Assembly: GCF_002055535.1 (NCBI RefSeq)
Contig: NZ_LN831034.1
Span: 744,001-808,000 of the forward strand
Reading direction: 5' to 3'
From: Streptococcus pyogenes
GTDB lineage: Bacteria; Bacillota; Bacilli; Lactobacillales; Streptococcaceae
DNA: 64,000 nucleotides
The position numbers were made by a program, and so were the translations under genes. Of this stretch, positions 1 through 64,000 are shown one piece after another. Numbering within the stretch: position 1 is the first letter of the stretch; the number at the start of each line of letters is the position of its first letter. The notes under the pieces are model-generated. The model searched no databases. It worked only from the letters and a program-made list of their open reading frames with translations, and was not told the DNA's origin.

Positions 1-1
1 T

Positions 2-430
2 CCTTCTATACTTGGAGGGGAATTTCCAGCTCATTTAGTACAGTCTGAGTTGGGAGATATTGTTGCGGCCATTGATACCTTGGATATGCAGCAACGCTTG
101 ATTGAGTCTACCTTTTGGTATGAAGAATCAGCTTTTAAGTTGATGAACAAAACTTTGGATATTGTCGATAATTGGATTAAAGGAGTGGATCATCTGATAG
201 ATTTATGCCAGTCCAAAGAAGTCTTTCAAATTATTATTGGAGATAAACGCATTCGAGTTTTTGGGGTCTTAAGTGATGTTTTTTCATCTTTAAAAGTGAG
301 TGCTTTGTCACTTAAGGAAGCTCCTATTCCGGATGTGCTCTATGAACATATCCAGAGGGTTAATCTTGAAGAAGAAGCTTTTATAAAATATTACCAAAGC
401 CCTAAGGTACCCACAGGTGAGTTTGAATAA
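2..430 (+). CDS. C-terminal part of an unrecognised protein (5' end outside window)
   Basis: The reading frame is open from base 2 through the TTG at 50 to the stop at 428-430, so the true start lies upstream of the window; the visible part is about 142 residues. The visible segment is soluble and mostly helical in composition, with acidic and hydrophobic stretches and no membrane segment or catalytic motif that I recognise. It ends about 90 bases before the pyrF promoter, so it is probably the last gene of a preceding unit. I cannot name its family. Confidence 0.6.
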   Translation, partial: PSILGGEFPAHLVQSELGDIVAAIDTLDMQQRLIESTFWYEESAFKLMNKTLDIVDNWIKGVDHLIDLCQSKEVFQIIIGDKRIRVFGVLSDVFSSLKVSALSLKEAPIPDVLYEHIQRVNLEEEAFIKYYQSPKVPTGEFE

Positions 431-517
431 ATGATTGGGTAAAAATGATAAAATGAGTTGACGTAAGTATACAAAAAAAGATATAGTAGGAAAGATGTGT
501 TCAAATAACAAAAAGTT

Positions 518-546
518 TTGACATCTTGTTTTAAAAAAGCTATAAT
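518..546 (+). promoter_or_regulatory. pyrFE promoter
   Basis: A consensus -35 TTGACA (518-523) and -10 TATAAT (541-546) are separated by exactly 17 bases. Transcription should start near 553, just before the PyrR-type leader. This is the best-matching sigma-70/SigA promoter seen in the window. Confidence 0.9.
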
Positions 547-561
547 AGTTTAAATTTAGAC

Positions 562-664
562 ACCTTTAAGTGAGTCCAGAGAGGCAAACAAGGTATACAA
601 GATAAAAAAAGGGAATTCCCTTTTAGTTTGCTGTAGCCTCGCTTCTTTGGTAGCGAGGCTTTTT
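562..664 (+). promoter_or_regulatory. PyrR-type transcription attenuator of pyrFE
   Basis: The leader has the three parts of Gram-positive pyr attenuators. The PyrR-binding loop motif AGTCCAGAGAGGC (573-585) sits in a hairpin closed by ACCTT (562-566) and AAGGT (590-594). An antiterminator can form between GCAAAC (584-589) and GTTTGC (626-631), stacked on the AAAGGG/CCCTTT palindrome near 608-623. The terminator is AGCCTCGCT (635-643) with AGCGAGGCT (652-660) and a T run. By analogy with Bacillus PyrR, UMP-bound PyrR would hold the first hairpin, block the antiterminator and stop transcription when pyrimidines are plentiful. pyrR itself is not in this window. Confidence 0.88.
635..664 (+). 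terminator. pyrFE attenuator terminator hairpin
   Basis: A nine-base perfect stem, AGCCTCGCT (635-643) with AGCGAGGCT (652-660), is followed by TTTTT. It lies between promoter and pyrF, so it is conditional rather than the end of an operon. Confidence 0.85.
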
Positions 665-706
665 GGTGCTTAATGAGATATTGACACATTATAGAAAGGA
701 TAAGTT

Positions 707-1399
707 ATGAAAGAAGAACGCCCAATTATTGCTTTAGACTTTTCATCATTTGAGGAGACTAAAGCATTTTTAGACTTATTTCCAGCAGAAGAAAAACTAT
801 ACGTGAAAATTGGTATGGAATTATATTATGCGCAAGGACCAGATATTGTTCGGTATATCAAATCGTTAGGGCATAATGTATTTTTGGATTTAAAATTACA
901 TGATATTCCAAATACTGTTCGTGCTGCTATGGCAGTTCTTAAAGAATTAGATATTGATATGGCAACTGTTCATGCAGCTGGTGGTGTAGAGATGCTAAAA
1001 GCAGCTCGAGAAGGACTAGGTCAAGGCCCTACCTTAATTGCGGTAACGCAGCTAACTTCAACCAGTGAAGACCAAATGCGTGGTGATCAAAATATTCAAA
1101 CGAGTCTTTTAGAGTCTGTTTTGCATTACAGCAAGGGGGCAGCTAAAGCTCAGCTAGATGGGGCGGTTTGTTCGGCACAAGAAGTAGAAGCTATCAAGGC
1201 GGTGACGCCTACGGGATTTACTTGCTTAACTCCTGGCATTCGTCCTAAAGGCAGTAATATTGGCGATCAAAAACGAGTGATGACTCCAAACCAAGCAAGA
1301 CGCATTGGAAGTGATTATATTGTGGTAGGGCGACCAATTACCCAGGCAAAAGACCCAGTGGCTGCTTACCAAGCCATAAAAGCTGAGTGGGCAGGCTAA
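707..1399 (+). CDS. pyrF: Orotidine 5'-phosphate decarboxylase
   Basis: PyrF converts OMP to UMP, the last step of de novo UMP synthesis, in the cytoplasm. The 230-residue length is normal for the bacterial type I family. Visible active-site residues are Asp11, Lys34 and the [10 protein letters not shown] block (Asp61, Lys63, Asp66). The C-terminal phosphate-binding segment IVVGRPIT is intact. The ATG follows an AAAGGA ribosome site. It is first in a two-gene unit with pyrE, 57 bases apart, behind a PyrR-type attenuator, so expression should fall when UMP is abundant. Assignment is secure from motifs and context. Confidence 0.96.
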
Positions 1400-1456
1400 C
1401 AGATAAGATTAGGAAACCAACACTTGTCTGTTAAAGAAGAAAAAGGAGAATAAGAA

Positions 1457-2086
1457 ATGACACTAGCAAGCCAAATTGCAACTCAATTACTTGATATTAA
1501 AGCTGTTTATTTAAAGCCTGAAGACCCTTTTACGTGGGCATCTGGCATTAAATCACCTATTTACACTGATAATCGTGTCACCCTTTCTTATCCTAAGACT
1601 CGTGATTTAATTGAGAATGGGTTTGTGGAAACTATCAAGGCTCATTTCCCAGAAGTTGAGGTCATCGCTGGTACAGCTACAGCAGGTATTCCTCACGGTG
1701 CCATTATAGCAGATAAAATGACTCTTCCTTTTGCTTATATTCGCAGTAAGCCAAAAGATCATGGAGCAGGCAACCAGATTGAGGGGCGTGTGCTTAAAGG
1801 CCAAAAAATGGTTATCATTGAAGATTTGATTTCAACAGGTGGTTCGGTACTAGATGCAGCCGCAGCAGCCAGTCGTGAGGGAGCTGACGTTCTGGGAGTT
1901 GTTGCGATTTTCACTTATGAGTTACCAAAAGCTAGTCAGAATTTTAAAGAAGCTGGTATCAAGTTGATTACGCTTTCTAATTATACTGAGCTAATTGCAG
2001 TTGCAAAGTTGCAAGGCTATATTACTAATGATGGTTTACATTTACTTAAAAAATTTAAAGAAGACCAGGTAAACTGGCAACAATAA
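1457..2086 (+). CDS. pyrE: Orotate phosphoribosyltransferase
   Basis: PyrE joins orotate to PRPP to give OMP, the substrate of the PyrF enzyme encoded just upstream. The 209-residue protein has the type I phosphoribosyltransferase fold; the PRPP-binding motif is visible as [13 protein letters not shown] in the middle of the protein. The ATG is preceded by AAAAGGAG at good spacing. With only 57 bases from pyrF and no terminator between, the two share the attenuated transcript. The rest of the early pathway (pyrB, carAB, pyrD) is not here; pyrC is 4 kb downstream in its own unit. Confidence 0.95.
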
Positions 2087-2282
2087 GGAACTATCAGCCA
2101 GGTTTATTTTTAATGAAAAAATCTCTTTAGCCCCAATTCAAAATGTTATGTTTTGATTGTTTTGTCTACATTCCTTACACATCACATTCTAATTTCTAAC
2201 CTTTTAATGGTGGTTTTCTTTTATTTGTGTTTTAATAAAAAAGAATGTTTTAGGATTCATATCTTAGAAAGGAAGAGTAGCT

Positions 2283-3737
2283 ATGACTTATCAAGATGCG
2301 ACGGCTATGGCTATTGCTGTTCAGACTGGTCAGACCACACCACTAGAATTAGTAACCCAGGCTATTTATAAGGCTAAAAAGTTGAACCCTACCTTAAATG
2401 CTATTACCTCAGAACGCTTTGAAGCAGCCCTAGAAGAAGCCAAACAAAGGGATTTTTCAGGTCTGCCTTTTGCTGGTGTGCCTCTTTTTTTAAAAGATTT
2501 GGGACAAGAATTAAAAGGTCACTCATCAACCTCAGGTTCCAGATTGTTTAAAGAGTATCAAGCGACTAAAACGGATTTATTTGTGAAAAGATTAGAAGCT
2601 TTAGGCTTTATTATTTTAGGGCGCTCCAACACGCCTGAATTTGGCTTTAAAAATATTAGCGATAGCAGTTTGCACGGACCAGTGAATTTACCAAGGGATA
2701 ATACACGAAATGCTGGTGGCTCATCTGGGGGAGCTGCTGCTCTAGTGTCATCAGGAATTAGTGCGCTAGCAACTGCTAGTGATGGTGGTGGTTCTATTCG
2801 AATTCCAGCCTCGTTTAATGGCTTAATTGGGCTCAAACCTAGCCGTGGGCGCATGCCTGTCGGACCTGGTTCTTATCGAAGCTGGCAAGGAGCCTCAGTT
2901 CATTTTGCCTTGACCAAATCCGTTAGAGATACTAGAAATCTACTCTACTATTTACAGATGGAACAAATGGAAAGCCCCTTCCCCCTAGCCACCTTAACAA
3001 AAGATAGTATTTATCAATCGCTACAACGTCCCTTGACAATTGCTTTTTATCAACGGTTAAGTGACGGTAGCCCAGTATCTTTAGATACTGCAAAAGCTTT
3101 AAGACAAGCAGTAACTTGGCTAAGAGAACAAGGGCATCAGCTAGTTGAATTGGAAGAGTTTCCTGTAAATATGACAGAAGTGATTCGTCATTATTATATT
3201 ATGAATAGTGTGGAAACGGCTGCTATGTTTGCTGATATTGAAGACACTTTTGGACGTCCGATGACCAAAGACGATATGGAAACCATGACCTGGGCTATTT
3301 ACCAATCAGGTAAAGACATCCCAGCTTGGCGTTACTCACAGGTCCTTCAAAAATGGGATACGTACAGTGCAACCATGGCTAGTTTTCATGAGACTTATGA
3401 CCTGTTGTTGACGTTCACAACCAACACACCAGCTCCTAAGCACGGAGAACTTGTCCCAGATTCGAAACTCATGGCTAACTTGGCTCAAGCTGAAATTTTC
3501 AGCAGTGAAGAGCAATTCAATTTGGTCGAAACCATGTTTGGTAAGAGTCTGGCTATTAATCCTTACACAGCTCTGCCTAATCTAACTGGCCAGCCAGCTA
3601 TTAGTTTACCTACTTATGAAACTAAGGAAGGTCTCTCAATGGGCATTCAACTAATTGCAGCCAAAGGTAGAGAGGACCTATTATTAGGAATTGCAGAACA
3701 GTTTGAGGCAGCAGGATTATTGAAGATTCCTCAATAA
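2283..3737 (+). CDS. Amidase-signature family amidohydrolase
   Basis: A 484-residue protein of the amidase signature family, which hydrolyses carboxamide bonds with a Ser-cisSer-Lys triad. The triad is visible: Lys71 in FLKDLG, Ser147 in GGSSGGAA, and the nucleophile Ser171 in DGGGSIRIPAS. The start follows GAAAGGAAGAG. There is no substrate clue; it lacks the neighbours gatC and gatB, so a tRNA amidotransferase GatA role is unlikely, and no signal peptide is visible, so it is probably cytoplasmic. It is separated from pyrE by 196 bases and followed by an amino-acid transporter, which may or may not be functionally connected. Confidence 0.88.
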   Translation: MTYQDATAMAIAVQTGQTTPLELVTQAIYKAKKLNPTLNAITSERFEAALEEAKQRDFSGLPFAGVPLFLKDLGQELKGHSSTSGSRLFKEYQATKTDLFVKRLEALGFIILGRSNTPEFGFKNISDSSLHGPVNLPRDNTRNAGGSSGGAAALVSSGISALATASDGGGSIRIPASFNGLIGLKPSRGRMPVGPGSYRSWQGASVHFALTKSVRDTRNLLYYLQMEQMESPFPLATLTKDSIYQSLQRPLTIAFYQRLSDGSPVSLDTAKALRQAVTWLREQGHQLVELEEFPVNMTEVIRHYYIMNSVETAAMFADIEDTFGRPMTKDDMETMTWAIYQSGKDIPAWRYSQVLQKWDTYSATMASFHETYDLLLTFTTNTPAPKHGELVPDSKLMANLAQAEIFSSEEQFNLVETMFGKSLAINPYTALPNLTGQPAISLPTYETKEGLSMGIQLIAAKGREDLLLGIAEQFEAAGLLKIPQ

Positions 3738-3822
3738 TAATCTTATAAAACAGTTTAACTATTATAGATTAACTTTTTAAAGAGATTGAGTGCTCACTGA
3801 TAACACAACTTAATCAAAATGT

Positions 3823-3828
3823 TATACT
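3823..3828 (+). promoter_or_regulatory. Extended -10 promoter of the amino-acid binding protein gene
   Basis: TATACT (3823-3828) is preceded by TG one base upstream, the extended -10 form; the -35 region (ATAACA at 3800-3805, 17-base spacer) is weak. The predicted start of transcription, near 3835, supports translation from the ATG at 3855. Confidence 0.55.
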
Positions 3829-3854
3829 ATTCTTATCTTAATAAAGGAGTTACT

Positions 3855-4718
3855 ATGAAGAAATCAGTTACATTACTGTCTATCGGACTTGCCAGCCTTT
3901 TATTGGCAGCATGTGCGCCACATCAATCTCAAAAATCAAGTTGGGACACTATCAAAGAAAAAGGGGTGTTAAAAGTAGCTACCCCAGGAACCTATCAGCC
4001 AACTTCTTTTTACAACGATAATAATGAGTTAGTAGGTTACGAAGTAGATATGGTCAAAGAAATCGGTAAACGACTTAACATTAAAGTCAAGTTTGTTGAA
4101 ACAGGATTTGACCAAGCCTTTACCTCAGTTGATAGTGGTCGAGTGGATATTTCTTTGAACAACTTTGACATTACCCCAAAACGTCAGAAAAAATACAATA
4201 TCTCTACGCCTTATAAATACGGGGTAGGAGGCATGATTGTCCGTGCTGATGGCAGCTCAAACATGGCTAAAAAAGATCTTAGCGACTGGAAAGGAAAAAA
4301 AGCAGCCGGCGCTTCTGGAACAGAATACATGAAAGTAGCGCAAAAACAGGGAGCTGAACTGGTGACCTACGATAATGTTACAGGAGATGTTTATCTAAAC
4401 GATGTGGCTAACGGTCGAACAGATTTCATCCCAAATGATTACCCAGCTCAAAAATTATTTGTGGATTACATGTTATCTCAAAATCCAAATCTAAATGTCA
4501 AAATGAGCGATGTTCAGTACAACCCAACCGAACAAGGAATTGTTATGAACAAAAAAGACGATAGCCTCAAGAAAAAAATAGATGCTGTTATTAAAGACAT
4601 GATAAAAGATGGTAGCTTGAAGAAAATCTCTGAAACCTACTATGCTGGTCAAGATCTGACAAAACCTTTTGGCAAAGACAAAAAAATTCCCGTCATTGAT
4701 ACGAAAGACGTTAACTAA
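3855..4718 (+). CDS. Amino-acid ABC transporter substrate-binding lipoprotein (family 3)
   Basis: A 287-residue extracellular solute-binding lipoprotein. The start at ATG 3855 is chosen because it follows AAAGGAG at proper spacing and gives a clean lipoprotein signal: MKK, a hydrophobic core, and the lipobox LLAAC with Cys20 as the lipidated residue. A longer reading frame begins 12 codons earlier but would overlap the -10 element. The body has the SBP_bac_3 layout (GVLKVATPGTYQP, then a GYEVDMVKEI segment and a VDISLNNFDIT segment) typical of polar amino-acid or cystine binders. The exact ligand cannot be read. It is co-transcribed with the permease 28 bases downstream. Confidence 0.9.
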   Translation: MKKSVTLLSIGLASLLLAACAPHQSQKSSWDTIKEKGVLKVATPGTYQPTSFYNDNNELVGYEVDMVKEIGKRLNIKVKFVETGFDQAFTSVDSGRVDISLNNFDITPKRQKKYNISTPYKYGVGGMIVRADGSSNMAKKDLSDWKGKKAAGASGTEYMKVAQKQGAELVTYDNVTGDVYLNDVANGRTDFIPNDYPAQKLFVDYMLSQNPNLNVKMSDVQYNPTEQGIVMNKKDDSLKKKIDAVIKDMIKDGSLKKISETYYAGQDLTKPFGKDKKIPVIDTKDVN

Positions 4719-4746
4719 TACTTGATGTTAAAGGAGTCCTAACCAC

Positions 4747-5397
4747 ATGATTAATATCCCATTAATGAAAGATAGTTTAGGATTTGTGTTATCGGGATTA
4801 CCTTATACCCTTGGTATTTCGTTGCTCAGTTTTTTTACGGGTCTGTTTTTAGGTTTAGGCCTAGCCCTTCTGGGAAGGTCACGTCAGCCGTTGATTCATT
4901 ATCTTGTTAGAGCGTACATCTCTATTATGCGAGGTGTGCCGATGATCGTGGTGCTCTTTGTTCTTTATTTCGGGTTGCCTTATTATGGTTTAGAATTGCC
5001 AGCTTTACTTTGCGCTTATCTTGGTTTTTCTATGGTTAGCGCTGCCTATATTTCTGAAGTTTTTCGCTCTTCTATAGAAGCTATTGACAAGGGACAATGG
5101 GAAGCAGCTAAGGCTTTAGGGTTGCCATATGCTCTTATGGTTAAGAAAATTATTCTTCCTCAAGCCTTTCGAATTGCAGTTCCTCCTTTAGGAAATGTCA
5201 TTATTGATATGGTTAAAAGTTCGTCGCTAGCTGCCATGATTACCGTACCAGATATTTTTCAAAATGCCAAAATTATTGGCGGTAGAGAGTGGGATTACAT
5301 GTCCATGTATATTTTAGTAGCCTTTATCTATTGGCTTATTGCTTTTTTGTTAGAACGTTACCAAGAATTCTTAGAAAATAAGCTAGCACTTGTTTAA
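4747..5397 (+). CDS. Amino-acid ABC transporter permease (HisM/GlnP type)
   Basis: A 216-residue polytopic membrane protein of the polar amino-acid permease family. Hydrophobic segments span the length, and the EAA loop that docks on the ATPase is visible as EAAKALGLPYALMVKKIILP. The ribosome site is AAGGAG. It follows the binding-protein gene directly and is followed by a terminator, so this two-gene unit has no ATP-binding subunit of its own. It must borrow an ATPase encoded elsewhere if it is functional. Confidence 0.9.
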   Translation: MINIPLMKDSLGFVLSGLPYTLGISLLSFFTGLFLGLGLALLGRSRQPLIHYLVRAYISIMRGVPMIVVLFVLYFGLPYYGLELPALLCAYLGFSMVSAAYISEVFRSSIEAIDKGQWEAAKALGLPYALMVKKIILPQAFRIAVPPLGNVIIDMVKSSSLAAMITVPDIFQNAKIIGGREWDYMSMYILVAFIYWLIAFLLERYQEFLENKLALV

Positions 5398-5420
5398 TAT
5401 CCTGTAAAAAACGAATATTA

Positions 5421-5452
5421 ACCCTGGAAATATCATATTTTCAGGGTCTTTC
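5421..5452 (+). terminator. Terminator after the amino-acid permease gene
   Basis: ACCCTGGAAA (5421-5430) pairs with TTTTCAGGGT (5438-5447) around a short loop and is followed by CTTTCT. It closes the binding-protein and permease unit without an ATPase gene. Confidence 0.75.
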
Positions 5453-5529
5453 TATTTAAAATGTGGTAAACTAGATAGAAAAGGACATCGTATTTAACTT
5501 AGAAACTGACGTGATTAGAAAGGAATCTT

Positions 5530-6183
5530 ATGGCTCATTCAATTTGGCATGAGAAAATCAAATCATTTTTGCCGGAGCATTACTACGGTCGCATCAATCA
5601 CTTTTTAGATGAAGCCTATGCTTCCGGTCTTGTCTATCCTCCACGAGAAAATGTCTTTAAAGCCTTACAAGTCACTCCTTTGGAAGAAACCAAAGTGTTG
5701 ATTTTAGGACAAGACCCTTATCATGGCCCCAAACAGGCCCAGGGCTTATCATTTTCAGTTCCAGAAGAGATTTCTGCTCCGCCATCCCTTATTAATATTT
5801 TAAAAGAATTAGCAGATGACATTGGTCCTCGTGACCATCATGATTTAAGCACTTGGGCTAGTCAAGGGGTTCTGCTTTTGAATGCTTGCTTAACAGTGCC
5901 AGCAGGCCAGGCTAATGGGCATGCAGGCTTAATATGGGAGCCATTTACAGATGCTGTTATTAAAGTGCTGAATGAGAAAGACAGCCCTGTAGTTTTCATT
6001 TTGTGGGGAGCTTATGCAAGGAAGAAAAAAGCCTTCATTACTAATCCAAAGCACCACATCATCGAGAGCCCTCATCCAAGCCCTTTGTCATCTTATCGTG
6101 GCTTTTTTGGCAGCAAACCCTTTTCAAGAACCAATGCTATTTTAGAAAAAGAGGGCATGACTGGCGTAGATTGGCTAAAATAA
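5530..6183 (+). CDS. ung: Uracil-DNA glycosylase (family 1)
   Basis: Ung removes uracil from DNA to start base excision repair. The 217-residue length is normal. The water-activating motif GQDPYHGP holds Asp62, and the leucine-loop motif [10 protein letters not shown] holds His182. The ATG follows GAAAGGA. A possible extended -10 (TGGTAAACT at 5464-5472) lies upstream. The gene stands between a terminator and a 131-base gap before pyrC; the ung-pyrC adjacency may give one transcript, because no terminator is evident between them. Confidence 0.96.
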
Positions 6184-6314
6184 GCCAGCCATTTCAACTA
6201 AATAGCTTAATCTAGACATTTTGATACCTTTAATAAGTGAAATGAGTGCAGTAGATTTTTCCTATTAAAGAACGTAAGGTCTTATGGTTAAAACAGATAA
6301 ATAAAGGAGAAAAC

Positions 6315-7583
6315 ATGATACTCATCAAAAATGGACGCGTTATGGACCCGAAATCGCAGAGAGATCAAGTGGCAGATGTCTTGATTGATGGTAAACAGAT
6401 TGTAAAGATAGCTTCAGCTATTGAATGCCAAGAAGCTCAAGTGATTGATGCTAGTGGTCTTATTGTTGCCCCGGGTTTGGTCGATATTCATGTGCATTTT
6501 AGAGAACCCGGTCAAACGCACAAAGAAGATATTCACACGGGAGCCTTGGCAGCAGCAGCAGGTGGTGTGACTACGGTTGTCATGATGGCTAATACCAATC
6601 CTGTCATTTCAGATGTCGAAACTTTACAGGAAGTGCTAGCTAGCGCAGCTAAAGAAAAGATTCATATTTACACCAATGCCAGTGTCACCCAAGCCTTTAA
6701 TGGAAAAGACGTGACTGATTTTAAAGCTTTGTTGGAAGCAGGAGCAGTAAGCTTTTCAGATGATGGTATTCCCTTAGAAAGTTCTAAAGTTTTAAAAGAA
6801 GCCTTTGATTTGGCTAATGCCAACCAAACTTTCATTTCTTTGCATGAGGAAGATCCTCAGTTAAATGGGGTTCTTGGTTTTAATGAAGGTATTGCTGAGG
6901 AGCATTTTCATTTTTGTGGGGCAACTGGTGTAGCAGAATATAGTATGATTGCAAGAGATGTCATGATTGCTTATGACAGGCAAGCTCATGTTCATATCCA
7001 ACATTTATCTAAAGCAGAATCGGTTCAAGTAGTGGCTTTTGCTCAGCAGTTGGGTGCTAAGGTAACTGCTGAAGTGTCCCCACAACATTTTTCAACAACT
7101 GAAGATCTCTTATTGATCGCAGGTACCAGCGCCAAGATGAATCCTCCCCTTCGTACACAAAGAGATCGCTTAGCTGTCATAGAAGGCTTGAAATCGGGTG
7201 TTATCACAGTCATTGCCACTGATCATGCTCCTCATCACAAGGATGAAAAAGCTGTGGATGATATGACTAAAGCCCCATCTGGTATGACAGGACTTGAAAC
7301 TTCTTTGTCATTAGGTTTGACGCATTTGGTTGAACCAGGTCATCTTACACTTATGTCACTATTAGAAAAAATGACGCTTAATCCAGCTTTGCTTTATGGT
7401 TTTGATGCGGGTTATTTGGCAGAAAATGGTCCAGCAGATTTGGTTATTTTTGCAGACAAGCAAGAACGTCTGATCACTGAGAATTTTGCTTCTAAAGCTA
7501 GTAATTCCCCATTTATTGGTAACAAACTCAAAGGTGTCGTGAAATACACTATTGCAGACGGAGAGGTTGTTTACCCTAATTAA
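6315..7583 (+). CDS. pyrC: Dihydroorotase
   Basis: PyrC cyclises carbamoyl aspartate to dihydroorotate in pyrimidine synthesis. The 422-residue length and sequence fit the class I (Bacillus-type) zinc enzymes. Metal ligands are visible in [10 protein letters not shown] (His59, His61) and in the late motif TDHAPH. The start follows AAAGGAG. Unlike pyrFE, its 131-base leader shows no PyrR loop motif, so this copy is apparently not attenuated at its own 5' end. It is the last plus-strand gene before the convergent plsY. Confidence 0.95.
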
Positions 7584-7600
7584 CAAATGAGTTAAAACAA

Positions 7601-7635
7601 AAAAGCTTGACTTTCAGAGAAAGTCAGGCTTTTAG
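7601..7635. terminator. Bidirectional terminator between pyrC and plsY
   Basis: A stem formed by AAAAGCTTGACTTTC and GAAAGTCAGGCTTTT (one wobble pair) has A and T flanks on both sides. It can serve both convergent genes. Confidence 0.85.
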
Positions 7636-7640
7636 TAAAT

Positions 7641-8282
7641 TTATTTTTTAGGCACTTGTTTGCTTAAATTTAGCCCCCAAGGTATTAGATTTTCAGTATG
7701 ATGTTTGATACGACTAATGTTATCTTTGTGTCTTATAATAATAATGAACGCAAGTAATATCACAATAAAAGTTAAAAAGTAGTCATAATTTGGTAAAAGA
7801 AAATGAATGGCAGGAAATGTTAAAACAGATAACACACCAACGATAGCTGAAACCACACTAGCTAAAGATATCATACTAAATAAATAGAGAACTAAAACAA
7901 AGATAGATGCTAAAAAAAAGAGATATAACGGAGCAAAGCCTAGCAATACACCAGCACTTGTTGCTACGGCCTTACCACCTTTAAAGTTGGCAAAAATAGG
8001 AAAAGTATGCCCTAAAACTGCGAAAAAGCCGATAGCAATGGATGAAATTGAAGTCATACCAAAAATAATTGGTAACAATATTGAAAGTGTCCCTTTAAAC
8101 ATATCAATAGCTAAGGTAGCTGTTCCTGCCTTGACACCTAAAATCCGAAAAGTATTTGTGGTTCCAGTATTTCCTGATCCATGCTCTCGTAAGTTGATGT
8201 GGTAAAAGTACTGTCCAATCCATAGTCCAGTTGGAATAGAACCAAGTAAATAGGCAATGGTAATAAAAAGTAGTAATTTCAT
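7641..8282 (-). CDS. plsY: Acyl-phosphate:glycerol-3-phosphate acyltransferase
   Basis: PlsY transfers the acyl group from acyl-phosphate to glycerol 3-phosphate, the first step of phospholipid synthesis in Gram-positive bacteria. It is a polytopic membrane protein. The ATG at 8282 gives [19 protein letters not shown] and 213 residues, the usual length; the frame is open 27 codons further but that extension crosses the promoter. The three active loops are visible: [21 protein letters not shown] and [10 protein letters not shown]. An extended -10 lies only 7 bases from this ATG, so the message may be leaderless. It is divergent from parE. Confidence 0.95.
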
Positions 8283-8289
8283 AATCCTT

Positions 8290-8298
8290 ATTATAACA
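8290..8298 (-). promoter_or_regulatory. Extended -10 promoter of plsY
   Basis: On the minus strand TG-T-TATAAT ends 7 bases before the plsY ATG (8282), placing the likely transcription start at or next to the start codon. AAGGA lies between, but only two bases from the ATG. Confidence 0.55.
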
Positions 8299-8357
8299 TA
8301 TTCATAGATTGGAGAACTAGATCTGGAAAAGAATTCGGAAAAAATTAGCAAATTATT

Positions 8358-8386
8358 TTGCAAAATTGGTAAAAAACTTGTAAGAT
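8358..8386 (+). promoter_or_regulatory. parE promoter
   Basis: TTGCAA (8358-8363) and TAAGAT (8381-8386) are separated by 17 bases, giving a start near 8393 and a leader of about 20 bases to parE. Confidence 0.6.
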
Positions 8387-8413
8387 AAAAAAGATGAAAC
8401 TGTCTGGAGGTCG

Positions 8414-10366
8414 GTGTTGACTAAGAAAGAAATTACAATTAATAATTATAATGACGATGCTATCCAAGTCCTAGAAGGGTTAGATGCTGTTCGCAAGCGT
8501 CCAGGGATGTATATCGGTTCAACAGATGCTACGGGATTGCACCACCTGATTTGGGAAATTGTTGATAATGCTGTCGATGAGGCCTTGTCTGGTTTTGGAG
8601 ATGATATTAAGGTTGTTATCAATAAAGATGGCTCGGTCAGTGTGGCAGATAGCGGACGTGGAATGCCAACAGGCCAGCATGCCATGGGGATTCCCACCGT
8701 TCAAGTTATTTTTACGATTCTTCATGCAGGTGGTAAATTTGGTCAGGGTGGCTACAAAACGTCAGGTGGTTTGCACGGTGTTGGCTCCTCTGTTGTCAAT
8801 GCTTTGTCTGCCTGGTTAGAAGTCGAAATCACAAGAGACGGGTCAGTGTATCGTCAGCGCTTTGAAAATGGTGGGAAACCTGTTACAACCCTTAAAAAAG
8901 TTGGCACAGCTCCTAAGTCTAAATCAGGAACGGTTGTAACCTTTATGCCTGATGATAAGATTTTTTCAACTATTGACTTTAAGTTCAATACCATTTCAGA
9001 ACGATTGAAAGAATCTGCTTTTCTTTTGAAAAATGTCAAGATGAGCTTGACAGATCTTCGTGGAGATGACCCGATTATTGAAGAGTTTCATTATGAAAAT
9101 GGGGTTCAAGATTTCGTCGAATACCTCAATGAAGATAAGGAAACCTTGACACCTGTTATTTACATGGAAGGTCAAGACCAAGACTTTCAAGTCGAGGTTG
9201 CTTTGCAGTATAACGATGGTTTCTCCGACAATATCTTATCCTTTGTAAACAATGTGCGCACCAAAGATGGTGGAAGCCATGAAACGGGACTAAAGTCAGC
9301 TATTACCAAAGCGATGAATGACTATGCTCGTAAAACCAATCTCTTAAAAGAAAAGGATAAAAATCTAGAGGGCTCAGATTATCGAGAAGGACTCTCAGCA
9401 GTATTATCTATCTTAGTTCCTGAGCAGCACTTGCAATTTGAAGGACAGACCAAAGACAAATTGGGAAGTCCCTTAGCTAGACCTATTGTAGAGAGCATTG
9501 TTTCTGAAAAATTAACCTTCTTTTTACTCGAAAATGGAGAAGTAGCTTCTCATCTAGTTCGCAAAGCCATTAAAGCTAGAGATGCTCGCGAAGCTGCTCG
9601 AAAAGCGCGTGATGACTCACGTAATGGTAAGAAAAACAAAAAAGACAAAGGCTTGTTGTCGGGAAAACTAACCCCAGCTCAGTCCAAAAATGCCAAGAAA
9701 AATGAATTGTATCTGGTCGAAGGAGATTCTGCGGGAGGTTCAGCCAAACAAGGACGAGACCGCAAATTTCAGGCTATTTTACCATTACGTGGCAAAGTTT
9801 TAAATACCGAAAAAGCTAAGATGGCTGACATCTTGAAAAATGAAGAAATTAACACTATGGTTTATACCATTGGAGCTGGAGTGGGAGCTGACTTTAACCT
9901 CGAGGATATCAACTATGATAAGATTATTATCATGACCGATGCTGATACCGATGGGGCTCATATTCAGACTCTTTTGCTGACTTTCTTTTACCGTTATATG
10001 CGACCGTTGGTGGAAGCAGGTCACGTTTATATTGCGCTTCCCCCGCTTTACAAAATGTCAAAAGGTAAAGGCAAAACTGAAAAAATTGCTTATGCTTGGA
10101 CTGATGGTGAATTGGAAGATCTGCGCAGAGAATTTGGCAAGGGGGCTATTCTTCAACGCTATAAAGGACTGGGTGAAATGAATGCTAACCAATTATGGGA
10201 AACCACTATGGACCCTGAAACCAGAACCCTTATTCGTGTTACTATTGACGACTTGGCAAGAGCAGAGCGACGTGTTTCTGTGTTGATGGGTGACAAAGCA
10301 GCCCCACGCCGTCAGTGGATCGAGGATAACGTCAAGTTTACCTTAGAAGAAAATACGGTGTTTTAG
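8414..10366 (+). CDS. parE: DNA topoisomerase IV subunit B
   Basis: ParE is the ATPase subunit of topoisomerase IV, which unlinks daughter chromosomes. Visible parts in order are the GHKL ATPase domain (DNAVDEAL, then GRGMP and GGLHGVGSS), the transducer domain, and the TOPRIM domain with [15 protein letters not shown] and the metal motif DADTDGAH. Length is 650 residues, normal for the family. The start is either GTG 8414 or the adjacent TTG 8417; the TTG is better spaced from TGGAGG (8405-8410), so the protein may be one residue shorter. parC follows 84 bases downstream. Confidence 0.96.
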
Positions 10367-10456
10367 TCATACAAGTTTCTCACAGATAATTACAAGTGCT
10401 AAAGACGATTGTTTTTTAGGTAATTAATAAATAATGAAAAAGAAAGCTATTTGAAT

Positions 10457-12916
10457 ATGTCAAACATTCAAAACATGTCCCTTGAGGATATTATGGGAGA
10501 ACGCTTCGGCCGTTATTCCAAGTATATTATTCAGGAACGGGCACTTCCTGATATTCGAGATGGATTGAAACCCGTTCAGCGTCGGATTCTTTATTCGATG
10601 AATAAGGATGGCAATACTTTTGAAAAAGGTTACCGTAAATCAGCCAAATCAGTTGGTAATATTATGGGGAATTTCCACCCACATGGGGATTCCTCTATTT
10701 ATGATGCCATGGTACGGATGAGTCAAGATTGGAAGAACCGTGAAATCCTTGTTGAAATGCACGGAAATAATGGTTCAATGGATGGTGATCCGCCTGCGGC
10801 TATGCGTTATACAGAAGCTCGCTTGTCTGAAATTGCGGGTTATCTTCTTCAAGACATTGAGAAAAATACGGTCTCTTTTGCTTGGAACTTTGATGACACA
10901 GAAAAAGAACCCACCGTTTTACCAGCAGCTTTTCCTAACTTACTTGTCAATGGGTCTTCTGGTATTTCCGCAGGCTATGCGACAGATATTCCACCGCACA
11001 ATTTGTCAGAAGTGATTGATGCTGTTGTGTATATGATTGATCATCCCAAAGCTAGTTTAGAGAAATTAATGGAGTTTTTACCAGGACCAGATTTCCCGAC
11101 AGGAGGCATTATCCAAGGAGCTGACGAAATCAAAAAAGCCTACGAAACAGGTAAGGGACGTGTCGTTGTTCGCTCTAGGACAGAAATCGAGGAACTTAAA
11201 GGTGGTAAACAACAAATTATTGTCACTGAGATTCCTTATGAAGTTAACAAAGCAGTCTTGGTCAAAAAGATTGACGATGTGCGTGTTAACAATAAAGTCC
11301 CAGGCATCGTAGAAGTACGCGATGAATCTGATCGCACAGGTCTTCGCATAGCTATTGAGTTGAAAAAAGAGGCTGATAGCCAAACCATTCTAAATTATTT
11401 GTTGAAATACACAGACCTTCAAGTTAATTATAATTTTAACATGGTTGCTATTGACCACTTCACACCACGTCAAGTAGGACTTCAAAAAATACTATCAAGC
11501 TATATCAGTCACCGTAAAGATATTATTATTGAGCGGTCTAAATTCGATAAAGCCAAAGCTGAAAAACGCCTCCACATTGTTGAAGGATTGATTCGTGTCT
11601 TGTCCATCTTAGATGAGATTATTGCTTTGATTAGATCGTCTGACAATAAGGCTGATGCTAAAGAAAATCTGAAAGTCAGCTATGATTTCTCTGAGGAACA
11701 AGCAGAAGCGATTGTAACCTTGCAGCTTTATCGTTTAACTAATACCGATATTGTTACTCTCCAAAATGAAGAAAATGATTTAAGAGACTTAATCACGACC
11801 CTTTCCGCTATTATCGGTGACAAAGCAACCATGTATAACGTCATGAAACGTGAATTAAGAGAGGTGAAAAAGAAATTCGCCAATCCTCGTTTATCAGAGT
11901 TACAAGCAGAAAGTCAAATCATTGAGATTGACACTGCCAGCTTGATTGCAGAGGAAGAAACTTTTGTTAGTGTGACACGGGGCGGATACCTCAAAAGAAC
12001 CAGCCCACGATCCTTCAATGCGTCTAGTTTGGAAGAAGTTGGCAAGAGAGATGATGACGAACTCATCTTCGTTAAACAGGCCAAAACAACAGAACACCTT
12101 TTGTTATTTACAACTTTAGGCAATGTCATTTACCGGCCAATCCATGAATTGACCGATTTACGTTGGAAGGATATCGGTGAACATTTATCACAAACCATTT
12201 CAAACTTCGCGACAGAAGAAGAGATTCTCTACGCTGATATTGTGACTTCCTTTGACCAGGGCTTGTATGTGGCTGTCACACAAAATGGTTTTATCAAACG
12301 CTTTGATCGTAAAGAACTAAGTCCTTGGCGAACTTATAAATCTAAATCAACCAAATATGTGAAGCTAAAGGATGACAAAGACCGCGTGGTTACCTTGTCA
12401 CCAGTTATTATGGAAGACCTCCTATTAGTGACTAAAAATGGTTATGCTTTGCGATTCTCCAGTCAGGAAGTGCCTATTCAAGGGTTGAAATCTGCTGGTG
12501 TTAAAGGCATTAACTTGAAAAACGATGACAGCCTTGCCTCAGCCTTTGCTGTGACAAGTAACTCTTTCTTTGTCTTAACTCAGAGGGGTTCTCTCAAACG
12601 GATGGCTGTCGATGATATTCCTCAGACAAGTCGTGCCAATCGTGGACTATTGGTCCTACGAGAGTTAAAAACCAAACCTCATAGAGTTTTTCTGGCCGGA
12701 GGCGTTCAATCAGATACTTCAGCTGAGCAGTTTGATTTGTTCACTGATATACCTGAAGAAGAAACTAATCAACAAATGCTTGAAGTCATTAGTAAGACTG
12801 GTCAAACCTACGAGATTGCTTTAGAAACGCTTTCGTTATCGGAAAGAACCAGCAACGGCTCCTTTATTTCAGACACTATTTCGGATCAAGAAGTACTGGT
12901 AGCTAGAACACGTTAA
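10457..12916 (+). CDS. parC: DNA topoisomerase IV subunit A
   Basis: ParC is the DNA breakage and rejoining subunit of topoisomerase IV. From the ATG at 10457 it is 819 residues beginning MSNIQNMSLEDIMGERFG; a TTG two codons earlier is possible but unlikely. The catalytic tyrosine is Tyr118 in AAMRYTEARL. The quinolone-resistance region is HPHGDSSIYD with Ser79 and Asp83, the sensitive form. The C-terminal half shows the beta-propeller repeats with GYALR and RGSLKR type motifs. The ribosome site is weak (AAAGAAAG). It likely shares the parE transcript and ends at a terminator. Confidence 0.96.
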   Translation: MSNIQNMSLEDIMGERFGRYSKYIIQERALPDIRDGLKPVQRRILYSMNKDGNTFEKGYRKSAKSVGNIMGNFHPHGDSSIYDAMVRMSQDWKNREILVEMHGNNGSMDGDPPAAMRYTEARLSEIAGYLLQDIEKNTVSFAWNFDDTEKEPTVLPAAFPNLLVNGSSGISAGYATDIPPHNLSEVIDAVVYMIDHPKASLEKLMEFLPGPDFPTGGIIQGADEIKKAYETGKGRVVVRSRTEIEELKGGKQQIIVTEIPYEVNKAVLVKKIDDVRVNNKVPGIVEVRDESDRTGLRIAIELKKEADSQTILNYLLKYTDLQVNYNFNMVAIDHFTPRQVGLQKILSSYISHRKDIIIERSKFDKAKAEKRLHIVEGLIRVLSILDEIIALIRSSDNKADAKENLKVSYDFSEEQAEAIVTLQLYRLTNTDIVTLQNEENDLRDLITTLSAIIGDKATMYNVMKRELREVKKKFANPRLSELQAESQIIEIDTASLIAEEETFVSVTRGGYLKRTSPRSFNASSLEEVGKRDDDELIFVKQAKTTEHLLLFTTLGNVIYRPIHELTDLRWKDIGEHLSQTISNFATEEEILYADIVTSFDQGLYVAVTQNGFIKRFDRKELSPWRTYKSKSTKYVKLKDDKDRVVTLSPVIMEDLLLVTKNGYALRFSSQEVPIQGLKSAGVKGINLKNDDSLASAFAVTSNSFFVLTQRGSLKRMAVDDIPQTSRANRGLLVLRELKTKPHRVFLAGGVQSDTSAEQFDLFTDIPEEETNQQMLEVISKTGQTYEIALETLSLSERTSNGSFISDTISDQEVLVARTR

Positions 12917-12940
12917 AAAGAGTGAAAACTCTTTTTAATT
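12915..12940 (+). terminator. Terminator after parC
   Basis: AAAAAGAGT (12915-12923) pairs with ACTCTTTTT (12928-12936) around a GAAA tetraloop. The stem is AT-rich and the T run is part of it. Confidence 0.75.
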
Positions 12941-12983
12941 TTATGATAAATTTAGAATATTAATACAAAAGAATAGAATAAAC

Positions 12984-13011
12984 TTGAAAATTATTGAAAA
13001 AAAGTTACAAT
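12984..13011 (+). promoter_or_regulatory. ilvE promoter
   Basis: TTGAAA (12984-12989) and TACAAT (13006-13011) have a 16-base spacer. The transcript would start near 13018, which rules out the longer reading frame beginning at 12994 and fixes the ilvE start at 13036 or 13039. Confidence 0.7.
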
Positions 13012-13035
13012 AGAAAAAAGCAGAAAAGAGGTACG

Positions 13036-14061
13036 ATGATGACAATAGCAATTGATTGGGACAACCTAGGATTTGAATATCATAAGTTGCCATTTCGTTA
13101 CATTTCTTATTACAAAAATGGTCAATGGGATAAAGGTCAATTAACAGAAGATGCCACCTTACATATCTCAGAAAGCGCTCCAGCGCTTCATTATGGACAA
13201 CAAGCTTTTGAAGGCTTAAAGGCTTATCGCACCAAAGATGGCTCTATTCAACTATTTAGACCAGACCGTAATGCAGTGCGTTTACAAGCCACAGCAGACC
13301 GCTTGTTGATGCCACAAGTATCAACAGAGCAATTTATTGATGCAGCTAAGCAAGTGGTTAAAGCCAATGAAGACTTTGTACCACCTTACGGAACAGGTGC
13401 AACGCTTTACCTGAGACCGTTATTAATTGGAGTTGGAGATATTATTGGGGTTAAACCAGCCGAAGAATATATTTTCACCATTTTTGCCATGCCAGTAGGA
13501 AACTATTTCAAAGGTGGACTTGCTCCAACTAATTTTATTGTTTCTGAAGCGTTTGACCGCGCCGCTCCTTACGGAACAGGTGCTGCTAAGGTGGGAGGAA
13601 ACTATGCAGGAAGTTTGCTACCAGGTAAGGCCGCTAAATCAGCAGGCTTTTCTGATGTGATTTACTTAGATCCAGCAACCCATACTAAAATTGAAGAAGT
13701 CGGAGCTGCAAACTTTTTTGGCATTACTGCAAATAATGAATTTGTTACGCCACTTAGTCCATCCATCTTGCCATCTATTACGAAGTATTCACTCTTACAA
13801 CTAGCTGAAGAAAGACTTGGTATGACAGTAATTGAGGGTGATGTTCCAATTAATGAATTGGATAAATTTGTGGAAGCAGGAGCTTGTGGAACAGCAGCTG
13901 TTATCTCTCCAATTGGCGGTATCCAGTACAAGGATAACTTACATGTCTTTTACAGTGAAACAGAAGTTGGTCCTGTGACACGCCGTTTATACGATGAGTT
14001 GGTCGGCATTCAATTTGGGGATATTGAAGCACCAGAAGGTTGGATTGTAAAAGTAGATTAA
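13036..14061 (+). CDS. ilvE: Branched-chain amino-acid aminotransferase
   Basis: IlvE exchanges amino groups between glutamate and the 2-oxo acids of valine, leucine and isoleucine, using PLP. The 341-residue fold-type IV aminotransferase has its PLP lysine, Lys185, in AAKVGGNYAGS. Two adjacent ATGs (13036 and 13039) follow AGAGGT; both lie downstream of the predicted transcription start, whereas the longer reading frame does not. The gene stands alone between terminators after parC and before the DUF2969 gene. Such a lone ilvE fits a species that imports branched-chain amino acids. Confidence 0.95.
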   Translation: MMTIAIDWDNLGFEYHKLPFRYISYYKNGQWDKGQLTEDATLHISESAPALHYGQQAFEGLKAYRTKDGSIQLFRPDRNAVRLQATADRLLMPQVSTEQFIDAAKQVVKANEDFVPPYGTGATLYLRPLLIGVGDIIGVKPAEEYIFTIFAMPVGNYFKGGLAPTNFIVSEAFDRAAPYGTGAAKVGGNYAGSLLPGKAAKSAGFSDVIYLDPATHTKIEEVGAANFFGITANNEFVTPLSPSILPSITKYSLLQLAEERLGMTVIEGDVPINELDKFVEAGACGTAAVISPIGGIQYKDNLHVFYSETEVGPVTRRLYDELVGIQFGDIEAPEGWIVKVD

Positions 14062-14066
14062 AATAG

Positions 14067-14090
14067 AGCTTGCTCTTGCAAGCTTTTTTG
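14067..14090 (+). terminator. Terminator after ilvE
   Basis: AGCTTGC (14067-14073) pairs with GCAAGCT (14078-14084) around a four-base loop and is followed by a run of T. Confidence 0.9.
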
Positions 14091-14124
14091 ATTTTGTGTA
14101 AAATAGACAAAGTGAGGTAAAGTG

Positions 14125-14355
14125 ATGAGTAAAAAAGATAAAAAAATTGAAATCCAACTGATTGATCACAAAGTTATGGTTAATGAGACTAAGATTGATG
14201 GCTATCAATTACAAATTGGTAAACGTGTGGTTGGAGAAATTGCAGAACTTGATGAGAAATTTGCTGTCTTAAAAAATGATGGAGTAGATTACTTCTTCAA
14301 AACGCTCGAACAAGCGGTTGAAAATATCATTGAAAACTACAATTTGAACCATTAA
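14125..14355 (+). CDS. DUF2969 family protein
   Basis: A 76-residue protein beginning MSKKDKKIEIQLIDHKV, rich in charged residues with no membrane segment. It matches my memory of the DUF2969 family found in streptococci next to ilvE and rpsA. The ATG at 14125 is preferred over the GTG at 14122 because of its spacing from GAGG (14114-14117). Its function is unknown. No catalytic or metal-binding motif is visible. It sits between the ilvE terminator and tRNA-Tyr. Confidence 0.8.
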   Translation: MSKKDKKIEIQLIDHKVMVNETKIDGYQLQIGKRVVGEIAELDEKFAVLKNDGVDYFFKTLEQAVENIIENYNLNH

Positions 14356-14415
14356 AATTAGACAAAAACACTTGCCAGCTTACAAAAACTATGATAGAAT
14401 AGTTTTTGTTGTTAC

Positions 14416-14496
14416 GGAAAGATAGCGAAGAGGCTAAACGCGGCGGACTGTAAATCCGCTCCTTCGGGTTCGGGGGTTCGAATCCCTCTCTTTCCA
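14416..14496 (+). tRNA. tRNA-Tyr (anticodon GTA)
   Basis: An 81-base class II tRNA. The acceptor arm GGAAAGA pairs with TCTTTCC at 14489-14495, the anticodon loop is CTGTAAA, a long variable arm follows, and the T arm contains GGTTCGAATCC. The CCA end is not encoded. Confidence 0.95.
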
Positions 14497-14547
14497 TTTC
14501 GGAAACTAATCTAATTAGAAAATTAGTTTTCTGTAAAAAAATATTTT

Positions 14548-14619
14548 TGGGGTATAGCCAAGCGGTAAGGCAAGGGACTTTGACTCCCTCATGCGTTGGT
14601 TCGAATCCAGCTACCCCAG
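14548..14619 (+). tRNA. tRNA-Gln (anticodon TTG)
   Basis: A 72-base tRNA. TGGGGTA (14548-14554) pairs with TACCCCA (14612-14618); the anticodon loop is CTTTGAC and the T arm contains GGTTCGAATCC. It follows tRNA-Tyr by about 50 bases, so the two are probably co-transcribed. Confidence 0.95.
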
Positions 14620-14703
14620 TCAGAGGTATCAGGTGCTCCCTGAGACCGTCAAAGATAAGAGTTGTTGTCGTTGCGGGTTACCTTGAGAAAATATATTGTT
14701 ATC

Positions 14704-14727
14704 AAAAGCTAGCATTGGCTAGCTTTT
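14704..14727 (+). promoter_or_regulatory. Perfect hairpin directly before the rpsA ribosome site
   Basis: AAAAGCTAGC (14704-14713) pairs with GCTAGCTTTT (14718-14727) around ATTG. The 3' arm ends two bases before TTGGAGG, the rpsA Shine-Dalgarno. It could end tRNA transcripts partly, or be a leader structure controlling rpsA translation; the sequence alone does not decide. Confidence 0.55.
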
Positions 14728-14745
14728 GTTGGAGGATTTTTTAGA

Positions 14746-15951
14746 ATGAATGAATTTGAAGATTTGCTAAACAGTGTTAGCGAAGTGAACCCTGGTGATG
14801 TTGTCACTGCGGAAGTTTTAACTGTTGATAACGGTCAAGCAAACGTTGTTATCGAAGGAACAGGTGTTGAAGGTGTCTTGACACTTCGTGAATTGACTAA
14901 CGACCGCGATGCTGATATTAACGACTTTGTTAAAGCTGGCGACACAGTTGAAGTACTTGTTCTTCGTCAAGTAGTAGGTAAAGATACTGATACAGTTACT
15001 TTCCTAGTATCTAAAAAACGTTTGGAAGCTCGTAAAGCCTGGGACAAACTTGTTGGTCGTGAAGGCGAAGTTGTTACTGTTAAAGGTACCCGTGCTGTTA
15101 AAGGTGGCCTTTCAGTTGAATTTGAAGGACTTCGTGGATTTATCCCTGCTTCAATGATTGACACTCGTTTTGTTCGCAACACTGAAAAATTTGTTGGACA
15201 AGAGTTTGATGCTAAAATCAAAGAAGTTGATGCAGCAGAAAACCGTTTCATCCTATCACGTCGTGAAGTTATCGAAGAGGCCGCTAAAGAAGCTCGTGCT
15301 GAAGTGTTCTCTAAGATTTCAGAAGGTGCAGTCGTTACAGGTACTGTAGCGCGTTTAACAAGTTTTGGTGCTTTCATTGACCTTGGTGGTGTTGACGGAC
15401 TTGTTCACGTGACTGAATTGTCTCACGAACGTAACGTGTCACCTAAATCAGTTGTTTCAGTTGGTGAAGAAGTTGAAGTTAAAGTTCTTTCAATTGACGA
15501 AGAAGCTGGTCGTGTGTCACTTTCACTTAAAGCAACAACACCTGGACCATGGGACGGCGTTGAACAAAAACTTGCTCAAGGTGATGTTGTTGAAGGTAAA
15601 GTAAAACGCTTGACTGACTTCGGTGCTTTTGTTGAAGTATTACCAGGTATTGATGGACTTGTTCATATTTCACAAATTTCACACAAACGTGTTGAAAATC
15701 CAAAAGATGTACTTTCTGTAGGACAAGAAGTAACAGTTAAAGTTCTTGAAGTGAATGCAGCTGATGAGCGCGTATCATTATCAATCAAAGCTCTTGAAGA
15801 ACGCCCAGCGCAAGCTGAAGGAGACAACAAAGAAGAAAAACGTCAATCACGCCCACGTCGTCCAAAACGTGAATCAAGACGTGACTACGAACTCCCAGAA
15901 ACACAAACTGGATTCTCAATGGCTGATCTTTTCGGTGATATTGAATTGTAA
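14746..15951 (+). CDS. rpsA: 30S ribosomal protein S1 homologue (four S1 domains)
   Basis: S1 binds mRNA at the ribosome and assists initiation. This 401-residue Firmicute form has four S1 (OB-fold) domains: about residues 15-80, 105-172, 195-263 and 280-350, the last two with the classic [10 protein letters not shown] and DFGAFVEV signatures and [10 protein letters not shown] / [10 protein letters not shown] strands. The C-terminus is a basic linker followed by an acidic tail. It is shorter than the six-domain E. coli protein, as expected for the group. Codon use is strongly biased, a sign of high expression. The ribosome site is TTGGAGG. It ends at a strong terminator. Confidence 0.93.
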
Positions 15952-15958
15952 TAAATCT

Positions 15959-15990
15959 AAAAAGTTGAGGTTTTCCTCAACTTTTTATTG
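15959..15990 (+). terminator. Terminator after rpsA
   Basis: AAAAAGTTGAGG pairs with CCTCAACTTTTT around a TTTT loop, followed by ATTG. The stem is long and perfect. Confidence 0.9.
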
Positions 15991-16030
15991 TCTTCTGGTT
16001 AGAAAAGTTATTTCATATTATTTCATTTTA

Positions 16031-16039
16031 TGATATACT
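16031..16039 (+). promoter_or_regulatory. Extended -10 promoter of tRNA-Arg
   Basis: TG-A-TATACT (16031-16039) lies about 25 bases before tRNA-Arg, so the tRNA has its own promoter after the rpsA terminator. Confidence 0.6.
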
Positions 16040-16063
16040 ATAAGGGTATTGACAAAGTTGTGA

Positions 16064-16135
16064 CCACCTTTAGTGTAATGGATATCACGTAAGATTCCGG
16101 TTCTTGAGATGGGGGTTCGATTCCCTCAAGGTGGA
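16064..16135 (+). tRNA. tRNA-Arg (anticodon CCG)
   Basis: CCACCTT (16064-16070) pairs with AAGGTGG (16128-16134). The anticodon loop is TTCCGGT, closed by TAAGA/TCTTG, giving CCG; the T arm contains GGTTCGATTCC. It is flanked downstream by a terminator and by what may be remnants of an integrated element. Confidence 0.9.
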
Positions 16136-16151
16136 TAGAAATCATATAAAA

Positions 16152-16178
16152 AAGCCTTATTTGATAGGCTCTTTTTGT
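16152..16178 (+). terminator. Terminator after tRNA-Arg
   Basis: AAGCCT and AGGCTC arms with a loop around TTATTTGAT are followed by TTTTTG; the stem is short. Confidence 0.6.
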
Positions 16179-16206
16179 TTCTTGATCAAAATTTGTCCAA
16201 AATTAT

Positions 16207-16415
16207 CTAGAAGAGTTGACGAACCTTTTCAAAATCATTCTCTTTCTGACCTTGAAAACGATGAGTATAGGTTTTAAATGTCTCTGTAATGCCACAGCCT
16301 GAATTTTATTTGACTCAGATTCATAAGATTGTAAGTAATCAAGGTTAATTAATGATGAGATGGTGAAACCATTTTTAGCAAGTGCTATTAAAGCATTTAG
16401 TGATTTTTCGAAACG
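16207..16415 (-). pseudogene. Decayed coding fragments, possibly an integrase C-terminus
   Basis: The 360-base stretch between tRNA-Arg and the next gene holds no intact gene. On the minus strand, bases 16296-16207 read ITETFKTYTHRFQGQKEND and on to a stop; this ends like tyrosine recombinases, where a TYTH-type motif carries the nucleophilic tyrosine. A second short open stretch (about 16411-16290, including GFTISSLINLDYLQSY) lies upstream in another frame. The upstream integrase body is absent. Position next to a tRNA 3' end is where integrated elements sit. The identification is tentative. Confidence 0.35.
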
Positions 16416-16443
16416 TTTTAAAATTTAAGAAGAGTTTTACCTA

Positions 16444-16487
16444 AAAAACTAGCTGTGTCATCTGTCTAAGCACAGTTAGTTTTTTAG
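16444..16487. terminator. Terminator hairpin after the 16498-16800 gene
   Basis: AAAAACTAGCTGTG pairs with CACAGTTAGTTTTT (one wobble) around a 14-base loop, with A and T flanks suitable for both strands. It ends the minus-strand gene just above it. Confidence 0.75.
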
Positions 16488-16497
16488 TATTAGATTT

Positions 16498-16800
16498 TTA
16501 AAGAAGAAACGTCTCAATCTTAATTGGATAATCCTTATATTTGGATTTTAATATAGTAGCTACTTCTTGATATAGTATCCGAATCTGCGCTCTTTTTTCA
16601 GGCATGTTAAAACCAACATAATGGAATTGTGATTCAATAGTTACAAATAAATCATGGAACAGGTGATTCATAGTTTCTAGTTTATGGCAAAGCAGTCGAT
16701 CTTCTTGAATGAATGTTGGGGGATTTTGATCTTCTCCCCAGTAAGCATCAACACGTGACAACGGATAAGTCCCATATTCTAAACAAAGTTCATAAGTCAT
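16498..16800 (-). CDS. Hypothetical protein, 100 residues
   Basis: A small soluble protein beginning MTYELCLEYGTYPLSRVDAY. I do not recognise the family. It has several Tyr, His and acidic residues, no membrane segment and no signal peptide. The start has a strong AGGAGG site eight bases upstream on the minus strand, and the gene is closed by its own hairpin terminator; both argue that it is a real gene. It is divergent from trhO. No functional clue comes from its neighbours. Confidence 0.75.
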   Translation of the reverse strand: MTYELCLEYGTYPLSRVDAYWGEDQNPPTFIQEDRLLCHKLETMNHLFHDLFVTIESQFHYVGFNMPEKRAQIRILYQEVATILKSKYKDYPIKIETFLL

Positions 16801-16935
16801 TTTGGCCTCCTTGTTTTATCTTAGCATTTTCTAAATAAAGCTTCTAATGATTTGCTTAAAGGAGTAATGGGTTGCATCTCATCTCATCAAAAATAAATTG
16901 AGATCTATTTTGTGAAAAAAAGACAAACAAATGAC

Positions 16936-16965
16936 TTGCCTAGACTTGTTTTTCCTAGATATAAT
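16936..16965 (+). promoter_or_regulatory. trhO promoter
   Basis: TTGCCT (16936-16941) and TATAAT (16960-16965) are spaced by 18 bases, with a short leader to trhO. Confidence 0.65.
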
Positions 16966-16998
16966 AGGAAGTAACTGAATAACAATGAAGGAGAAAAA

Positions 16999-17985
16999 AT
17001 GTCAGAAAAAATCAGAGTTTTACTCTATTATAAATATGTTTCAATTGAAAATGCGCAAGAGTACGCTGCGAAACATCTAGAATTTTGTAAATCTATTGGG
17101 CTTAAAGGTCGTATTTTGATTGCGGATGAGGGGATTAATGGAACTGTTTCTGGAGATTATGAAACAACTCAGAAGTATATGGATTGGGTCCACAGCGATG
17201 AGCGTTTTGCTGATCTTTGGTTCAAGATTGACGAGGAAAATCAACAAGCTTTCCGTAAAATGTTTGTTCGTTATAAGAAAGAGATCGTGCACCTTGGGTT
17301 AGAAGACAATAACTTTGATAGTGATATTAATCCTTTGGAAACAACAGGTGAGTATTTAAATCCTAAACAATTTAAAGAAGCCTTGCTTGATGAAGATACT
17401 GTTGTTTTAGATACGCGTAATGATTATGAGTATGACTTAGGTCACTTCCGTGGAGCAATTCGTCCTGATATTCGCAATTTCCGTGAGTTACCACAATGGG
17501 TACGTGACAACAAAGATAAGTTTATGGAAAAACGTGTTGTTGTGTACTGTACGGGTGGTGTTCGCTGTGAGAAATTCTCGGGTTGGATGGTTCGAGAAGG
17601 CTTTAAAGATGTTGGACAATTACACGGTGGTATTGCAACATATGGAAAAGATCCGGAAGTTCAAGGTGAACTTTGGGATGGTGCGATGTATGTTTTTGAT
17701 GATCGTATCTCGGTGCCAATTAATCATGTTAATCCAACTGTCATTAGTAAAGATTATTTTGATGGAACACCTTGTGAACGTTATGTCAATTGTGCAAATC
17801 CGTTTTGTAACAAACAAATTTTTGCTTCAGAAGAAAACGAAACAAAGTATGTTCGAGGATGCTCACCTGAATGTCGTGCACATGAACGTAATCGCTATGT
17901 GCAAGAAAATGGTTTATCACGTCAAGAATGGGCAGAACGTTTAGAAGCTATTGGAGAATCCTTGCCAGAATTTGTAGGTGCCTAA
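16999..17985 (+). CDS. trhO: tRNA uridine(34) hydroxylase, rhodanese-domain (TrhO/YceA family)
   Basis: TrhO makes 5-hydroxyuridine at the wobble position of certain tRNAs, using oxygen. The 328-residue protein has the family layout: an N-terminal acylphosphatase-like domain (to about residue 95), a rhodanese domain with the Cys184 loop [10 protein letters not shown], and a C-terminal Cys-rich region ([12 protein letters not shown] and GCSPEC). Length and motifs match the family. The ATG follows AAGGAGAA. It is monocistronic, with its own TATAAT promoter and a terminator directly after the stop. Confidence 0.93.
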
Positions 17986-17991
17986 TATCTC

Positions 17992-18022
17992 AAAACAAAT
18001 CAGGAAACTGGTTTGTTTTTTG
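17992..18022 (+). terminator. Terminator after trhO
   Basis: AAAACAAATCAG pairs with CTGGTTTGTTTT around a GAAA tetraloop and runs into TTTTT. Confidence 0.9.
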
Positions 18023-18055
18023 TGATACAGATGATGAGACCAAATTGCAAAGACT

Positions 18056-18715
18056 TTGCAACAAGATACAAGTGAACGTGGACACCAAGCTCATTTTGTC
18101 ATGCAGAGCCATCAACAGCGAAGACGTCAACACCAACTCTGTCTAGCACCTTTTCAAAAGAATTGTGAGTTTCTGTATTACGAGATAGAGAAGGTAAAAC
18201 TGGATTCTGAAGACTGCCTTACCATCAATCCTTTGGGAATGGTTTAAGCTTTACAGCTTGATGATGGTCAAATTGTCACACAGGCAGGTATTATCTTGCC
18301 CTTTATAGCGAAACAAACCCTGAAATCTCAGCTCATTCCCCAAGATAATCTTTTGGCAGAAAGTCGGTTCAACGAAATCATGGACTTCTTAACAGGTGAT
18401 TTTCCCCTTGTTTTTAGGCCAATGATCAACCCTCATCGCTACACTATTTCTCAAGACAATCAAGCGCTTGAAAAAGTCAAACAAGCTTCTTACAAGCGGA
18501 TGGATATTGCTATGACGCATTTAGATAGTCTTATTGGGGAGAGTGGGCATGTTTATCGAGATCAACAAACCATTGCAGATGCTTATGCTTACGCCATGGC
18601 GCTATGGTCTCAAAAAACACCAAAATCTTACGAGAATTATCCGCATCTGGCAGCTTTTATGGCAAAAATGGTGGAAGATTCAGCTGTTCAACAAGTGCTT
18701 AATGCAGCTCACTAA
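18056..18715 (+). pseudogene. Glutathione S-transferase family pseudogene
   Basis: One reading frame, broken by a single TAA at 18245-18247, carries a GST. Before the stop it reads NPLGMV and after it ALQLDDGQIVTQAGIILPFI, which lines up with the family pattern NPxGxVPAL-LDDG; so the stop replaces the conserved cis-proline codon. The C-terminal all-helical GST domain is readable to 18715, including the IADAY motif. The extreme N-terminus is not recognisable and there is no ribosome site. After the stop, the ATG at 18296 could in principle begin a C-terminal fragment of 139 residues, but this would lack the glutathione site. It is a decayed gene. Confidence 0.8.
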
Positions 18716-18890
18716 ATCAAAAAGAAGAAGTAAAGATCAGACCAAGTCTTCTCTACTCTTTCATTTTTCTAGAGAAGAGTGGTCACTCCTTAGCTTTTTA
18801 AGCAGTTTCCTAGTTTTGCGAGAATGTAAAAAAACAATGGCAAGAGCCTTAAATTTTCTTTCGCGGGTGGTGTCAAAAATGCTCGAAATG

Positions 18891-18899
18891 TGATAAAAT
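18891..18899 (+). promoter_or_regulatory. Extended -10 promoter of the TDT transporter gene
   Basis: TG-A-TAAAAT (18891-18899) gives a start near 18906. The -35 is poor (TGTCAA at 18871-18876). Confidence 0.45.
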
Positions 18900-18951
18900 A
18901 AACAAGATTATGTCACTAAAAATAGCTGTTAATAGGCAGAAAAGGACACTT

Positions 18952-19860
18952 ATGAAACACCTTAAAACCCCACCATTGGTCATGTCAGGATTGGCATTAG
19001 GAACGTTGTCATTTGGCAATTTGTTGGCTACTTATGTTTCGATTTTTAATTATTTGGGAATTCTGGCAGCTCTTTTTATCTATGGTATCTTGCTTGTTGG
19101 CATGGTTAGGAACCTTAACGATACCAAAATGCAGTTACGACAACCTCTAATTGCCTCTGTTTTTCCAACTTTTTTTATGACAGGGATGTTGTTGTCTTCA
19201 CTCTTTCTCAAAGTGACAGGAGGGTGTTGGTTAGGCTTTCTCACTTGGTGGCTATTCTTTTTGGGAAATCTTGTCCTGATTGCTTATTACCAGTATCGTT
19301 TTGTCTTTTCTTTTTCATGGGATAACGTTTTTCCTTCCTGGTCCGTGCTTTTTGTTGGAATTGCAATGGCGGCATTAACAGCACCTGCTAGTAGGCAGTT
19401 TTTATTAGGACAGGTGATTTTTTGGGTTTGTCTTCTCTTAACTGCTGTGATTTTACCTTTTATGGCCAAAAAGACTTATGGGATTGGTCTAGGTCAAGCA
19501 GTAATGCCCAATATTTCAACGTTTTGTGCCCCTCTGTCCTTACTTTCAGCGTCTTATTTAGCAACCTTTCCTAGACCACAAGTAGGAATGGTTATCTTTC
19601 TTCTCGTCAGCTCACAACTGTTATATGCTTTTGTGGTTGTACAGCTTCCTCGCTTACTCAATCGTCCCTTTAACCCAGGTTTTTCAGCTTTTACCTTTCC
19701 GTTTGTGATTAGTGCCACTTCCTTAAAAATGACCTTATCTTTTTTAGGTTGGCAAGGTTTAGGTTGGCAGGTTCTTTTGCTAGGAGAGGTATTGTTGGCG
19801 ACAGCTTTAGTCACTTATGTTTATGGGGCTTACCTGAGATTTCTATTTCAAAATAAGTAA
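18952..19860 (+). CDS. TDT family transporter (TehA/Mae1-like), C4-dicarboxylate or tellurite type
   Basis: An integral membrane protein of 302 residues with about ten hydrophobic helices, resembling the TehA/Mae1 family of anion channels and exporters. Family-like features are the repeated small-residue helices with conserved Phe, Pro and Gly, and the MSGLALGTLSFGNLL opening helix. The ATG at 18952 is chosen because AAAGGA lies just upstream; the frame is open 14 codons further but that start has no ribosome site. The substrate cannot be predicted. It has its own promoter and ends at a terminator shared with the convergent DUF3042 gene. Confidence 0.82.
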   Translation: MKHLKTPPLVMSGLALGTLSFGNLLATYVSIFNYLGILAALFIYGILLVGMVRNLNDTKMQLRQPLIASVFPTFFMTGMLLSSLFLKVTGGCWLGFLTWWLFFLGNLVLIAYYQYRFVFSFSWDNVFPSWSVLFVGIAMAALTAPASRQFLLGQVIFWVCLLLTAVILPFMAKKTYGIGLGQAVMPNISTFCAPLSLLSASYLATFPRPQVGMVIFLLVSSQLLYAFVVVQLPRLLNRPFNPGFSAFTFPFVISATSLKMTLSFLGWQGLGWQVLLLGEVLLATALVTYVYGAYLRFLFQNK

Positions 19861-19921
19861 AGCAGCTAACATCTTGGCTCATCAAGAGACAGTTACTACT
19901 AACTAGTTATCGAGATTACTA

Positions 19922-19958
19922 AAAAAGAGGCCGGCACTTTAATGTGCTAGTCTCTTTT
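19922..19958. terminator. Bidirectional terminator between the TDT and DUF3042 genes
   Basis: AAAAGAG...GCAC pairs with GTGC...CTCTTTT (a four-base internal loop, a TTTAAT apical loop). A and T flanks on both sides serve the two convergent genes. Confidence 0.75.
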
Positions 19959-19977
19959 AAATTGATCCATTGTCACG

Positions 19978-20154
19978 TTAGCGAGCTACACGACGACGCG
20001 CAGCTTTTTTGCGGTTTTCTTCAATGAAAGCAGCTTTTTCTTCTTCAGGGTCAATGATTGTTTTTTTTACAGCAAAGACAGCACCAGCAACAGTAGCAGC
20101 AGTTGCTAGGACGCCAGTAGCAAGACCTTTAACAAATTGATATTTCTTAACCAT
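19978..20154 (-). CDS. DUF3042 family small protein (58 residues)
   Basis: A 58-residue minus-strand protein: MVKKYQFVKGLATGV, a small hydrophobic helix rich in Ala, Val and Gly (about residues 9-30), then a strongly charged tail ending in RRRVAR. This is the pattern of the DUF3042 family of Lactobacillales, probably single-pass membrane proteins. GGAG lies eight bases upstream of the ATG. It is too short for a standard ORF cutoff and easily missed. It is divergent from miaA, with a palindrome between them. The function is unknown. Confidence 0.85.
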   Translation of the reverse strand: MVKKYQFVKGLATGVLATAATVAGAVFAVKKTIIDPEEEKAAFIEENRKKAARRRVAR

Positions 20155-20175
20155 GATTATTCTCCATTTCTAGTG

Positions 20176-20194
20176 AAGGACCTCAGTGGTCCTT
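20176..20194. promoter_or_regulatory. Seven-base-arm palindrome between divergent DUF3042 and miaA genes
   Basis: AAGGACC (20176-20182) and GGTCCTT (20188-20194) surround TCAGT. It lies in the 5' leader of the DUF3042 message and at the -35 position for miaA, so it could be an RNA hairpin or an operator. Confidence 0.45.
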
Positions 20195-20201
20195 AATCTT
20201 A

Positions 20202-20210
20202 TGTTATAAT
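20202..20210 (+). promoter_or_regulatory. Extended -10 promoter of miaA
   Basis: TG-T-TATAAT (20202-20210) lies 78 bases before the miaA start. The -35 region is occupied by the palindrome at 20176-20194. Confidence 0.65.
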
Positions 20211-20287
20211 ATATGGTAGCGAAAAATAAGCTAATTTTCAAGTAAAAGGCGTTTTTGGACACGCTTTTCTAATAGAAAGACAAGAAA

Positions 20288-21187
20288 ATGACAAAAATAA
20301 AAATAGTTGTGATTGTTGGTCCGACAGCGGTTGGAAAAACAGCACTTGGGATTAGTTTAGCCAAGGCTTTTAATGGAGAAATTATTTCAGGAGATAGCCA
20401 GCAAGTTTATCGACAGTTGGATATTGGAACAGCCAAGGCCACTCAAGAAGAGCAAGAAGCAGCGGTTCATCACTTAATTGATATTCGTGAGGTGACGGAG
20501 TCTTATTCGGCCTACGATTTTGTTCAAGATGCTCAAAAATCTATTTCAGATATTGTTAGTCGTGGGAAATTACCAATTATTGTAGGTGGAACTGGTCTTT
20601 ACTTACAAAGTTTACTCGAAGGTTATCATCTAGGAGGTCAAGTTGATCAAGAGGCGGTAAAAGCCTATCGGAATGAGTTGGAGCAATTGGACGATCACGA
20701 CTTGTATGAACGCTTGCAAGTCAATAACATTACCATTGAGCAGGTGAATCGCAGACGGGCGATCCGAGCCCTTGAATTGGCTCAGTTTGCTGATGAATTA
20801 GAGAATGCCGAGACGGCTTATGAGCCGCTTATTATCGGCTTGAATGATGACCGCCAAGTCATCTATGACCGTATCAATCAGCGCGTGAATCGTATGATTG
20901 AAAACGGCTTATTGGAAGAAGCAAAATGGTTATATGAGCATTACCCGACTGTTCAGGCTAGTCGTGGCATAGGTTATAAGGAATTATTCCCCTATTTTGT
21001 AGGTGAAATGACTTTGGCAGAAGCTAGTGATCAATTAAAACAAAACACGAGACGTTTTGCCAAGCGACAGCTAACTTGGTTCCGCAATCGAATGGCTGTT
21101 AGCTTCACTGCCATAACGGCTCCTGATTACCCACAGGTAGTACATGATAGGGTCAGGGATTTTCTTGGTCAGAAAGAGAAGTCATGA
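20288..21187 (+). CDS. miaA: tRNA dimethylallyltransferase
   Basis: MiaA adds the dimethylallyl group to A37 of tRNAs that read codons starting with U. The 299-residue protein has the P-loop GPTAVGKT (residues 11-18), the [16 protein letters not shown] block, and the later [10 protein letters not shown] motif. The ATG follows GAAAGACAAG. hflX begins 60-70 bases downstream, and miaA-hflX pairing is common in bacteria. A promoter for hflX lies between, so the two may be independently expressed. Confidence 0.95.
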
Positions 21188-21216
21188 CGCAAAATTAGCA
21201 GAATCTGTTGAAGATA

Positions 21217-21225
21217 TGTTATAAT
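21217..21225 (+). promoter_or_regulatory. Extended -10 promoter of hflX
   Basis: TG-T-TATAAT (21217-21225) is followed by a short leader with TGGAGG. The -35 TTAGCA is 19 bases upstream of the -10. Confidence 0.65.
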
Positions 21226-21259
21226 AGAATTTACGGAATTTGGAGGATTGGTAAAGGTG

Positions 21260-22498
21260 ATGATTGAGACAAAGCGTCAGCAAGAAAGAGTGATTCTTTT
21301 AGGAGTTGAGCTTCAGACAACAGAACATTTTGACATGTCCATGACAGAATTAGCTAATCTTGCCAAAACAGCTGGTGTCAAAGTTATGGCAAGTTTCAGC
21401 CAAAAACGAGAACGTTACGACAGCAAAACCTTTATCGGCTCAGGGAAACTGGATGAGATTAAGGCGATTGTGGAAGCTGATGAGATTGATGCAGTTATTG
21501 TGAACAATCGGTTGACTGCTAGGCAAAATGCTAATCTAGAAGCTGTTTTAGAGGTAAAAGTCATTGACCGTATGCAGTTAATCTTAGATATTTTTGCCAT
21601 GCGTGCCAGAAGCCATGAGGGCAAATTACAAGTACACCTTGCCCAATTGAAATATATGTTACCTCGTTTGGTTGGACAGGGCATCATGTTAAGTCGTCAA
21701 GCAGGTGGTATTGGGAGCCGTGGACCAGGTGAAAGCCAACTAGAGTTAAATCGCCGTTCGATTCGTCATCAGATTGCTGATATTGAACGCCAATTAACTC
21801 AGGTAGAGAAAAATCGTCAAACAATTAGAGATCGTCGTGTGGGTTCAGATACCTTTAAAATTGGCTTGATTGGCTACACCAATGCTGGCAAGTCAACCAT
21901 TATGAACTTGTTGACAGATGACAGCCACTATGAAGCCAATGAATTATTTGCTACCTTAGATGCAACTACAAAGCAACTCTATTTAGAAAATCAATTTCAA
22001 GCAACCTTAACAGACACCGTAGGCTTTATTCAAGACTTGCCAACGGAATTAGTGGCTGCTTTTAAATCAACCCTAGAAGAAAGCAAATATGTGGATTTGC
22101 TGTTACATGTGATTGATGCGAGTGATCCCAATCATAGTGAGCAAGAAAAAGTGGTTTTAAACCTTCTAAAAGAGCTAGACATGCTTAATATTCCGCGTTT
22201 AGCTATTTATAACAAGGTGGATATAGCAGAACAATTCACAGCTACTGCTTTTCCAAATATCAGGATTTCAGCCCGTTCAAAGGATAGCAAAATTCTCTTG
22301 AGACGTTTAATCATTGACCAAATTCGAGACCAGTTTGTTCCTTTTAGAATCAAAGTGCATCAAGACAAGGCGTACAAGCTATATGATTTGAATCGAGTTG
22401 CTCTTTTAGACCACTACACGTTTGACCAAGAAATAGAGGATATTTCGGGCTACATTTCCCCAAAACAGCAATGGAGACTTGACGATTTTTATGAATAA
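21260..22498 (+). CDS. hflX: Ribosome-splitting GTPase HflX
   Basis: HflX binds ribosomes and splits stalled or stressed 70S particles. The 412-residue protein shows the N-terminal HflX domain, the GPGESQLE linker motif, then the GTPase domain: P-loop GYTNAGKST, DTVGF and NKVD. The ATG at 21260 is preferred; a TTG four codons earlier is in frame but touches the TGGAGG (21241-21246), and a GTG at 21257 is also possible. It overlaps the next gene slightly, suggesting translational coupling in a series with rnz, an SDR gene and recJ. Confidence 0.94.
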   Translation: MIETKRQQERVILLGVELQTTEHFDMSMTELANLAKTAGVKVMASFSQKRERYDSKTFIGSGKLDEIKAIVEADEIDAVIVNNRLTARQNANLEAVLEVKVIDRMQLILDIFAMRARSHEGKLQVHLAQLKYMLPRLVGQGIMLSRQAGGIGSRGPGESQLELNRRSIRHQIADIERQLTQVEKNRQTIRDRRVGSDTFKIGLIGYTNAGKSTIMNLLTDDSHYEANELFATLDATTKQLYLENQFQATLTDTVGFIQDLPTELVAAFKSTLEESKYVDLLLHVIDASDPNHSEQEKVVLNLLKELDMLNIPRLAIYNKVDIAEQFTATAFPNIRISARSKDSKILLRRLIIDQIRDQFVPFRIKVHQDKAYKLYDLNRVALLDHYTFDQEIEDISGYISPKQQWRLDDFYE

Positions 22499-23126
22499 TT
22501 ATATTGATTTAGCAAAAACCTATGGTGGATTTACTAGTCTGGATACCAACTACCTAAACCATCTGTTAGCCAGTTTGACAGACCAGCAAAAACTAGCTTT
22601 TATCACACCACCACCAAGTGTTATTAATGCCTACTTTGCTGAAATCTACCAGAAACAGTCACCGCAAGCTGCAACTGATTATTATTTTAATCTTTCTAAG
22701 GCTTTGGGGCTTTTTACTGACCAACCATCTTTTGAGGAAGAAAAGCCCTTTGTACGCCTCAATTTGTCTGGAAAAGCTTATGGTTTTGCTTACCAAAATG
22801 ACCAAGAAGTTGCATTGGTATTTTCTGAAAAAGCAGAGCCTAAGAAACCCGAACTCTTCTTTGAATTAACACAAATTTTCCCACAATATATGGTTTATGA
22901 GGACAAAGGCCAGCTTAAAATGCAGGCTAAGCAGTTTGAGCAAGGAGAATGTGAAGACATTACACCTGATGACACACTCTTGTCGAAGATTTACCGTCTG
23001 GCAAACGGTATCACCATGCTTAAGGGGTTTAATGTAGAGGAGTTATGGGCTCTTAGCCAAACATTTTCTGGTCAAAAGTATTATGATTTTGCCCAACGAG
23101 AATTTATGATTTACATCACCCAATAG
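22491..23126 (+). CDS. Conserved hypothetical protein between hflX and rnz
   Basis: A 211-residue soluble protein beginning MNNYIDLAKTYGGFTSLD. I recognise its position (between hflX and rnz, as in other streptococci) but not a functional domain. It has no signal peptide or membrane segment. The ATG at 22491 overlaps the hflX stop; a TTG at 22479 is an alternative start, closer to the TGGAG at 22472. It ends 14 bases before rnz. The operon suggests a role in RNA metabolism or none specific; I do not assign one. Confidence 0.75.
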   Translation: MNNYIDLAKTYGGFTSLDTNYLNHLLASLTDQQKLAFITPPPSVINAYFAEIYQKQSPQAATDYYFNLSKALGLFTDQPSFEEEKPFVRLNLSGKAYGFAYQNDQEVALVFSEKAEPKKPELFFELTQIFPQYMVYEDKGQLKMQAKQFEQGECEDITPDDTLLSKIYRLANGITMLKGFNVEELWALSQTFSGQKYYDFAQREFMIYITQ

Positions 23127-23140
23127 AAAGAATAGATTGA

Positions 23141-24070
23141 ATGGAATTACAATTTTTAGGAACTGGAGCTGGTCAACCAGCCAAGCAGCGCAATGTGTCA
23201 AGTCTTGCCTTGAAATTACTAGACGAAATCAATGAAGTCTGGATGTTTGATTGCGGTGAAGGAACGCAAAGACAAATTTTAGAAACGACGATTAAGCCAC
23301 GAAAAATAAGAAAGATTTTCATTACTCATTTGCATGGAGACCACATTTTTGGATTACCAGGATTTTTATCAAGTCGGTCTTTTCAAGCTAGTGAAGAACA
23401 GACAGATCTTGATATTTATGGACCAATTGGCATTAAAACTTACGTGTTAACTAGTCTAAAAGTTTCTGGAGCGCGTGTACCTTATCAGATTCATTTTCAT
23501 GAATTTGATGACAAATCATTAGGTAAAATAATGGAAACAGATAAGTTTGAGGTCTATGCAGAGCGTCTGGCGCATACCATTTTTTGCATGGGTTATCGAG
23601 TAGTTCAAAAAGACTTAGAAGGAACCCTAGACGCAGAAGCCTTAAAAGCAGCGGGTGTTCCTTTTGGACCACTCTTTGGCAAAATTAAAAATGGTCAAGA
23701 CGTTGAGTTGGAAGACGGCCGCCTGATTTGTGCCAAAGATTATATTTCTGCCCCTAAAAAAGGCAAAATCATCACCATTATCGGCGATACGCGCAAAACG
23801 TCTGCCAGTGTTAAACTCGCTAAAGATGCAGATGTTTTGGTTCATGAATCCACCTATGGTAAGGGTGACGAGCGGATTGCGAGAAATCACGGGCATTCTA
23901 CCAACATGCAGGCAGCACAAATCGCTCATGAAGCAGGCGCAAAACGCCTCTTGCTCAATCATGTATCAGCTCGCTTTTTAGGGCGTGATTGTCGCCAGAT
24001 GGAAAAAGATGCCGCCACTATATTTGAAAATGTTAAAATGGTACAAGATTTAGAGGAAGTGATTATTTAA
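23141..24070 (+). CDS. rnz: Ribonuclease Z
   Basis: RNase Z cuts tRNA precursors just after the discriminator base, which matters where CCA is not encoded, as for the three tRNAs in this window. The 309-residue metallo-beta-lactamase protein has the zinc motif [13 protein letters not shown], a HEST segment and the late HxS motif (NHVSARF). The ATG follows AGAAAGAAT. Its stop overlaps the ATG of the SDR gene (TAATG). Confidence 0.95.
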
Positions 24071-24834
24071 TGGCACAAAGAATCATTGTTATCACGGGAG
24101 CTTCTGGAGGACTGGCTCAGGCAATTGTTAAGCAGTTACCCAAGGAAGACAGCTTGATTTTATTAGGACGTAACAAAGAACGCCTAGAACACTGTTATCA
24201 GCATATTGACAACAAAGAATGCCTCGAGTTGGATATTACCAATCCAGTAGCCATTGAGAAAATGGTCGCCCAGATTTACCAGCGCTATGGCCGTATTGAT
24301 GTCTTGATTAATAATGCTGGCTACGGAGCTTTCAAAGGCTTTGAAGAGTTTTCTGCCCAAGAAATAGCTGATATGTTTCAGGTTAACACCCTAGCGAGCA
24401 TTCACTTTGCTTGCTTGATTGGTCAGAAAATGGCAGAGCAGGGGCAAGGTCACCTTATTAATATTGTGTCCATGGCAGGCTTGATTGCGTCAGCCAAATC
24501 GAGCATTTATTCAGCCACCAAGTTTGCCCTTATCGGATTTTCCAATGCCCTTCGCTTAGAATTAGCGGATAAAGGGGTTTACGTGACCACCGTGAATCCA
24601 GGTCCCATTGCCACCAAGTTTTTTGACCAAGCTGACCCGTCTGGACATTATTTGGAAAGCGTTGGTAAATTTACTCTCCAACCAAATCAAGTGGCTAAGC
24701 GTTTGGTTTCTATTATCGGGAAAAATAAACGAGAATTGAATTTGCCCTTTAGTTTAGCGGTGACCCATCAATTTTACACCCTTTTCCCTAAATTATCTGA
24801 TTATCTTGCAAGAAAGGTATTTAATTATAAATGA
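24070..24834 (+). CDS. Short-chain dehydrogenase/reductase (YqjQ/DltE-like)
   Basis: A 254-residue classical SDR. The nucleotide-binding motif is TGASGGLAQ near residue 10, then NNAGYGAFK, the active-site Ser in VSMAGLIAS, and YSATK with the catalytic Tyr and Lys. The substrate is unknown. The ATG overlaps the rnz stop by one base and the gene overlaps recJ by four (ATGA), so it is translated within the rnz-SDR-recJ series. This arrangement is familiar from other streptococci. Confidence 0.9.
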   Translation: MAQRIIVITGASGGLAQAIVKQLPKEDSLILLGRNKERLEHCYQHIDNKECLELDITNPVAIEKMVAQIYQRYGRIDVLINNAGYGAFKGFEEFSAQEIADMFQVNTLASIHFACLIGQKMAEQGQGHLINIVSMAGLIASAKSSIYSATKFALIGFSNALRLELADKGVYVTTVNPGPIATKFFDQADPSGHYLESVGKFTLQPNQVAKRLVSIIGKNKRELNLPFSLAVTHQFYTLFPKLSDYLARKVFNYK

Positions 24835-27041
24835 TTAAATCCAAATATAGCTGGAAAATAAAAGACAAGAAGCCAGATGATGGCTTCTTTAAGCTAGCAA
24901 AGACAAAAGGTCTAACCCAGACCGCCGCTCAGTTGATTTATGATCGAGGGATAAGGACTGAAGAAGCCTTAGATGAGTTTTTAACAGCGGACTTGTCTCA
25001 ACTGCATGATCCTTACTTGCTACATGACATGGCAAAAGCTGTGCCAAGAATTCGTCAAGCTATTGAAGAGGGCGAACGAATTCTCATTTACGGCGACTAT
25101 GATGCTGATGGCATGACGTCGGCTTCTATTGTCAAAGAAACCCTAGACATGATGGGAGCAGAGCCTTTGGTTTATCTTCCCAACCGCTTTACAGATGGCT
25201 ATGGCCCCAACCAGAGCGTCTATAAATATTTTATTGAGCAGGAAGCTGTGTCCCTAATTATCACGGTTGATAATGGCGTGGCCGGACATGAAGCGATTAG
25301 ATATGCTCAAGAACAGGAAGTTGATGTTATTGTAACTGACCATCATAGCCTGCCTGAAGAATTGCCAGAAGCCTTTGCCATCATTCATCCTGAGCATCCT
25401 GATGCTGATTATCCCTTTAAACACTTAGCTGGCTGTGGCGTTGCCTTTAAATTGGCAACAGCTTTGCTAGAAAGTTTACCAACAGACTGTCTAGACTTGG
25501 TAGCTATTGGAACCATTGCCGATATGGTAAGCTTGACAGGTGAAAACCGTGTTTTAGTCAAAAATGGTCTGGCCATGCTCAAACACACCGAAAGAGTGGG
25601 CTTGCAGGAGTTGATGTCCTTGTCTCCTATTGATTTGGAACATTTTAATGAAGACGCCATTGGCTTTCAGATTGCTCCGCAATTAAATGCTTTAGGGCGC
25701 TTAGATGACCCTAATCCAGCCATTGAGCTACTGACGGGCTTTGATGACCAAGAAGCTCAAGCGATTGCCTTGATGATTAAGAAAAAAAATGAAGAGCGTA
25801 AGGCCTTAGTCCAAGACATTTTTGATCAAGCGATGGCTATGGTTGATCCTCAAAAACCTGTTCAAGTCTTGGCACAAGCTGGCTGGCATCCTGGTGTTCT
25901 TGGGATTGTCGCTGGTCGTATCATGGAAACTATTGGACAAACGGTCGTCGTTTTGACCATTGATAATGGCTTTGCAAAAGGCTCGGCCAGAAGTTTAGAA
26001 GCTATTAATATTTTTGAAGCCTTAAATGGCAAGCGTGAGTTATTTACAGCCTTTGGGGGACATGCTGGTGCAGCAGGAATGACCCTGCCCGTTGACAACT
26101 TGGAAGCTCTTTCAGACTTTCTTTGTCAGTTTGTGATAGAACGTGGCTTAGATCAGACTGCCAAAAATACGTTAACTATTGATGAAAGACTGTCTTTGGA
26201 CGACCTTAGCCTTGATATTTTAAAGAGTTTAGATAAATTAGCCCCTTATGGGATGGATCATCAAAAGCCGGTCTTTTATGTCAAGGACATAAGGGTTAGT
26301 CAAGCGCGTACCATAGGGCAAGACCAGAGCCATCTTAAATTTAAAGTCAGTCAGGGCAAAGCTTCCTTTGACGTACTGGCTTTTGGTCAAGGAAGTCAAC
26401 TGCAAGAGTTCCGACAAGCTACTGGTTTAGAATTAGCAGTTACCTTATCTGTCAACCATTGGAATGGGAACACGAGTCTCCAATTCATGTTAGTAGATGC
26501 TCGTGTTGACGGAGTGCAACTTCTTGACTTAAGGACAAAAACAGCCAAAGTTCCTGAAGGTATTCCGACTATTGAAGAAGACCCAAATGCCAGAGTCATT
26601 CTGATTAATGACATCCCTGAAGATTTCAAAACCTGGCGCAACCAGTTTGTTCACAAGGATTTTGACGCCATCTATTTTAAAAATCAGATGAAACATCCTT
26701 ATTATTTAACAGGATTTGGCAGCAGAGAGCAGTTTGCCAAGCTCTACAAAACCATCTATCAGTTTCCTGAATTTGATTTACGACATAAATTGACAGAGTT
26801 GAGTCACTATTTAAACATAGAAAAACTTTTACTGATTAAGTTGATTCAAATTTTTGAAGAGTTGTCTTTTGTGACGATTGACGATGGGCTGATGACGGTT
26901 AACCCCCAAGCGCAAAAACGAGAGATTTCAGAGAGCCACATTTACCAAGACTTAAAAGAATTGGTGAAATTTCAAGAAATCATGGCTTTGGCTAGCCCGA
27001 AAGAGATGTATGATTATTTGGTGAAATCAAACGATCAATAA
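24831..27041 (+). CDS. recJ: Single-stranded-DNA-specific exonuclease RecJ
   Basis: RecJ degrades single-stranded DNA 5' to 3' in recombination and repair. The 736-residue protein has the DHH phosphoesterase motifs GDYDADGMTS (Asp89, Asp91, Asp93) and TDHHSLPE, the DHHA1 motif GGHAGAAGM, and the long C-terminal domain found in Firmicute RecJ. Translation begins at the ATGA overlap with the SDR stop. A 150-base gap and a new promoter separate it from apt. Confidence 0.94.
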   Translation: MIKSKYSWKIKDKKPDDGFFKLAKTKGLTQTAAQLIYDRGIRTEEALDEFLTADLSQLHDPYLLHDMAKAVPRIRQAIEEGERILIYGDYDADGMTSASIVKETLDMMGAEPLVYLPNRFTDGYGPNQSVYKYFIEQEAVSLIITVDNGVAGHEAIRYAQEQEVDVIVTDHHSLPEELPEAFAIIHPEHPDADYPFKHLAGCGVAFKLATALLESLPTDCLDLVAIGTIADMVSLTGENRVLVKNGLAMLKHTERVGLQELMSLSPIDLEHFNEDAIGFQIAPQLNALGRLDDPNPAIELLTGFDDQEAQAIALMIKKKNEERKALVQDIFDQAMAMVDPQKPVQVLAQAGWHPGVLGIVAGRIMETIGQTVVVLTIDNGFAKGSARSLEAINIFEALNGKRELFTAFGGHAGAAGMTLPVDNLEALSDFLCQFVIERGLDQTAKNTLTIDERLSLDDLSLDILKSLDKLAPYGMDHQKPVFYVKDIRVSQARTIGQDQSHLKFKVSQGKASFDVLAFGQGSQLQEFRQATGLELAVTLSVNHWNGNTSLQFMLVDARVDGVQLLDLRTKTAKVPEGIPTIEEDPNARVILINDIPEDFKTWRNQFVHKDFDAIYFKNQMKHPYYLTGFGSREQFAKLYKTIYQFPEFDLRHKLTELSHYLNIEKLLLIKLIQIFEELSFVTIDDGLMTVNPQAQKREISESHIYQDLKELVKFQEIMALASPKEMYDYLVKSNDQ

Positions 27042-27116
27042 GTAAAGCAGTTGACAGTAGTTATTGAGGTAGTTACGAATGAAGTATCAGATAAACAATA
27101 ATGTCAGAAGTCTTAT

Positions 27117-27145
27117 TTTACGAAAAATATGTTTCGTGATATAAT
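27117..27145 (+). promoter_or_regulatory. apt promoter with inverted repeat between -35 and -10
   Basis: TTTACG (27117-27122) and the extended -10 TG-A-TATAAT (27137-27145; TATAAT 27140-27145) are spaced by 17 bases. ACGAAA (27120-27125) and TTTCGT (27132-27137) form an inverted repeat across the spacer, a plausible operator position. Confidence 0.6.
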
Positions 27146-27191
27146 GAAGAGTATTTTATATTTGGCAATTTGCCACTAGAAAGAATTAACT

Positions 27192-27710
27192 ATGGATTTA
27201 ACAAATTACATTGCATCGATCAAAGATTACCCTAAAGCTGGTATTACGTTTCGAGATATCTCACCTTTAATGGCTGACGGTAAAGCATATAGCTATGCTA
27301 TTCGTGAAATAGCACAGTACGCTTGTGATAAAGATATTGATATGGTTGTTGGACCTGAAGCGCGTGGTTTTATCATTGGTTGTCCTGTTGCAGTTGAGTT
27401 AGGAATTGGTTTTGCTCCCGTTCGTAAACCAGGAAAACTGCCAAGAGATGTTGTCTCTGCCGATTACGAAAAAGAATATGGTCTTGATACTTTAACTATG
27501 CATGCAGATGCTATTAAGCCTGGACAACGTGTTTTGATTGTCGATGATTTACTAGCGACTGGCGGTACAGTAAAAGCAACTATTGAAATGATTGAAAAAC
27601 TTGGTGGTATTGTAGCTGGTTGTGCCTTCCTTATTGAATTAGAAGGTTTAAATGGACGCCATGCTATTAGGAACTATGACTATAAAGTCTTAATGCAGTT
27701 TCCTGGGTAA
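27192..27710 (+). CDS. apt: Adenine phosphoribosyltransferase
   Basis: Apt converts adenine and PRPP to AMP in purine salvage. The 172-residue protein has GPEARGF and the PRPP motif [13 protein letters not shown]. The ATG follows GAAAGAA. It has its own promoter and is followed by a hairpin terminator before dnaD. Position after recJ is common in streptococci. Confidence 0.95.
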
Positions 27711-27749
27711 ACACATTAATCAGCATCTGATTAGGGGATTTAAAGTAGT

Positions 27750-27780
27750 AAAGGCTATAGATTCGATTTTAGCCTTTTGA
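27750..27780 (+). terminator. Terminator after apt
   Basis: AAAGGCT (27751-27756 with a flanking A) pairs with AGCCTTT (27771-27777) around a loop of about 13 bases, with T residues following. Confidence 0.6.
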
Positions 27781-27790
27781 TTGAGGGATT

Positions 27791-28474
27791 ATGAGTTTTT
27801 TAGAACATTATAAGTCAGGTAATTTGGTTATCCCAAGTGCCTTGCTTTTTCATTACAAAGATCTTTTTAAGAGCTCAGATGATTTTTTGGTCTGGCAGTT
27901 TTTCTATCTTCAAAATACGACAAAGCGAGACGACTTAGCACCCAGTCAAATTGCTCATGCGCTTGGAAAATCAGTTGCTGATATTAATAAAATCATTTCA
28001 TCTTTGACTAATCAAGGGCTTTTAGATATGCGGACAATTGAACTTACTGGAGAAATTGAAATTATTTTTGATGCGAGTCCTGTGTTAGCCAAGTTAGATC
28101 AATTGTTTGTCAGTCAAACGGCAACTGAAATTGACAAACAAGAAACACCAAATCATTTCAAACGATTAGTTGATGAATTTGAACGTGAACTAGGACGATT
28201 CTTGAGTCCTTTTGAGTTAGAAGATCTTGAAAAAACGCTTCGTGATGATAAAACAGATCCTGATTTGATACGAGAAGCTTTAAAAGAAGCTGTCTTCAAC
28301 GGCAAAACAAATTGGAAATATATCCAGGCTATCTTACGTAATTGGCGAAAAGAAGGTATTGTTAATCTTCGACAAGTAGAAGAACGTAGACGTGTTAGAG
28401 AAGGCGAAGATCTTTCTCAAGTGACGATATCAGAGGATTTTCTATCTGCGATGAATTTATGGAGTGATTCATGA
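27791..28474 (+). CDS. dnaD: DnaD domain protein
   Basis: DnaD-type proteins help load the replicative helicase at oriC and at restart sites in Firmicutes. This 227-residue protein has an N-terminal winged-helix-like half (to about residue 100) and a C-terminal DDBH2/DnaB_2-like half containing the YxxxILRNWRKEG motif. The start follows GAGGG. It overlaps nth by four bases (ATGA), the same dnaD-nth order as in Bacillus subtilis. Confidence 0.88.
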   Translation: MSFLEHYKSGNLVIPSALLFHYKDLFKSSDDFLVWQFFYLQNTTKRDDLAPSQIAHALGKSVADINKIISSLTNQGLLDMRTIELTGEIEIIFDASPVLAKLDQLFVSQTATEIDKQETPNHFKRLVDEFERELGRFLSPFELEDLEKTLRDDKTDPDLIREALKEAVFNGKTNWKYIQAILRNWRKEGIVNLRQVEERRRVREGEDLSQVTISEDFLSAMNLWSDS

Positions 28475-29127
28475 GAATTGGAAAAGCAAGATTAGCAAAA
28501 GTCCTGACCATCATTGGTCAAATGTTTCCTGAGGCTAAGGGAGAGTTAGACTGGGAAACACCTTTTCAATTGTTGATTGCGGTGATTTTATCAGCTCAAA
28601 CGACAGATAAGGCCGTCAATAAGGTAACTCCTGGACTATGGCAGTCTTATCCAGAAATAGAAGACTTAGCTTTTGCTGAACTTTCTGATGTTGAAAATGC
28701 TCTGAGAACGATTGGACTCTATAAAAATAAGGCCAAAAATATCATTAAAACTGCTCAGGCTATTCGTGATGATTTTAAGGGTCAAGTGCCAAAAACCCAC
28801 AAAGAGCTTGAAAGTTTACCGGGTGTTGGCCGAAAAACAGCCAATGTGGTGCTGGCAGAGGTTTATGGTGTTCCAGCTATTGCGGTTGATACTCATGTGG
28901 CTAGAGTCTCAAAGAGGCTCAATATTTCATCGCCAGATGCCGATGTCAAGCAGATTGAAGCAGATTTGATGGCTAAAATTCCAAAGAAAGATTGGATTAT
29001 TACTCACCATCGATTGATTTTTTTTGGACGCTACCATTGTTTAGCCAAAAAACCAAAATGTGAGATTTGTCCCGTTCAGTCTTACTGCAAGTACTATCAA
29101 GATACTTATGGAAAATCGAAAGCCTAG
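28471..29127 (+). CDS. nth: Endonuclease III
   Basis: Nth is a DNA glycosylase/AP lyase that removes oxidised pyrimidines. The 218-residue protein has the helix-hairpin-helix LPGVGRKTA with catalytic Lys122, catalytic Asp140 in AVDTHV, and the iron-sulphur cluster ligands Cys190, Cys197, Cys200 and Cys206 (C-x6-C-x2-C-x5-C). It is translationally coupled to dnaD. A hairpin follows the stop. Confidence 0.96.
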   Translation: MRIGKARLAKVLTIIGQMFPEAKGELDWETPFQLLIAVILSAQTTDKAVNKVTPGLWQSYPEIEDLAFAELSDVENALRTIGLYKNKAKNIIKTAQAIRDDFKGQVPKTHKELESLPGVGRKTANVVLAEVYGVPAIAVDTHVARVSKRLNISSPDADVKQIEADLMAKIPKKDWIITHHRLIFFGRYHCLAKKPKCEICPVQSYCKYYQDTYGKSKA

Positions 29128-29147
29128 CCTTTGGTTTTCTTTTTTTA
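29111..29147 (+). terminator. Terminator after nth
   Basis: GAAAATCGAAAG and CTTTGGTTTTC arms (imperfect) surround CCTAGC and are followed by TTTTTTT. The 5' arm overlaps the last nth codons. Confidence 0.6.
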
Positions 29148-29159
29148 TGGAGGTAATTT

Positions 29160-29168
29160 TGCTATAAT
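29160..29168 (+). promoter_or_regulatory. Extended -10 promoter of trmK
   Basis: TG-C-TATAAT (29160-29168) lies right after the nth terminator and 31 bases before the trmK ATG. Confidence 0.65.
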
Positions 29169-29198
29169 AGAACCATTACGTTTTAGAAAGAAATCAAG

Positions 29199-30663
<1,465 letters not shown>

Positions 30664-30702
30664 GCTGTTAAGGTCTTAAAATAAGATAAAAGGATACCAG
30701 GA

Positions 30703-31809
30703 ATGAAAATAGCCATTATTGGGGCGGGGATTGTAGGATCAACCGCCGCTTATTATTTACAACAAAGTGGTCAAAAAGAAGTTACCATTTTTGACCATGG
30801 TCAAGGACAAGCCACTAAGGCAGCTGCTGGTATTATTAGTCCTTGGTTTTCAAAGCGTCGCAATAAAGTTTGGTACCGCATGGCTCGTTTAGGAGCGGAC
30901 TTTTATCAGCAATTAATCAATGACCTCAAAGAAGATGGTTTTGCAACAGATTTTTATCAGCAAAATGGCATCTATGTTTTAAAAAAGCAGGAAGAAAAAC
31001 TAAGAGATCTTTATGAATTAGCGTTAGCAAGAAAGGTAGAATCACCGATTATTGGTGAGTTAGCCATTAAAAATCGTAAAGAACTGGGGAATGATTTTAA
31101 AGGATTGATTGGCTTTGATAACTGTCTGTACGCTTCAGGAGCTGCTAGAGTGGAGGGAGCCGCTTTATGTGAGACATTACTCAAGGCTAGTGGTTATCCA
31201 GTTATTCGCCAAAAAGTCACTCTGAAACAGCAAGGAAGTGGTTATGAGATTGCTGGTCATTATTTTGATCAGGTCATTCTGGCAGCAGGAGCATGGCTAC
31301 CTGACTTATTGAGGCCTTTAGGCTATCAGGTTGATGTGCGACCACAAAAGGGACAACTCTTGGATTATGACGTTCATCACATCATCAGCGACACTTATCC
31401 AGTTGTTATGCCAGAAGGTGAAATAGATCTTATTCCTTTTAACCAAGGTAAGATTTCTGTTGGTACGAGTCACGAAAATGATAAAGGTTATGATTTGGAG
31501 CCTGATTGGCAGGTTTTAGAAAAACTTGAAATGCAAGCTCTTACTTATTTGCCGTTATTAAAAGAAGCTACTCAAAAAACGTGTCGTGTAGGAATAAGAG
31601 CTTATACCAGTGATTATTCTCCTTTTTATGGTCAGGTTTCAGGATTGAAGAACCTTTATACAGCTAGTGGTTTAGGGTCATCGGGATTAACAGTTGGACC
31701 TTTGATTGGCTATGAATTAGCTCAATTATTGCTAGGACACGAAGGACTTTTGACGCCTAGCGACTATTCTCCTGAGCCTTACCTTTTGCGGTCTACTGGT
31801 AAAGCGTGA
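30703..31809 (+). CDS. FAD-dependent oxidoreductase (DAO family, DadA/ThiO-like)
   Basis: A 368-residue protein of the D-amino-acid oxidase superfamily. The dinucleotide-binding motif GAGIVGSTAAYYL is at residues 7-19; the ATKAAAGIISPW segment and a C-terminal ASGLGSSGLTVGP flavin motif are typical. Possible substrates are glycine, sarcosine or a D-amino acid; no thiamine or amino-acid genes nearby narrow this. It follows the Nif3-like gene by 39 bases and is probably the last gene of that transcript. The rml promoter overlaps its stop codon. Confidence 0.85.
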   Translation: MKIAIIGAGIVGSTAAYYLQQSGQKEVTIFDHGQGQATKAAAGIISPWFSKRRNKVWYRMARLGADFYQQLINDLKEDGFATDFYQQNGIYVLKKQEEKLRDLYELALARKVESPIIGELAIKNRKELGNDFKGLIGFDNCLYASGAARVEGAALCETLLKASGYPVIRQKVTLKQQGSGYEIAGHYFDQVILAAGAWLPDLLRPLGYQVDVRPQKGQLLDYDVHHIISDTYPVVMPEGEIDLIPFNQGKISVGTSHENDKGYDLEPDWQVLEKLEMQALTYLPLLKEATQKTCRVGIRAYTSDYSPFYGQVSGLKNLYTASGLGSSGLTVGPLIGYELAQLLLGHEGLLTPSDYSPEPYLLRSTGKA

Positions 31810-31834
31810 CACTGCTTTCAAAAAATGATAGAAT
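31806..31834 (+). promoter_or_regulatory. rmlACB promoter
   Basis: GTGACA (31806-31811, one mismatch to the -35 consensus) and TAGAAT (31829-31834) have a 17-base spacer, with TG making the -10 extended. The -35 overlaps the stop codon of the preceding oxidoreductase. Confidence 0.75.
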
Positions 31835-31866
31835 GATAGGGTATATAGAAGAATAGGAGCACTACT

Positions 31867-32736
31867 ATGAAAGGTATTATTCTTGCAGGAGGTTCAGGGA
31901 CACGCTTGTATCCACTGACCCGTGCCGCATCTAAACAGTTGATGCCCATTTATGACAAACCAATGATTTATTACCCATTGTCAACCTTGATGTTGGCAGG
32001 GATTAAAGATGTTTTAATCATTTCAACTCCCCAAGATCTTCCTCGTTTCGAAGAATTGCTAGGAGACGGGTCAGAATTTGGCATTAGCTTATCCTATAAG
32101 GAACAACCAAGCCCAGATGGTTTAGCACAAGCTTTCATTATTGGAGAGGAGTTTATCGGTGATGACCGTGTTGCTCTTATTTTAGGAGATAATATTTACC
32201 ACGGTAATGGCCTCACTAAAATGCTTCAAAAGGCAGCTGCCAAAGAAAAAGGAGCCACCGTTTTTGGTTATCAAGTGAAAGACCCTGAGCGCTTTGGAGT
32301 GGTGGAATTTGATGAGAACATGAATGCTATCTCTATCGAAGAAAAACCAGAAGTGCCTAAGTCTCACTTTGCAGTGACTGGACTTTATTTCTATGACAAT
32401 GACGTGGTAGAGATTGCTAAAAACATTAAACCAAGCGCGCGTGGTGAGTTGGAAATTACAGACGTCAACAAGGCTTACTTGGAACGTGGTGACCTCTCCG
32501 TTGAATTGATGGGGCGTGGTTTTGCATGGTTAGACACTGGAACGCATGAAAGTCTACTTGAAGCGGCTCAATATATTGAAACTGTTCAACGCTTGCAAAA
32601 CGCTCAAGTGGCAAATCTGGAAGAAATTGCCTATCGCATGGGCTATATCAGTAAAGAAGATGTCCATAAATTGGCGCAATCTTTAAAGAAAAACGAATAC
32701 GGGCAATACTTGCTTCGTTTGATTGGAGAAGCTTAA
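31867..32736 (+). CDS. rmlA: Glucose-1-phosphate thymidylyltransferase
   Basis: RmlA makes dTDP-glucose from dTTP and glucose 1-phosphate, the first step to dTDP-L-rhamnose. The 289-residue protein starts [20 protein letters not shown], the nucleotidyltransferase signature, with LGDNIYHG and the EEKP segment following. In group A streptococci the product feeds the polyrhamnose backbone of the group carbohydrate. It has its own strong promoter and overlaps rmlC by one base (TAATG). Confidence 0.96.
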
Positions 32737-33329
32737 TGACAGAAACTTTTTTTGACAAACCATTGGCTTGCCGAGAAATCAAAGAAATCCCAGGCTTACT
32801 AGAGTTTGATATTCCTGTTCGTGGGGATAATCGTGGCTGGTTTAAAGAAAATTTCCAAAAAGAAAAAATGTTGCCAATTGGCTTTCCAGAACGTTTTTTT
32901 GAGGAAGGAAAACTACAAAACAACGTTTCTTTTTCACGTCAGCATGTGCTGCGTGGACTTCATGCTGAACCTTGGGATAAATACATCTCAGTTGCTGATG
33001 ATGGCAAGGTTTTAGGAGCTTGGGTTGATCTTCGTGAGGGAGAGACTTTTGGAAACGTCTACCAGACAGTGATTGATGCTTCAAAAGGAATGTTTGTTCC
33101 TAGAGGGGTTGCTAATGGCTTTCAAGTTCTTTCAGAGACTGTCTCTTACAGTTATCTTGTCAATGACTACTGGGCTCTTGACTTGAAACCTAAGTATGCT
33201 TTTGTAAACTATGCTGACCCAAGTCTTGGGATTACTTGGGAAAATCTAGCAGCTGCAGAAGTTTCTGAAGCAGATAAAAACCATCCTCTTCTTAGTGATG
33301 TCAAACCACTGAAACCAAAAGACCTATAG
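32736..33329 (+). CDS. rmlC: dTDP-4-dehydrorhamnose 3,5-epimerase family protein
   Basis: RmlC epimerises dTDP-4-keto-6-deoxyglucose at C3 and C5. The 197-residue cupin is of the longer variant. The pathway motifs are visible: DNRGWFKENFQ, NNVSFSR, and RGLHAEPWDKY with the catalytic histidine. It is translationally coupled to rmlA. A 243-base non-coding interval separates it from rmlB, which may or may not share the transcript. Confidence 0.93.
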   Translation: MTETFFDKPLACREIKEIPGLLEFDIPVRGDNRGWFKENFQKEKMLPIGFPERFFEEGKLQNNVSFSRQHVLRGLHAEPWDKYISVADDGKVLGAWVDLREGETFGNVYQTVIDASKGMFVPRGVANGFQVLSETVSYSYLVNDYWALDLKPKYAFVNYADPSLGITWENLAAAEVSEADKNHPLLSDVKPLKPKDL

Positions 33330-34613
<1,284 letters not shown>

Positions 34614-34618
34614 AACAT

Positions 34619-34670
34619 TAAAGAACCTTGTCATATCAACGATAATTGATATGACAAGGTTCTTTTGATA
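34619..34670 (+). terminator. Long-stem terminator after rmlB
   Basis: AAGAACCTTGTCATATCAA (34621-34639) is perfectly repeated in inverse at 34646-34664 around a six-base loop, then TTTT. This is one of the longest perfect stems in the window. Confidence 0.9.
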
Positions 34671-34795
34671 GTTTAAATTGATGTTTTTCATTGTAGGCTC
34701 TTATCTACACTTTTTTAAGGCATCTTTAGAAGGTTTTGAGCGTGACTAAGTATTCACACTTTGACTCATAAAATGATAGCATATTTTCTAGAGAT

Positions 34796-34804
34796 TGGTA
34801 TAAT
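34796..34804 (+). promoter_or_regulatory. Extended -10 promoter of the NUDIX gene
   Basis: TG-G-TATAAT (34796-34804), about 30 bases before the ATG at 34834. Confidence 0.6.
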
Positions 34805-34833
34805 AGAAACAAAGATGGAAAGGAAAGAGATAG

Positions 34834-35310
34834 ATGACTCAATTAGCAACCATTTGTTACATTGATAATGGCGATTCTTTGCTATTATTACACCGCAATA
34901 AAAAAGAAAATGATGTCCACAAAGGCAAGTGGATTTCAGTTGGGGGTAAGCTCGAGGCTGGTGAGACCCCAGATGAGTGTGCCCGTCGTGAGATTTTAGA
35001 GGAAACCCATTTGACTGTTACAGAGATGGCCTTTAAAGGAATCATTACTTTTCCAGAATTTACCCCTGGTCATGACTGGTATACCTATGTTTTTAAAGTA
35101 ACAGGATTTGAAGGAGACCTCATTTCAGATGAAGAGTCACGAGAAGGAACCTTGGAATGGGTACCTTACGATCAAGTGTTGGAAAAGCCAACTTGGGAAG
35201 GTGATTATGACATTTTTAAATGGATTTTAGAAGACCGTTCTTTTTTCTCTGCCAAATTTACCTATGACCAAAACAACCAACTCATGGATAAATCTGTGAC
35301 CTTTTATTGA
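34834..35310 (+). CDS. mutX: NUDIX hydrolase, MutT/MutX-like 8-oxo-dGTP diphosphatase
   Basis: A 158-residue NUDIX protein. The Nudix box is complete: GKLEAGETPDECARREILEE around residues 39-58. Such proteins clear oxidised nucleotides such as 8-oxo-dGTP; the streptococcal homologue is called MutX. The specificity is inferred from overall resemblance, not proven. The ATG follows GGAAAGAG. The downstream transporter gene begins 57 bases later and may be co-transcribed. Confidence 0.85.
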   Translation: MTQLATICYIDNGDSLLLLHRNKKENDVHKGKWISVGGKLEAGETPDECARREILEETHLTVTEMAFKGIITFPEFTPGHDWYTYVFKVTGFEGDLISDEESREGTLEWVPYDQVLEKPTWEGDYDIFKWILEDRSFFSAKFTYDQNNQLMDKSVTFY

Positions 35311-35367
35311 TTTACCCAGGTTACCAGTAAAACCTATCATTTTCCCAAAGAAAGGAACCCTATCTTA

Positions 35368-36549
35368 ATGCCCTTAATACCTGAAAAGTCTAGAACAGAT
35401 AGCTTATTTTACAAATGGTTTTTAAATAATCAAGCTACCATGGCTTTAGTAATAACACTTTTAGCCTTTTTAACGATTTTTGTTTTTACTAAAATCTCTT
35501 TTTTATTTATGCCAGTGATTTCTTTTTTTGCGGTCATCATGTTGCCCTTGGTTATTTCGACCATTCTGTATTATCTGACCAAACCCTTAGTTGACCTTAT
35601 TAATCACTTGGGCCCGAATCGTACCACCTCTATTTTTATTGTTTTTGGTTTGATTACCTTACTTTTTGTCTGGGCGATTTCAGGCTTTGTTCCCATGGTA
35701 CAGACCCAACTTACCAGTTTTATTGAGGATCTGCCCAAATACGTGGGCAAGGTCAATGAAGAAGCCAATAAACTTCTTGAAAATGAATGGTTAGTCAGCT
35801 ATAAGCCCCAACTCCAAGACATGCTTACCCATACAAGTCAAAAGGCTTTGGATTACGCGCAAAGTTTTTCAAAAAATGCTATTGACTGGGCTGGTAATTT
35901 TGCTGGTGCCATTGCTCGGATTACCGTGGCTATTATTATTTCGCCCTTTATTCTCTTTTATTTTTTACGAGACAGTAGCCACATGAAAAATGGCCTTGTG
36001 AATGTCTTACCTCTCAAATTACGGGTGCCTATGGTTCGAGTCTTGGGAGATATTAACAAGCAATTATCAGGCTATGTGCAAGGGCAGGTTACGGTTGCAA
36101 TTGTTGTCGGCTTTATGTTTTCTATCATGTTTAGCCTTGTGGGACTGAAATATGCCATCACTTTTGGGATTATTGCTGGCTTTCTTAACATGATACCTTA
36201 CTTAGGAAGTTTCCTTGCCATGATACCTGTTGTGATTATGGCTATGGTACAAGGCCCATTTATGTTGGTTAAGGTGCTTGTTATCTTTATGATTGAGCAA
36301 ACCATCGAAGGGCGTTTTGTAGCACCGCTTGTTTTGGGAAATAAGCTGAGCATTCATCCTATTACCATTATGTTCTTGTTATTGACTGCAGGCTCTATGT
36401 TTGGTGTCTGGGGTGTTTTCCTTGTCATCCCAATCTACGCTTCTGTCAAAGTTGTGATTAAAGAATTATTTGACTGGTACAAAAAAGTTAGCGGTTTGTA
36501 TGACGAAGAAGTATTGGTGATTGAGGAGGTTAAGGACCATGTTAAATAG
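35368..36549 (+). CDS. AI-2E family transporter (YtvI/PerM-like)
   Basis: A 393-residue membrane protein with the AI-2E exporter layout: two or three N-terminal helices, a large extracytoplasmic segment (about residues 110-190), then four or five more helices ending in a cytoplasmic tail. The motif IPYLGSF-type turn is seen as MIPYLGSFLAMIP. Members move autoinducer-2, sodium or other small solutes; the substrate here is unknown. The tail overlaps the next gene by 11 bases, so the pair is translationally coupled. Confidence 0.85.
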   Translation: MPLIPEKSRTDSLFYKWFLNNQATMALVITLLAFLTIFVFTKISFLFMPVISFFAVIMLPLVISTILYYLTKPLVDLINHLGPNRTTSIFIVFGLITLLFVWAISGFVPMVQTQLTSFIEDLPKYVGKVNEEANKLLENEWLVSYKPQLQDMLTHTSQKALDYAQSFSKNAIDWAGNFAGAIARITVAIIISPFILFYFLRDSSHMKNGLVNVLPLKLRVPMVRVLGDINKQLSGYVQGQVTVAIVVGFMFSIMFSLVGLKYAITFGIIAGFLNMIPYLGSFLAMIPVVIMAMVQGPFMLVKVLVIFMIEQTIEGRFVAPLVLGNKLSIHPITIMFLLLTAGSMFGVWGVFLVIPIYASVKVVIKELFDWYKKVSGLYDEEVLVIEEVKDHVK

Positions 36550-37786
36550 TGAAAAAATGATTGCTTCCTTGGATCAGCAAGACCTAGCGCACGCTGAAAA
36601 ATATTTCCAAAAAGCTTTAAAAGAAGATGATGCAGATAGTTTAATCGCCTTAGGAGAATACTTAGAAAGTATAGGTTTTTTGCCACATGCCAAGCGTATT
36701 TATTTGCAGTTAGCTGATGATTACCCAGAACTCAATATAAATTTAGCTCAGATTGCAGCAGAAGACGACGCCATTGAAGAAGCTTTCTTGTATTTGGATA
36801 AGGTTTCAAAAGATAGCCCCAATTATTTGTCAGCTCTCTTAGTAATGGCTGACCTCTATGACATGGAAGGACTGACAGAGGTGGCGCGTGAAAAATTGCT
36901 TCAAGCAGTGGGCATCAGCCCAGAGCCATTGGTCATTTTTGGTTTGGCAGAAATTGACATGTCCTTGCAGCATTTTAAAGAAGCTATTGATTACTATGCA
37001 CAGTTAGACAATCGTCAAATCCTTGAATTGACAGGTATTTCCACTTATCAACGCATTGGACGAGCCTATGCTAGCTTAGGGAAATTTGAGGCAGCCATCG
37101 AATTCTTGGAAAAGGCCGTGGCCATTGAATACGAAGATGAAACTGTTTTTGAATTGGCGACCCTCATGTATGACCAAGAAAATTATCAAAAAGCCAATCT
37201 TTACTTTAAACAGTTGGAAACCATCAATCCAGATTATCCAGGTTATGAATATGGTTATGCTTTGAGTCTTCATGAAGAGCATAAGACGTCAGAAGCTTTG
37301 CGCTTGGTTCAACAGGGCCTACGTAAAAATGCATTTGACAGTCAATTATTATTACTAGCATCGCAGCTTTCTTATGAATTACACGATAGGCAGAATGCTG
37401 AAAATTACCTGCTTCAAGCAAAGGAAGTAGCTGTTGATGACGAAGAGATTCTCATGCGTTTAGTGACCCTTTATTTTGATGCCGAGCGTTTTGAGGAGGT
37501 TATTGCTCTTAATCGTGAGACGATTGATAATGTCTTAACCAAATGGACCATTGCAAAGGCTTACCACGCCTTGGAACAAGAAGAAGTTGCCTTGGCTCTT
37601 TATAATGAGATTTCGGCTGATTTGGCAGAAAATCCAGAGTTTTTACAGGATTATGCCTATTTATTAAGGGAGTTTGGCCAGTTTCACAAGGCTATCCAAA
37701 TGGCTACCGCTTACCTCAGACAAGTGCCTGATGATGTGAATATGCAAGACTTTCTTGACCATATCAAGCACCAACAATCAGAATAA
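36539..37786 (+). CDS. TPR-repeat protein
   Basis: A 415-residue soluble protein made of tetratricopeptide repeats from near residue 15 to the end (for example AHAEKYFQKAL, KEAIDYYAQL, GKFEAAIEFLEKAV, EVALALYNEI). Such proteins mediate protein contacts; no enzyme motif is seen. The ATG at 36539 follows GGAGGTTAAGGA and lies in the end of the transporter gene. It ends at a terminator shared with the convergent rqcH gene. Confidence 0.85.
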   Translation: MLNSEKMIASLDQQDLAHAEKYFQKALKEDDADSLIALGEYLESIGFLPHAKRIYLQLADDYPELNINLAQIAAEDDAIEEAFLYLDKVSKDSPNYLSALLVMADLYDMEGLTEVAREKLLQAVGISPEPLVIFGLAEIDMSLQHFKEAIDYYAQLDNRQILELTGISTYQRIGRAYASLGKFEAAIEFLEKAVAIEYEDETVFELATLMYDQENYQKANLYFKQLETINPDYPGYEYGYALSLHEEHKTSEALRLVQQGLRKNAFDSQLLLLASQLSYELHDRQNAENYLLQAKEVAVDDEEILMRLVTLYFDAERFEEVIALNRETIDNVLTKWTIAKAYHALEQEEVALALYNEISADLAENPEFLQDYAYLLREFGQFHKAIQMATAYLRQVPDDVNMQDFLDHIKHQQSE

Positions 37787-37836
37787 AAAAACAGTTCTCC
37801 TAGGGGAAATAACTTTCCTAGGAGAGCTGTTTTTTA
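37785..37836. terminator. Bidirectional terminator between the TPR gene and rqcH
   Basis: AAAACAGTTCTCCTAGG pairs with CCTAGGAGAGCTGTTTT (one mismatch) and has A and T runs on both sides. Confidence 0.9.
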
Positions 37837-37844
37837 GTTGCTTA

Positions 37845-39497
37845 TCAGGATAATTTCATAGAGAGAATTTTGGCTTGGTCAGGAGTAACCCGTAAAGTTT
37901 TTTGACCAGTATAAGTCACAAATCCTGGCTTGGCGCCACTAGGTTTGTGTAATTTTTTAGCTTCAATCATATCGACCTGAACGAGATTTGATAACCTAGC
38001 TTTCGAATAATAAGCAGCTAGTTCGGCAGCATCAGTTTTAACCTCGTCACTTGGGTCAAGATTGTCTTTGATGATGACATGACTTCCAGGGATATCCTTA
38101 GCATGGAACCAGAGTTCTCCTTTTTTAGCCATTTTAAAGGTGAGTTCTTCATTTTGCAAGTTATTGCGTCCCACCATGAGAATGGTTGTTCCATCTGAAG
38201 CCAGGTACTGCTCAGGCTTTTTACGTTTATGGCGTTTGTCTCTTTGGCGACTTTTCAAAAAGCCAGCCTGATATAATTCTTCGCGAATATCTTCGATGTC
38301 GTCGATACTTGCTTGAGATAAATTGTAGTCTACGCTCTCAAAGTAAGTAATACTTTGCTTGGTATCGGCAATCAATCCAGATAAGTGTTTGACAGCTTCT
38401 TTTAGCTTTTGGTATTTTTTAAAATAACGTTGAGCATTTTGATTTGGTGTCAGAGCCTTGTCTAAGGCAATCTCAATTTTTTCCCCTGTATAATAATTGT
38501 CTAAAATCACAGAGTCTTGGTTGTTTGGGACCAGACTGAGGTAGGTGGTCAATAATTCTCCTTTTTGACGGAACAACTCAGCATTTTCAGTGGCTAGCAG
38601 CTCAGCTTCTTGCTTACTTAGCTTGTTGCGATTTTTGTCCAGTTCAGTTTGCACACGGTGGATCAAATCACTGGCTTGCTGATTGATACGGTCACGCTCA
38701 GCCTTGTCTTGATAAAAGTGGTCAAGCATGTCAGACAAAGTCTCAAACGTCGCATGACTATCTGAGAAAAGAACAGGCGCAAAAGAAGCTGTGGTCAGAT
38801 TTGCCTGAGTAGGTCTAGCAAAAAACTCACGGAACCGTTTTAATTTGTCTGTGGTCAGAAGCTCGGCCAACTCTTTTGCGGTGTCTCGCCCCAAACCTTG
38901 AAAATGCTGTTGCAAGCTTTTAACTGTTAGTTCTTGTGTTTGGAGGATTTCAAATAGAGGCACATCTGTAATTGTAAAAGGATTAACAGCAGCTGTTTTA
39001 GGAGGCTCAATGTAGGTAGAGCCAGGTAAAATGGTGCGGTAAGAGTTTTGTGAAAAACCAACATGTTTAATGGATTCGATGATTTTATTTTCTGCACGGT
39101 CCACCAAGATGATATTACTGTGCTTCCCCATGATTTCAATGATTAGGGTTGCCTGAATAGCATCTCCGATTTCATTTTTATTAGATACCTTGATTTCGAT
39201 AATGCGGTCATTATCAATCTGTTCTAACTGCTCAATGACTGCACCCTGGAGGTATTTACGCATAATCATGGTAAAGGTATTAGGTACCTGAGGATTTTGA
39301 AAGTCTGCTTGGGTGATTTGTACCCTTCCAAAAACAGGATGGGCAGACAATAGCAATTTATAATTCTTGCGATGGTTACGAATGGTTAAGACAAGTTCCC
39401 GTTCAAAGGGTTGATTGACCTTTTGGATACGACCGTAAAGCAAGTTCTCTTTTAATTCGTTGGTTAAATGGTGTAAGAAAAAGCCGTCAAAAGACAT
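37845..39497 (-). CDS. rqcH: RqcH/NFACT protein (FBP54/PavA fibronectin-binding family)
   Basis: NFACT-family protein that, as RqcH, recruits alanyl-tRNA to stalled 50S subunits and adds C-terminal Ala tails. In streptococci the same family was first described as the fibronectin-binding proteins Fbp54 and PavA. The 550-residue length from the ATG at 39497 (GGAG upstream) is usual; the frame is open 26 codons further without a ribosome site. Parts visible are the NFACT-N domain starting MSFDGFFLHHLTNEL, a coiled-coil middle (about 270-430) and the NFACT-R domain with GRNNLQNEELTF and HAKDIPGSHVII. No signal peptide or wall anchor is present. Confidence 0.93.
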   Translation of the reverse strand: MSFDGFFLHHLTNELKENLLYGRIQKVNQPFERELVLTIRNHRKNYKLLLSAHPVFGRVQITQADFQNPQVPNTFTMIMRKYLQGAVIEQLEQIDNDRIIEIKVSNKNEIGDAIQATLIIEIMGKHSNIILVDRAENKIIESIKHVGFSQNSYRTILPGSTYIEPPKTAAVNPFTITDVPLFEILQTQELTVKSLQQHFQGLGRDTAKELAELLTTDKLKRFREFFARPTQANLTTASFAPVLFSDSHATFETLSDMLDHFYQDKAERDRINQQASDLIHRVQTELDKNRNKLSKQEAELLATENAELFRQKGELLTTYLSLVPNNQDSVILDNYYTGEKIEIALDKALTPNQNAQRYFKKYQKLKEAVKHLSGLIADTKQSITYFESVDYNLSQASIDDIEDIREELYQAGFLKSRQRDKRHKRKKPEQYLASDGTTILMVGRNNLQNEELTFKMAKKGELWFHAKDIPGSHVIIKDNLDPSDEVKTDAAELAAYYSKARLSNLVQVDMIEAKKLHKPSGAKPGFVTYTGQKTLRVTPDQAKILSMKLS

Positions 39498-39569
39498 GGT
39501 TTCTCCTTTCTGAATTCTAATCTCTTCATTATACCACAAATACTTGACTAAAAATATGGACGAAAGAGC

Positions 39570-39597
39570 TTGCAATTTTTTTGATTTAGGTTATAAT
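39570..39597 (+). promoter_or_regulatory. Promoter of the trp leader and trpX
   Basis: TTGCAA (39570-39575) and TATAAT (39592-39597) are spaced by 16 bases, giving a start near 39604 and the leader peptide ATG 20 bases later. Confidence 0.8.
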
Positions 39598-39625
39598 GTT
39601 AAAAAAACGAGAAAGGAAGTCAATG

Positions 39626-39673
39626 ATGGTAAAAACACAACACTTAGCAAATTGGCAAAGCTGGCATAGATAA
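39626..39673 (+). CDS. trpL: Tryptophan leader peptide (15 residues)
   Basis: A 15-codon ORF, MVKTQHLANWQSWHR, with its own GAAAGGAAG ribosome site (39610-39618). Two Trp codons at 39653-39655 and 39662-39664 are separated by only two codons and the stop follows two codons later. An in-frame ATG one codon upstream (39623) is an alternative start. Two Trp in 15 residues, a following set of alternative hairpins and a terminator, and a downstream transporter of the TrpX type together mark it as an attenuation leader peptide. Confidence 0.85.
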   Translation: MVKTQHLANWQSWHR

Positions 39674-39786
39674 GTTGTGTTTATGAATTGGCATAGATAC
39701 GACTTTTAGAGTACTTCTAAAAAGATATCTATGCGCTGACATTGGATTTCACAAGAGCGCCTAGTAATCATTACTAAGTGCTTTTT
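39664..39786 (+). promoter_or_regulatory. Transcription attenuator of the TrpXYZ transporter
   Basis: GCATAGATA occurs twice (39664-39672, over the last leader codons and stop; and 39691-39699) and both copies can pair with TATCTATGC (39726-39734). GCGCT (39733-39737) can also pair with AGCGC (39756-39760), the 5' arm of the terminator. The terminator is AGCGCCTAGTAA (39756-39767) with TTACTAAGTGCT (39771-39782), then TTTTTC. A ribosome stalled at the Trp codons would mask copy one and so shift the pairing. The exact order of states needs folding or genetics. Confidence 0.82.
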
Positions 39787-39788
39787 CT
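39756..39788 (+). terminator. Attenuator terminator before trpX
   Basis: A 12-base stem with one mismatch and one G-T pair closes a three-base loop and is followed by TTTTTC. It lies upstream of the first structural gene. Confidence 0.85.
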
Positions 39789-39850
39789 TTTGAGAAGTAT
39801 TCTCATCATCAACGTTTTAAAGAGATTGACATGAAATGTGAGGAATTCAG

Positions 39851-40849
39851 ATGAAAAACAAGAGTTTAATAGCTACCCTCCTTGTTTTAACTGTAATAGT
39901 GATAGGCTCTCTATTATCAAAAGGAGTATCAAAGGAAAACCGTGATTTGGCTAACCAACAAAACATTACAATTGGCATCTTACAATTCGTTACTCATGAG
40001 GCTCTTGATGATATTAAGCGAGGTATTGAAGATCAACTCAAAAAGCAGATGCCTCAAAAACAAAATGTAGTGATTAAGGTTATGAATGCTGAGGGGGATC
40101 AGAGTAAAATCCAAACAATGAGTAGGCAATTAGTGCAATCAGGAAGTGATATCGTGATTGGTATCGCAACCCCGGCGGCGCAAGGCTTAGCAGCCACCAG
40201 CAAGGATATCCCAGTTGTCATGTCAGCAGTATCTGATCCAGTAGGATCTAGATTAGTGATGCAATTGGATCAACCTGAAGCTAATGTAACTGGTCTATCT
40301 AATAAAGTGCCTGTTAAACAGACAATTGATTTAATGAAAAAGCTGACACCACATGTCAAAACAGTTGGAATTTTATATGCAAGTAATGAGGATAATTCCT
40401 TATCTCAAGTTAAAGAGTTTAGGCGGTTAGCTCGCAAAAAGGGCTACCAAGTTATTTCATACGCGGTTCCTTCTACTAATGAAGTTCCTGCCACGATGTC
40501 AGTTATGTTAGGTAAAGTAGACGCGGTATTTATCCCCCAAGACAATACTATAGCAAGTGCATTTTCATCAGTCATGACAACCAGCAAGGCTGCAAAGATT
40601 CCTGTCTACACTAGCGTTGATCGAATGGTTGAAAAAGGTGGTTTGGCAGCTATTTCTCAAAATCAGTACGATTTGGGAGTTCAAACAGCTAATCAGGTGT
40701 TAAAATTAATCAAAGGAAAGCGTGTTGTAGATGTTCCTGTCAAAGTTGTGGATATTGGTCAACCGCTAATTAATAAGAATGTAGCAGCAGAATTAGGTAT
40801 TGCTATTAAAAAAGAAGATTTTCCTTCAGCTTCTTTTATTGAGAATTAA
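39851..40849 (+). CDS. trpX: Tryptophan ABC transporter substrate-binding protein (TrpX family)
   Basis: A 332-residue periplasmic-binding-like protein of the ABC_sub_bind family (COG2984). It begins MKNKSLIATLLVLTVIVIG, a hydrophobic anchor or signal with no lipobox cysteine. Two Rossmann-like lobes follow (TIGILQFVTHEALDD; VIGIATPAAQGLA; VGILYASNEDNS). The ATG follows GAGGAATTC. Tryptophan as ligand is inferred from the Trp leader peptide upstream and family knowledge. The permease gene follows after an unusually long 345-base gap. Confidence 0.87.
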   Translation: MKNKSLIATLLVLTVIVIGSLLSKGVSKENRDLANQQNITIGILQFVTHEALDDIKRGIEDQLKKQMPQKQNVVIKVMNAEGDQSKIQTMSRQLVQSGSDIVIGIATPAAQGLAATSKDIPVVMSAVSDPVGSRLVMQLDQPEANVTGLSNKVPVKQTIDLMKKLTPHVKTVGILYASNEDNSLSQVKEFRRLARKKGYQVISYAVPSTNEVPATMSVMLGKVDAVFIPQDNTIASAFSSVMTTSKAAKIPVYTSVDRMVEKGGLAAISQNQYDLGVQTANQVLKLIKGKRVVDVPVKVVDIGQPLINKNVAAELGIAIKKEDFPSASFIEN

Positions 40850-41194
40850 TACAATGACATGTGATATAAAAGGTCAAGAAAAAACCATAAAAAACACCCT
40901 CACTGAGATGAATTTGGATGCCAAGTTAGACAATCGTTTTGAGGATGTAACGGTTATTTTTATCATTTTTAGTTTTAAAATGCTCTATTTTAGACACGTA
41001 AAAAATCTTGCCTTTTGAGTAAGTTTAAACATGATTCTCGACTTTTTTGTTTTCTGTCTTAGTTTCGTCAAAGTGATTGAAAAAAAAGACTAAGCCACGG
41101 TGCTGAACTAAGTATAAAACAAATCTAAAAATTAATGTAAAGAAAGGGTTTATACTGGCGAGAGTTACCCGCTAATATAAATATGAGGAAAAAT
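40850..41194 (+). other. 345-base gap between trpX and trpY
   Basis: No supported gene. A weak frame (about 40800-41018) overlaps the end of trpX and has no ribosome site. The interval is AT-rich, with TATACT at 41151-41156 and TATAAA at 41113-41118 but no matching -35 boxes at normal spacing, so a second promoter for trpYZ is possible but not shown. Confidence 0.4.
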
Positions 41195-42064
41195 ATGATT
41201 ATTTCATCAGTTTCACAAGGCCTTATATGGGGAGTTTTAGGATTAGGAATCTACCTGACCTTTAGGATTTTAAACTTCCCTGACATGACTACAGAAGGTT
41301 CTTTTCCTTTAGGAGGAGCTGTTGCGGTCACCGCTATTAGCTTAGGGTGGAATCCATTTCTATCAACCTTACTTGGTATGTTATCAGGTGCTTTAGCAGG
41401 TTTTTTAACAGGGCTGTTATATACGAAAGGAAAAATGCCAACACTTTTAGCGGGAATTTTGGTGATGACGTCATGTAACTCCATTATGCTAATGGTAATG
41501 GGAAGAGCAAACTTGGGTTTACATGATCATAAACGTATTCAGGATTGTTTACCTTTTTCAATTGATTTAAATAGCCTTTTAACAGGTCTGATAACTGTTG
41601 TGATTGTTATTAGCGTTTTGATCTATTTCCTTTACACTAATCTAGGTCAAGCTTATATCGCTACGGGAGACAATAAAGATATGGCTAAGAGTTTTGGTAT
41701 TAACACGGATTGGATGGAAGTTATGGGACTTGTGGTTTCTAATAGTTTAATAGCTTTATCAGGTGCTCTAGTGAGCCAACAAGATGGCTATGCAGATGTC
41801 TCAAAAGGGATTGGAGTTATTGTTATTGGTTTGGCGAGCATAATTGTTGGTGAAGTACTATACTCAACTGGACTGACTCTTTTAGAACGTTTGATTGCTA
41901 TTGTAATAGGCTCGATTCTTTATCAATTTTTAATTTCAGTAGTTATTACGCTAGGTTTTAATACAAGTTATTTGAAATTAATTAGTGCTCTTGTTTTAGC
42001 ACTGTGCCTCATGATACCAGTGGTAAAAGAGCGCTTCTTTAAGGGAGTGAGGTTAACACGATGA
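41195..42064 (+). CDS. trpY: Tryptophan ABC transporter permease (TrpY family)
   Basis: A 289-residue membrane protein with about eight or nine hydrophobic segments, of the branched-chain-permease-like family paired with COG2984 binding proteins. The conserved opening GLIWGVLGLGIYLTFRIL and NFPDMTTEGSFPLGG motif are present. The ATG at 41195 follows GAGGAAAA at good spacing; an in-frame ATG four codons earlier overlaps that ribosome site. It overlaps the ATPase gene by four bases (ATGA). Confidence 0.85.
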   Translation: MIISSVSQGLIWGVLGLGIYLTFRILNFPDMTTEGSFPLGGAVAVTAISLGWNPFLSTLLGMLSGALAGFLTGLLYTKGKMPTLLAGILVMTSCNSIMLMVMGRANLGLHDHKRIQDCLPFSIDLNSLLTGLITVVIVISVLIYFLYTNLGQAYIATGDNKDMAKSFGINTDWMEVMGLVVSNSLIALSGALVSQQDGYADVSKGIGVIVIGLASIIVGEVLYSTGLTLLERLIAIVIGSILYQFLISVVITLGFNTSYLKLISALVLALCLMIPVVKERFFKGVRLTR

Positions 42065-42819
42065 CAAAAATTATTGAATTGATCAATGCAACAGTTGACG
42101 TAGATAATGGTTTTGAAGATGCTAAAACAATATTGGACAATGTGACACTAACTATCTATGAACATGATTTTTTAACTATTTTAGGAGGAAATGGAGCTGG
42201 AAAATCAACCCTTTTTAATGTAATTGCAGGAACGCTAAGTTTGACACGGGGGCAAATTAGGATTCTTGGTCAGGATGTGACGCATTGGCCAGCAGAAAAA
42301 AGAGCTCTTTACCTATCGCGAGTCTTTCAAGATTCCAAAATGGGAACAGCCCCTCGGATGACAGTGGCTGAAAATCTCTTAATCGCACGTCAAAGAGGAG
42401 AAAAACGCTCCTTGGCTTCTCGAAAAATAACAGAGCACTTAGCTAGTTTTGAGGATTTGGTTAAACGAACAGGAAATGGCCTAGAAAAGCATTTAGAAAC
42501 ACCAGCAGGTCTTTTGTCTGGTGGACAAAGACAAGCTTTAAGTTTATTAATGGCAACGTTGAAAAAGCCAGCTCTCTTATTATTAGATGAACATACGGCT
42601 GCTCTTGACCCTAAGACGAGTCAATCTTTAATGCAATTGACAGATGAGTTTGTGACAAAAGATGGCTTAACAGCTTTGATGATTACCCACCATATGGAAG
42701 ATGCATTAACTTATGGGAATCGTCTGATTGTAATGAAAGATGGAAACATTATTAAAGATTTAAATCAAATGGAAAAAGAACAACTGACGATTACTGACTA
42801 TTACCAACTATTTGATTAA
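42061..42819 (+). CDS. trpZ: Tryptophan ABC transporter ATP-binding protein (TrpZ family)
   Basis: A 252-residue ABC ATPase: Walker A GGNGAGKST, signature LSGGQRQALSL, Walker B LLLLDEHTAALD and the switch histidine in ITHHMED. It is coupled to trpY by an ATGA overlap and closes the transporter operon before a hairpin terminator. With TrpX and TrpY it would form the importer. Group A streptococci lack tryptophan synthesis (general knowledge), so this uptake is likely important. Confidence 0.88.
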   Translation: MTKIIELINATVDVDNGFEDAKTILDNVTLTIYEHDFLTILGGNGAGKSTLFNVIAGTLSLTRGQIRILGQDVTHWPAEKRALYLSRVFQDSKMGTAPRMTVAENLLIARQRGEKRSLASRKITEHLASFEDLVKRTGNGLEKHLETPAGLLSGGQRQALSLLMATLKKPALLLLDEHTAALDPKTSQSLMQLTDEFVTKDGLTALMITHHMEDALTYGNRLIVMKDGNIIKDLNQMEKEQLTITDYYQLFD

Positions 42820-42829
42820 TCAACGATCT

Positions 42830-42864
42830 AAATCATTGACTAATAATAAGTCAGTGATTTTTTG
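42830..42864 (+). terminator. Terminator after trpZ
   Basis: AAATCATTGAC (42830-42840) pairs with GTCAGTGATTT (42850-42860), with one T-G pair, and a T run follows. Confidence 0.85.
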
Positions 42865-42926
42865 ATTTCCATACTGAAAATAATCTGAAAGTATCAAGGC
42901 TATTTAGAGAAAAAACGCCTCAAATA

Positions 42927-42935
42927 TGATATACT
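42927..42935 (+). promoter_or_regulatory. Extended -10 promoter of rnjB
   Basis: TG-A-TATACT (42927-42935). The roughly 80-base leader contains GTAGC-ATA-GCTAC, a small hairpin at about 42946-42958. Confidence 0.6.
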
Positions 42936-43022
42936 ATAGAAGATAGTAGCATAGCTACATAACAGTAATTCGACTTACGTTGTAAGGACCGTTTGTAATA
43001 ATAAAATATTTAAAGGAGTATC

Positions 43023-44684
43023 ATGACTGATATTAAAATGATTGCCTTGGGAGGGGTCCGTGAATACGGAAAAAACTTCTATTTGGTAGAAATTAACGAT
43101 TCTATGTTTATTTTAGACGCAGGGCTCAAGTACCCTGAAAATGAGCAACTTGGGGTAGATTTAGTCATCCCCAATTTAGATTATGTAATTGAAAACAAAG
43201 GTAAAGTACAAGGGATTTTCTTGAGTCATGGCCATGCTGACGCCATTGGAGCCCTTCCTTATTTGTTAGCTGAAGTATCAGCTCCTGTATTTGGATCTGA
43301 ATTGACTATTGAATTAGCCAAGCTATTTGTGAAAAGTAATAACAGCACTAAGAAATTTAATAATTTTCATGTGGTAGACAGTGATACTGAAATTGAATTT
43401 AAAGATGGCCTAGTTTCGTTCTTTAGAACAACGCATTCAATCCCAGAAAGTATGGGTATTGTTATTGGAACAGATAAAGGAAACATTATTTATACCGGTG
43501 ACTTCAAATTTGATCAAGCAGCAAGAGAAGGTTATCAGACGGATTTGCTACGTTTAGCTGAGATTGGGAAAGAAGGGGTTCTAGCTCTTTTATCAGATTC
43601 AGTCAATGCGACAAGCAACGATCAGATTGCCAGCGAATCTGAAGTTGGTGAAGAAATGGACAGTGTTATCTCTGATGCTGATGGCCGTGTCATTGTAGCT
43701 GCAGTAGCCTCAAATCTTGTTCGGATTCAGCAAGTATTTGATTCCGCCACTGCCCATGGGCGTCGTGTTGTTTTAACCGGAACAGATGCAGAAAATATTG
43801 TCAGAACAGCTTTACGTCTAGAAAAATTAATGATTACGGATGAGCGTCTTTTAATTAAACCTAAGGATATGTCTAAATTCGAAGACCATGAATTAATCAT
43901 CCTTGAAGCTGGTCGTATGGGTGAGCCAATTAATAGCTTACAAAAAATGGCAGCGGGACGTCACCGTTATGTTCAAATCAAAGAAGGAGACCTTGTTTAT
44001 ATTGTAACAACACCAAGTACGGCTAAAGAAGCTATGGTGGCGCGTGTTGAAAACTTGATTTACAAGGCCGGTGGTTCTGTTAAATTAATCACTCAAAACT
44101 TACGTGTTTCAGGCCATGCTAATGGGCGTGATTTGCAACTATTGATGAATTTGTTAAAACCCCAGTATCTTTTTCCAGTACAAGGAGAATATCGTGATTT
44201 AGCTGCCCATGCAAAGCTAGCTGAAGAAGTTGGTATTTTTCCAGAGAATATTCATATTCTGAAGCGTGGCGATATCATGGTGCTTAATGACGAAGGTTTT
44301 CTCCATGAAGGAGGTGTACCTGCCAGTGATGTCATGATTGACGGTAATGCTATCGGTGATGTGGGTAATATCGTTTTACGAGACCGTAAAGTCTTGTCAG
44401 AAGATGGTATTTTCATTGTTGCTATTACTGTTTCTAAAAAAGAAAAACGCATTATTTCTAAGGCTAAAGTTAATACGCGTGGATTTGTGTATGTCAAGAA
44501 AAGTCATGATATTTTAAGAGAAAGTGCAGAATTAGTTAATACAACTGTTGGCAATTACTTAAAAAAAGATACCTTTGACTGGGGCGAATTAAAAGGGAAT
44601 GTCAGAGATGATTTGTCTAAATTCTTATTTGAACAAACCAAAAGGCGCCCAGCGATTCTGCCGGTTGTGATGGAAGTTCGTTAG
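43023..44684 (+). CDS. rnjB: Ribonuclease J2
   Basis: RNase J proteins are exo- and endonucleases that mature and degrade RNA. The 553-residue metallo-beta-lactamase/beta-CASP protein starts MTDIKMIALGGVREYGKN. The zinc motif reads SHGHADAIG (residues 68-76): the last metal-binding His of HxHxDH is Ala74. That degenerate motif marks the J2 paralogue, which works in complex with J1. The C-terminal RMMBL segment SGHANGRDLQLLMNLLKP is present. The ATG follows AAAGGAG. It is monocistronic, with promoter and terminator. Confidence 0.9.
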   Translation: MTDIKMIALGGVREYGKNFYLVEINDSMFILDAGLKYPENEQLGVDLVIPNLDYVIENKGKVQGIFLSHGHADAIGALPYLLAEVSAPVFGSELTIELAKLFVKSNNSTKKFNNFHVVDSDTEIEFKDGLVSFFRTTHSIPESMGIVIGTDKGNIIYTGDFKFDQAAREGYQTDLLRLAEIGKEGVLALLSDSVNATSNDQIASESEVGEEMDSVISDADGRVIVAAVASNLVRIQQVFDSATAHGRRVVLTGTDAENIVRTALRLEKLMITDERLLIKPKDMSKFEDHELIILEAGRMGEPINSLQKMAAGRHRYVQIKEGDLVYIVTTPSTAKEAMVARVENLIYKAGGSVKLITQNLRVSGHANGRDLQLLMNLLKPQYLFPVQGEYRDLAAHAKLAEEVGIFPENIHILKRGDIMVLNDEGFLHEGGVPASDVMIDGNAIGDVGNIVLRDRKVLSEDGIFIVAITVSKKEKRIISKAKVNTRGFVYVKKSHDILRESAELVNTTVGNYLKKDTFDWGELKGNVRDDLSKFLFEQTKRRPAILPVVMEVR

Positions 44685-44690
44685 TGAAAA

Positions 44691-44727
44691 TAGGAAGGTT
44701 AGGCAAAAACTGCCTACCTTCTTTGAT
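44691..44727 (+). terminator. Terminator after rnjB
   Basis: GAAGGTTAGGCA pairs with TGCCTACCTTC around a five-base loop (one mismatch), with T-rich sequence after. Confidence 0.8.
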
Positions 44728-44816
44728 TTTAACAACTGGTAAACCAGGAAACTGTTCACCCAAAAATACAGTAGATTTACGTGATAGGATTATTTTGGTA
44801 TAAAGGAGTGTAATGA

Positions 44817-45602
44817 ATGGCAAGTATTGCAATTGAATACCATTCGGTAGTTTTAGGAATGGAGCGTAAGGTAAATGTGATTTATCCTGACCAGTCTGAA
44901 ATCCCTAAAAAAGATCAAGGGGATAAGGATATTCCTGTTTTATATTTGTTACATGGTATGGGAGGCAATGAAAACTCTTGGCAAAAACGAACAGCTATTG
45001 AACGCTTGTTGCGGCATACCAATTTGATAGTCGTTATGCCTTCGACAGACCTAGGTTGGTATACAGACACGGCTTATGGACTTAACTATTATCGGGCGTT
45101 GTCACAAGAGTTACCGCAGGTCTTAGCAGCTTTCTTTCCTAATATGACCCAGAAACGAGAAAAAACCTTTGTTGCTGGGCTCTCTATGGGTGGCTATGGT
45201 GCCTTTAAGTGGGCACTCAAAAGCAATCGGTTTTCTTATGCGGCATCGTTTTCAGGCGCTTTGGATTTTTCTCCTGAGACCTTGCTTGAGGGAAAACTGG
45301 GAGAATTAGCCTATTGGCAGGGCGTTTTTGGCCAGTTTGATGACCCTGACCTTGACAAGCATTACCTTAAAAATATGGTGGCAGAAAGTGATGGAAAAAC
45401 CAAATTTTATGCTTGGTGTGGCTATGAGGATTTTCTTTTTGCCACTAATGAAAAAGCTATTGCTGATTTTCAGGCTCAAGGTCTTGACATTGATTATCAT
45501 AAAGGTCATGGTAAACATGAGTGGTACTATTGGAACCAGCAATTAGAAGTCCTGTTAGAGTGGTTACCGATAAACTACCAAAAAGAAGAAAGGTTGTCTT
45601 AA
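44817..45602 (+). CDS. Alpha/beta-hydrolase, esterase D/tributyrin esterase (EstA) family
   Basis: A 261-residue alpha/beta-hydrolase. The oxyanion region is [12 protein letters not shown] and the nucleophile elbow [14 protein letters not shown] holds the catalytic Ser; a late [10 protein letters not shown] carries the catalytic His. This is the pattern of the putative esterase family that includes EstA and S-formylglutathione hydrolases. There is no signal peptide, so it is cytoplasmic. The ATG follows AAAGGAG. The next gene begins 29 bases later and may be co-transcribed. Confidence 0.87.
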
Positions 45603-45631
45603 CCATTTCCTAGTACAACATGAGGTGACAA

Positions 45632-45958
45632 ATGAAACAATTACTGGCGATCATTTTGTGGCTGCCTAAGCTAATAGTGAAAATGTTTTGGCACCTTATC
45701 AAAGGGTTTTTACAAACTATCTTATTAGTAACGATTATTATTATAGGGCTGATGTACTATTCTAATCACAGTGATTCCGTTTTAGCCAATAAGATCTCGA
45801 TAGTTACTGAGCAAGTGGTGCAAATTTTTGATATCTTAACACAAAAGCCATCTGCAAAGACGCGTCATGGGAGTGGTAATAGTCATTCCACTTTCCTTGT
45901 TAGCGCTAAAGAAGGTAATCAACGACTTAAAAAGAGTTCGATTTCTTTTGGAAACTAG
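45632..45958 (+). CDS. Hypothetical single-pass membrane protein, 108 residues
   Basis: A small protein with one or two hydrophobic stretches in residues 1-45 (ILWLPKLIVKMFWHLIKG, then LLVTIIIIGLMYY), followed by a polar tail with basic residues. GAGGTGACA lies upstream of the ATG. I do not recognise a family. It follows the esterase gene by 29 bases, ends at a hairpin terminator, and has no enzyme motif. Confidence 0.7.
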   Translation: MKQLLAIILWLPKLIVKMFWHLIKGFLQTILLVTIIIIGLMYYSNHSDSVLANKISIVTEQVVQIFDILTQKPSAKTRHGSGNSHSTFLVSAKEGNQRLKKSSISFGN

Positions 45959-45963
45959 GCTGA

Positions 45964-45990
45964 AAATGTCCTCAAAAGGGTATTTTTTTG
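45964..45990 (+). terminator. Terminator after the 108-residue gene
   Basis: AAAATGTCCT (45964-45973 region) pairs with AGGGTATTTT (two G-T pairs) around a short loop and is followed by a run of seven T. Confidence 0.65.
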
Positions 45991-45997
45991 TTAGAAT
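45989..45997 (+). promoter_or_regulatory. Extended -10 element next to the ABC-F start codon
   Basis: TG-T-TAGAAT ends six bases before the ATG at 46004. Transcription from it would start at about the ATG itself, giving a leaderless message. It directly follows the terminator of the gene upstream. Confidence 0.45.
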
Positions 45998-46003
45998 GAA
46001 AGT

Positions 46004-47911
46004 ATGATTATTTTACAAGGAAACAAGTTAGAACGCTCTTTCTCAGGAGATGTTCTTTTTCAAAACATATCACTACAAGTTGATGAACGTGACCGCATTG
46101 CCTTGGTTGGTCCTAATGGAGCTGGCAAGTCGACTTTACTAAAATTATTGGTTGGGGAAGAAACCCCAACGAGCGGAGAAGTTAATACTAAAAAAGACCT
46201 AACCTTGTCTTATCTGGCTCAAAATAGCCGTTTTGAATCAGATCAAACAATATATGAGGAAATGCTCAAGGTTTTCGAAGCATTACGCCAAGATGAAAAG
46301 CGCCTGCGTCAGATGGAAATGGATATGGCAACCGTTTCAGGTCAAGTTTTAACCCGACTGATGACAGATTATGATCTGCTTACAGAGCATTTTCGTCAGC
46401 AAGGCGGCTTTACGTATGAATCTGACATCAAAGCCATTTTAAATGGGTTTAAGTTTGATGAGAGCATGTGGCAGATGACTATCGCTGAGCTGTCAGGGGG
46501 TCAAAATACTCGTCTGGCCTTGGCTAAAATGCTTTTAGAAAAGCCAGAACTATTGGTCCTTGATGAGCCAACAAACCACTTAGATATTGAAACCATTGCC
46601 TGGTTAGAGAACTACTTGGCCAACTATCAAGGAGCTCTAATCATTGTGAGTCACGACCGTTATTTTCTGGACAAAGTGGCGACCGTGACTTTAGATTTGA
46701 CGCCTAACGGCTTAGATCGGTATAGTGGTAACTATTCTCGTTTTATGGCCTTAAAAGCTGAAAAACTAGTAGCCGAAGAAAAACAGTTCGATAAACAACA
46801 AAAAGAAATTGCCAAGCTAGAAGATTTTGTTCAAAAAAACATTGTCAGGGCCTCTACCACAAAAAGGGCTCAGGCTAGGCGTAAGCAATTGGAAAAAATA
46901 GAGCGTTTGGACAAACCCACAGGTGGGCGTAAATCTGCTCATATGACATTTCATGCAGAAAAACCATCAGGAAATGTTGTGCTAAGAGTTGAGGAAGCAG
47001 CCATCGGTTATGGAGACCAAGTCTTGTCCGAACCTATTAATGTAGATATCAATAAGTTGGATGCTATTGCCGTTGTAGGGCCAAATGGTATTGGTAAATC
47101 AACCTTGATCAAGTCGATTATTGGACAATTGCCTTTGCTCAAAGGACAACTCAAGTATGGTGCCAATGTCGAAACAGGTTATTATGACCAAACCCAATCA
47201 CATTTGACGTCTAGCAACACAGTTTTGGAAGAATTATGGCAGGATTTTTCAACTACGCCAGAAGTCGATATCAGAAACCGATTAGGGGCTTTTCTCTTTT
47301 CTGGAGATGATGTCAAAAAATCGGTGGCTATGCTGTCAGGTGGAGAAAAAGCCCGTCTGCTTCTTGCGAAGTTATCTATGGAAAACAATAATTTTCTTGT
47401 TCTGGACGAGCCGACTAACCACCTAGACATTGACAGTAAAGAAGTGCTAGAGAATGCCCTCATTGACTTTGACGGTACCTTGCTTTTTGTCAGCCACGAC
47501 CGCTATTTCATTAATCGTTTGGCAACTAAGGTTTTGGAAATTACCGAAAATGGCTCAACCCTTTACTTAGGTGACTATGATTATTACCTTGAGAAAAAGG
47601 CAGAGCTAGAAGAATTAGCCCGCCTAGCAGCAGGAGAGACAGTTGAGGAAACAAAAGAAGCCTCTGCCACTGATTATCAGCTACAAAAAGCTAATCAAAA
47701 AGAGCGTCGTCGCTTGACCCGCCGATATGAGGAGATTGAAGCAAGACTTGAAACCATTGAAGAGCGTATTGGTGCTATTCAAGAAGACATGCATGCCTCC
47801 AATGATACGGCGCAGTTAATCGCTTGGCAAAAGGAATGGGACCAATTGGATCAAGAACAAGAAGCTCTTATGGAAGAATGGGAAACCATCGCTGAACAAA
47901 TAGAATCATAA
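46004..47911 (+). CDS. ABC-F family ATPase (translation factor type)
   Basis: A 635-residue protein with two ABC domains and no membrane part. First domain: Walker A GPNGAGKST near residue 36, signature LSGGQNTRLALA, Walker B LLVLDEPTNHLD. An interdomain linker of about 80 residues (coiled coil KQFDKQQKEIAKLEDF) joins the second: GPNGIGKST, LSGGEKARLLLA, LVLDEPTNHLD. The C-terminal coiled-coil domain (about 560-635) is of the Uup/YdiF type. ABC-F proteins act at the ribosomal E site. There is no clear ribosome site; see the promoter at 45989. Confidence 0.9.
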   Translation: MIILQGNKLERSFSGDVLFQNISLQVDERDRIALVGPNGAGKSTLLKLLVGEETPTSGEVNTKKDLTLSYLAQNSRFESDQTIYEEMLKVFEALRQDEKRLRQMEMDMATVSGQVLTRLMTDYDLLTEHFRQQGGFTYESDIKAILNGFKFDESMWQMTIAELSGGQNTRLALAKMLLEKPELLVLDEPTNHLDIETIAWLENYLANYQGALIIVSHDRYFLDKVATVTLDLTPNGLDRYSGNYSRFMALKAEKLVAEEKQFDKQQKEIAKLEDFVQKNIVRASTTKRAQARRKQLEKIERLDKPTGGRKSAHMTFHAEKPSGNVVLRVEEAAIGYGDQVLSEPINVDINKLDAIAVVGPNGIGKSTLIKSIIGQLPLLKGQLKYGANVETGYYDQTQSHLTSSNTVLEELWQDFSTTPEVDIRNRLGAFLFSGDDVKKSVAMLSGGEKARLLLAKLSMENNNFLVLDEPTNHLDIDSKEVLENALIDFDGTLLFVSHDRYFINRLATKVLEITENGSTLYLGDYDYYLEKKAELEELARLAAGETVEETKEASATDYQLQKANQKERRRLTRRYEEIEARLETIEERIGAIQEDMHASNDTAQLIAWQKEWDQLDQEQEALMEEWETIAEQIES

Positions 47912-47948
47912 AAATAAGCTTTAGCAGTTTTGCTAAGCTTATTTTTAT
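47909..47948 (+). terminator. Terminator after the ABC-F gene
   Basis: AAAATAAGCTTTAGCA pairs with TGCTAAGCTTATTTT around GTTTT, with T following. Confidence 0.9.
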
Positions 47949-48063
47949 CGCTTTGCTACTTGTTTGAAGGTGTGAAAGAGGTTTTAAAATGATGTGTTTT
48001 TTATGTCAAGGTCGGTAAAACGTGAAACTGTTATATAGTATTTTTAAATTTTTTAGTACAGTT

Positions 48064-48083
48064 TTGTTTGTAATTTCACAAAC
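48064..48083 (+). promoter_or_regulatory. Possible Rex-type redox operator upstream of the PDH operon
   Basis: TTGTTTGTAATTTCACAA (48064-48081) has the TTGT...TTCACAA spacing of Rex sites, though its left half is poor. It contains a perfect palindrome, GTTTGT-N6-ACAAAC (48066-48083). A second half-site TTGTGA (48143-48148) lies between the -35 and -10 of the operon. Rex control of pyruvate metabolism is known in related species; here it is inference. Confidence 0.4.
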
Positions 48084-48135
48084 TATTGCATTTCTAAAAA
48101 ACCAAATAAGGTAAGGTAGAAAGCGATTTAATTAT

Positions 48136-48164
48136 TTGCAAATTGTGAAAAAAAGTTTTATCAT
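48136..48164 (+). promoter_or_regulatory. PDH operon promoter
   Basis: TTGCAA (48136-48141) and TATCAT (48159-48164) have a 17-base spacer; transcription would begin near 48171, shortly before the E1 alpha ribosome site. Confidence 0.6.
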
Positions 48165-48195
48165 AAAAAGGTAATATGATAATATGGAGGCCGAA

Positions 48196-49164
48196 ATGGT
48201 AACAGTTTCTAAAGAACAACATTTAGATATGTTCCTTAAAATGGAACGTATTCGTGAATTTGATTCACGTATTAATAAACTCGTCCGTCGTGGATTTGTA
48301 CAAGGGATGACTCACTTCTCAGTTGGTGAAGAAGCAGCCAATGTTGGAGCGGTGGCTCACTTGTCTTACGATGACATTATTTTTTCAAATCACCGTGGAC
48401 ATGGACAATCAATCGCTAAAGACATGGACCTTAATAAAATGATGGCTGAGCTTGCTGGTAAAGCAACTGGTGTGTCTAAAGGGCGTGGTGGCTCAATGCA
48501 CTTGGCTGATTTTGAAAAAGGAAACTATGGTACTAATGGTATCGTTGGTGGTGGTTACGCTCTTGCAGTTGGTGCTGCCCTCACTCAACAATACAAAGGA
48601 ACTAACAATATAGCTGTTGCTTTCTCAGGTGATGGCGCTACTAACGAAGGATCATTCCACGAGTCTGTTAATATGGCTGCAACATGGAAACTTCCTGTTA
48701 TTTTCTTCATCATCAACAACCGTTATGGAATTTCAATGAGCATCAATAATGCAACAAATACACCACACTTATACACACGTGCAGAAGCTTACGGAGTTCC
48801 TGGTTTCTACTGTGAAGATGGCAATGACGTGATGGCTGTCTATGAAACAATGGGCAAAGCCGTTGAACATGTTCGTGGTGGAAATGGTCCAGCTATTGTT
48901 GAGGTAGAATCATACCGTTGGTTTGGTCACTCGACTGCAGATGCTGGTAAATACCGTACTAAAGAAGAAGTGGATGAGTGGAAAGAAAAAGATCCAATGA
49001 TCAAATATCGTACTTATCTGACAAGCGAAGGCATTGCCACTGATGACGAATTGGATGCTATTCAAGCACAAGTCAAAAAAGAAGTTGACGATGCTTATGA
49101 ATTTGCACAAAACAGTCCAGATCCAGAACTTTCAGTAGCCTTCGAAGACGTTTGGGTTGACTAA
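48196..49164 (+). CDS. pdhA: Pyruvate dehydrogenase E1 component, alpha subunit
   Basis: E1 decarboxylates pyruvate with thiamine diphosphate and passes the acetyl group to lipoyl E2. The 322-residue alpha subunit has the TPP motif GDGATNEG running to NN (about residues 145-175) and the regulatory-loop-like WFGHSTADAGKYR. The ATG at 48196 follows TATGGAGG at good spacing; an ATG four codons earlier overlaps that site. Streptococcal annotations often call this acoA (acetoin dehydrogenase); pyruvate is the likelier substrate given the operon and lplA. It begins the PDH operon. Confidence 0.92.
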   Translation: MVTVSKEQHLDMFLKMERIREFDSRINKLVRRGFVQGMTHFSVGEEAANVGAVAHLSYDDIIFSNHRGHGQSIAKDMDLNKMMAELAGKATGVSKGRGGSMHLADFEKGNYGTNGIVGGGYALAVGAALTQQYKGTNNIAVAFSGDGATNEGSFHESVNMAATWKLPVIFFIINNRYGISMSINNATNTPHLYTRAEAYGVPGFYCEDGNDVMAVYETMGKAVEHVRGGNGPAIVEVESYRWFGHSTADAGKYRTKEEVDEWKEKDPMIKYRTYLTSEGIATDDELDAIQAQVKKEVDDAYEFAQNSPDPELSVAFEDVWVD

Positions 49165-49219
49165 GAGCACCTTGTCAGTAAGAAGCAATCGTATTTGAAT
49201 AATAAATGGAGAAATAAAA

Positions 49220-50221
49220 ATGATGTCAGAAACAAAATTAATGGCTTTGCGTGAAGCAGTCAACCTTGCTATGACTGAGGAAATGCGCAAGGACGAAAAC
49301 ATTTTCCTTATGGGAGAAGACGTAGGGGTTTACGGAGGAGACTTTGGGACTTCTGTTGGAATGATTGAAGAATTTGGCCCTAAACGTGTTAAAGATACCC
49401 CAATTTCAGAAGCTGCTATCTCTGGTGCGGCTATTGGTGCAGCTATTACAGGACTACGTCCAATTGTCGACGTTACCTTCATGGATTTCCTTACCATCAT
49501 GATGGACGCTATCGTGAATAATGGTGCTAAAAATAATTACATGTTCGGTGGAGGCCTTATTACCCCTGTAACCTTCCGTGTGGCATCAGGTTCTGGTATT
49601 GGTTCCGCTGCGCAACACTCACAATCTCTTGAGGCATGGTTGACTCACATTCCAGGAATCAAAGTTGTTGCTCCTGGTAATGCCAACGATGCTAAAGGCT
49701 TATTAAAATCAGCTATCCGTGATAATAACATTGTTCTTTTCATGGAACCAAAAGCGCTTTATGGTAAAAAAGAAGAAGTTAACCAAGATCCTGACTTCTA
49801 TATCCCACTTGGCAAAGGTGACATCAAACGTGAAGGAACTGATTTGACAATTGTGTCATACGGTCGTATGTTGGAGCGTGTTCTTCAAGCGGCTGAAGAA
49901 GTAGCAGCGGATGGTATTAACGTTGAAGTTGTTGACCCACGTACCCTCATCCCACTTGATAAAGAGTTGATTATTGAATCTGTTAAGAAAACAGGTAAAT
50001 TGATGCTTGTCAACGATGCCTACAAGACCGGTGGATTCATTGGGGAAATTGCAACCATGATTACCGAAAGTGAAGCCTTTGATTACCTTGATCATCCAAT
50101 CGTTCGTCTTGCAAGTGAAGATGTTCCAGTACCTTATGCTCGTGTACTTGAACAAGCAATCTTACCAGATGTTGAGAAAATCAAAGCTGCTATTGTGAAA
50201 ATGGCAAACAAAGGCAACTAG
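49220..50221 (+). CDS. pdhB: Pyruvate dehydrogenase E1 component, beta subunit
   Basis: The 333-residue beta subunit completes the E1 heterotetramer. Visible are the GEDVGVYGGDFGTS start of the pyrimidine-binding domain, RPIVDVTFMDF, and the C-terminal transketolase domain (VVDPRTLIPLD). Two adjacent ATGs (49220, 49223) follow ATGGAGA. It lies 55 bases after pdhA. A 184-base interval with a hairpin (50332-50366) separates it from E2. Confidence 0.93.
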   Translation: MMSETKLMALREAVNLAMTEEMRKDENIFLMGEDVGVYGGDFGTSVGMIEEFGPKRVKDTPISEAAISGAAIGAAITGLRPIVDVTFMDFLTIMMDAIVNNGAKNNYMFGGGLITPVTFRVASGSGIGSAAQHSQSLEAWLTHIPGIKVVAPGNANDAKGLLKSAIRDNNIVLFMEPKALYGKKEEVNQDPDFYIPLGKGDIKREGTDLTIVSYGRMLERVLQAAEEVAADGINVEVVDPRTLIPLDKELIIESVKKTGKLMLVNDAYKTGGFIGEIATMITESEAFDYLDHPIVRLASEDVPVPYARVLEQAILPDVEKIKAAIVKMANKGN

Positions 50222-50331
50222 AAGATAAGGCAAGTGGTCCGATAAAGGCTATGTTTATCAGTAACGTCTCAGCTAAAAACTATTTTGAAAGTTTTTAGAA
50301 GAACTGAGTTGTCTTATCCCGTGTCGCGGCA

Positions 50332-50366
50332 CCTCACCTTTCGTATGTTTTCGTAGCAAGGTGAGG
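50332..50366 (+). promoter_or_regulatory. Hairpin in the pdhB-pdhC interval
   Basis: CCTCACCTT (50332-50340) pairs perfectly with AAGGTGAGG (50358-50366) around a 17-base loop. There is no T run after it, so it is not a standard terminator; it may be an RNA processing or stability element that adjusts E2 relative to E1. Confidence 0.45.
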
Positions 50367-50405
50367 ATGTTGATGGCGCTTATCAAATCGTGAAAGGATG
50401 TAGAA

Positions 50406-51815
50406 ATGGCATTTGAAATTATTATGCCAAAGCTGGGCGTTGACATGCAAGAAGGCGAGATCATCGAGTGGAAAAAACAAGAAGGTGATACCGTCAATGA
50501 AGGTGATATCCTTCTTGAAATCATGTCAGACAAAACCAATATGGAACTTGAGGCAGAAGACTCAGGTGTTCTTCTTAAAATTACACGTCAAGCAGGTGAT
50601 ACTGTACCTGTAACTGAAGTTATCGGTTACATTGGTGCAGAGGGTGAATCAGTAGATACTATTGCTTCAAGTGAAAAAACAACAGAAATTCCAGTTCCTG
50701 CTTCAGCAGACGCTGGACCAGCAGTTGCTCCAAAAGAAAATGTGGCAAGTCCAGCTCCTCAAGTGGCAGCGACAGCTATTCCGCAAGGAAATGGCGGAAA
50801 AGTTCGTGCTACTCCAGCTGCACGTAAGGCAGCAGCAGAAATGGGCATTGACCTTGGCCAAGTTCCAGGAACAGGACCAAAAGGACGTGTCCATAAAGAA
50901 GACGTTGAAAACTTTAAAGGTGCTCAACCGAAAGCTTCACCACTTGCTCGTAAAATTGCAGCAGACAAAGGTATTGATTTGGCAACCGTATCAGGTACTG
51001 GCTTTAACGGTAAGGTCATGAAAGAAGACATCATGGCTATTCTTGAAGCGGCTAAACCAGCTGAAGCAAAAGCCCCAGCAGCTAAAGAAGAAAAAGTTGT
51101 TGATCTTCCAGAAGGTGTGGAACACAAGCCAATGTCAGCTATGCGTAAGGCAATCTCTAAAGGTATGACAAACTCTTACCTTACTGCCCCTACCTTTACG
51201 CTTAACTACGATATTGACATGACAGAGATGATTGCCCTTCGTAAGAAGTTAATTGACCCAATCATGGCTAAAACAGGCCTTAAAGTCAGCTTTACAGACT
51301 TGATTGGTATGGCAGTGGTTAAAACCTTGATGAAACCTGAGCATGAGTACATGAATGCTTCCCTCATCAATGATGCTAATGATATTGAATTGCACCGCTT
51401 TGTGAACCTTGGTATTGCCGTAGGTCTTGATGATGGTCTTATCGTTCCTGTTATCCATGGGGCTAACAAGATGTGCTTGTCAGATTTCGTGCTTGCTTCA
51501 AAAGATGTGATTAAAAAAGCGCAAACTGGTAAGTTGAAAGCAGCTGAAATGTCTGGATCAACCTTCTCTATCACAAACTTGGGAATGTTTGGTACGAAGA
51601 CATTTAACCCAATTATTAACCAACCAAACTCAGCAATTCTTGGTGTTGGAGCAACTATCCCAACTCCAACGGTTGTGGATGGTGAGATTGTTTCCCGTCC
51701 AATTATGGCAATGTGCCTAACCATCGACCACCGTTTAGTTGATGGTATGAACGGTGCAAAATTCATGGTTGATCTCAAGAAATTGATGGAAAATCCATTT
51801 GAATTGTTAATCTGA
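50406..51815 (+). CDS. pdhC: Pyruvate dehydrogenase E2, dihydrolipoamide acetyltransferase
   Basis: E2 carries acetyl groups on lipoate and transfers them to CoA. The 469-residue protein has one N-terminal lipoyl domain (about 1-80, with Lys43 in SDKTNME as lipoyl site), an Ala/Pro-rich linker, two peripheral-subunit-binding segments ([16 protein letters not shown] near residue 138 and [16 protein letters not shown] near 177), and the catalytic domain ending with the active site DHRLVDGM. The ribosome-site sequence GAAAGGATGTAGAA lies directly before the ATG. Its lipoyl domain is nearly identical to that on E3. Confidence 0.94.
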
Positions 51816-52141
51816 TCAATCAGTTTTAAACAAGAAAAGCATTCAATAATAAAAGGGATTTTGCTAAGTTTAGACTTGGTGCCCTTTTCTCAAAAATATA
51901 GAAAGGATGTAGAACGAGGAGCTCTCATGCAAATGAGTGATAAGCAATTGAATCCGAGCGAAAAGCTCGGATAAAAATGGTAAGAGTTGGCTAATCTTAG
52001 CGTCGTAGACGTCTGAACTTTCCTCAGTTTTTGTTTCGGAAAGTCCTAGTCGTCCTGACGTGGGTGCGTCAACGAAATCAAAGATTTCTGACTTACCGCA
52101 AAAATTCAATCGCTTTCTCCTTGCTCTTGGTATCTTAAATT
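51816..52141 (+). other. Hairpin-rich interval between pdhC and pdhD
   Basis: A second GAAAGGATGTAGAA lies at 51901-51914, the same sequence that precedes the E2 ATG. But here 227 bases follow before the E3 ATG. That segment holds ATCCGAGC/GCTCGGAT (51952-51972), TGACG/CGTCA (52056-52071) and GAAATC/GATTTC (52074-52088). Its minus strand has AAGGAG and a 79-codon frame (52109 down to 51870). There is no obvious ribosome site just before the E3 ATG. Confidence 0.6.
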
Positions 52142-53905
52142 ATGGCTGTTGAAATTATTATGCCAAAACTCGGTGTTGACATGCAAGAAGGTGAAATCAT
52201 CGAGTGGAAAAAACAAGAAGGTGATACTGTCAATGAAGGCGATATTCTTCTTGAAATCATGTCAGATAAAACCAATATGGAACTTGAGGCAGAAGACTCA
52301 GGTGTTCTTCTTAAAATTACACGTCAAGCAGGTGAAACAGTACCTGTAACAGAAGTTATCGGATATATCGGTGCTGAAGGTGAATCTGTTGAGGTTTCTA
52401 GCCCAGCTGCTTCAGATGTGAATGTTGCTCGTACAACAGAAGATTTAGAAGCTGCTGGACTTGAAGTGCCAAAAGCACCAGCTCAAGCTGCTTCAGCTGC
52501 ACCAAAAGCTGCACTTGCTGATGATGAGTATGACATCATCGTTGTTGGTGGTGGCCCTGCAGGTTATTATGCAGCTATTCGTGGTGCTCAACTTGGTGGT
52601 AAAATTGCCATCGTTGAGAAATCTGAATTTGGTGGAACTTGCTTGAACGTAGGGTGTATCCCAACCAAAACTTACCTTAAAAATGCTGAAATCCTTGATG
52701 GTATTAAGATTGCAGCAGGACGTGGGATTAACCTTGCCTCAACTAACTATACTATTGACATGGACAAAACAGTTGACTTTAAAAACACCGTTGTTAAAAC
52801 CTTAACAGGCGGCGTTCAAGGTCTTCTAAAAGCTAATAAAGTCACTATCTTTAATGGGCTTGGTCAAGTCAACCCTGACAAGACTGTAACCATTGGGTCA
52901 CAAACCATTAAGGGTCGCAACGTTATCCTTGCTACAGGTTCTAAAGTATCACGTATCAATATCCCAGGTATTGACTCTAAACTTGTCTTAACGTCAGATG
53001 ATATCCTTGACCTCCGTGAAATGCCAAAATCACTAGCAGTTATGGGCGGTGGTGTTGTTGGTATCGAGCTTGGACTTGTTTGGGCATCTTACGGTGTGGA
53101 TGTTACCGTTATTGAAATGGCTGACCGTATTATCCCAGCTATGGATAAAGAAGTCTCTCTTGAACTTCAAAAAATCCTTTCTAAGAAAGGCATGAAGATC
53201 AAAACATCTGTTGGTGTCTCTGAAATTGTTGAAGCAAATAACCAATTGACTTTGAAACTTAACAATGGTGAAGAAGTTGTTGCTGAAAAAGCTCTTCTTT
53301 CTATCGGACGTGTATCACAAATGAACGGTCTGGAAAATCTTAACCTTGAAATGGATCGTAACCGTATCAAAGTTAATGACTACCAAGAGACATCAATTCC
53401 AGGTATCTATGCGCCAGGTGACGTTAACGGAACGAAAATGCTTGCTCACGCTGCTTACCGTATGGGTGAAGTGGCTGCAGAAAATGCGATGCATGGCAAC
53501 ACAACTCGTAAAGCTAACCTTAAATACACTCCAGCAGCTGTTTACACACACCCTGAAGTGGCAATGGTTGGTTTAACTGAAGAACAAGCGCGTGAACAAT
53601 ATGGTGATGTGCTTATTGGTAAAAACAGCTTTACTGGTAATGGACGCGCGATTGCTTCAAATGAAGCACATGGTTTTGTTAAAGTTATTGCTGATGCCAA
53701 ATACCACGAAATCTTAGGTGTTCATATTATTGGTCCAGCTGCAGCTGAGATGATTAACGAAGCAGCTACTATTATGGAATCTGAATTAACCGTTGATGAA
53801 TTGTTATTATCAATTCATGGACACCCAACCTTCTCTGAAGTGATGTACGAAGCCTTTGCAGATGTGCTTGGCGAAGCTATCCATAACCCACCAAAACGTA
53901 AGTAA
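52142..53905 (+). CDS. pdhD: Dihydrolipoamide dehydrogenase (E3) with N-terminal lipoyl domain
   Basis: E3 reoxidises dihydrolipoate and makes NADH. The 587-residue protein begins with a lipoyl domain (about 1-80, lipoyl Lys43 in SDKTNME), a linker of about 45 residues, and then the flavoprotein: GGGPAGYYAAIRG, the redox disulphide GGTCLNVGC, a NAD motif GGGVVGIELG, and HGHPTFSE with the catalytic His-Glu. E3 with its own lipoyl domain is known from pneumococci and other Gram-positives. Start context lacks a clear Shine-Dalgarno. Confidence 0.94.
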   Translation: MAVEIIMPKLGVDMQEGEIIEWKKQEGDTVNEGDILLEIMSDKTNMELEAEDSGVLLKITRQAGETVPVTEVIGYIGAEGESVEVSSPAASDVNVARTTEDLEAAGLEVPKAPAQAASAAPKAALADDEYDIIVVGGGPAGYYAAIRGAQLGGKIAIVEKSEFGGTCLNVGCIPTKTYLKNAEILDGIKIAAGRGINLASTNYTIDMDKTVDFKNTVVKTLTGGVQGLLKANKVTIFNGLGQVNPDKTVTIGSQTIKGRNVILATGSKVSRINIPGIDSKLVLTSDDILDLREMPKSLAVMGGGVVGIELGLVWASYGVDVTVIEMADRIIPAMDKEVSLELQKILSKKGMKIKTSVGVSEIVEANNQLTLKLNNGEEVVAEKALLSIGRVSQMNGLENLNLEMDRNRIKVNDYQETSIPGIYAPGDVNGTKMLAHAAYRMGEVAAENAMHGNTTRKANLKYTPAAVYTHPEVAMVGLTEEQAREQYGDVLIGKNSFTGNGRAIASNEAHGFVKVIADAKYHEILGVHIIGPAAAEMINEAATIMESELTVDELLLSIHGHPTFSEVMYEAFADVLGEAIHNPPKRK

Positions 53906-53976
53906 AACGTCTTTGTCTTATTAACTAATGAAAAATATCATCACATAACAGATCACAAAAAAGACTAGCACAACTA

Positions 53977-54335
53977 TGAACTGCACCCCAAACGTTAGAT
54001 ATAAAACCCTAACGTTTGGGGTGTTTTTGTATGACATTAAGCTATGAAGATAAGCTAGACATTTAGCGCTAAAAAAACCGAGAGAACTCCGTTTGAAAGA
54101 AGCATCTCTGAAAAGAAGAAGACAAAAAACCATTATAAAGAATGGATAAAGACGAGTTCTGATTAGATTTTCTTTTAAGGACGGCTAAATTGACTCGTTC
54201 TACCTACTATTATCATCGATTATTGCAACAATAAACGTATCAAAATAAAACGAAAAGGACTTAGTCCTCTACAATACAGAACTAAATCCTTTACTTCAAA
54301 TAGAGTAGCCAACTTTTGGGGCTCAGTGCAGTTTC
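53977..54335 (+). mobile_element. Degenerate IS3-family insertion sequence remnant
   Basis: The ends resemble inverted repeats: left GAACTGCACCCCAAACGTTAG (53978 on), right (complement of 54309-54334) AACTGCACTGAGCCCCAAAAG. Between them are scraps of the two transposase frames: MTLSYEDKLDI then a stop at 54031-54066 (orfA start), LTRSTYYYHRLL near 54190-54224 (orfB), and KRKGLSPLQYRTKSF near 54249-54295 (orfB C-terminus). About 360 bases remain of an element that would be over 1 kb, with stops and deletions. It cannot encode a transposase. Confidence 0.75.
53984..54030 (+). terminator. Strong terminator after pdhD, made from the IS end
   Basis: CACCCCAAACGTTAG (53984-53998) pairs perfectly with CTAACGTTTGGGGTG (54009-54023), then TTTTTGT. 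It is within the left end of the IS remnant and is the only good terminator between the PDH operon and hylA. Confidence 0.85.
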
Positions 54336-54389
54336 TAGTTTTTTGTCTTTAATAACGTTTCATTGTTAACCCTTACTTTCCAATAACAG

Positions 54390-54578
54390 CTAAATCCTTA
54401 AGTCTTTCTTACGAAAGGGTTTTGTGATATGGTTAAAAGAAGCAACTAAAGCTCCACCTAAGAATTCTAAAGAGGAGGACTGATACCCAGTATGCGGTAA
54501 GCGTCGTTGTCTTTTGTGGGGAATTTTATGAGAGTTAAGAGCATTGTTTTTAGCTGCAATTCCTTGATCAGCAAGCTT
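54390..54578 (-). pseudogene. Detached C-terminal wall-anchor tail of hylA
   Basis: Reading on, in frame, past the hylA stop (54579-54581) gives 62 more codons to a TAG at 54390-54392. This tail contains LPHTG (54486-54500), a moderately hydrophobic stretch (SLEFLGGALVASF) and a basic end (KPFRKKDLRI): the layout of an LPXTG sortase signal. It is not translated unless the stop is read through. It shows the ancestral enzyme was probably wall-anchored, as pneumococcal hyaluronate lyase is. Confidence 0.7.
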
Positions 54579-56996
54579 TTATTGTTGATTTTGCCTGACA
54601 GGATGAGGAAAACTATAAAAGCCTTGATGAGAAAGATTATGATTTGAAAACATCGTTGCTTTTTTTCCATAGTGAATGACGTGCATCTGTTGACTATCAT
54701 GATCGTAGACAGCGGCCAGTTTGTCATTGTTTTCTAATAAGTCGATATCAAGCTTGCTAATATAGGTTTCAAATTCTTGACGAGTCATATTTGGAAGCAT
54801 CATATAGGCATAACGATCGCCATCTTGAGTATGGTTTTGCATGATAGTGATAAAGGTATTTGAAACTTCTTTGATGGCTTCTGGTGATTTGTCATCAGCT
54901 TTTATGTTTTGCCATTTCCCTGTTTGAAGTGCCTTACTTATGCTAAGTGTTGTTGGCTTGAAGAAGTAGTAACCAATATTTTGAGCGGGATCATCACTTT
55001 CAAGGAAAATACTTTTAGTGTTTGTAAAATCAACTAGCTGATTATTCAAGTCAACGGGTTGATTGTTAACATAAGAACAGTAAGGGTACTTTTGATTTTC
55101 TTTTCGTTGTTCAATAGTTGTATACGCCTTGTGAGATGATTGGTTTTTGATATTGCTACCAACAAAGATTATTTTGTTTCCTAAGATAAACCACCCTTTA
55201 TTGAGGGTGAGGCTTTTATTCCAATTAGTGAAGGTCATAGCAGCTAGAGCACTTGTGTTATTAAGTTTTTTACTTGCAACAAAAGCGTCATCAGAGAGAC
55301 CAGTCATGCCAACTTGTTGATAGTTCGTTTTAATATTCTCAGGAGTTCCCTCTAGTGGTTTTTGCTCAGTTTCTGTGGTTCCAGGTAAGCGGTAGGGATT
55401 TACCGTTGCCCAATAGTTTTCACTGTAGTGTCCTAAATCGTTATTGTATAGGTAAAACATTCCATCAGAAGTAAACCAGCCATGAAGATTTTCATTATTC
55501 ATAGCTTCATAATTTTGAGTTCGATTCGAAAACATTGATAGGCCAAAAGCAAAATCGTGTTTATTATTATATAGTGCCAATTTATCCATACTATTGAAAC
55601 TAGCTACGTAACTATCAAGTTTTTGGACTGGAACAGAAGTATCACTTAGTAGTTCTTTCATAAGTTTGATATCGTGATAGGTTTTCAAATTATCATAGAC
55701 ATTGTAAAAAGCATTCCCTTGTGTGACGAGTGTTTTTATACGTGTTTTAAGTGCCAAACGGTGAGGCTCTTCAGACATGTCAGCAATACGTAAAATAGCA
55801 CGAAGTGCTTCAATGCCAGCAACATGAGATTGGGCATTAAAACGACTGATAGAACGCCCTCGAGTCATATCCATCATTTCTCCACGAACGATGATAGGGA
55901 AAAAAGAATGGTTAATCCAATGATAGATAGTAGCCATTTTATCCGCTTTTATAGGAGACTTTGTTTTTTGAATAATAGGAATTAATTGCGATAAGCCATC
56001 TATAAGCACATTACCGTAAGCTCCAGTGTAAGCAATGCCTTTTTTATAAAGTGGACTTTGAGCGTTAGTAACCACGTGATCAATTAAAGAACCGTCTTGG
56101 TAAAAACCATTTCCTTCATCAACTAGCGTGAAAACTTTCTCAATTGCTTTGATTGTATCACTAATTTCGAGATCATCTTTACGAAGAATACCGGAAATGA
56201 GTTTAACACGCCCCATATCAATTAAATTTCCGCTATTGGCTTCAAAAGGTGAAAAATTGGCAGCGCGAACCCTAAAACGAGTAGGGTCAGGCACAAATTT
56301 TTCGATTGGAGCTGTGTATTTAAGAATTTCTTCTTGAGTAAAATAAGGATACATCAAGGATAAGGTATTATTAATAGCACGAGGAGTTCCAATTTCATAA
56401 ACCCACCAATTTTCTTTGTTTTCTTTTCCAGTTGTTTGATGATTTTCACGATCTAGATTATAAGCGTGTTCATACATGAAGGCCATACCGTCTTTTACAA
56501 TAGCAATAGCTTTACTATCTTGATAATAGCATGATTCAGGATTAGTGATCTGTTTTGCTATTTTTTCAATATTGCGGTAAGTTTTCGTGATATTAGCAGA
56601 AGCGGAATAATCCTTTGCATGTTCCCAAAGGTAAGTTCTATTTTCGTGGTCAGGCCCTTGATAGCTTTTAATAATGTTTTGAGCATCCTTTTCAGCTTTA
56701 TTATGAAAAGTGACCATGTCAGGATTGGTTTTATCATAAGCATCGTTGCCTGCGATAATACTGTTCCATTGGTCTAACAATTCAGTATAGTAGTCTTTTT
56801 GTTGTGGCTGTACTACCTTTTTTTCGCTATCTGTAGTAGTGAGCGTTTGCGTTTGAAAGTAAGTATTATTAGGTTCTGAATTTGAAGTCAGTGTATCGGC
56901 ATAAATGGCAGTTCCTTGGCCCATCATAGCAAAGCTAAGGAATAGGTTTGAATAAAGTAGTAATTGTTTATGGTGTGTGCAAAAATAAGTATTCAC
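54579..56996 (-). CDS. hylA: Hyaluronate lyase HylA (D199V form, likely inactive)
   Basis: A polysaccharide lyase family 8 protein that would cleave hyaluronan outside the cell. The GTG at 56996 (GGAGG upstream) gives 805 residues with an N-terminal signal-like segment (LLLYSNLFLSFAMMG, then a cut near IYADT). The catalytic centre is recognisable: His307 in IDH, Tyr327 in TGAYG and the RGRSISR arginines. Residue 199, in NWWxYEIGTPRA, is Val (codon at 56400-56402); Asp is the active-enzyme residue and D199V is reported to inactivate HylA in most M types. An in-frame stop also removes a C-terminal LPHTG tail. It is opposite to its neighbours, between PDH and lplA. Confidence 0.93.
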   Translation of the reverse strand: MNTYFCTHHKQLLLYSNLFLSFAMMGQGTAIYADTLTSNSEPNNTYFQTQTLTTTDSEKKVVQPQQKDYYTELLDQWNSIIAGNDAYDKTNPDMVTFHNKAEKDAQNIIKSYQGPDHENRTYLWEHAKDYSASANITKTYRNIEKIAKQITNPESCYYQDSKAIAIVKDGMAFMYEHAYNLDRENHQTTGKENKENWWVYEIGTPRAINNTLSLMYPYFTQEEILKYTAPIEKFVPDPTRFRVRAANFSPFEANSGNLIDMGRVKLISGILRKDDLEISDTIKAIEKVFTLVDEGNGFYQDGSLIDHVVTNAQSPLYKKGIAYTGAYGNVLIDGLSQLIPIIQKTKSPIKADKMATIYHWINHSFFPIIVRGEMMDMTRGRSISRFNAQSHVAGIEALRAILRIADMSEEPHRLALKTRIKTLVTQGNAFYNVYDNLKTYHDIKLMKELLSDTSVPVQKLDSYVASFNSMDKLALYNNKHDFAFGLSMFSNRTQNYEAMNNENLHGWFTSDGMFYLYNNDLGHYSENYWATVNPYRLPGTTETEQKPLEGTPENIKTNYQQVGMTGLSDDAFVASKKLNNTSALAAMTFTNWNKSLTLNKGWFILGNKIIFVGSNIKNQSSHKAYTTIEQRKENQKYPYCSYVNNQPVDLNNQLVDFTNTKSIFLESDDPAQNIGYYFFKPTTLSISKALQTGKWQNIKADDKSPEAIKEVSNTFITIMQNHTQDGDRYAYMMLPNMTRQEFETYISKLDIDLLENNDKLAAVYDHDSQQMHVIHYGKKATMFSNHNLSHQGFYSFPHPVRQNQQ

Positions 56997-57160
56997 TGAT
57001 AAATTCCTCCAATATAAAAATGAGATAATAAAAGTAAATTGATTTACTAAGTAAAAATATACCACGTTAAAGTATTTTTATAAACCCTTACATAAATAAT
57101 GGCTGAGTTTTTGTGCACTAATAAGTGTAGGTACTGAAGATGTCATACAGAATAGGACAC

Positions 57161-57189
57161 TTGTCTTTTATATTTGTTTTCATTATACT
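57161..57189 (+). promoter_or_regulatory. lplA promoter
   Basis: TTGTCT (57161-57166) and TATACT (57184-57189) have a 17-base spacer. lplA is thus expressed independently of the PDH operon, from which hylA separates it. Confidence 0.7.
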
Positions 57190-57228
57190 AGAGAGGTAGA
57201 TTACATTTTTGAAAGGATTTTTTCTCCT

Positions 57229-58218
57229 ATGAAATACATCGTTAACAAAAGTCACAATCCTGCCTTTAACATCGCTTTGGAAGCCTATGCTTTTAGAGAA
57301 CTAGTGGAAGAAGACGAATTGTTTATCCTTTGGATCAATGAGCCAGCTATTATTATTGGCAAACATCAAAATACCATTCAAGAAATCAATAAAGAATACA
57401 TTGATGAACATGGTATTCATGTTGTGCGACGTTTATCTGGTGGTGGTGCGGTTTATCATGATTTGAATAACTTGAACTACACTATCATTTCAAATAAAAC
57501 AGCGGAAGGCGCATTTGATTTCAAAACCTTCTCACAACCTGTGATTGCGACTTTAGCTGATTTGGGTGTAACAGCCAACTTTACAGGCCGTAATGATATT
57601 GAAATTGATGGTAAAAAAATCTGCGGTAATGCTCAAGCTTACTACAAAGGTCGCATGATGCACCATGGTTGCCTTTTGTTTGATGTGGATATGACCGTTC
57701 TTGGCGATGCTCTTAAGGTAAGTAAGGACAAGATTGAGTCTAAAGGAGTGAAGTCTGTTCGTGCTCGCGTGACCAATATTTTAAATGAATTACCAGAAAA
57801 AATTACCGTTGAGGAATTTTCAGATAAAATCTTGGCCAAGATGAAAGAAACGTACCCAGACATGACAGAATATGTCTTGTCAGAGGATGAGTTGGCTAAG
57901 ATTGAACAATCTGCCAAAGAGCAATTTGGTAGCTGGGATTGGACCTACGGCAAAGCGCCAGAATATACGATTGAACGCAATGTTCGTTACCCTGCAGGTA
58001 AAATTTCAACCTTTGCAAATGTTGAAAATTCTATCATTAAAAACCTTAAAATCTATGGTGATTTCTTTGGAATCAAAGATGTGCAAGACATTGAGAACTT
58101 ATTAATTGGTTGTAAATATGAGTACCGTGATGTTTTTGAACGTTTAAAAACGATTGATACGACCCAGTACTTCTCACGCATGACCGTTGAAGAAGTTGCT
58201 AAAGCTATTGTTTCTTAG
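57229..58218 (+). CDS. lplA: Lipoate-protein ligase A
   Basis: LplA activates lipoate with ATP and attaches it to lipoyl-domain lysines, here most likely Lys43 of E2 and E3. The 329-residue protein has the lipoyl-AMP loop RRLSGGGAVYHD (residues 67-78), the GNAQAYYKGRMMHHGCLLF block and the C-terminal accessory domain. The start follows GAAAGGA. In pneumococci lplA sits directly beside the PDH genes; here hylA and an IS scar lie between. Confidence 0.94.
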   Translation: MKYIVNKSHNPAFNIALEAYAFRELVEEDELFILWINEPAIIIGKHQNTIQEINKEYIDEHGIHVVRRLSGGGAVYHDLNNLNYTIISNKTAEGAFDFKTFSQPVIATLADLGVTANFTGRNDIEIDGKKICGNAQAYYKGRMMHHGCLLFDVDMTVLGDALKVSKDKIESKGVKSVRARVTNILNELPEKITVEEFSDKILAKMKETYPDMTEYVLSEDELAKIEQSAKEQFGSWDWTYGKAPEYTIERNVRYPAGKISTFANVENSIIKNLKIYGDFFGIKDVQDIENLLIGCKYEYRDVFERLKTIDTTQYFSRMTVEEVAKAIVS

Positions 58219-58261
58219 TGGTTTTAATCACTTAAGAAGCTCTGTCAGAAGAAAAAACTAT

Positions 58262-58306
58262 AAAACTCCTAAGCGAACTATCGTGTCCTACTTAGGAGTT
58301 TTTGTT
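58262..58306. terminator. Bidirectional terminator between lplA and gatD
   Basis: AAAACTCCTAAG (58262-58273) pairs with CTTAGGAGTTT (58291-58301) around a 17-base loop, with T and A flanks for the two convergent genes. Confidence 0.8.
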
Positions 58307-58326
58307 TGATGACATGAAAGAAGAAC

Positions 58327-60470
<2,144 letters not shown>

Positions 60471-60520
60471 TTATCATAAGTTTATTGATTTTAGATAGGG
60501 AAAAATCTTTGATCATGATA

Positions 60521-60529
60521 TGATATAAT
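60521..60529 (+). promoter_or_regulatory. Extended -10 promoter of cdaA-cdaR-glmM
   Basis: TG-A-TATAAT (60521-60529) lies 39 bases before the cdaA ATG, with no convincing -35. Confidence 0.65.
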
Positions 60530-60567
60530 ATAGCTAATAACTTTTTTGATATAGAAATGAGAGTTGT

Positions 60568-61419
60568 ATGAATAATTTATCTAGTATCGATATTAAATTT
60601 TTATTAAGCTTATTTGCGGATCCTTGGCTGCTGGCAGTGCATCTTTTAGATATTCTAATTGTTGCCTATTTGATTTATCGTTTTATTAAAGCATTGACTG
60701 GAACTAAAATCATGTCTTTAGTTCAAGGGGTCATTTTCTTTTTGGTTCTTCGTTTTATTGCAGAGTGGATTGGCTTTACGACAATCACATACTTAATGAA
60801 CCAAGTCATTACTTATGGTGTAATTGCAGGAGTAGTCATTTTTACCCCTGAAATTCGGGCAGGACTGGAGAAATTTGGTCGTTCTACGCAAGTTTTTTTA
60901 CAAAAACAGTACGTCAGCAGTGAATCTGCTTTGGTCGATGCTTTGATTAAATCTGTGGCCTATATGGGTCCACGCAAGATAGGTGCATTGATTGCTATTG
61001 AACAGACTCAAACCTTACAAGAATATATTGCGACAGGAATTCCGCTGAATGCCGACATTTCAAGTCAACTACTCATCAATATTTTTATTCCGAATACGCC
61101 GCTTCATGATGGAGCTGTTATCGTTGGTCAGAATAAGATTGTGGCAGCCTGTGCTTACTTGCCTTTGTCAGAATCAAAGGCAATTTCCAAAGAATTTGGG
61201 ACCCGTCATAGAGCGGCTATTGGATTATCTGAAAACTCTGATGCACTAACTATCATTGTTTCAGAAGAAACAGGAGCTATTTCAGTAACTCGCAAAGGCC
61301 AATTTTTACACGATTTAAGCACAGATGAATTTGAAACGGTACTTAGGACCTACCTGATGAGTAATTCAAATGTTACTTTACCATGGTATAAGAAAATTCT
61401 AGGAGGGAAATCTAAATGA
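60568..61419 (+). CDS. cdaA: Diadenylate cyclase CdaA (DacA), c-di-AMP synthase
   Basis: CdaA makes c-di-AMP from two ATP; the messenger controls potassium, osmotic balance and wall stability. The 283-residue membrane enzyme has three N-terminal helices (to about residue 95) and the DisA_N domain with DGA (181-183) and RHRAA (213-217). It is first in the conserved cdaA-cdaR-glmM series and overlaps cdaR by four bases (ATGA). Confidence 0.95.
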   Translation: MNNLSSIDIKFLLSLFADPWLLAVHLLDILIVAYLIYRFIKALTGTKIMSLVQGVIFFLVLRFIAEWIGFTTITYLMNQVITYGVIAGVVIFTPEIRAGLEKFGRSTQVFLQKQYVSSESALVDALIKSVAYMGPRKIGALIAIEQTQTLQEYIATGIPLNADISSQLLINIFIPNTPLHDGAVIVGQNKIVAACAYLPLSESKAISKEFGTRHRAAIGLSENSDALTIIVSEETGAISVTRKGQFLHDLSTDEFETVLRTYLMSNSNVTLPWYKKILGGKSK

Positions 61420-62372
61420 AACGATTTTTAAATAGTCGTCCTTGGTTAGGAATGGTATCAGTCTTTTTTGCGATTCTCCTTTTTTTAACTGCAGCATCGA
61501 GCAATCATAATAACTCTAGCTCGCAAATTTATAGTCCGATTGAAACCTATACGCATAGCCTTAAAGATGTACCAATTGATATGAAGTATGATAGTGACAA
61601 ATATTTTATCAGTGGGTATTCTTATGGTGCGGAAGTTTATCTAACCTCCACTAATCGTATCAAATTAGATTCTGAAGTGAACAATGATACACGTAATTTT
61701 AAGATTGTGGCGGATCTAACACATAGTCATCCAGGTACAGTAAGTGTCAACCTAAGAGTAGAAAACCTTCCTTCTGGGGTGACAGCTACCGTATCTCCAG
61801 ATAAAATATCAGTCACAATTGGCAAAAAAGAATCTAAGGTATTTCCTGTTAGAGGAAGCGTTGATGCTAAACAAATTGCAAATGGTTATGAAATTAGCAA
61901 AATTGAAACGGGGGTTAATAAGGTTGAAGTGACCAGTGATGAATCTACCATTGCTTTAATTGATCACGTTGTGGCAAAGTTACCTGATGATCAAGTGTTA
62001 GATAGGAATTATAGTAGTCGAGTGACCTTACAAGCTGTCTCAGCTGATGGAACTATTTTAGCAAGTGCAATTGATCCTGCAAAAACAAATTTATCAGTTG
62101 CTGTAAAAAAAATAACGAAATCAGTCCCGATTAGAGTTGAGGCAGTGGGGATGATGGATGATAGCTTATCAGATATTCAATACAAATTGTCAAAACAAAC
62201 AGCTGTTATCTCAGGTAGTCGAGAGGTCTTAGAAGATATTGATGAAATTATTGCAGAAGTTAACATTTCTGATGTCACTAAAAATACTAGTAAGACCGTG
62301 AGTTTGTCTTCTAGTCAGGTGTCAATTGAGCCGTCAGTAGTGACCGTTCAGTTGACAACCACCAAAAAATAA
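61416..62372 (+). CDS. cdaR: CdaA regulatory protein CdaR (YbbR domain)
   Basis: CdaR binds and modulates CdaA from outside the membrane. The 318-residue protein has one N-terminal membrane segment (LGMVSVFFAILLFLTAAS) followed by about three YbbR repeats (for example in DVPIDMKYDSDKYFISGY, KSVPIRVEAVG). AGGAGGG precedes the ATG, which overlaps the cdaA stop. It sits 53 bases before glmM. Confidence 0.92.
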   Translation: MKRFLNSRPWLGMVSVFFAILLFLTAASSNHNNSSSQIYSPIETYTHSLKDVPIDMKYDSDKYFISGYSYGAEVYLTSTNRIKLDSEVNNDTRNFKIVADLTHSHPGTVSVNLRVENLPSGVTATVSPDKISVTIGKKESKVFPVRGSVDAKQIANGYEISKIETGVNKVEVTSDESTIALIDHVVAKLPDDQVLDRNYSSRVTLQAVSADGTILASAIDPAKTNLSVAVKKITKSVPIRVEAVGMMDDSLSDIQYKLSKQTAVISGSREVLEDIDEIIAEVNISDVTKNTSKTVSLSSSQVSIEPSVVTVQLTTTKK

Positions 62373-62425
62373 TGGATAATAACTAGGAAAATTGAATGGA
62401 GGAAGCCATTAGGCTTATATAAATT

Positions 62426-63781
62426 ATGGGAAAATATTTTGGAACAGATGGTGTTCGTGGCGAAGCAAATGTTGAGCTGACACCTGAGTTAGCTTTTAAA
62501 CTGGGCCGATTCGGTGGTTATGTTTTAAGTCAACATGAGACCGAAAGACCTAAAGTTTTTGTGGCGCGTGACACCCGTATTTCAGGAGAAATGTTGGAGT
62601 CAGCCTTGATTGCTGGTCTACTATCTGTTGGTATTGAAGTTTATAAACTTGGCGTTTTAGCGACACCTGGTGTCTCTTATTTAGTTAGAACAGAAAAAGC
62701 AAGTGCAGGTGTGATGATTTCTGCAAGTCATAACCCTGCGCTTGACAATGGCATCAAATTCTTTGGGAATGATGGGTTTAAGTTAGCTGATGACCAAGAA
62801 TTGGAAATTGAAGCTCTCTTAGATGCTCCGGAGGACACGCTTCCTCGCCCGAGTGCAGAAGGACTTGGAACCTTGGTAGATTATCCAGAAGGACTTCGTA
62901 AATATGAAAAGTTCTTGGTAACAACTGGTACTGACTTAAGCGGTATGACAGTTGCCTTAGACACTGCTAATGGAGCTGCTTCAGTGTCAGCACGTGATGT
63001 CTTTTTAGATTTAAATGCAGAAATTGCTGTCATTGGTGAAAAACCAAATGGTCTTAATATTAATGACGGTGTTGGTTCAACGCGTCCAGAACAACTTCAA
63101 GAGTTAGTTAAGGAAACAGGAGCAGATCTTGGTTTAGCCTTTGATGGCGATAGCGACCGTCTGATTGCTGTGGACGAAACTGGCGAGATTGTTGACGGTG
63201 ATCGTATTATGTTTATCATTGGTAAATATTTGTCAGAAAAAGGGCTTCTTGCTCACAATACCATTGTCACAACGGTGATGTCTAACCTCGGTTTTCATAA
63301 AGCTTTAGATAAACAAGGTATTAATAAAGCAATTACAGCAGTTGGAGACCGCTATGTGGTTGAAGAAATGCGTAGCTCAGGATACAATCTCGGTGGTGAA
63401 CAATCAGGCCATGTCATTATCATGGACTACAATACCACTGGAGATGGTCAGTTGACAGCTATCCAATTAGCCAAGGTGATGAAGGAAACTGGAAAATCAC
63501 TTTCGGAATTAGCTGCTGAAGTAACCATTTACCCTCAAAAACTGGTGAATATTCGTGTGGAAAACAGCATGAAAGAACGTGCTATGGAAGTTCCAGCTAT
63601 TGCGAACATCATTGCAAAAATGGAGGATGAAATGGCTGGTAATGGTCGTATTCTCGTGAGACCAAGTGGTACAGAACCTCTTCTTCGTGTCATGGCAGAG
63701 GCGCCAACAGATGCCGAAGTTGATTATTATGTCGATACTATTGCTGATGTCGTCCGTACAGAAATCGGATGCGATAACTAA
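62426..63781 (+). CDS. glmM: Phosphoglucosamine mutase
   Basis: GlmM converts glucosamine 6-phosphate to glucosamine 1-phosphate for UDP-GlcNAc, and so for peptidoglycan and the hyaluronan capsule. The 451-residue alpha-D-phosphohexomutase has its phosphoserine at Ser101 in [12 protein letters not shown], the metal loop DGDSDR, the sugar loop GGEQSGH and the phosphate loop RPSGTEP. In several Firmicutes GlmM binds and inhibits CdaA; the operon supports that link. It ends at a strong terminator. Confidence 0.96.
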
Positions 63782-63835
63782 CGAGTTGAGTACAAACAAG
63801 AAACCTTATTTCTAAGGCTTCTGTCAACAATTGGA

Positions 63836-63872
63836 AAGAGGCTTGGGGCGTTTAGCCCAAGTCTCTTTTTAT
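63836..63872 (+). terminator. Terminator after glmM
   Basis: AAGAGGCTTGGG pairs with CCCAAGTCTCTT (one mismatch) around GCGTTTAG, followed by T residues. Confidence 0.9.
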
Positions 63873-63914
63873 AAATTGTTATAAATTGCTAAAGTAGAAG
63901 AGAAAGGATATTGG

Positions 63915-64000
63915 ATGACAAAACAGCAAATCGAAAAACTAGCGGACTTACTGCCTCCTTTTGCAGCCACACTTTACTTAGACATGATTCCTGAATTTCA
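63915..64000 (+). CDS. Start of an unrecognised gene (3' end outside window)
   Basis: An ATG at 63915 preceded by GAAAGGA opens a frame of at least 28 codons, MTKQQIEKLADLLPPFA and on to the window end. The segment is too short to assign a family. Confidence 0.6.
   Translation, partial: MTKQQIEKLADLLPPFAATLYLDMIPEF

What the first reader, a model, noticed from the sequence alone, without database searches (positions are those of the whole stretch)
54390..54581. An in-frame stop strips an LPXTG wall anchor from HylA
Reading in frame past the TAA at 54579-54581 gives 62 codons with LPHTG at 54486-54500, a hydrophobic stretch and a basic tail ending at TAG 54390. Frame is preserved over the whole tail, so the loss is one nonsense change, not a rearrangement. 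The ancestral enzyme was probably sortase-anchored and the present one would be released. This is a second lesion in addition to D199V.
Basis: seen in the sequence. Interest (0 to 1): 0.75.

Follow-up and report, generated by a model that had tools for sequence, protein, structure and literature searches.

The report
Streptococcal hyaluronidase cut off its anchor
In this Streptococcus pyogenes genome the gene for a hyaluronan-degrading enzyme ends early at a stop codon, and the leftover DNA just after it still spells what looks like the cell-wall anchor that other copies keep; it is a tidy case of gene decay rather than a new kind of system.

Summary
HylA (805 codons, minus strand) stops at 54579-54581, and its frame stays open for 62 more codons to TAG 54390-54392, with LPHTG at 54486-54500 and a basic end. 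Of 20,000 shuffles none was both open and LPxTG-bearing.

The tail looks like the remnant of a sortase anchor. The syntenic S. castoreus orthologue ends in one, as do 14 of 19 relatives whose loci were returned. Uninterrupted copies exist: protein cluster P0122 and, judging by published primers, the serotype M4 gene (PMC4231703). The window also carries Val199, reported as inactivating.

Caveats: the tail has the weakest hydrophobic stretch of 34 rows compared, scores below curated anchor cut-offs, and M4 HylA is itself called secreted, so anchoring is unproven.

Beyond the finding: three further protein clusters suggest frame changes in the same tail, and four relatives share an in-frame stop inside the lyase. 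Interest is modest.

The parts
54582..56996 (-). hylA coding part still read: 805 codons from GTG 56996, with GGAGGA just upstream; Lyase_8_N at residues 77-422, Lyase_8 at 466-737; Val at residue 199
54579..54581 (-). in-frame TAA that ends HylA between the lyase and the tail
   Evidence: proteins P0002, P0004 and P0126 end at the same residues; published M1 primer ends here
54390..54578 (-). untranslated in-frame tail, 62 codons plus TAG: linker, LPXTG-type motif, weak hydrophobic stretch, basic end
54486..54500 (-). LPHTG motif, 36 residues from the end of the tail
54390..54392 (-). TAG that ends the tail; a published M4 hylA cloning primer matches 54390-54412
54254..54270 (-). terminator-like hairpin with T run beyond the tail (consensus match only, no evidence of function)
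54220..54330 (.). IS-like DNA downstream of the tail, 78% and 73% identical to mobile-element DNA in two phage records

Best explanation
The window holds the short form of hylA, the same 3' end as the published M1 copy. The ancestral gene encoded a family 8 polysaccharide lyase with a C-terminal LPXTG sorting signal. One nonsense change between the enzyme and that signal now ends the protein 62 codons early, so the tail is no longer made. The protein should still be exported, but with nothing for sortase to join to the wall it should be released. The allele also carries the residue-199 substitution reported to abolish activity, so the gene looks like one decaying step by step. Shown here: the tail, its likeness to the anchor of the closest related lyase, a tail-bearing natural copy, and lyase domains that end before the stop. 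Inferred: past anchoring, present export and release, and the order and cause of the two lesions.
For: Tail open, with the motif at the usual distance from the end, not matched in 20,000 shuffles. The only Pfam match of the tail at E up to 10 is the LPXTG anchor model; both NCBIfam matches are LPXTG-type models. The S. castoreus orthologue, with the same neighbours lplA and acoL, has a similar C-terminus. 14 of the 19 relatives whose loci were returned have an anchor in the same open frame. Uninterrupted tail in cluster P0122, 97% identical. Primers in PMC4231703: one named for M4 matches the end of the tail, a recombinant M4 primer lies in the tail, the M1 primer ends at the window's stop; [quoted passage not shown] Solved lyases align over query residues 67-794 of 805. 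At position 199 Asp is found in 7 of 7 other-species proteins checked (P0003, P0005-P0010) and in 22 of 23 loci L002-L024, duplicates included (L022 has Tyr; L021 read from its second piece); Val in the window, P0002 and P0004. Three sortase-family genes in the genome.
Against: Weakest hydrophobic stretch of 34 rows. Profile scores below curated cut-offs, and no Pfam match at E up to 1 for the uninterrupted copy P0122. Blastp of the tail against P0003 did not find the anchor. With the motif kept in place the likeness to L002 (244 of 2000) and L018 (1307 of 2000) is no better than chance. M4 HylA is called secreted (PMC4231703), and HylA or a hyaluronate lyase is listed in the M4 vesicle proteome and exoproteome (PMC8489961, passages). 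No other S. pyogenes genome could be read at DNA level here, and the frequency of the stop in the species was not measured.
Confidence: 0.85

Rival explanations
1. The tail was already a poor or non-functional sorting signal in S. pyogenes, so the enzyme was released before the stop arose and the stop was neutral.
For: Lowest 15-residue hydropathy of 34 rows, with N and H inside the stretch. Sub-threshold scores. M4 HylA, which appears to have the tail, is described as secreted. Against S. castoreus the last 45 codons of the tail have pN 0.497, more than any 45-codon stretch of the body tabulated (0.055-0.361).
Against: The S. castoreus orthologue has the next weakest stretch and also scores below the TIGR01167 cut-off, so this lyase lineage may tolerate weak signals. 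The uninterrupted copy keeps motif, stretch and basic end.
Confidence: 0.25
2. The stop is the natural end of HylA and the open tail with LPHTG is chance.
For: The short form represents a cluster of 1873 member sequences; the lengths of the other members were not seen.
Against: 0 of 20,000 shuffles; alignment to S. castoreus; uninterrupted copy and M4 primers.
Confidence: 0.02
3. The stop is a sequencing or assembly error.
For: None found.
Against: The genome length equals that of the type strain, for which two independent assemblies were identical (PMC7363880, passages; identity of the genome inferred from length). Proteins P0002, P0004 and P0126 and the published M1 primer end at the same place.
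Confidence: 0.01
4. Stop-codon readthrough makes a minor anchored form.
For: The frame runs on beyond the stop.
Against: Nothing seen here points to readthrough; it was not tested by any search. Other sequences appear to carry frame changes in the tail that readthrough would not bypass.
Confidence: 0.03

Closest known systems
HylA of serotype M4 S. pyogenes (PMC4231703, passages)
   Same: Same gene; the primer stretches searched match the window's tail exactly
   Different: Judging by its primers the M4 copy runs through the tail to its TAG, and it is reported active; the window's copy ends at the earlier stop and carries Val199
S. castoreus PL8 lyase (P0003, L004)
   Same: Orthologue with the same neighbours, 73-76% identical, with an LPXTG-type C-terminus similar to the window's tail
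   Different: Uninterrupted; motif variant LPKAG and longer linker
LPXTG-anchored hyaluronate lyase of S. pneumoniae (PL8, PDB 1c82)
   Same: Same lyase family: query residues 67-794 align with 4-692 of the 731-residue chain; database names call pneumococcal proteins LPXTG-anchored
   Different: Longer, with further domains in the listing; the window's enzyme is shorter and without its tail
PL8 lyases of four related genomes with an in-frame stop (L020-L023)
   Same: In-frame stop; in two of them (L022, L023) a same-frame piece with LPQTG follows directly
   Different: Stop lies further upstream, inside the C-terminal part of the enzyme

Membership tests
LPXTG cell-wall sorting signal (PF00746 / TIGR01167) | LPXTG motif about 30-40 residues from the end | tested here: met
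   LPHTG 36 residues from the end; own-genome rows 33-36
LPXTG cell-wall sorting signal (PF00746 / TIGR01167) | Hydrophobic stretch after the motif | tested here: inconclusive
   Present but weakest of 34 rows
LPXTG cell-wall sorting signal (PF00746 / TIGR01167) | Basic C-terminal end | tested here: met
   K and R residues close to the TAG
LPXTG cell-wall sorting signal (PF00746 / TIGR01167) | Score over the curated cut-off | tested here: not met
   PF00746 14.1 of 20 bits; TIGR01167 12.6 of 15.9 bits. Hence called a remnant, not a member
LPXTG cell-wall sorting signal (PF00746 / TIGR01167) | Part of the translated protein | tested here: not met
   Lies after an in-frame TAA
LPXTG cell-wall sorting signal (PF00746 / TIGR01167) | Joined to the wall by sortase | not testable with these tools
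   Three sortase-family genes in the genome; no linkage data
Polysaccharide lyase family 8 | Lyase_8_N and Lyase_8 domains | tested here: met
   326.9 and 208.6 bits, cut-offs 24 and 27
Polysaccharide lyase family 8 | Activity on hyaluronan | not testable with these tools
   Val199 form reported inactive (PMC4231703, passages); Val199 seen here
NCBIfam hyaluronate lyase HylB equivalog (NF053732) | Score over the curated cut-off | tested here: not met
   381.2 of 1350 bits; a relative, not this equivalog

The most novel reading that the evidence does not exclude
Loss of the wall anchor of this lyase is recurrent, not a single accident: in S. pyogenes the same tail appears to be broken by the window's stop, by a frame change at the motif (P0123, P0124) and by another just upstream of it in a copy without the window's stop (P0125), and related species share their own in-frame stop in the lyase before the anchor. 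If these are independent, streptococci that live with their own or the host's hyaluronan may be under selection to take this enzyme off their surface, with release and inactivation as two routes to the same end.
Probability: 0.2. Interest if true: 0.6.

Novelty: new member of a known kind. Interest (0 to 1): 0.36.

Why it matters
It adds a second, separable lesion to a gene whose inactivation is explained in print by conflict between hyaluronan capsule and hyaluronidase (PMC4231703, passages), and it suggests that the M1 and M4 forms of HylA differ in predicted location as well as activity. Comparisons that treat residue 199 as the only difference would overlook this. The order of the two lesions across lineages would say whether release or inactivation came first.

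Tried and rejected
Blastp of the tail against the whole S. castoreus protein failed to find the anchor; alignment to the C-terminal 45 residues with shuffles was used instead. Seven relatives were tried. Plain shuffles reaching the score, of 2000: L004 0, L003 0, L009 0, L014 0, L007 1, L002 5, L018 143. With the motif kept in place: L003 1, L004 2, L014 7, L007 23, L009 25, L002 244, L018 1307. Codon rates: body against S. castoreus dN 0.179, dS 1.609; tail synonymous changes saturated, so no verdict on selection in the tail; the same computation failed through a slicing slip and was discarded. A viral-contig scan for an 18-base piece of the tail gave one hit, L039, with no blastn match to the hylA region: a chance match. 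A genus search with the tail matched the window and eight other genomes (nine places, E 0.002-0.009), which were not followed. Readthrough, chance and sequencing error were weighed and rejected (see rivals). Passages of PMC7541959, PMC7571705, PMC13190766, PMC13113925, PMC3178561, PMC6951797 and PMC11596691 were opened without bearing on the tail, except that PMC13113925 says Gram-positive hyaluronidases are secreted or LPxTG-anchored. Capsule genes and serotype of the window's strain were not tested.

Full report
Where it is. The window lies in a 1,914,862-base single-contig genome. That length equals the closed genome of the S. pyogenes type strain NCTC 8198 = CCUG 4207, for which two independent assemblies were identical (PMC7363880, passages); the identification by length is an inference. 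hylA runs on the minus strand from GTG 56996 to TAA 54579-54581, 805 codons, and is the one place in the genome matched by its own protein at E up to 0.001. Its neighbours are lplA and the acoC/acoL genes (names mine, from sequence and recall).

The observation. After the TAA the same frame continues for 62 codons to TAG 54390-54392. LPHTG is at 54486-54500. Shuffling the tail 20,000 times with dinucleotides kept gave 466 open frames, 16 with LPxTG and none with both; of 53 closed frames of at least 150 codons in the window, two have an in-frame continuation of at least 62 codons and only this one has the motif. The motif is 36 residues from the end, against 33-36 for 14 rows read at the own-genome anchor loci (the L038 row is a neighbouring frame and not the profile match itself, and L026 and L027 end alike).

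Is the tail a former anchor. Pfam returns one family for it at E up to 10, the LPXTG anchor PF00746, at 14.1 bits and E 0.047, below the cut-off of 20. NCBIfam returns two LPXTG-type models, both below cut-off: NF053819 18.1 of 47 bits and TIGR01167 12.6 of 15.9 bits. Anchored relatives vary: PF00746 passes its cut-off in P0006, P0008 and P0010, falls short in P0005 and P0009, and is not reported for the S. castoreus protein P0003, which also stays below TIGR01167 (12.3 bits). S. castoreus is the closest orthologue found (73-76% identical, with lplA and acoL on either side as here); it ends in LPKAG, a hydrophobic stretch and a basic end. The tail matches that C-terminus better than all 2000 plain shuffles and all but 2 of 2000 that keep the motif in place. 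For six other relatives the motif-preserving counts range from 1 to 1307 of 2000, so part of the likeness elsewhere is the motif alone. Of 284 genus genomes searched, 40 including this one have a PL8 match. Loci were returned for the best 19 of the 39 others (L006-L024): 14 have an LPXTG-type anchor in the same open frame, four are interrupted (L020-L023) and one has none (L024). L005 (S. halichoeri) also has none in its longest frame; L002-L004 end like L008, L019 and L006.

Weakness of the signal. Among 34 rows (tail, 14 from own-genome loci, 19 from PL8 loci, duplicates included) the tail has the lowest 15-residue hydropathy, 1.17; S. castoreus is next at 1.59 and the rest lie at 1.69-2.89. 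Either the lineage has a naturally weak signal or the tail has eroded. The uninterrupted copy P0122 has the same stretch, which speaks against erosion after the stop. P0122 has no Pfam match at E up to 1.

Tail-bearing copies. A search with the tail alone returned four proteins. P0122 (93 aa, 3 member sequences) reads from the end of the lyase straight into the tail, 97% identical to the window's tail, with the motif as LPRTG. P0123 (1 member, 2 contigs) and P0124 (3 members, 59 contigs) join another reading frame of this stretch (the 54467-54727 frame) to the end of the tail, which suggests a frame change at the motif. P0125 (1 member, 1 contig) lacks the window's stop but changes frame just before the motif; as a single contig it may be an error. 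A second search added P0126 (87 aa, 11 members), a C-terminal lyase fragment that ends at the window's stop. These are protein letters only: no DNA was seen for them, no strain is named, and whether the strains of P0123 and P0124 also carry the stop is not known.

In print. [quoted passage not shown] The gene-specific part of a cloning primer named for M4 matches window 54390-54412, the end of the tail with its TAG; the paper's text lists it as a forward primer, but its letters belong to the 3' end, so I take the labels to be mixed up. The 18 terminal bases of the recombinant M4 reverse primer match 54494-54511 inside the tail. The gene-specific part of the reverse primer that ends at a stop matches 54579-54599, the window's stop, as does the recombinant M1 reverse primer by eye. 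So the M4 gene appears to have been treated as running through the tail and the M1 gene as ending before it. In the passages seen the difference is not discussed, and HylA is called secreted. The paper attributes inactivity to residue 199; the window has Val there, as do P0002 and P0004, while Asp stands in 7 of 7 other-species proteins and in 22 of 23 loci checked, duplicates included. PMC7769053 (passages) reports the substitution in 161 of 161 emm89 strains and does not mention the tail in those passages. PMC8489961 (passages) names HylA among proteins lowered in vesicles of an M4 prsA1/A2 mutant and a hyaluronate lyase as raised in a prsA1 mutant, which does not settle its usual location.

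Mechanism. The stop follows the lyase domains: the two Pfam domains end at residue 737 of 805, and solved lyases align up to residue 794, although the last 39 of 731 residues of the 1c82 chain and the last 27 of 814 of 1f1s are not matched. So the stop removes the sorting signal and little, if anything, of the enzyme. Export should be unaffected (the N-terminal signal was not tested by a program) and wall linkage should be lost. With residue 199 also changed, the allele makes, by inference, a released and inactive protein. The body shows constraint against S. castoreus (dN 0.179, dS 1.609); the tail diverges faster, with synonymous sites saturated, so selection on it could not be measured.

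Wider pattern. In one search, 7 of the 40 matching genomes show stops inside the PL8 match. Four of them (L020-L023) have a piece ending at the same residues; in L022 and L023 a same-frame 161-codon piece with LPQTG follows directly; no such piece was listed for L020 and L021. That separation lies inside the enzyme's C-terminal part, so it is a parallel in kind, not the same lesion. Within S. pyogenes, P0004 is a HylA shorter by 118 residues through an internal gap, and P0126, called from an inner Met, hints at further breaks upstream. The gene may be decaying in several lineages.

Verdict. The event is an ordinary nonsense loss of a probable surface anchor in a decaying gene, half visible in published primers; the interest lies in the pairing of two lesions and in the hint of recurrent loss.

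Noticed in passing
L020-L023 (G227, G159, G237, G226): Four related genomes share an in-frame stop at the same place in their PL8 lyase; in L022 and L023 a 161-codon same-frame piece with LPQTG follows it.
   Followed up: partly
window 54220-54330: IS-like DNA just downstream of the hylA tail, 78% and 73% identical to mobile-element DNA in two phage records; S. castoreus has a different 132-codon frame between hyl and acoL.
   Followed up: no
proteins P0123, P0124, P0125: Other sequences of the same tail appear to carry frame changes at or just before the motif.
   Followed up: partly
proteins P0126 and P0004: Further damaged HylA forms: an 87-aa C-terminal fragment called from an inner Met (11 members) and a 687-aa form shorter by 118 residues.
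   Followed up: no
window 52142-53905, 54582-56996 and 57229-58218 versus L004: acoL is 97% and lplA 93% identical to S. castoreus while HylA between them is only about 73%: the lyase evolves much faster than its neighbours.
   Followed up: no
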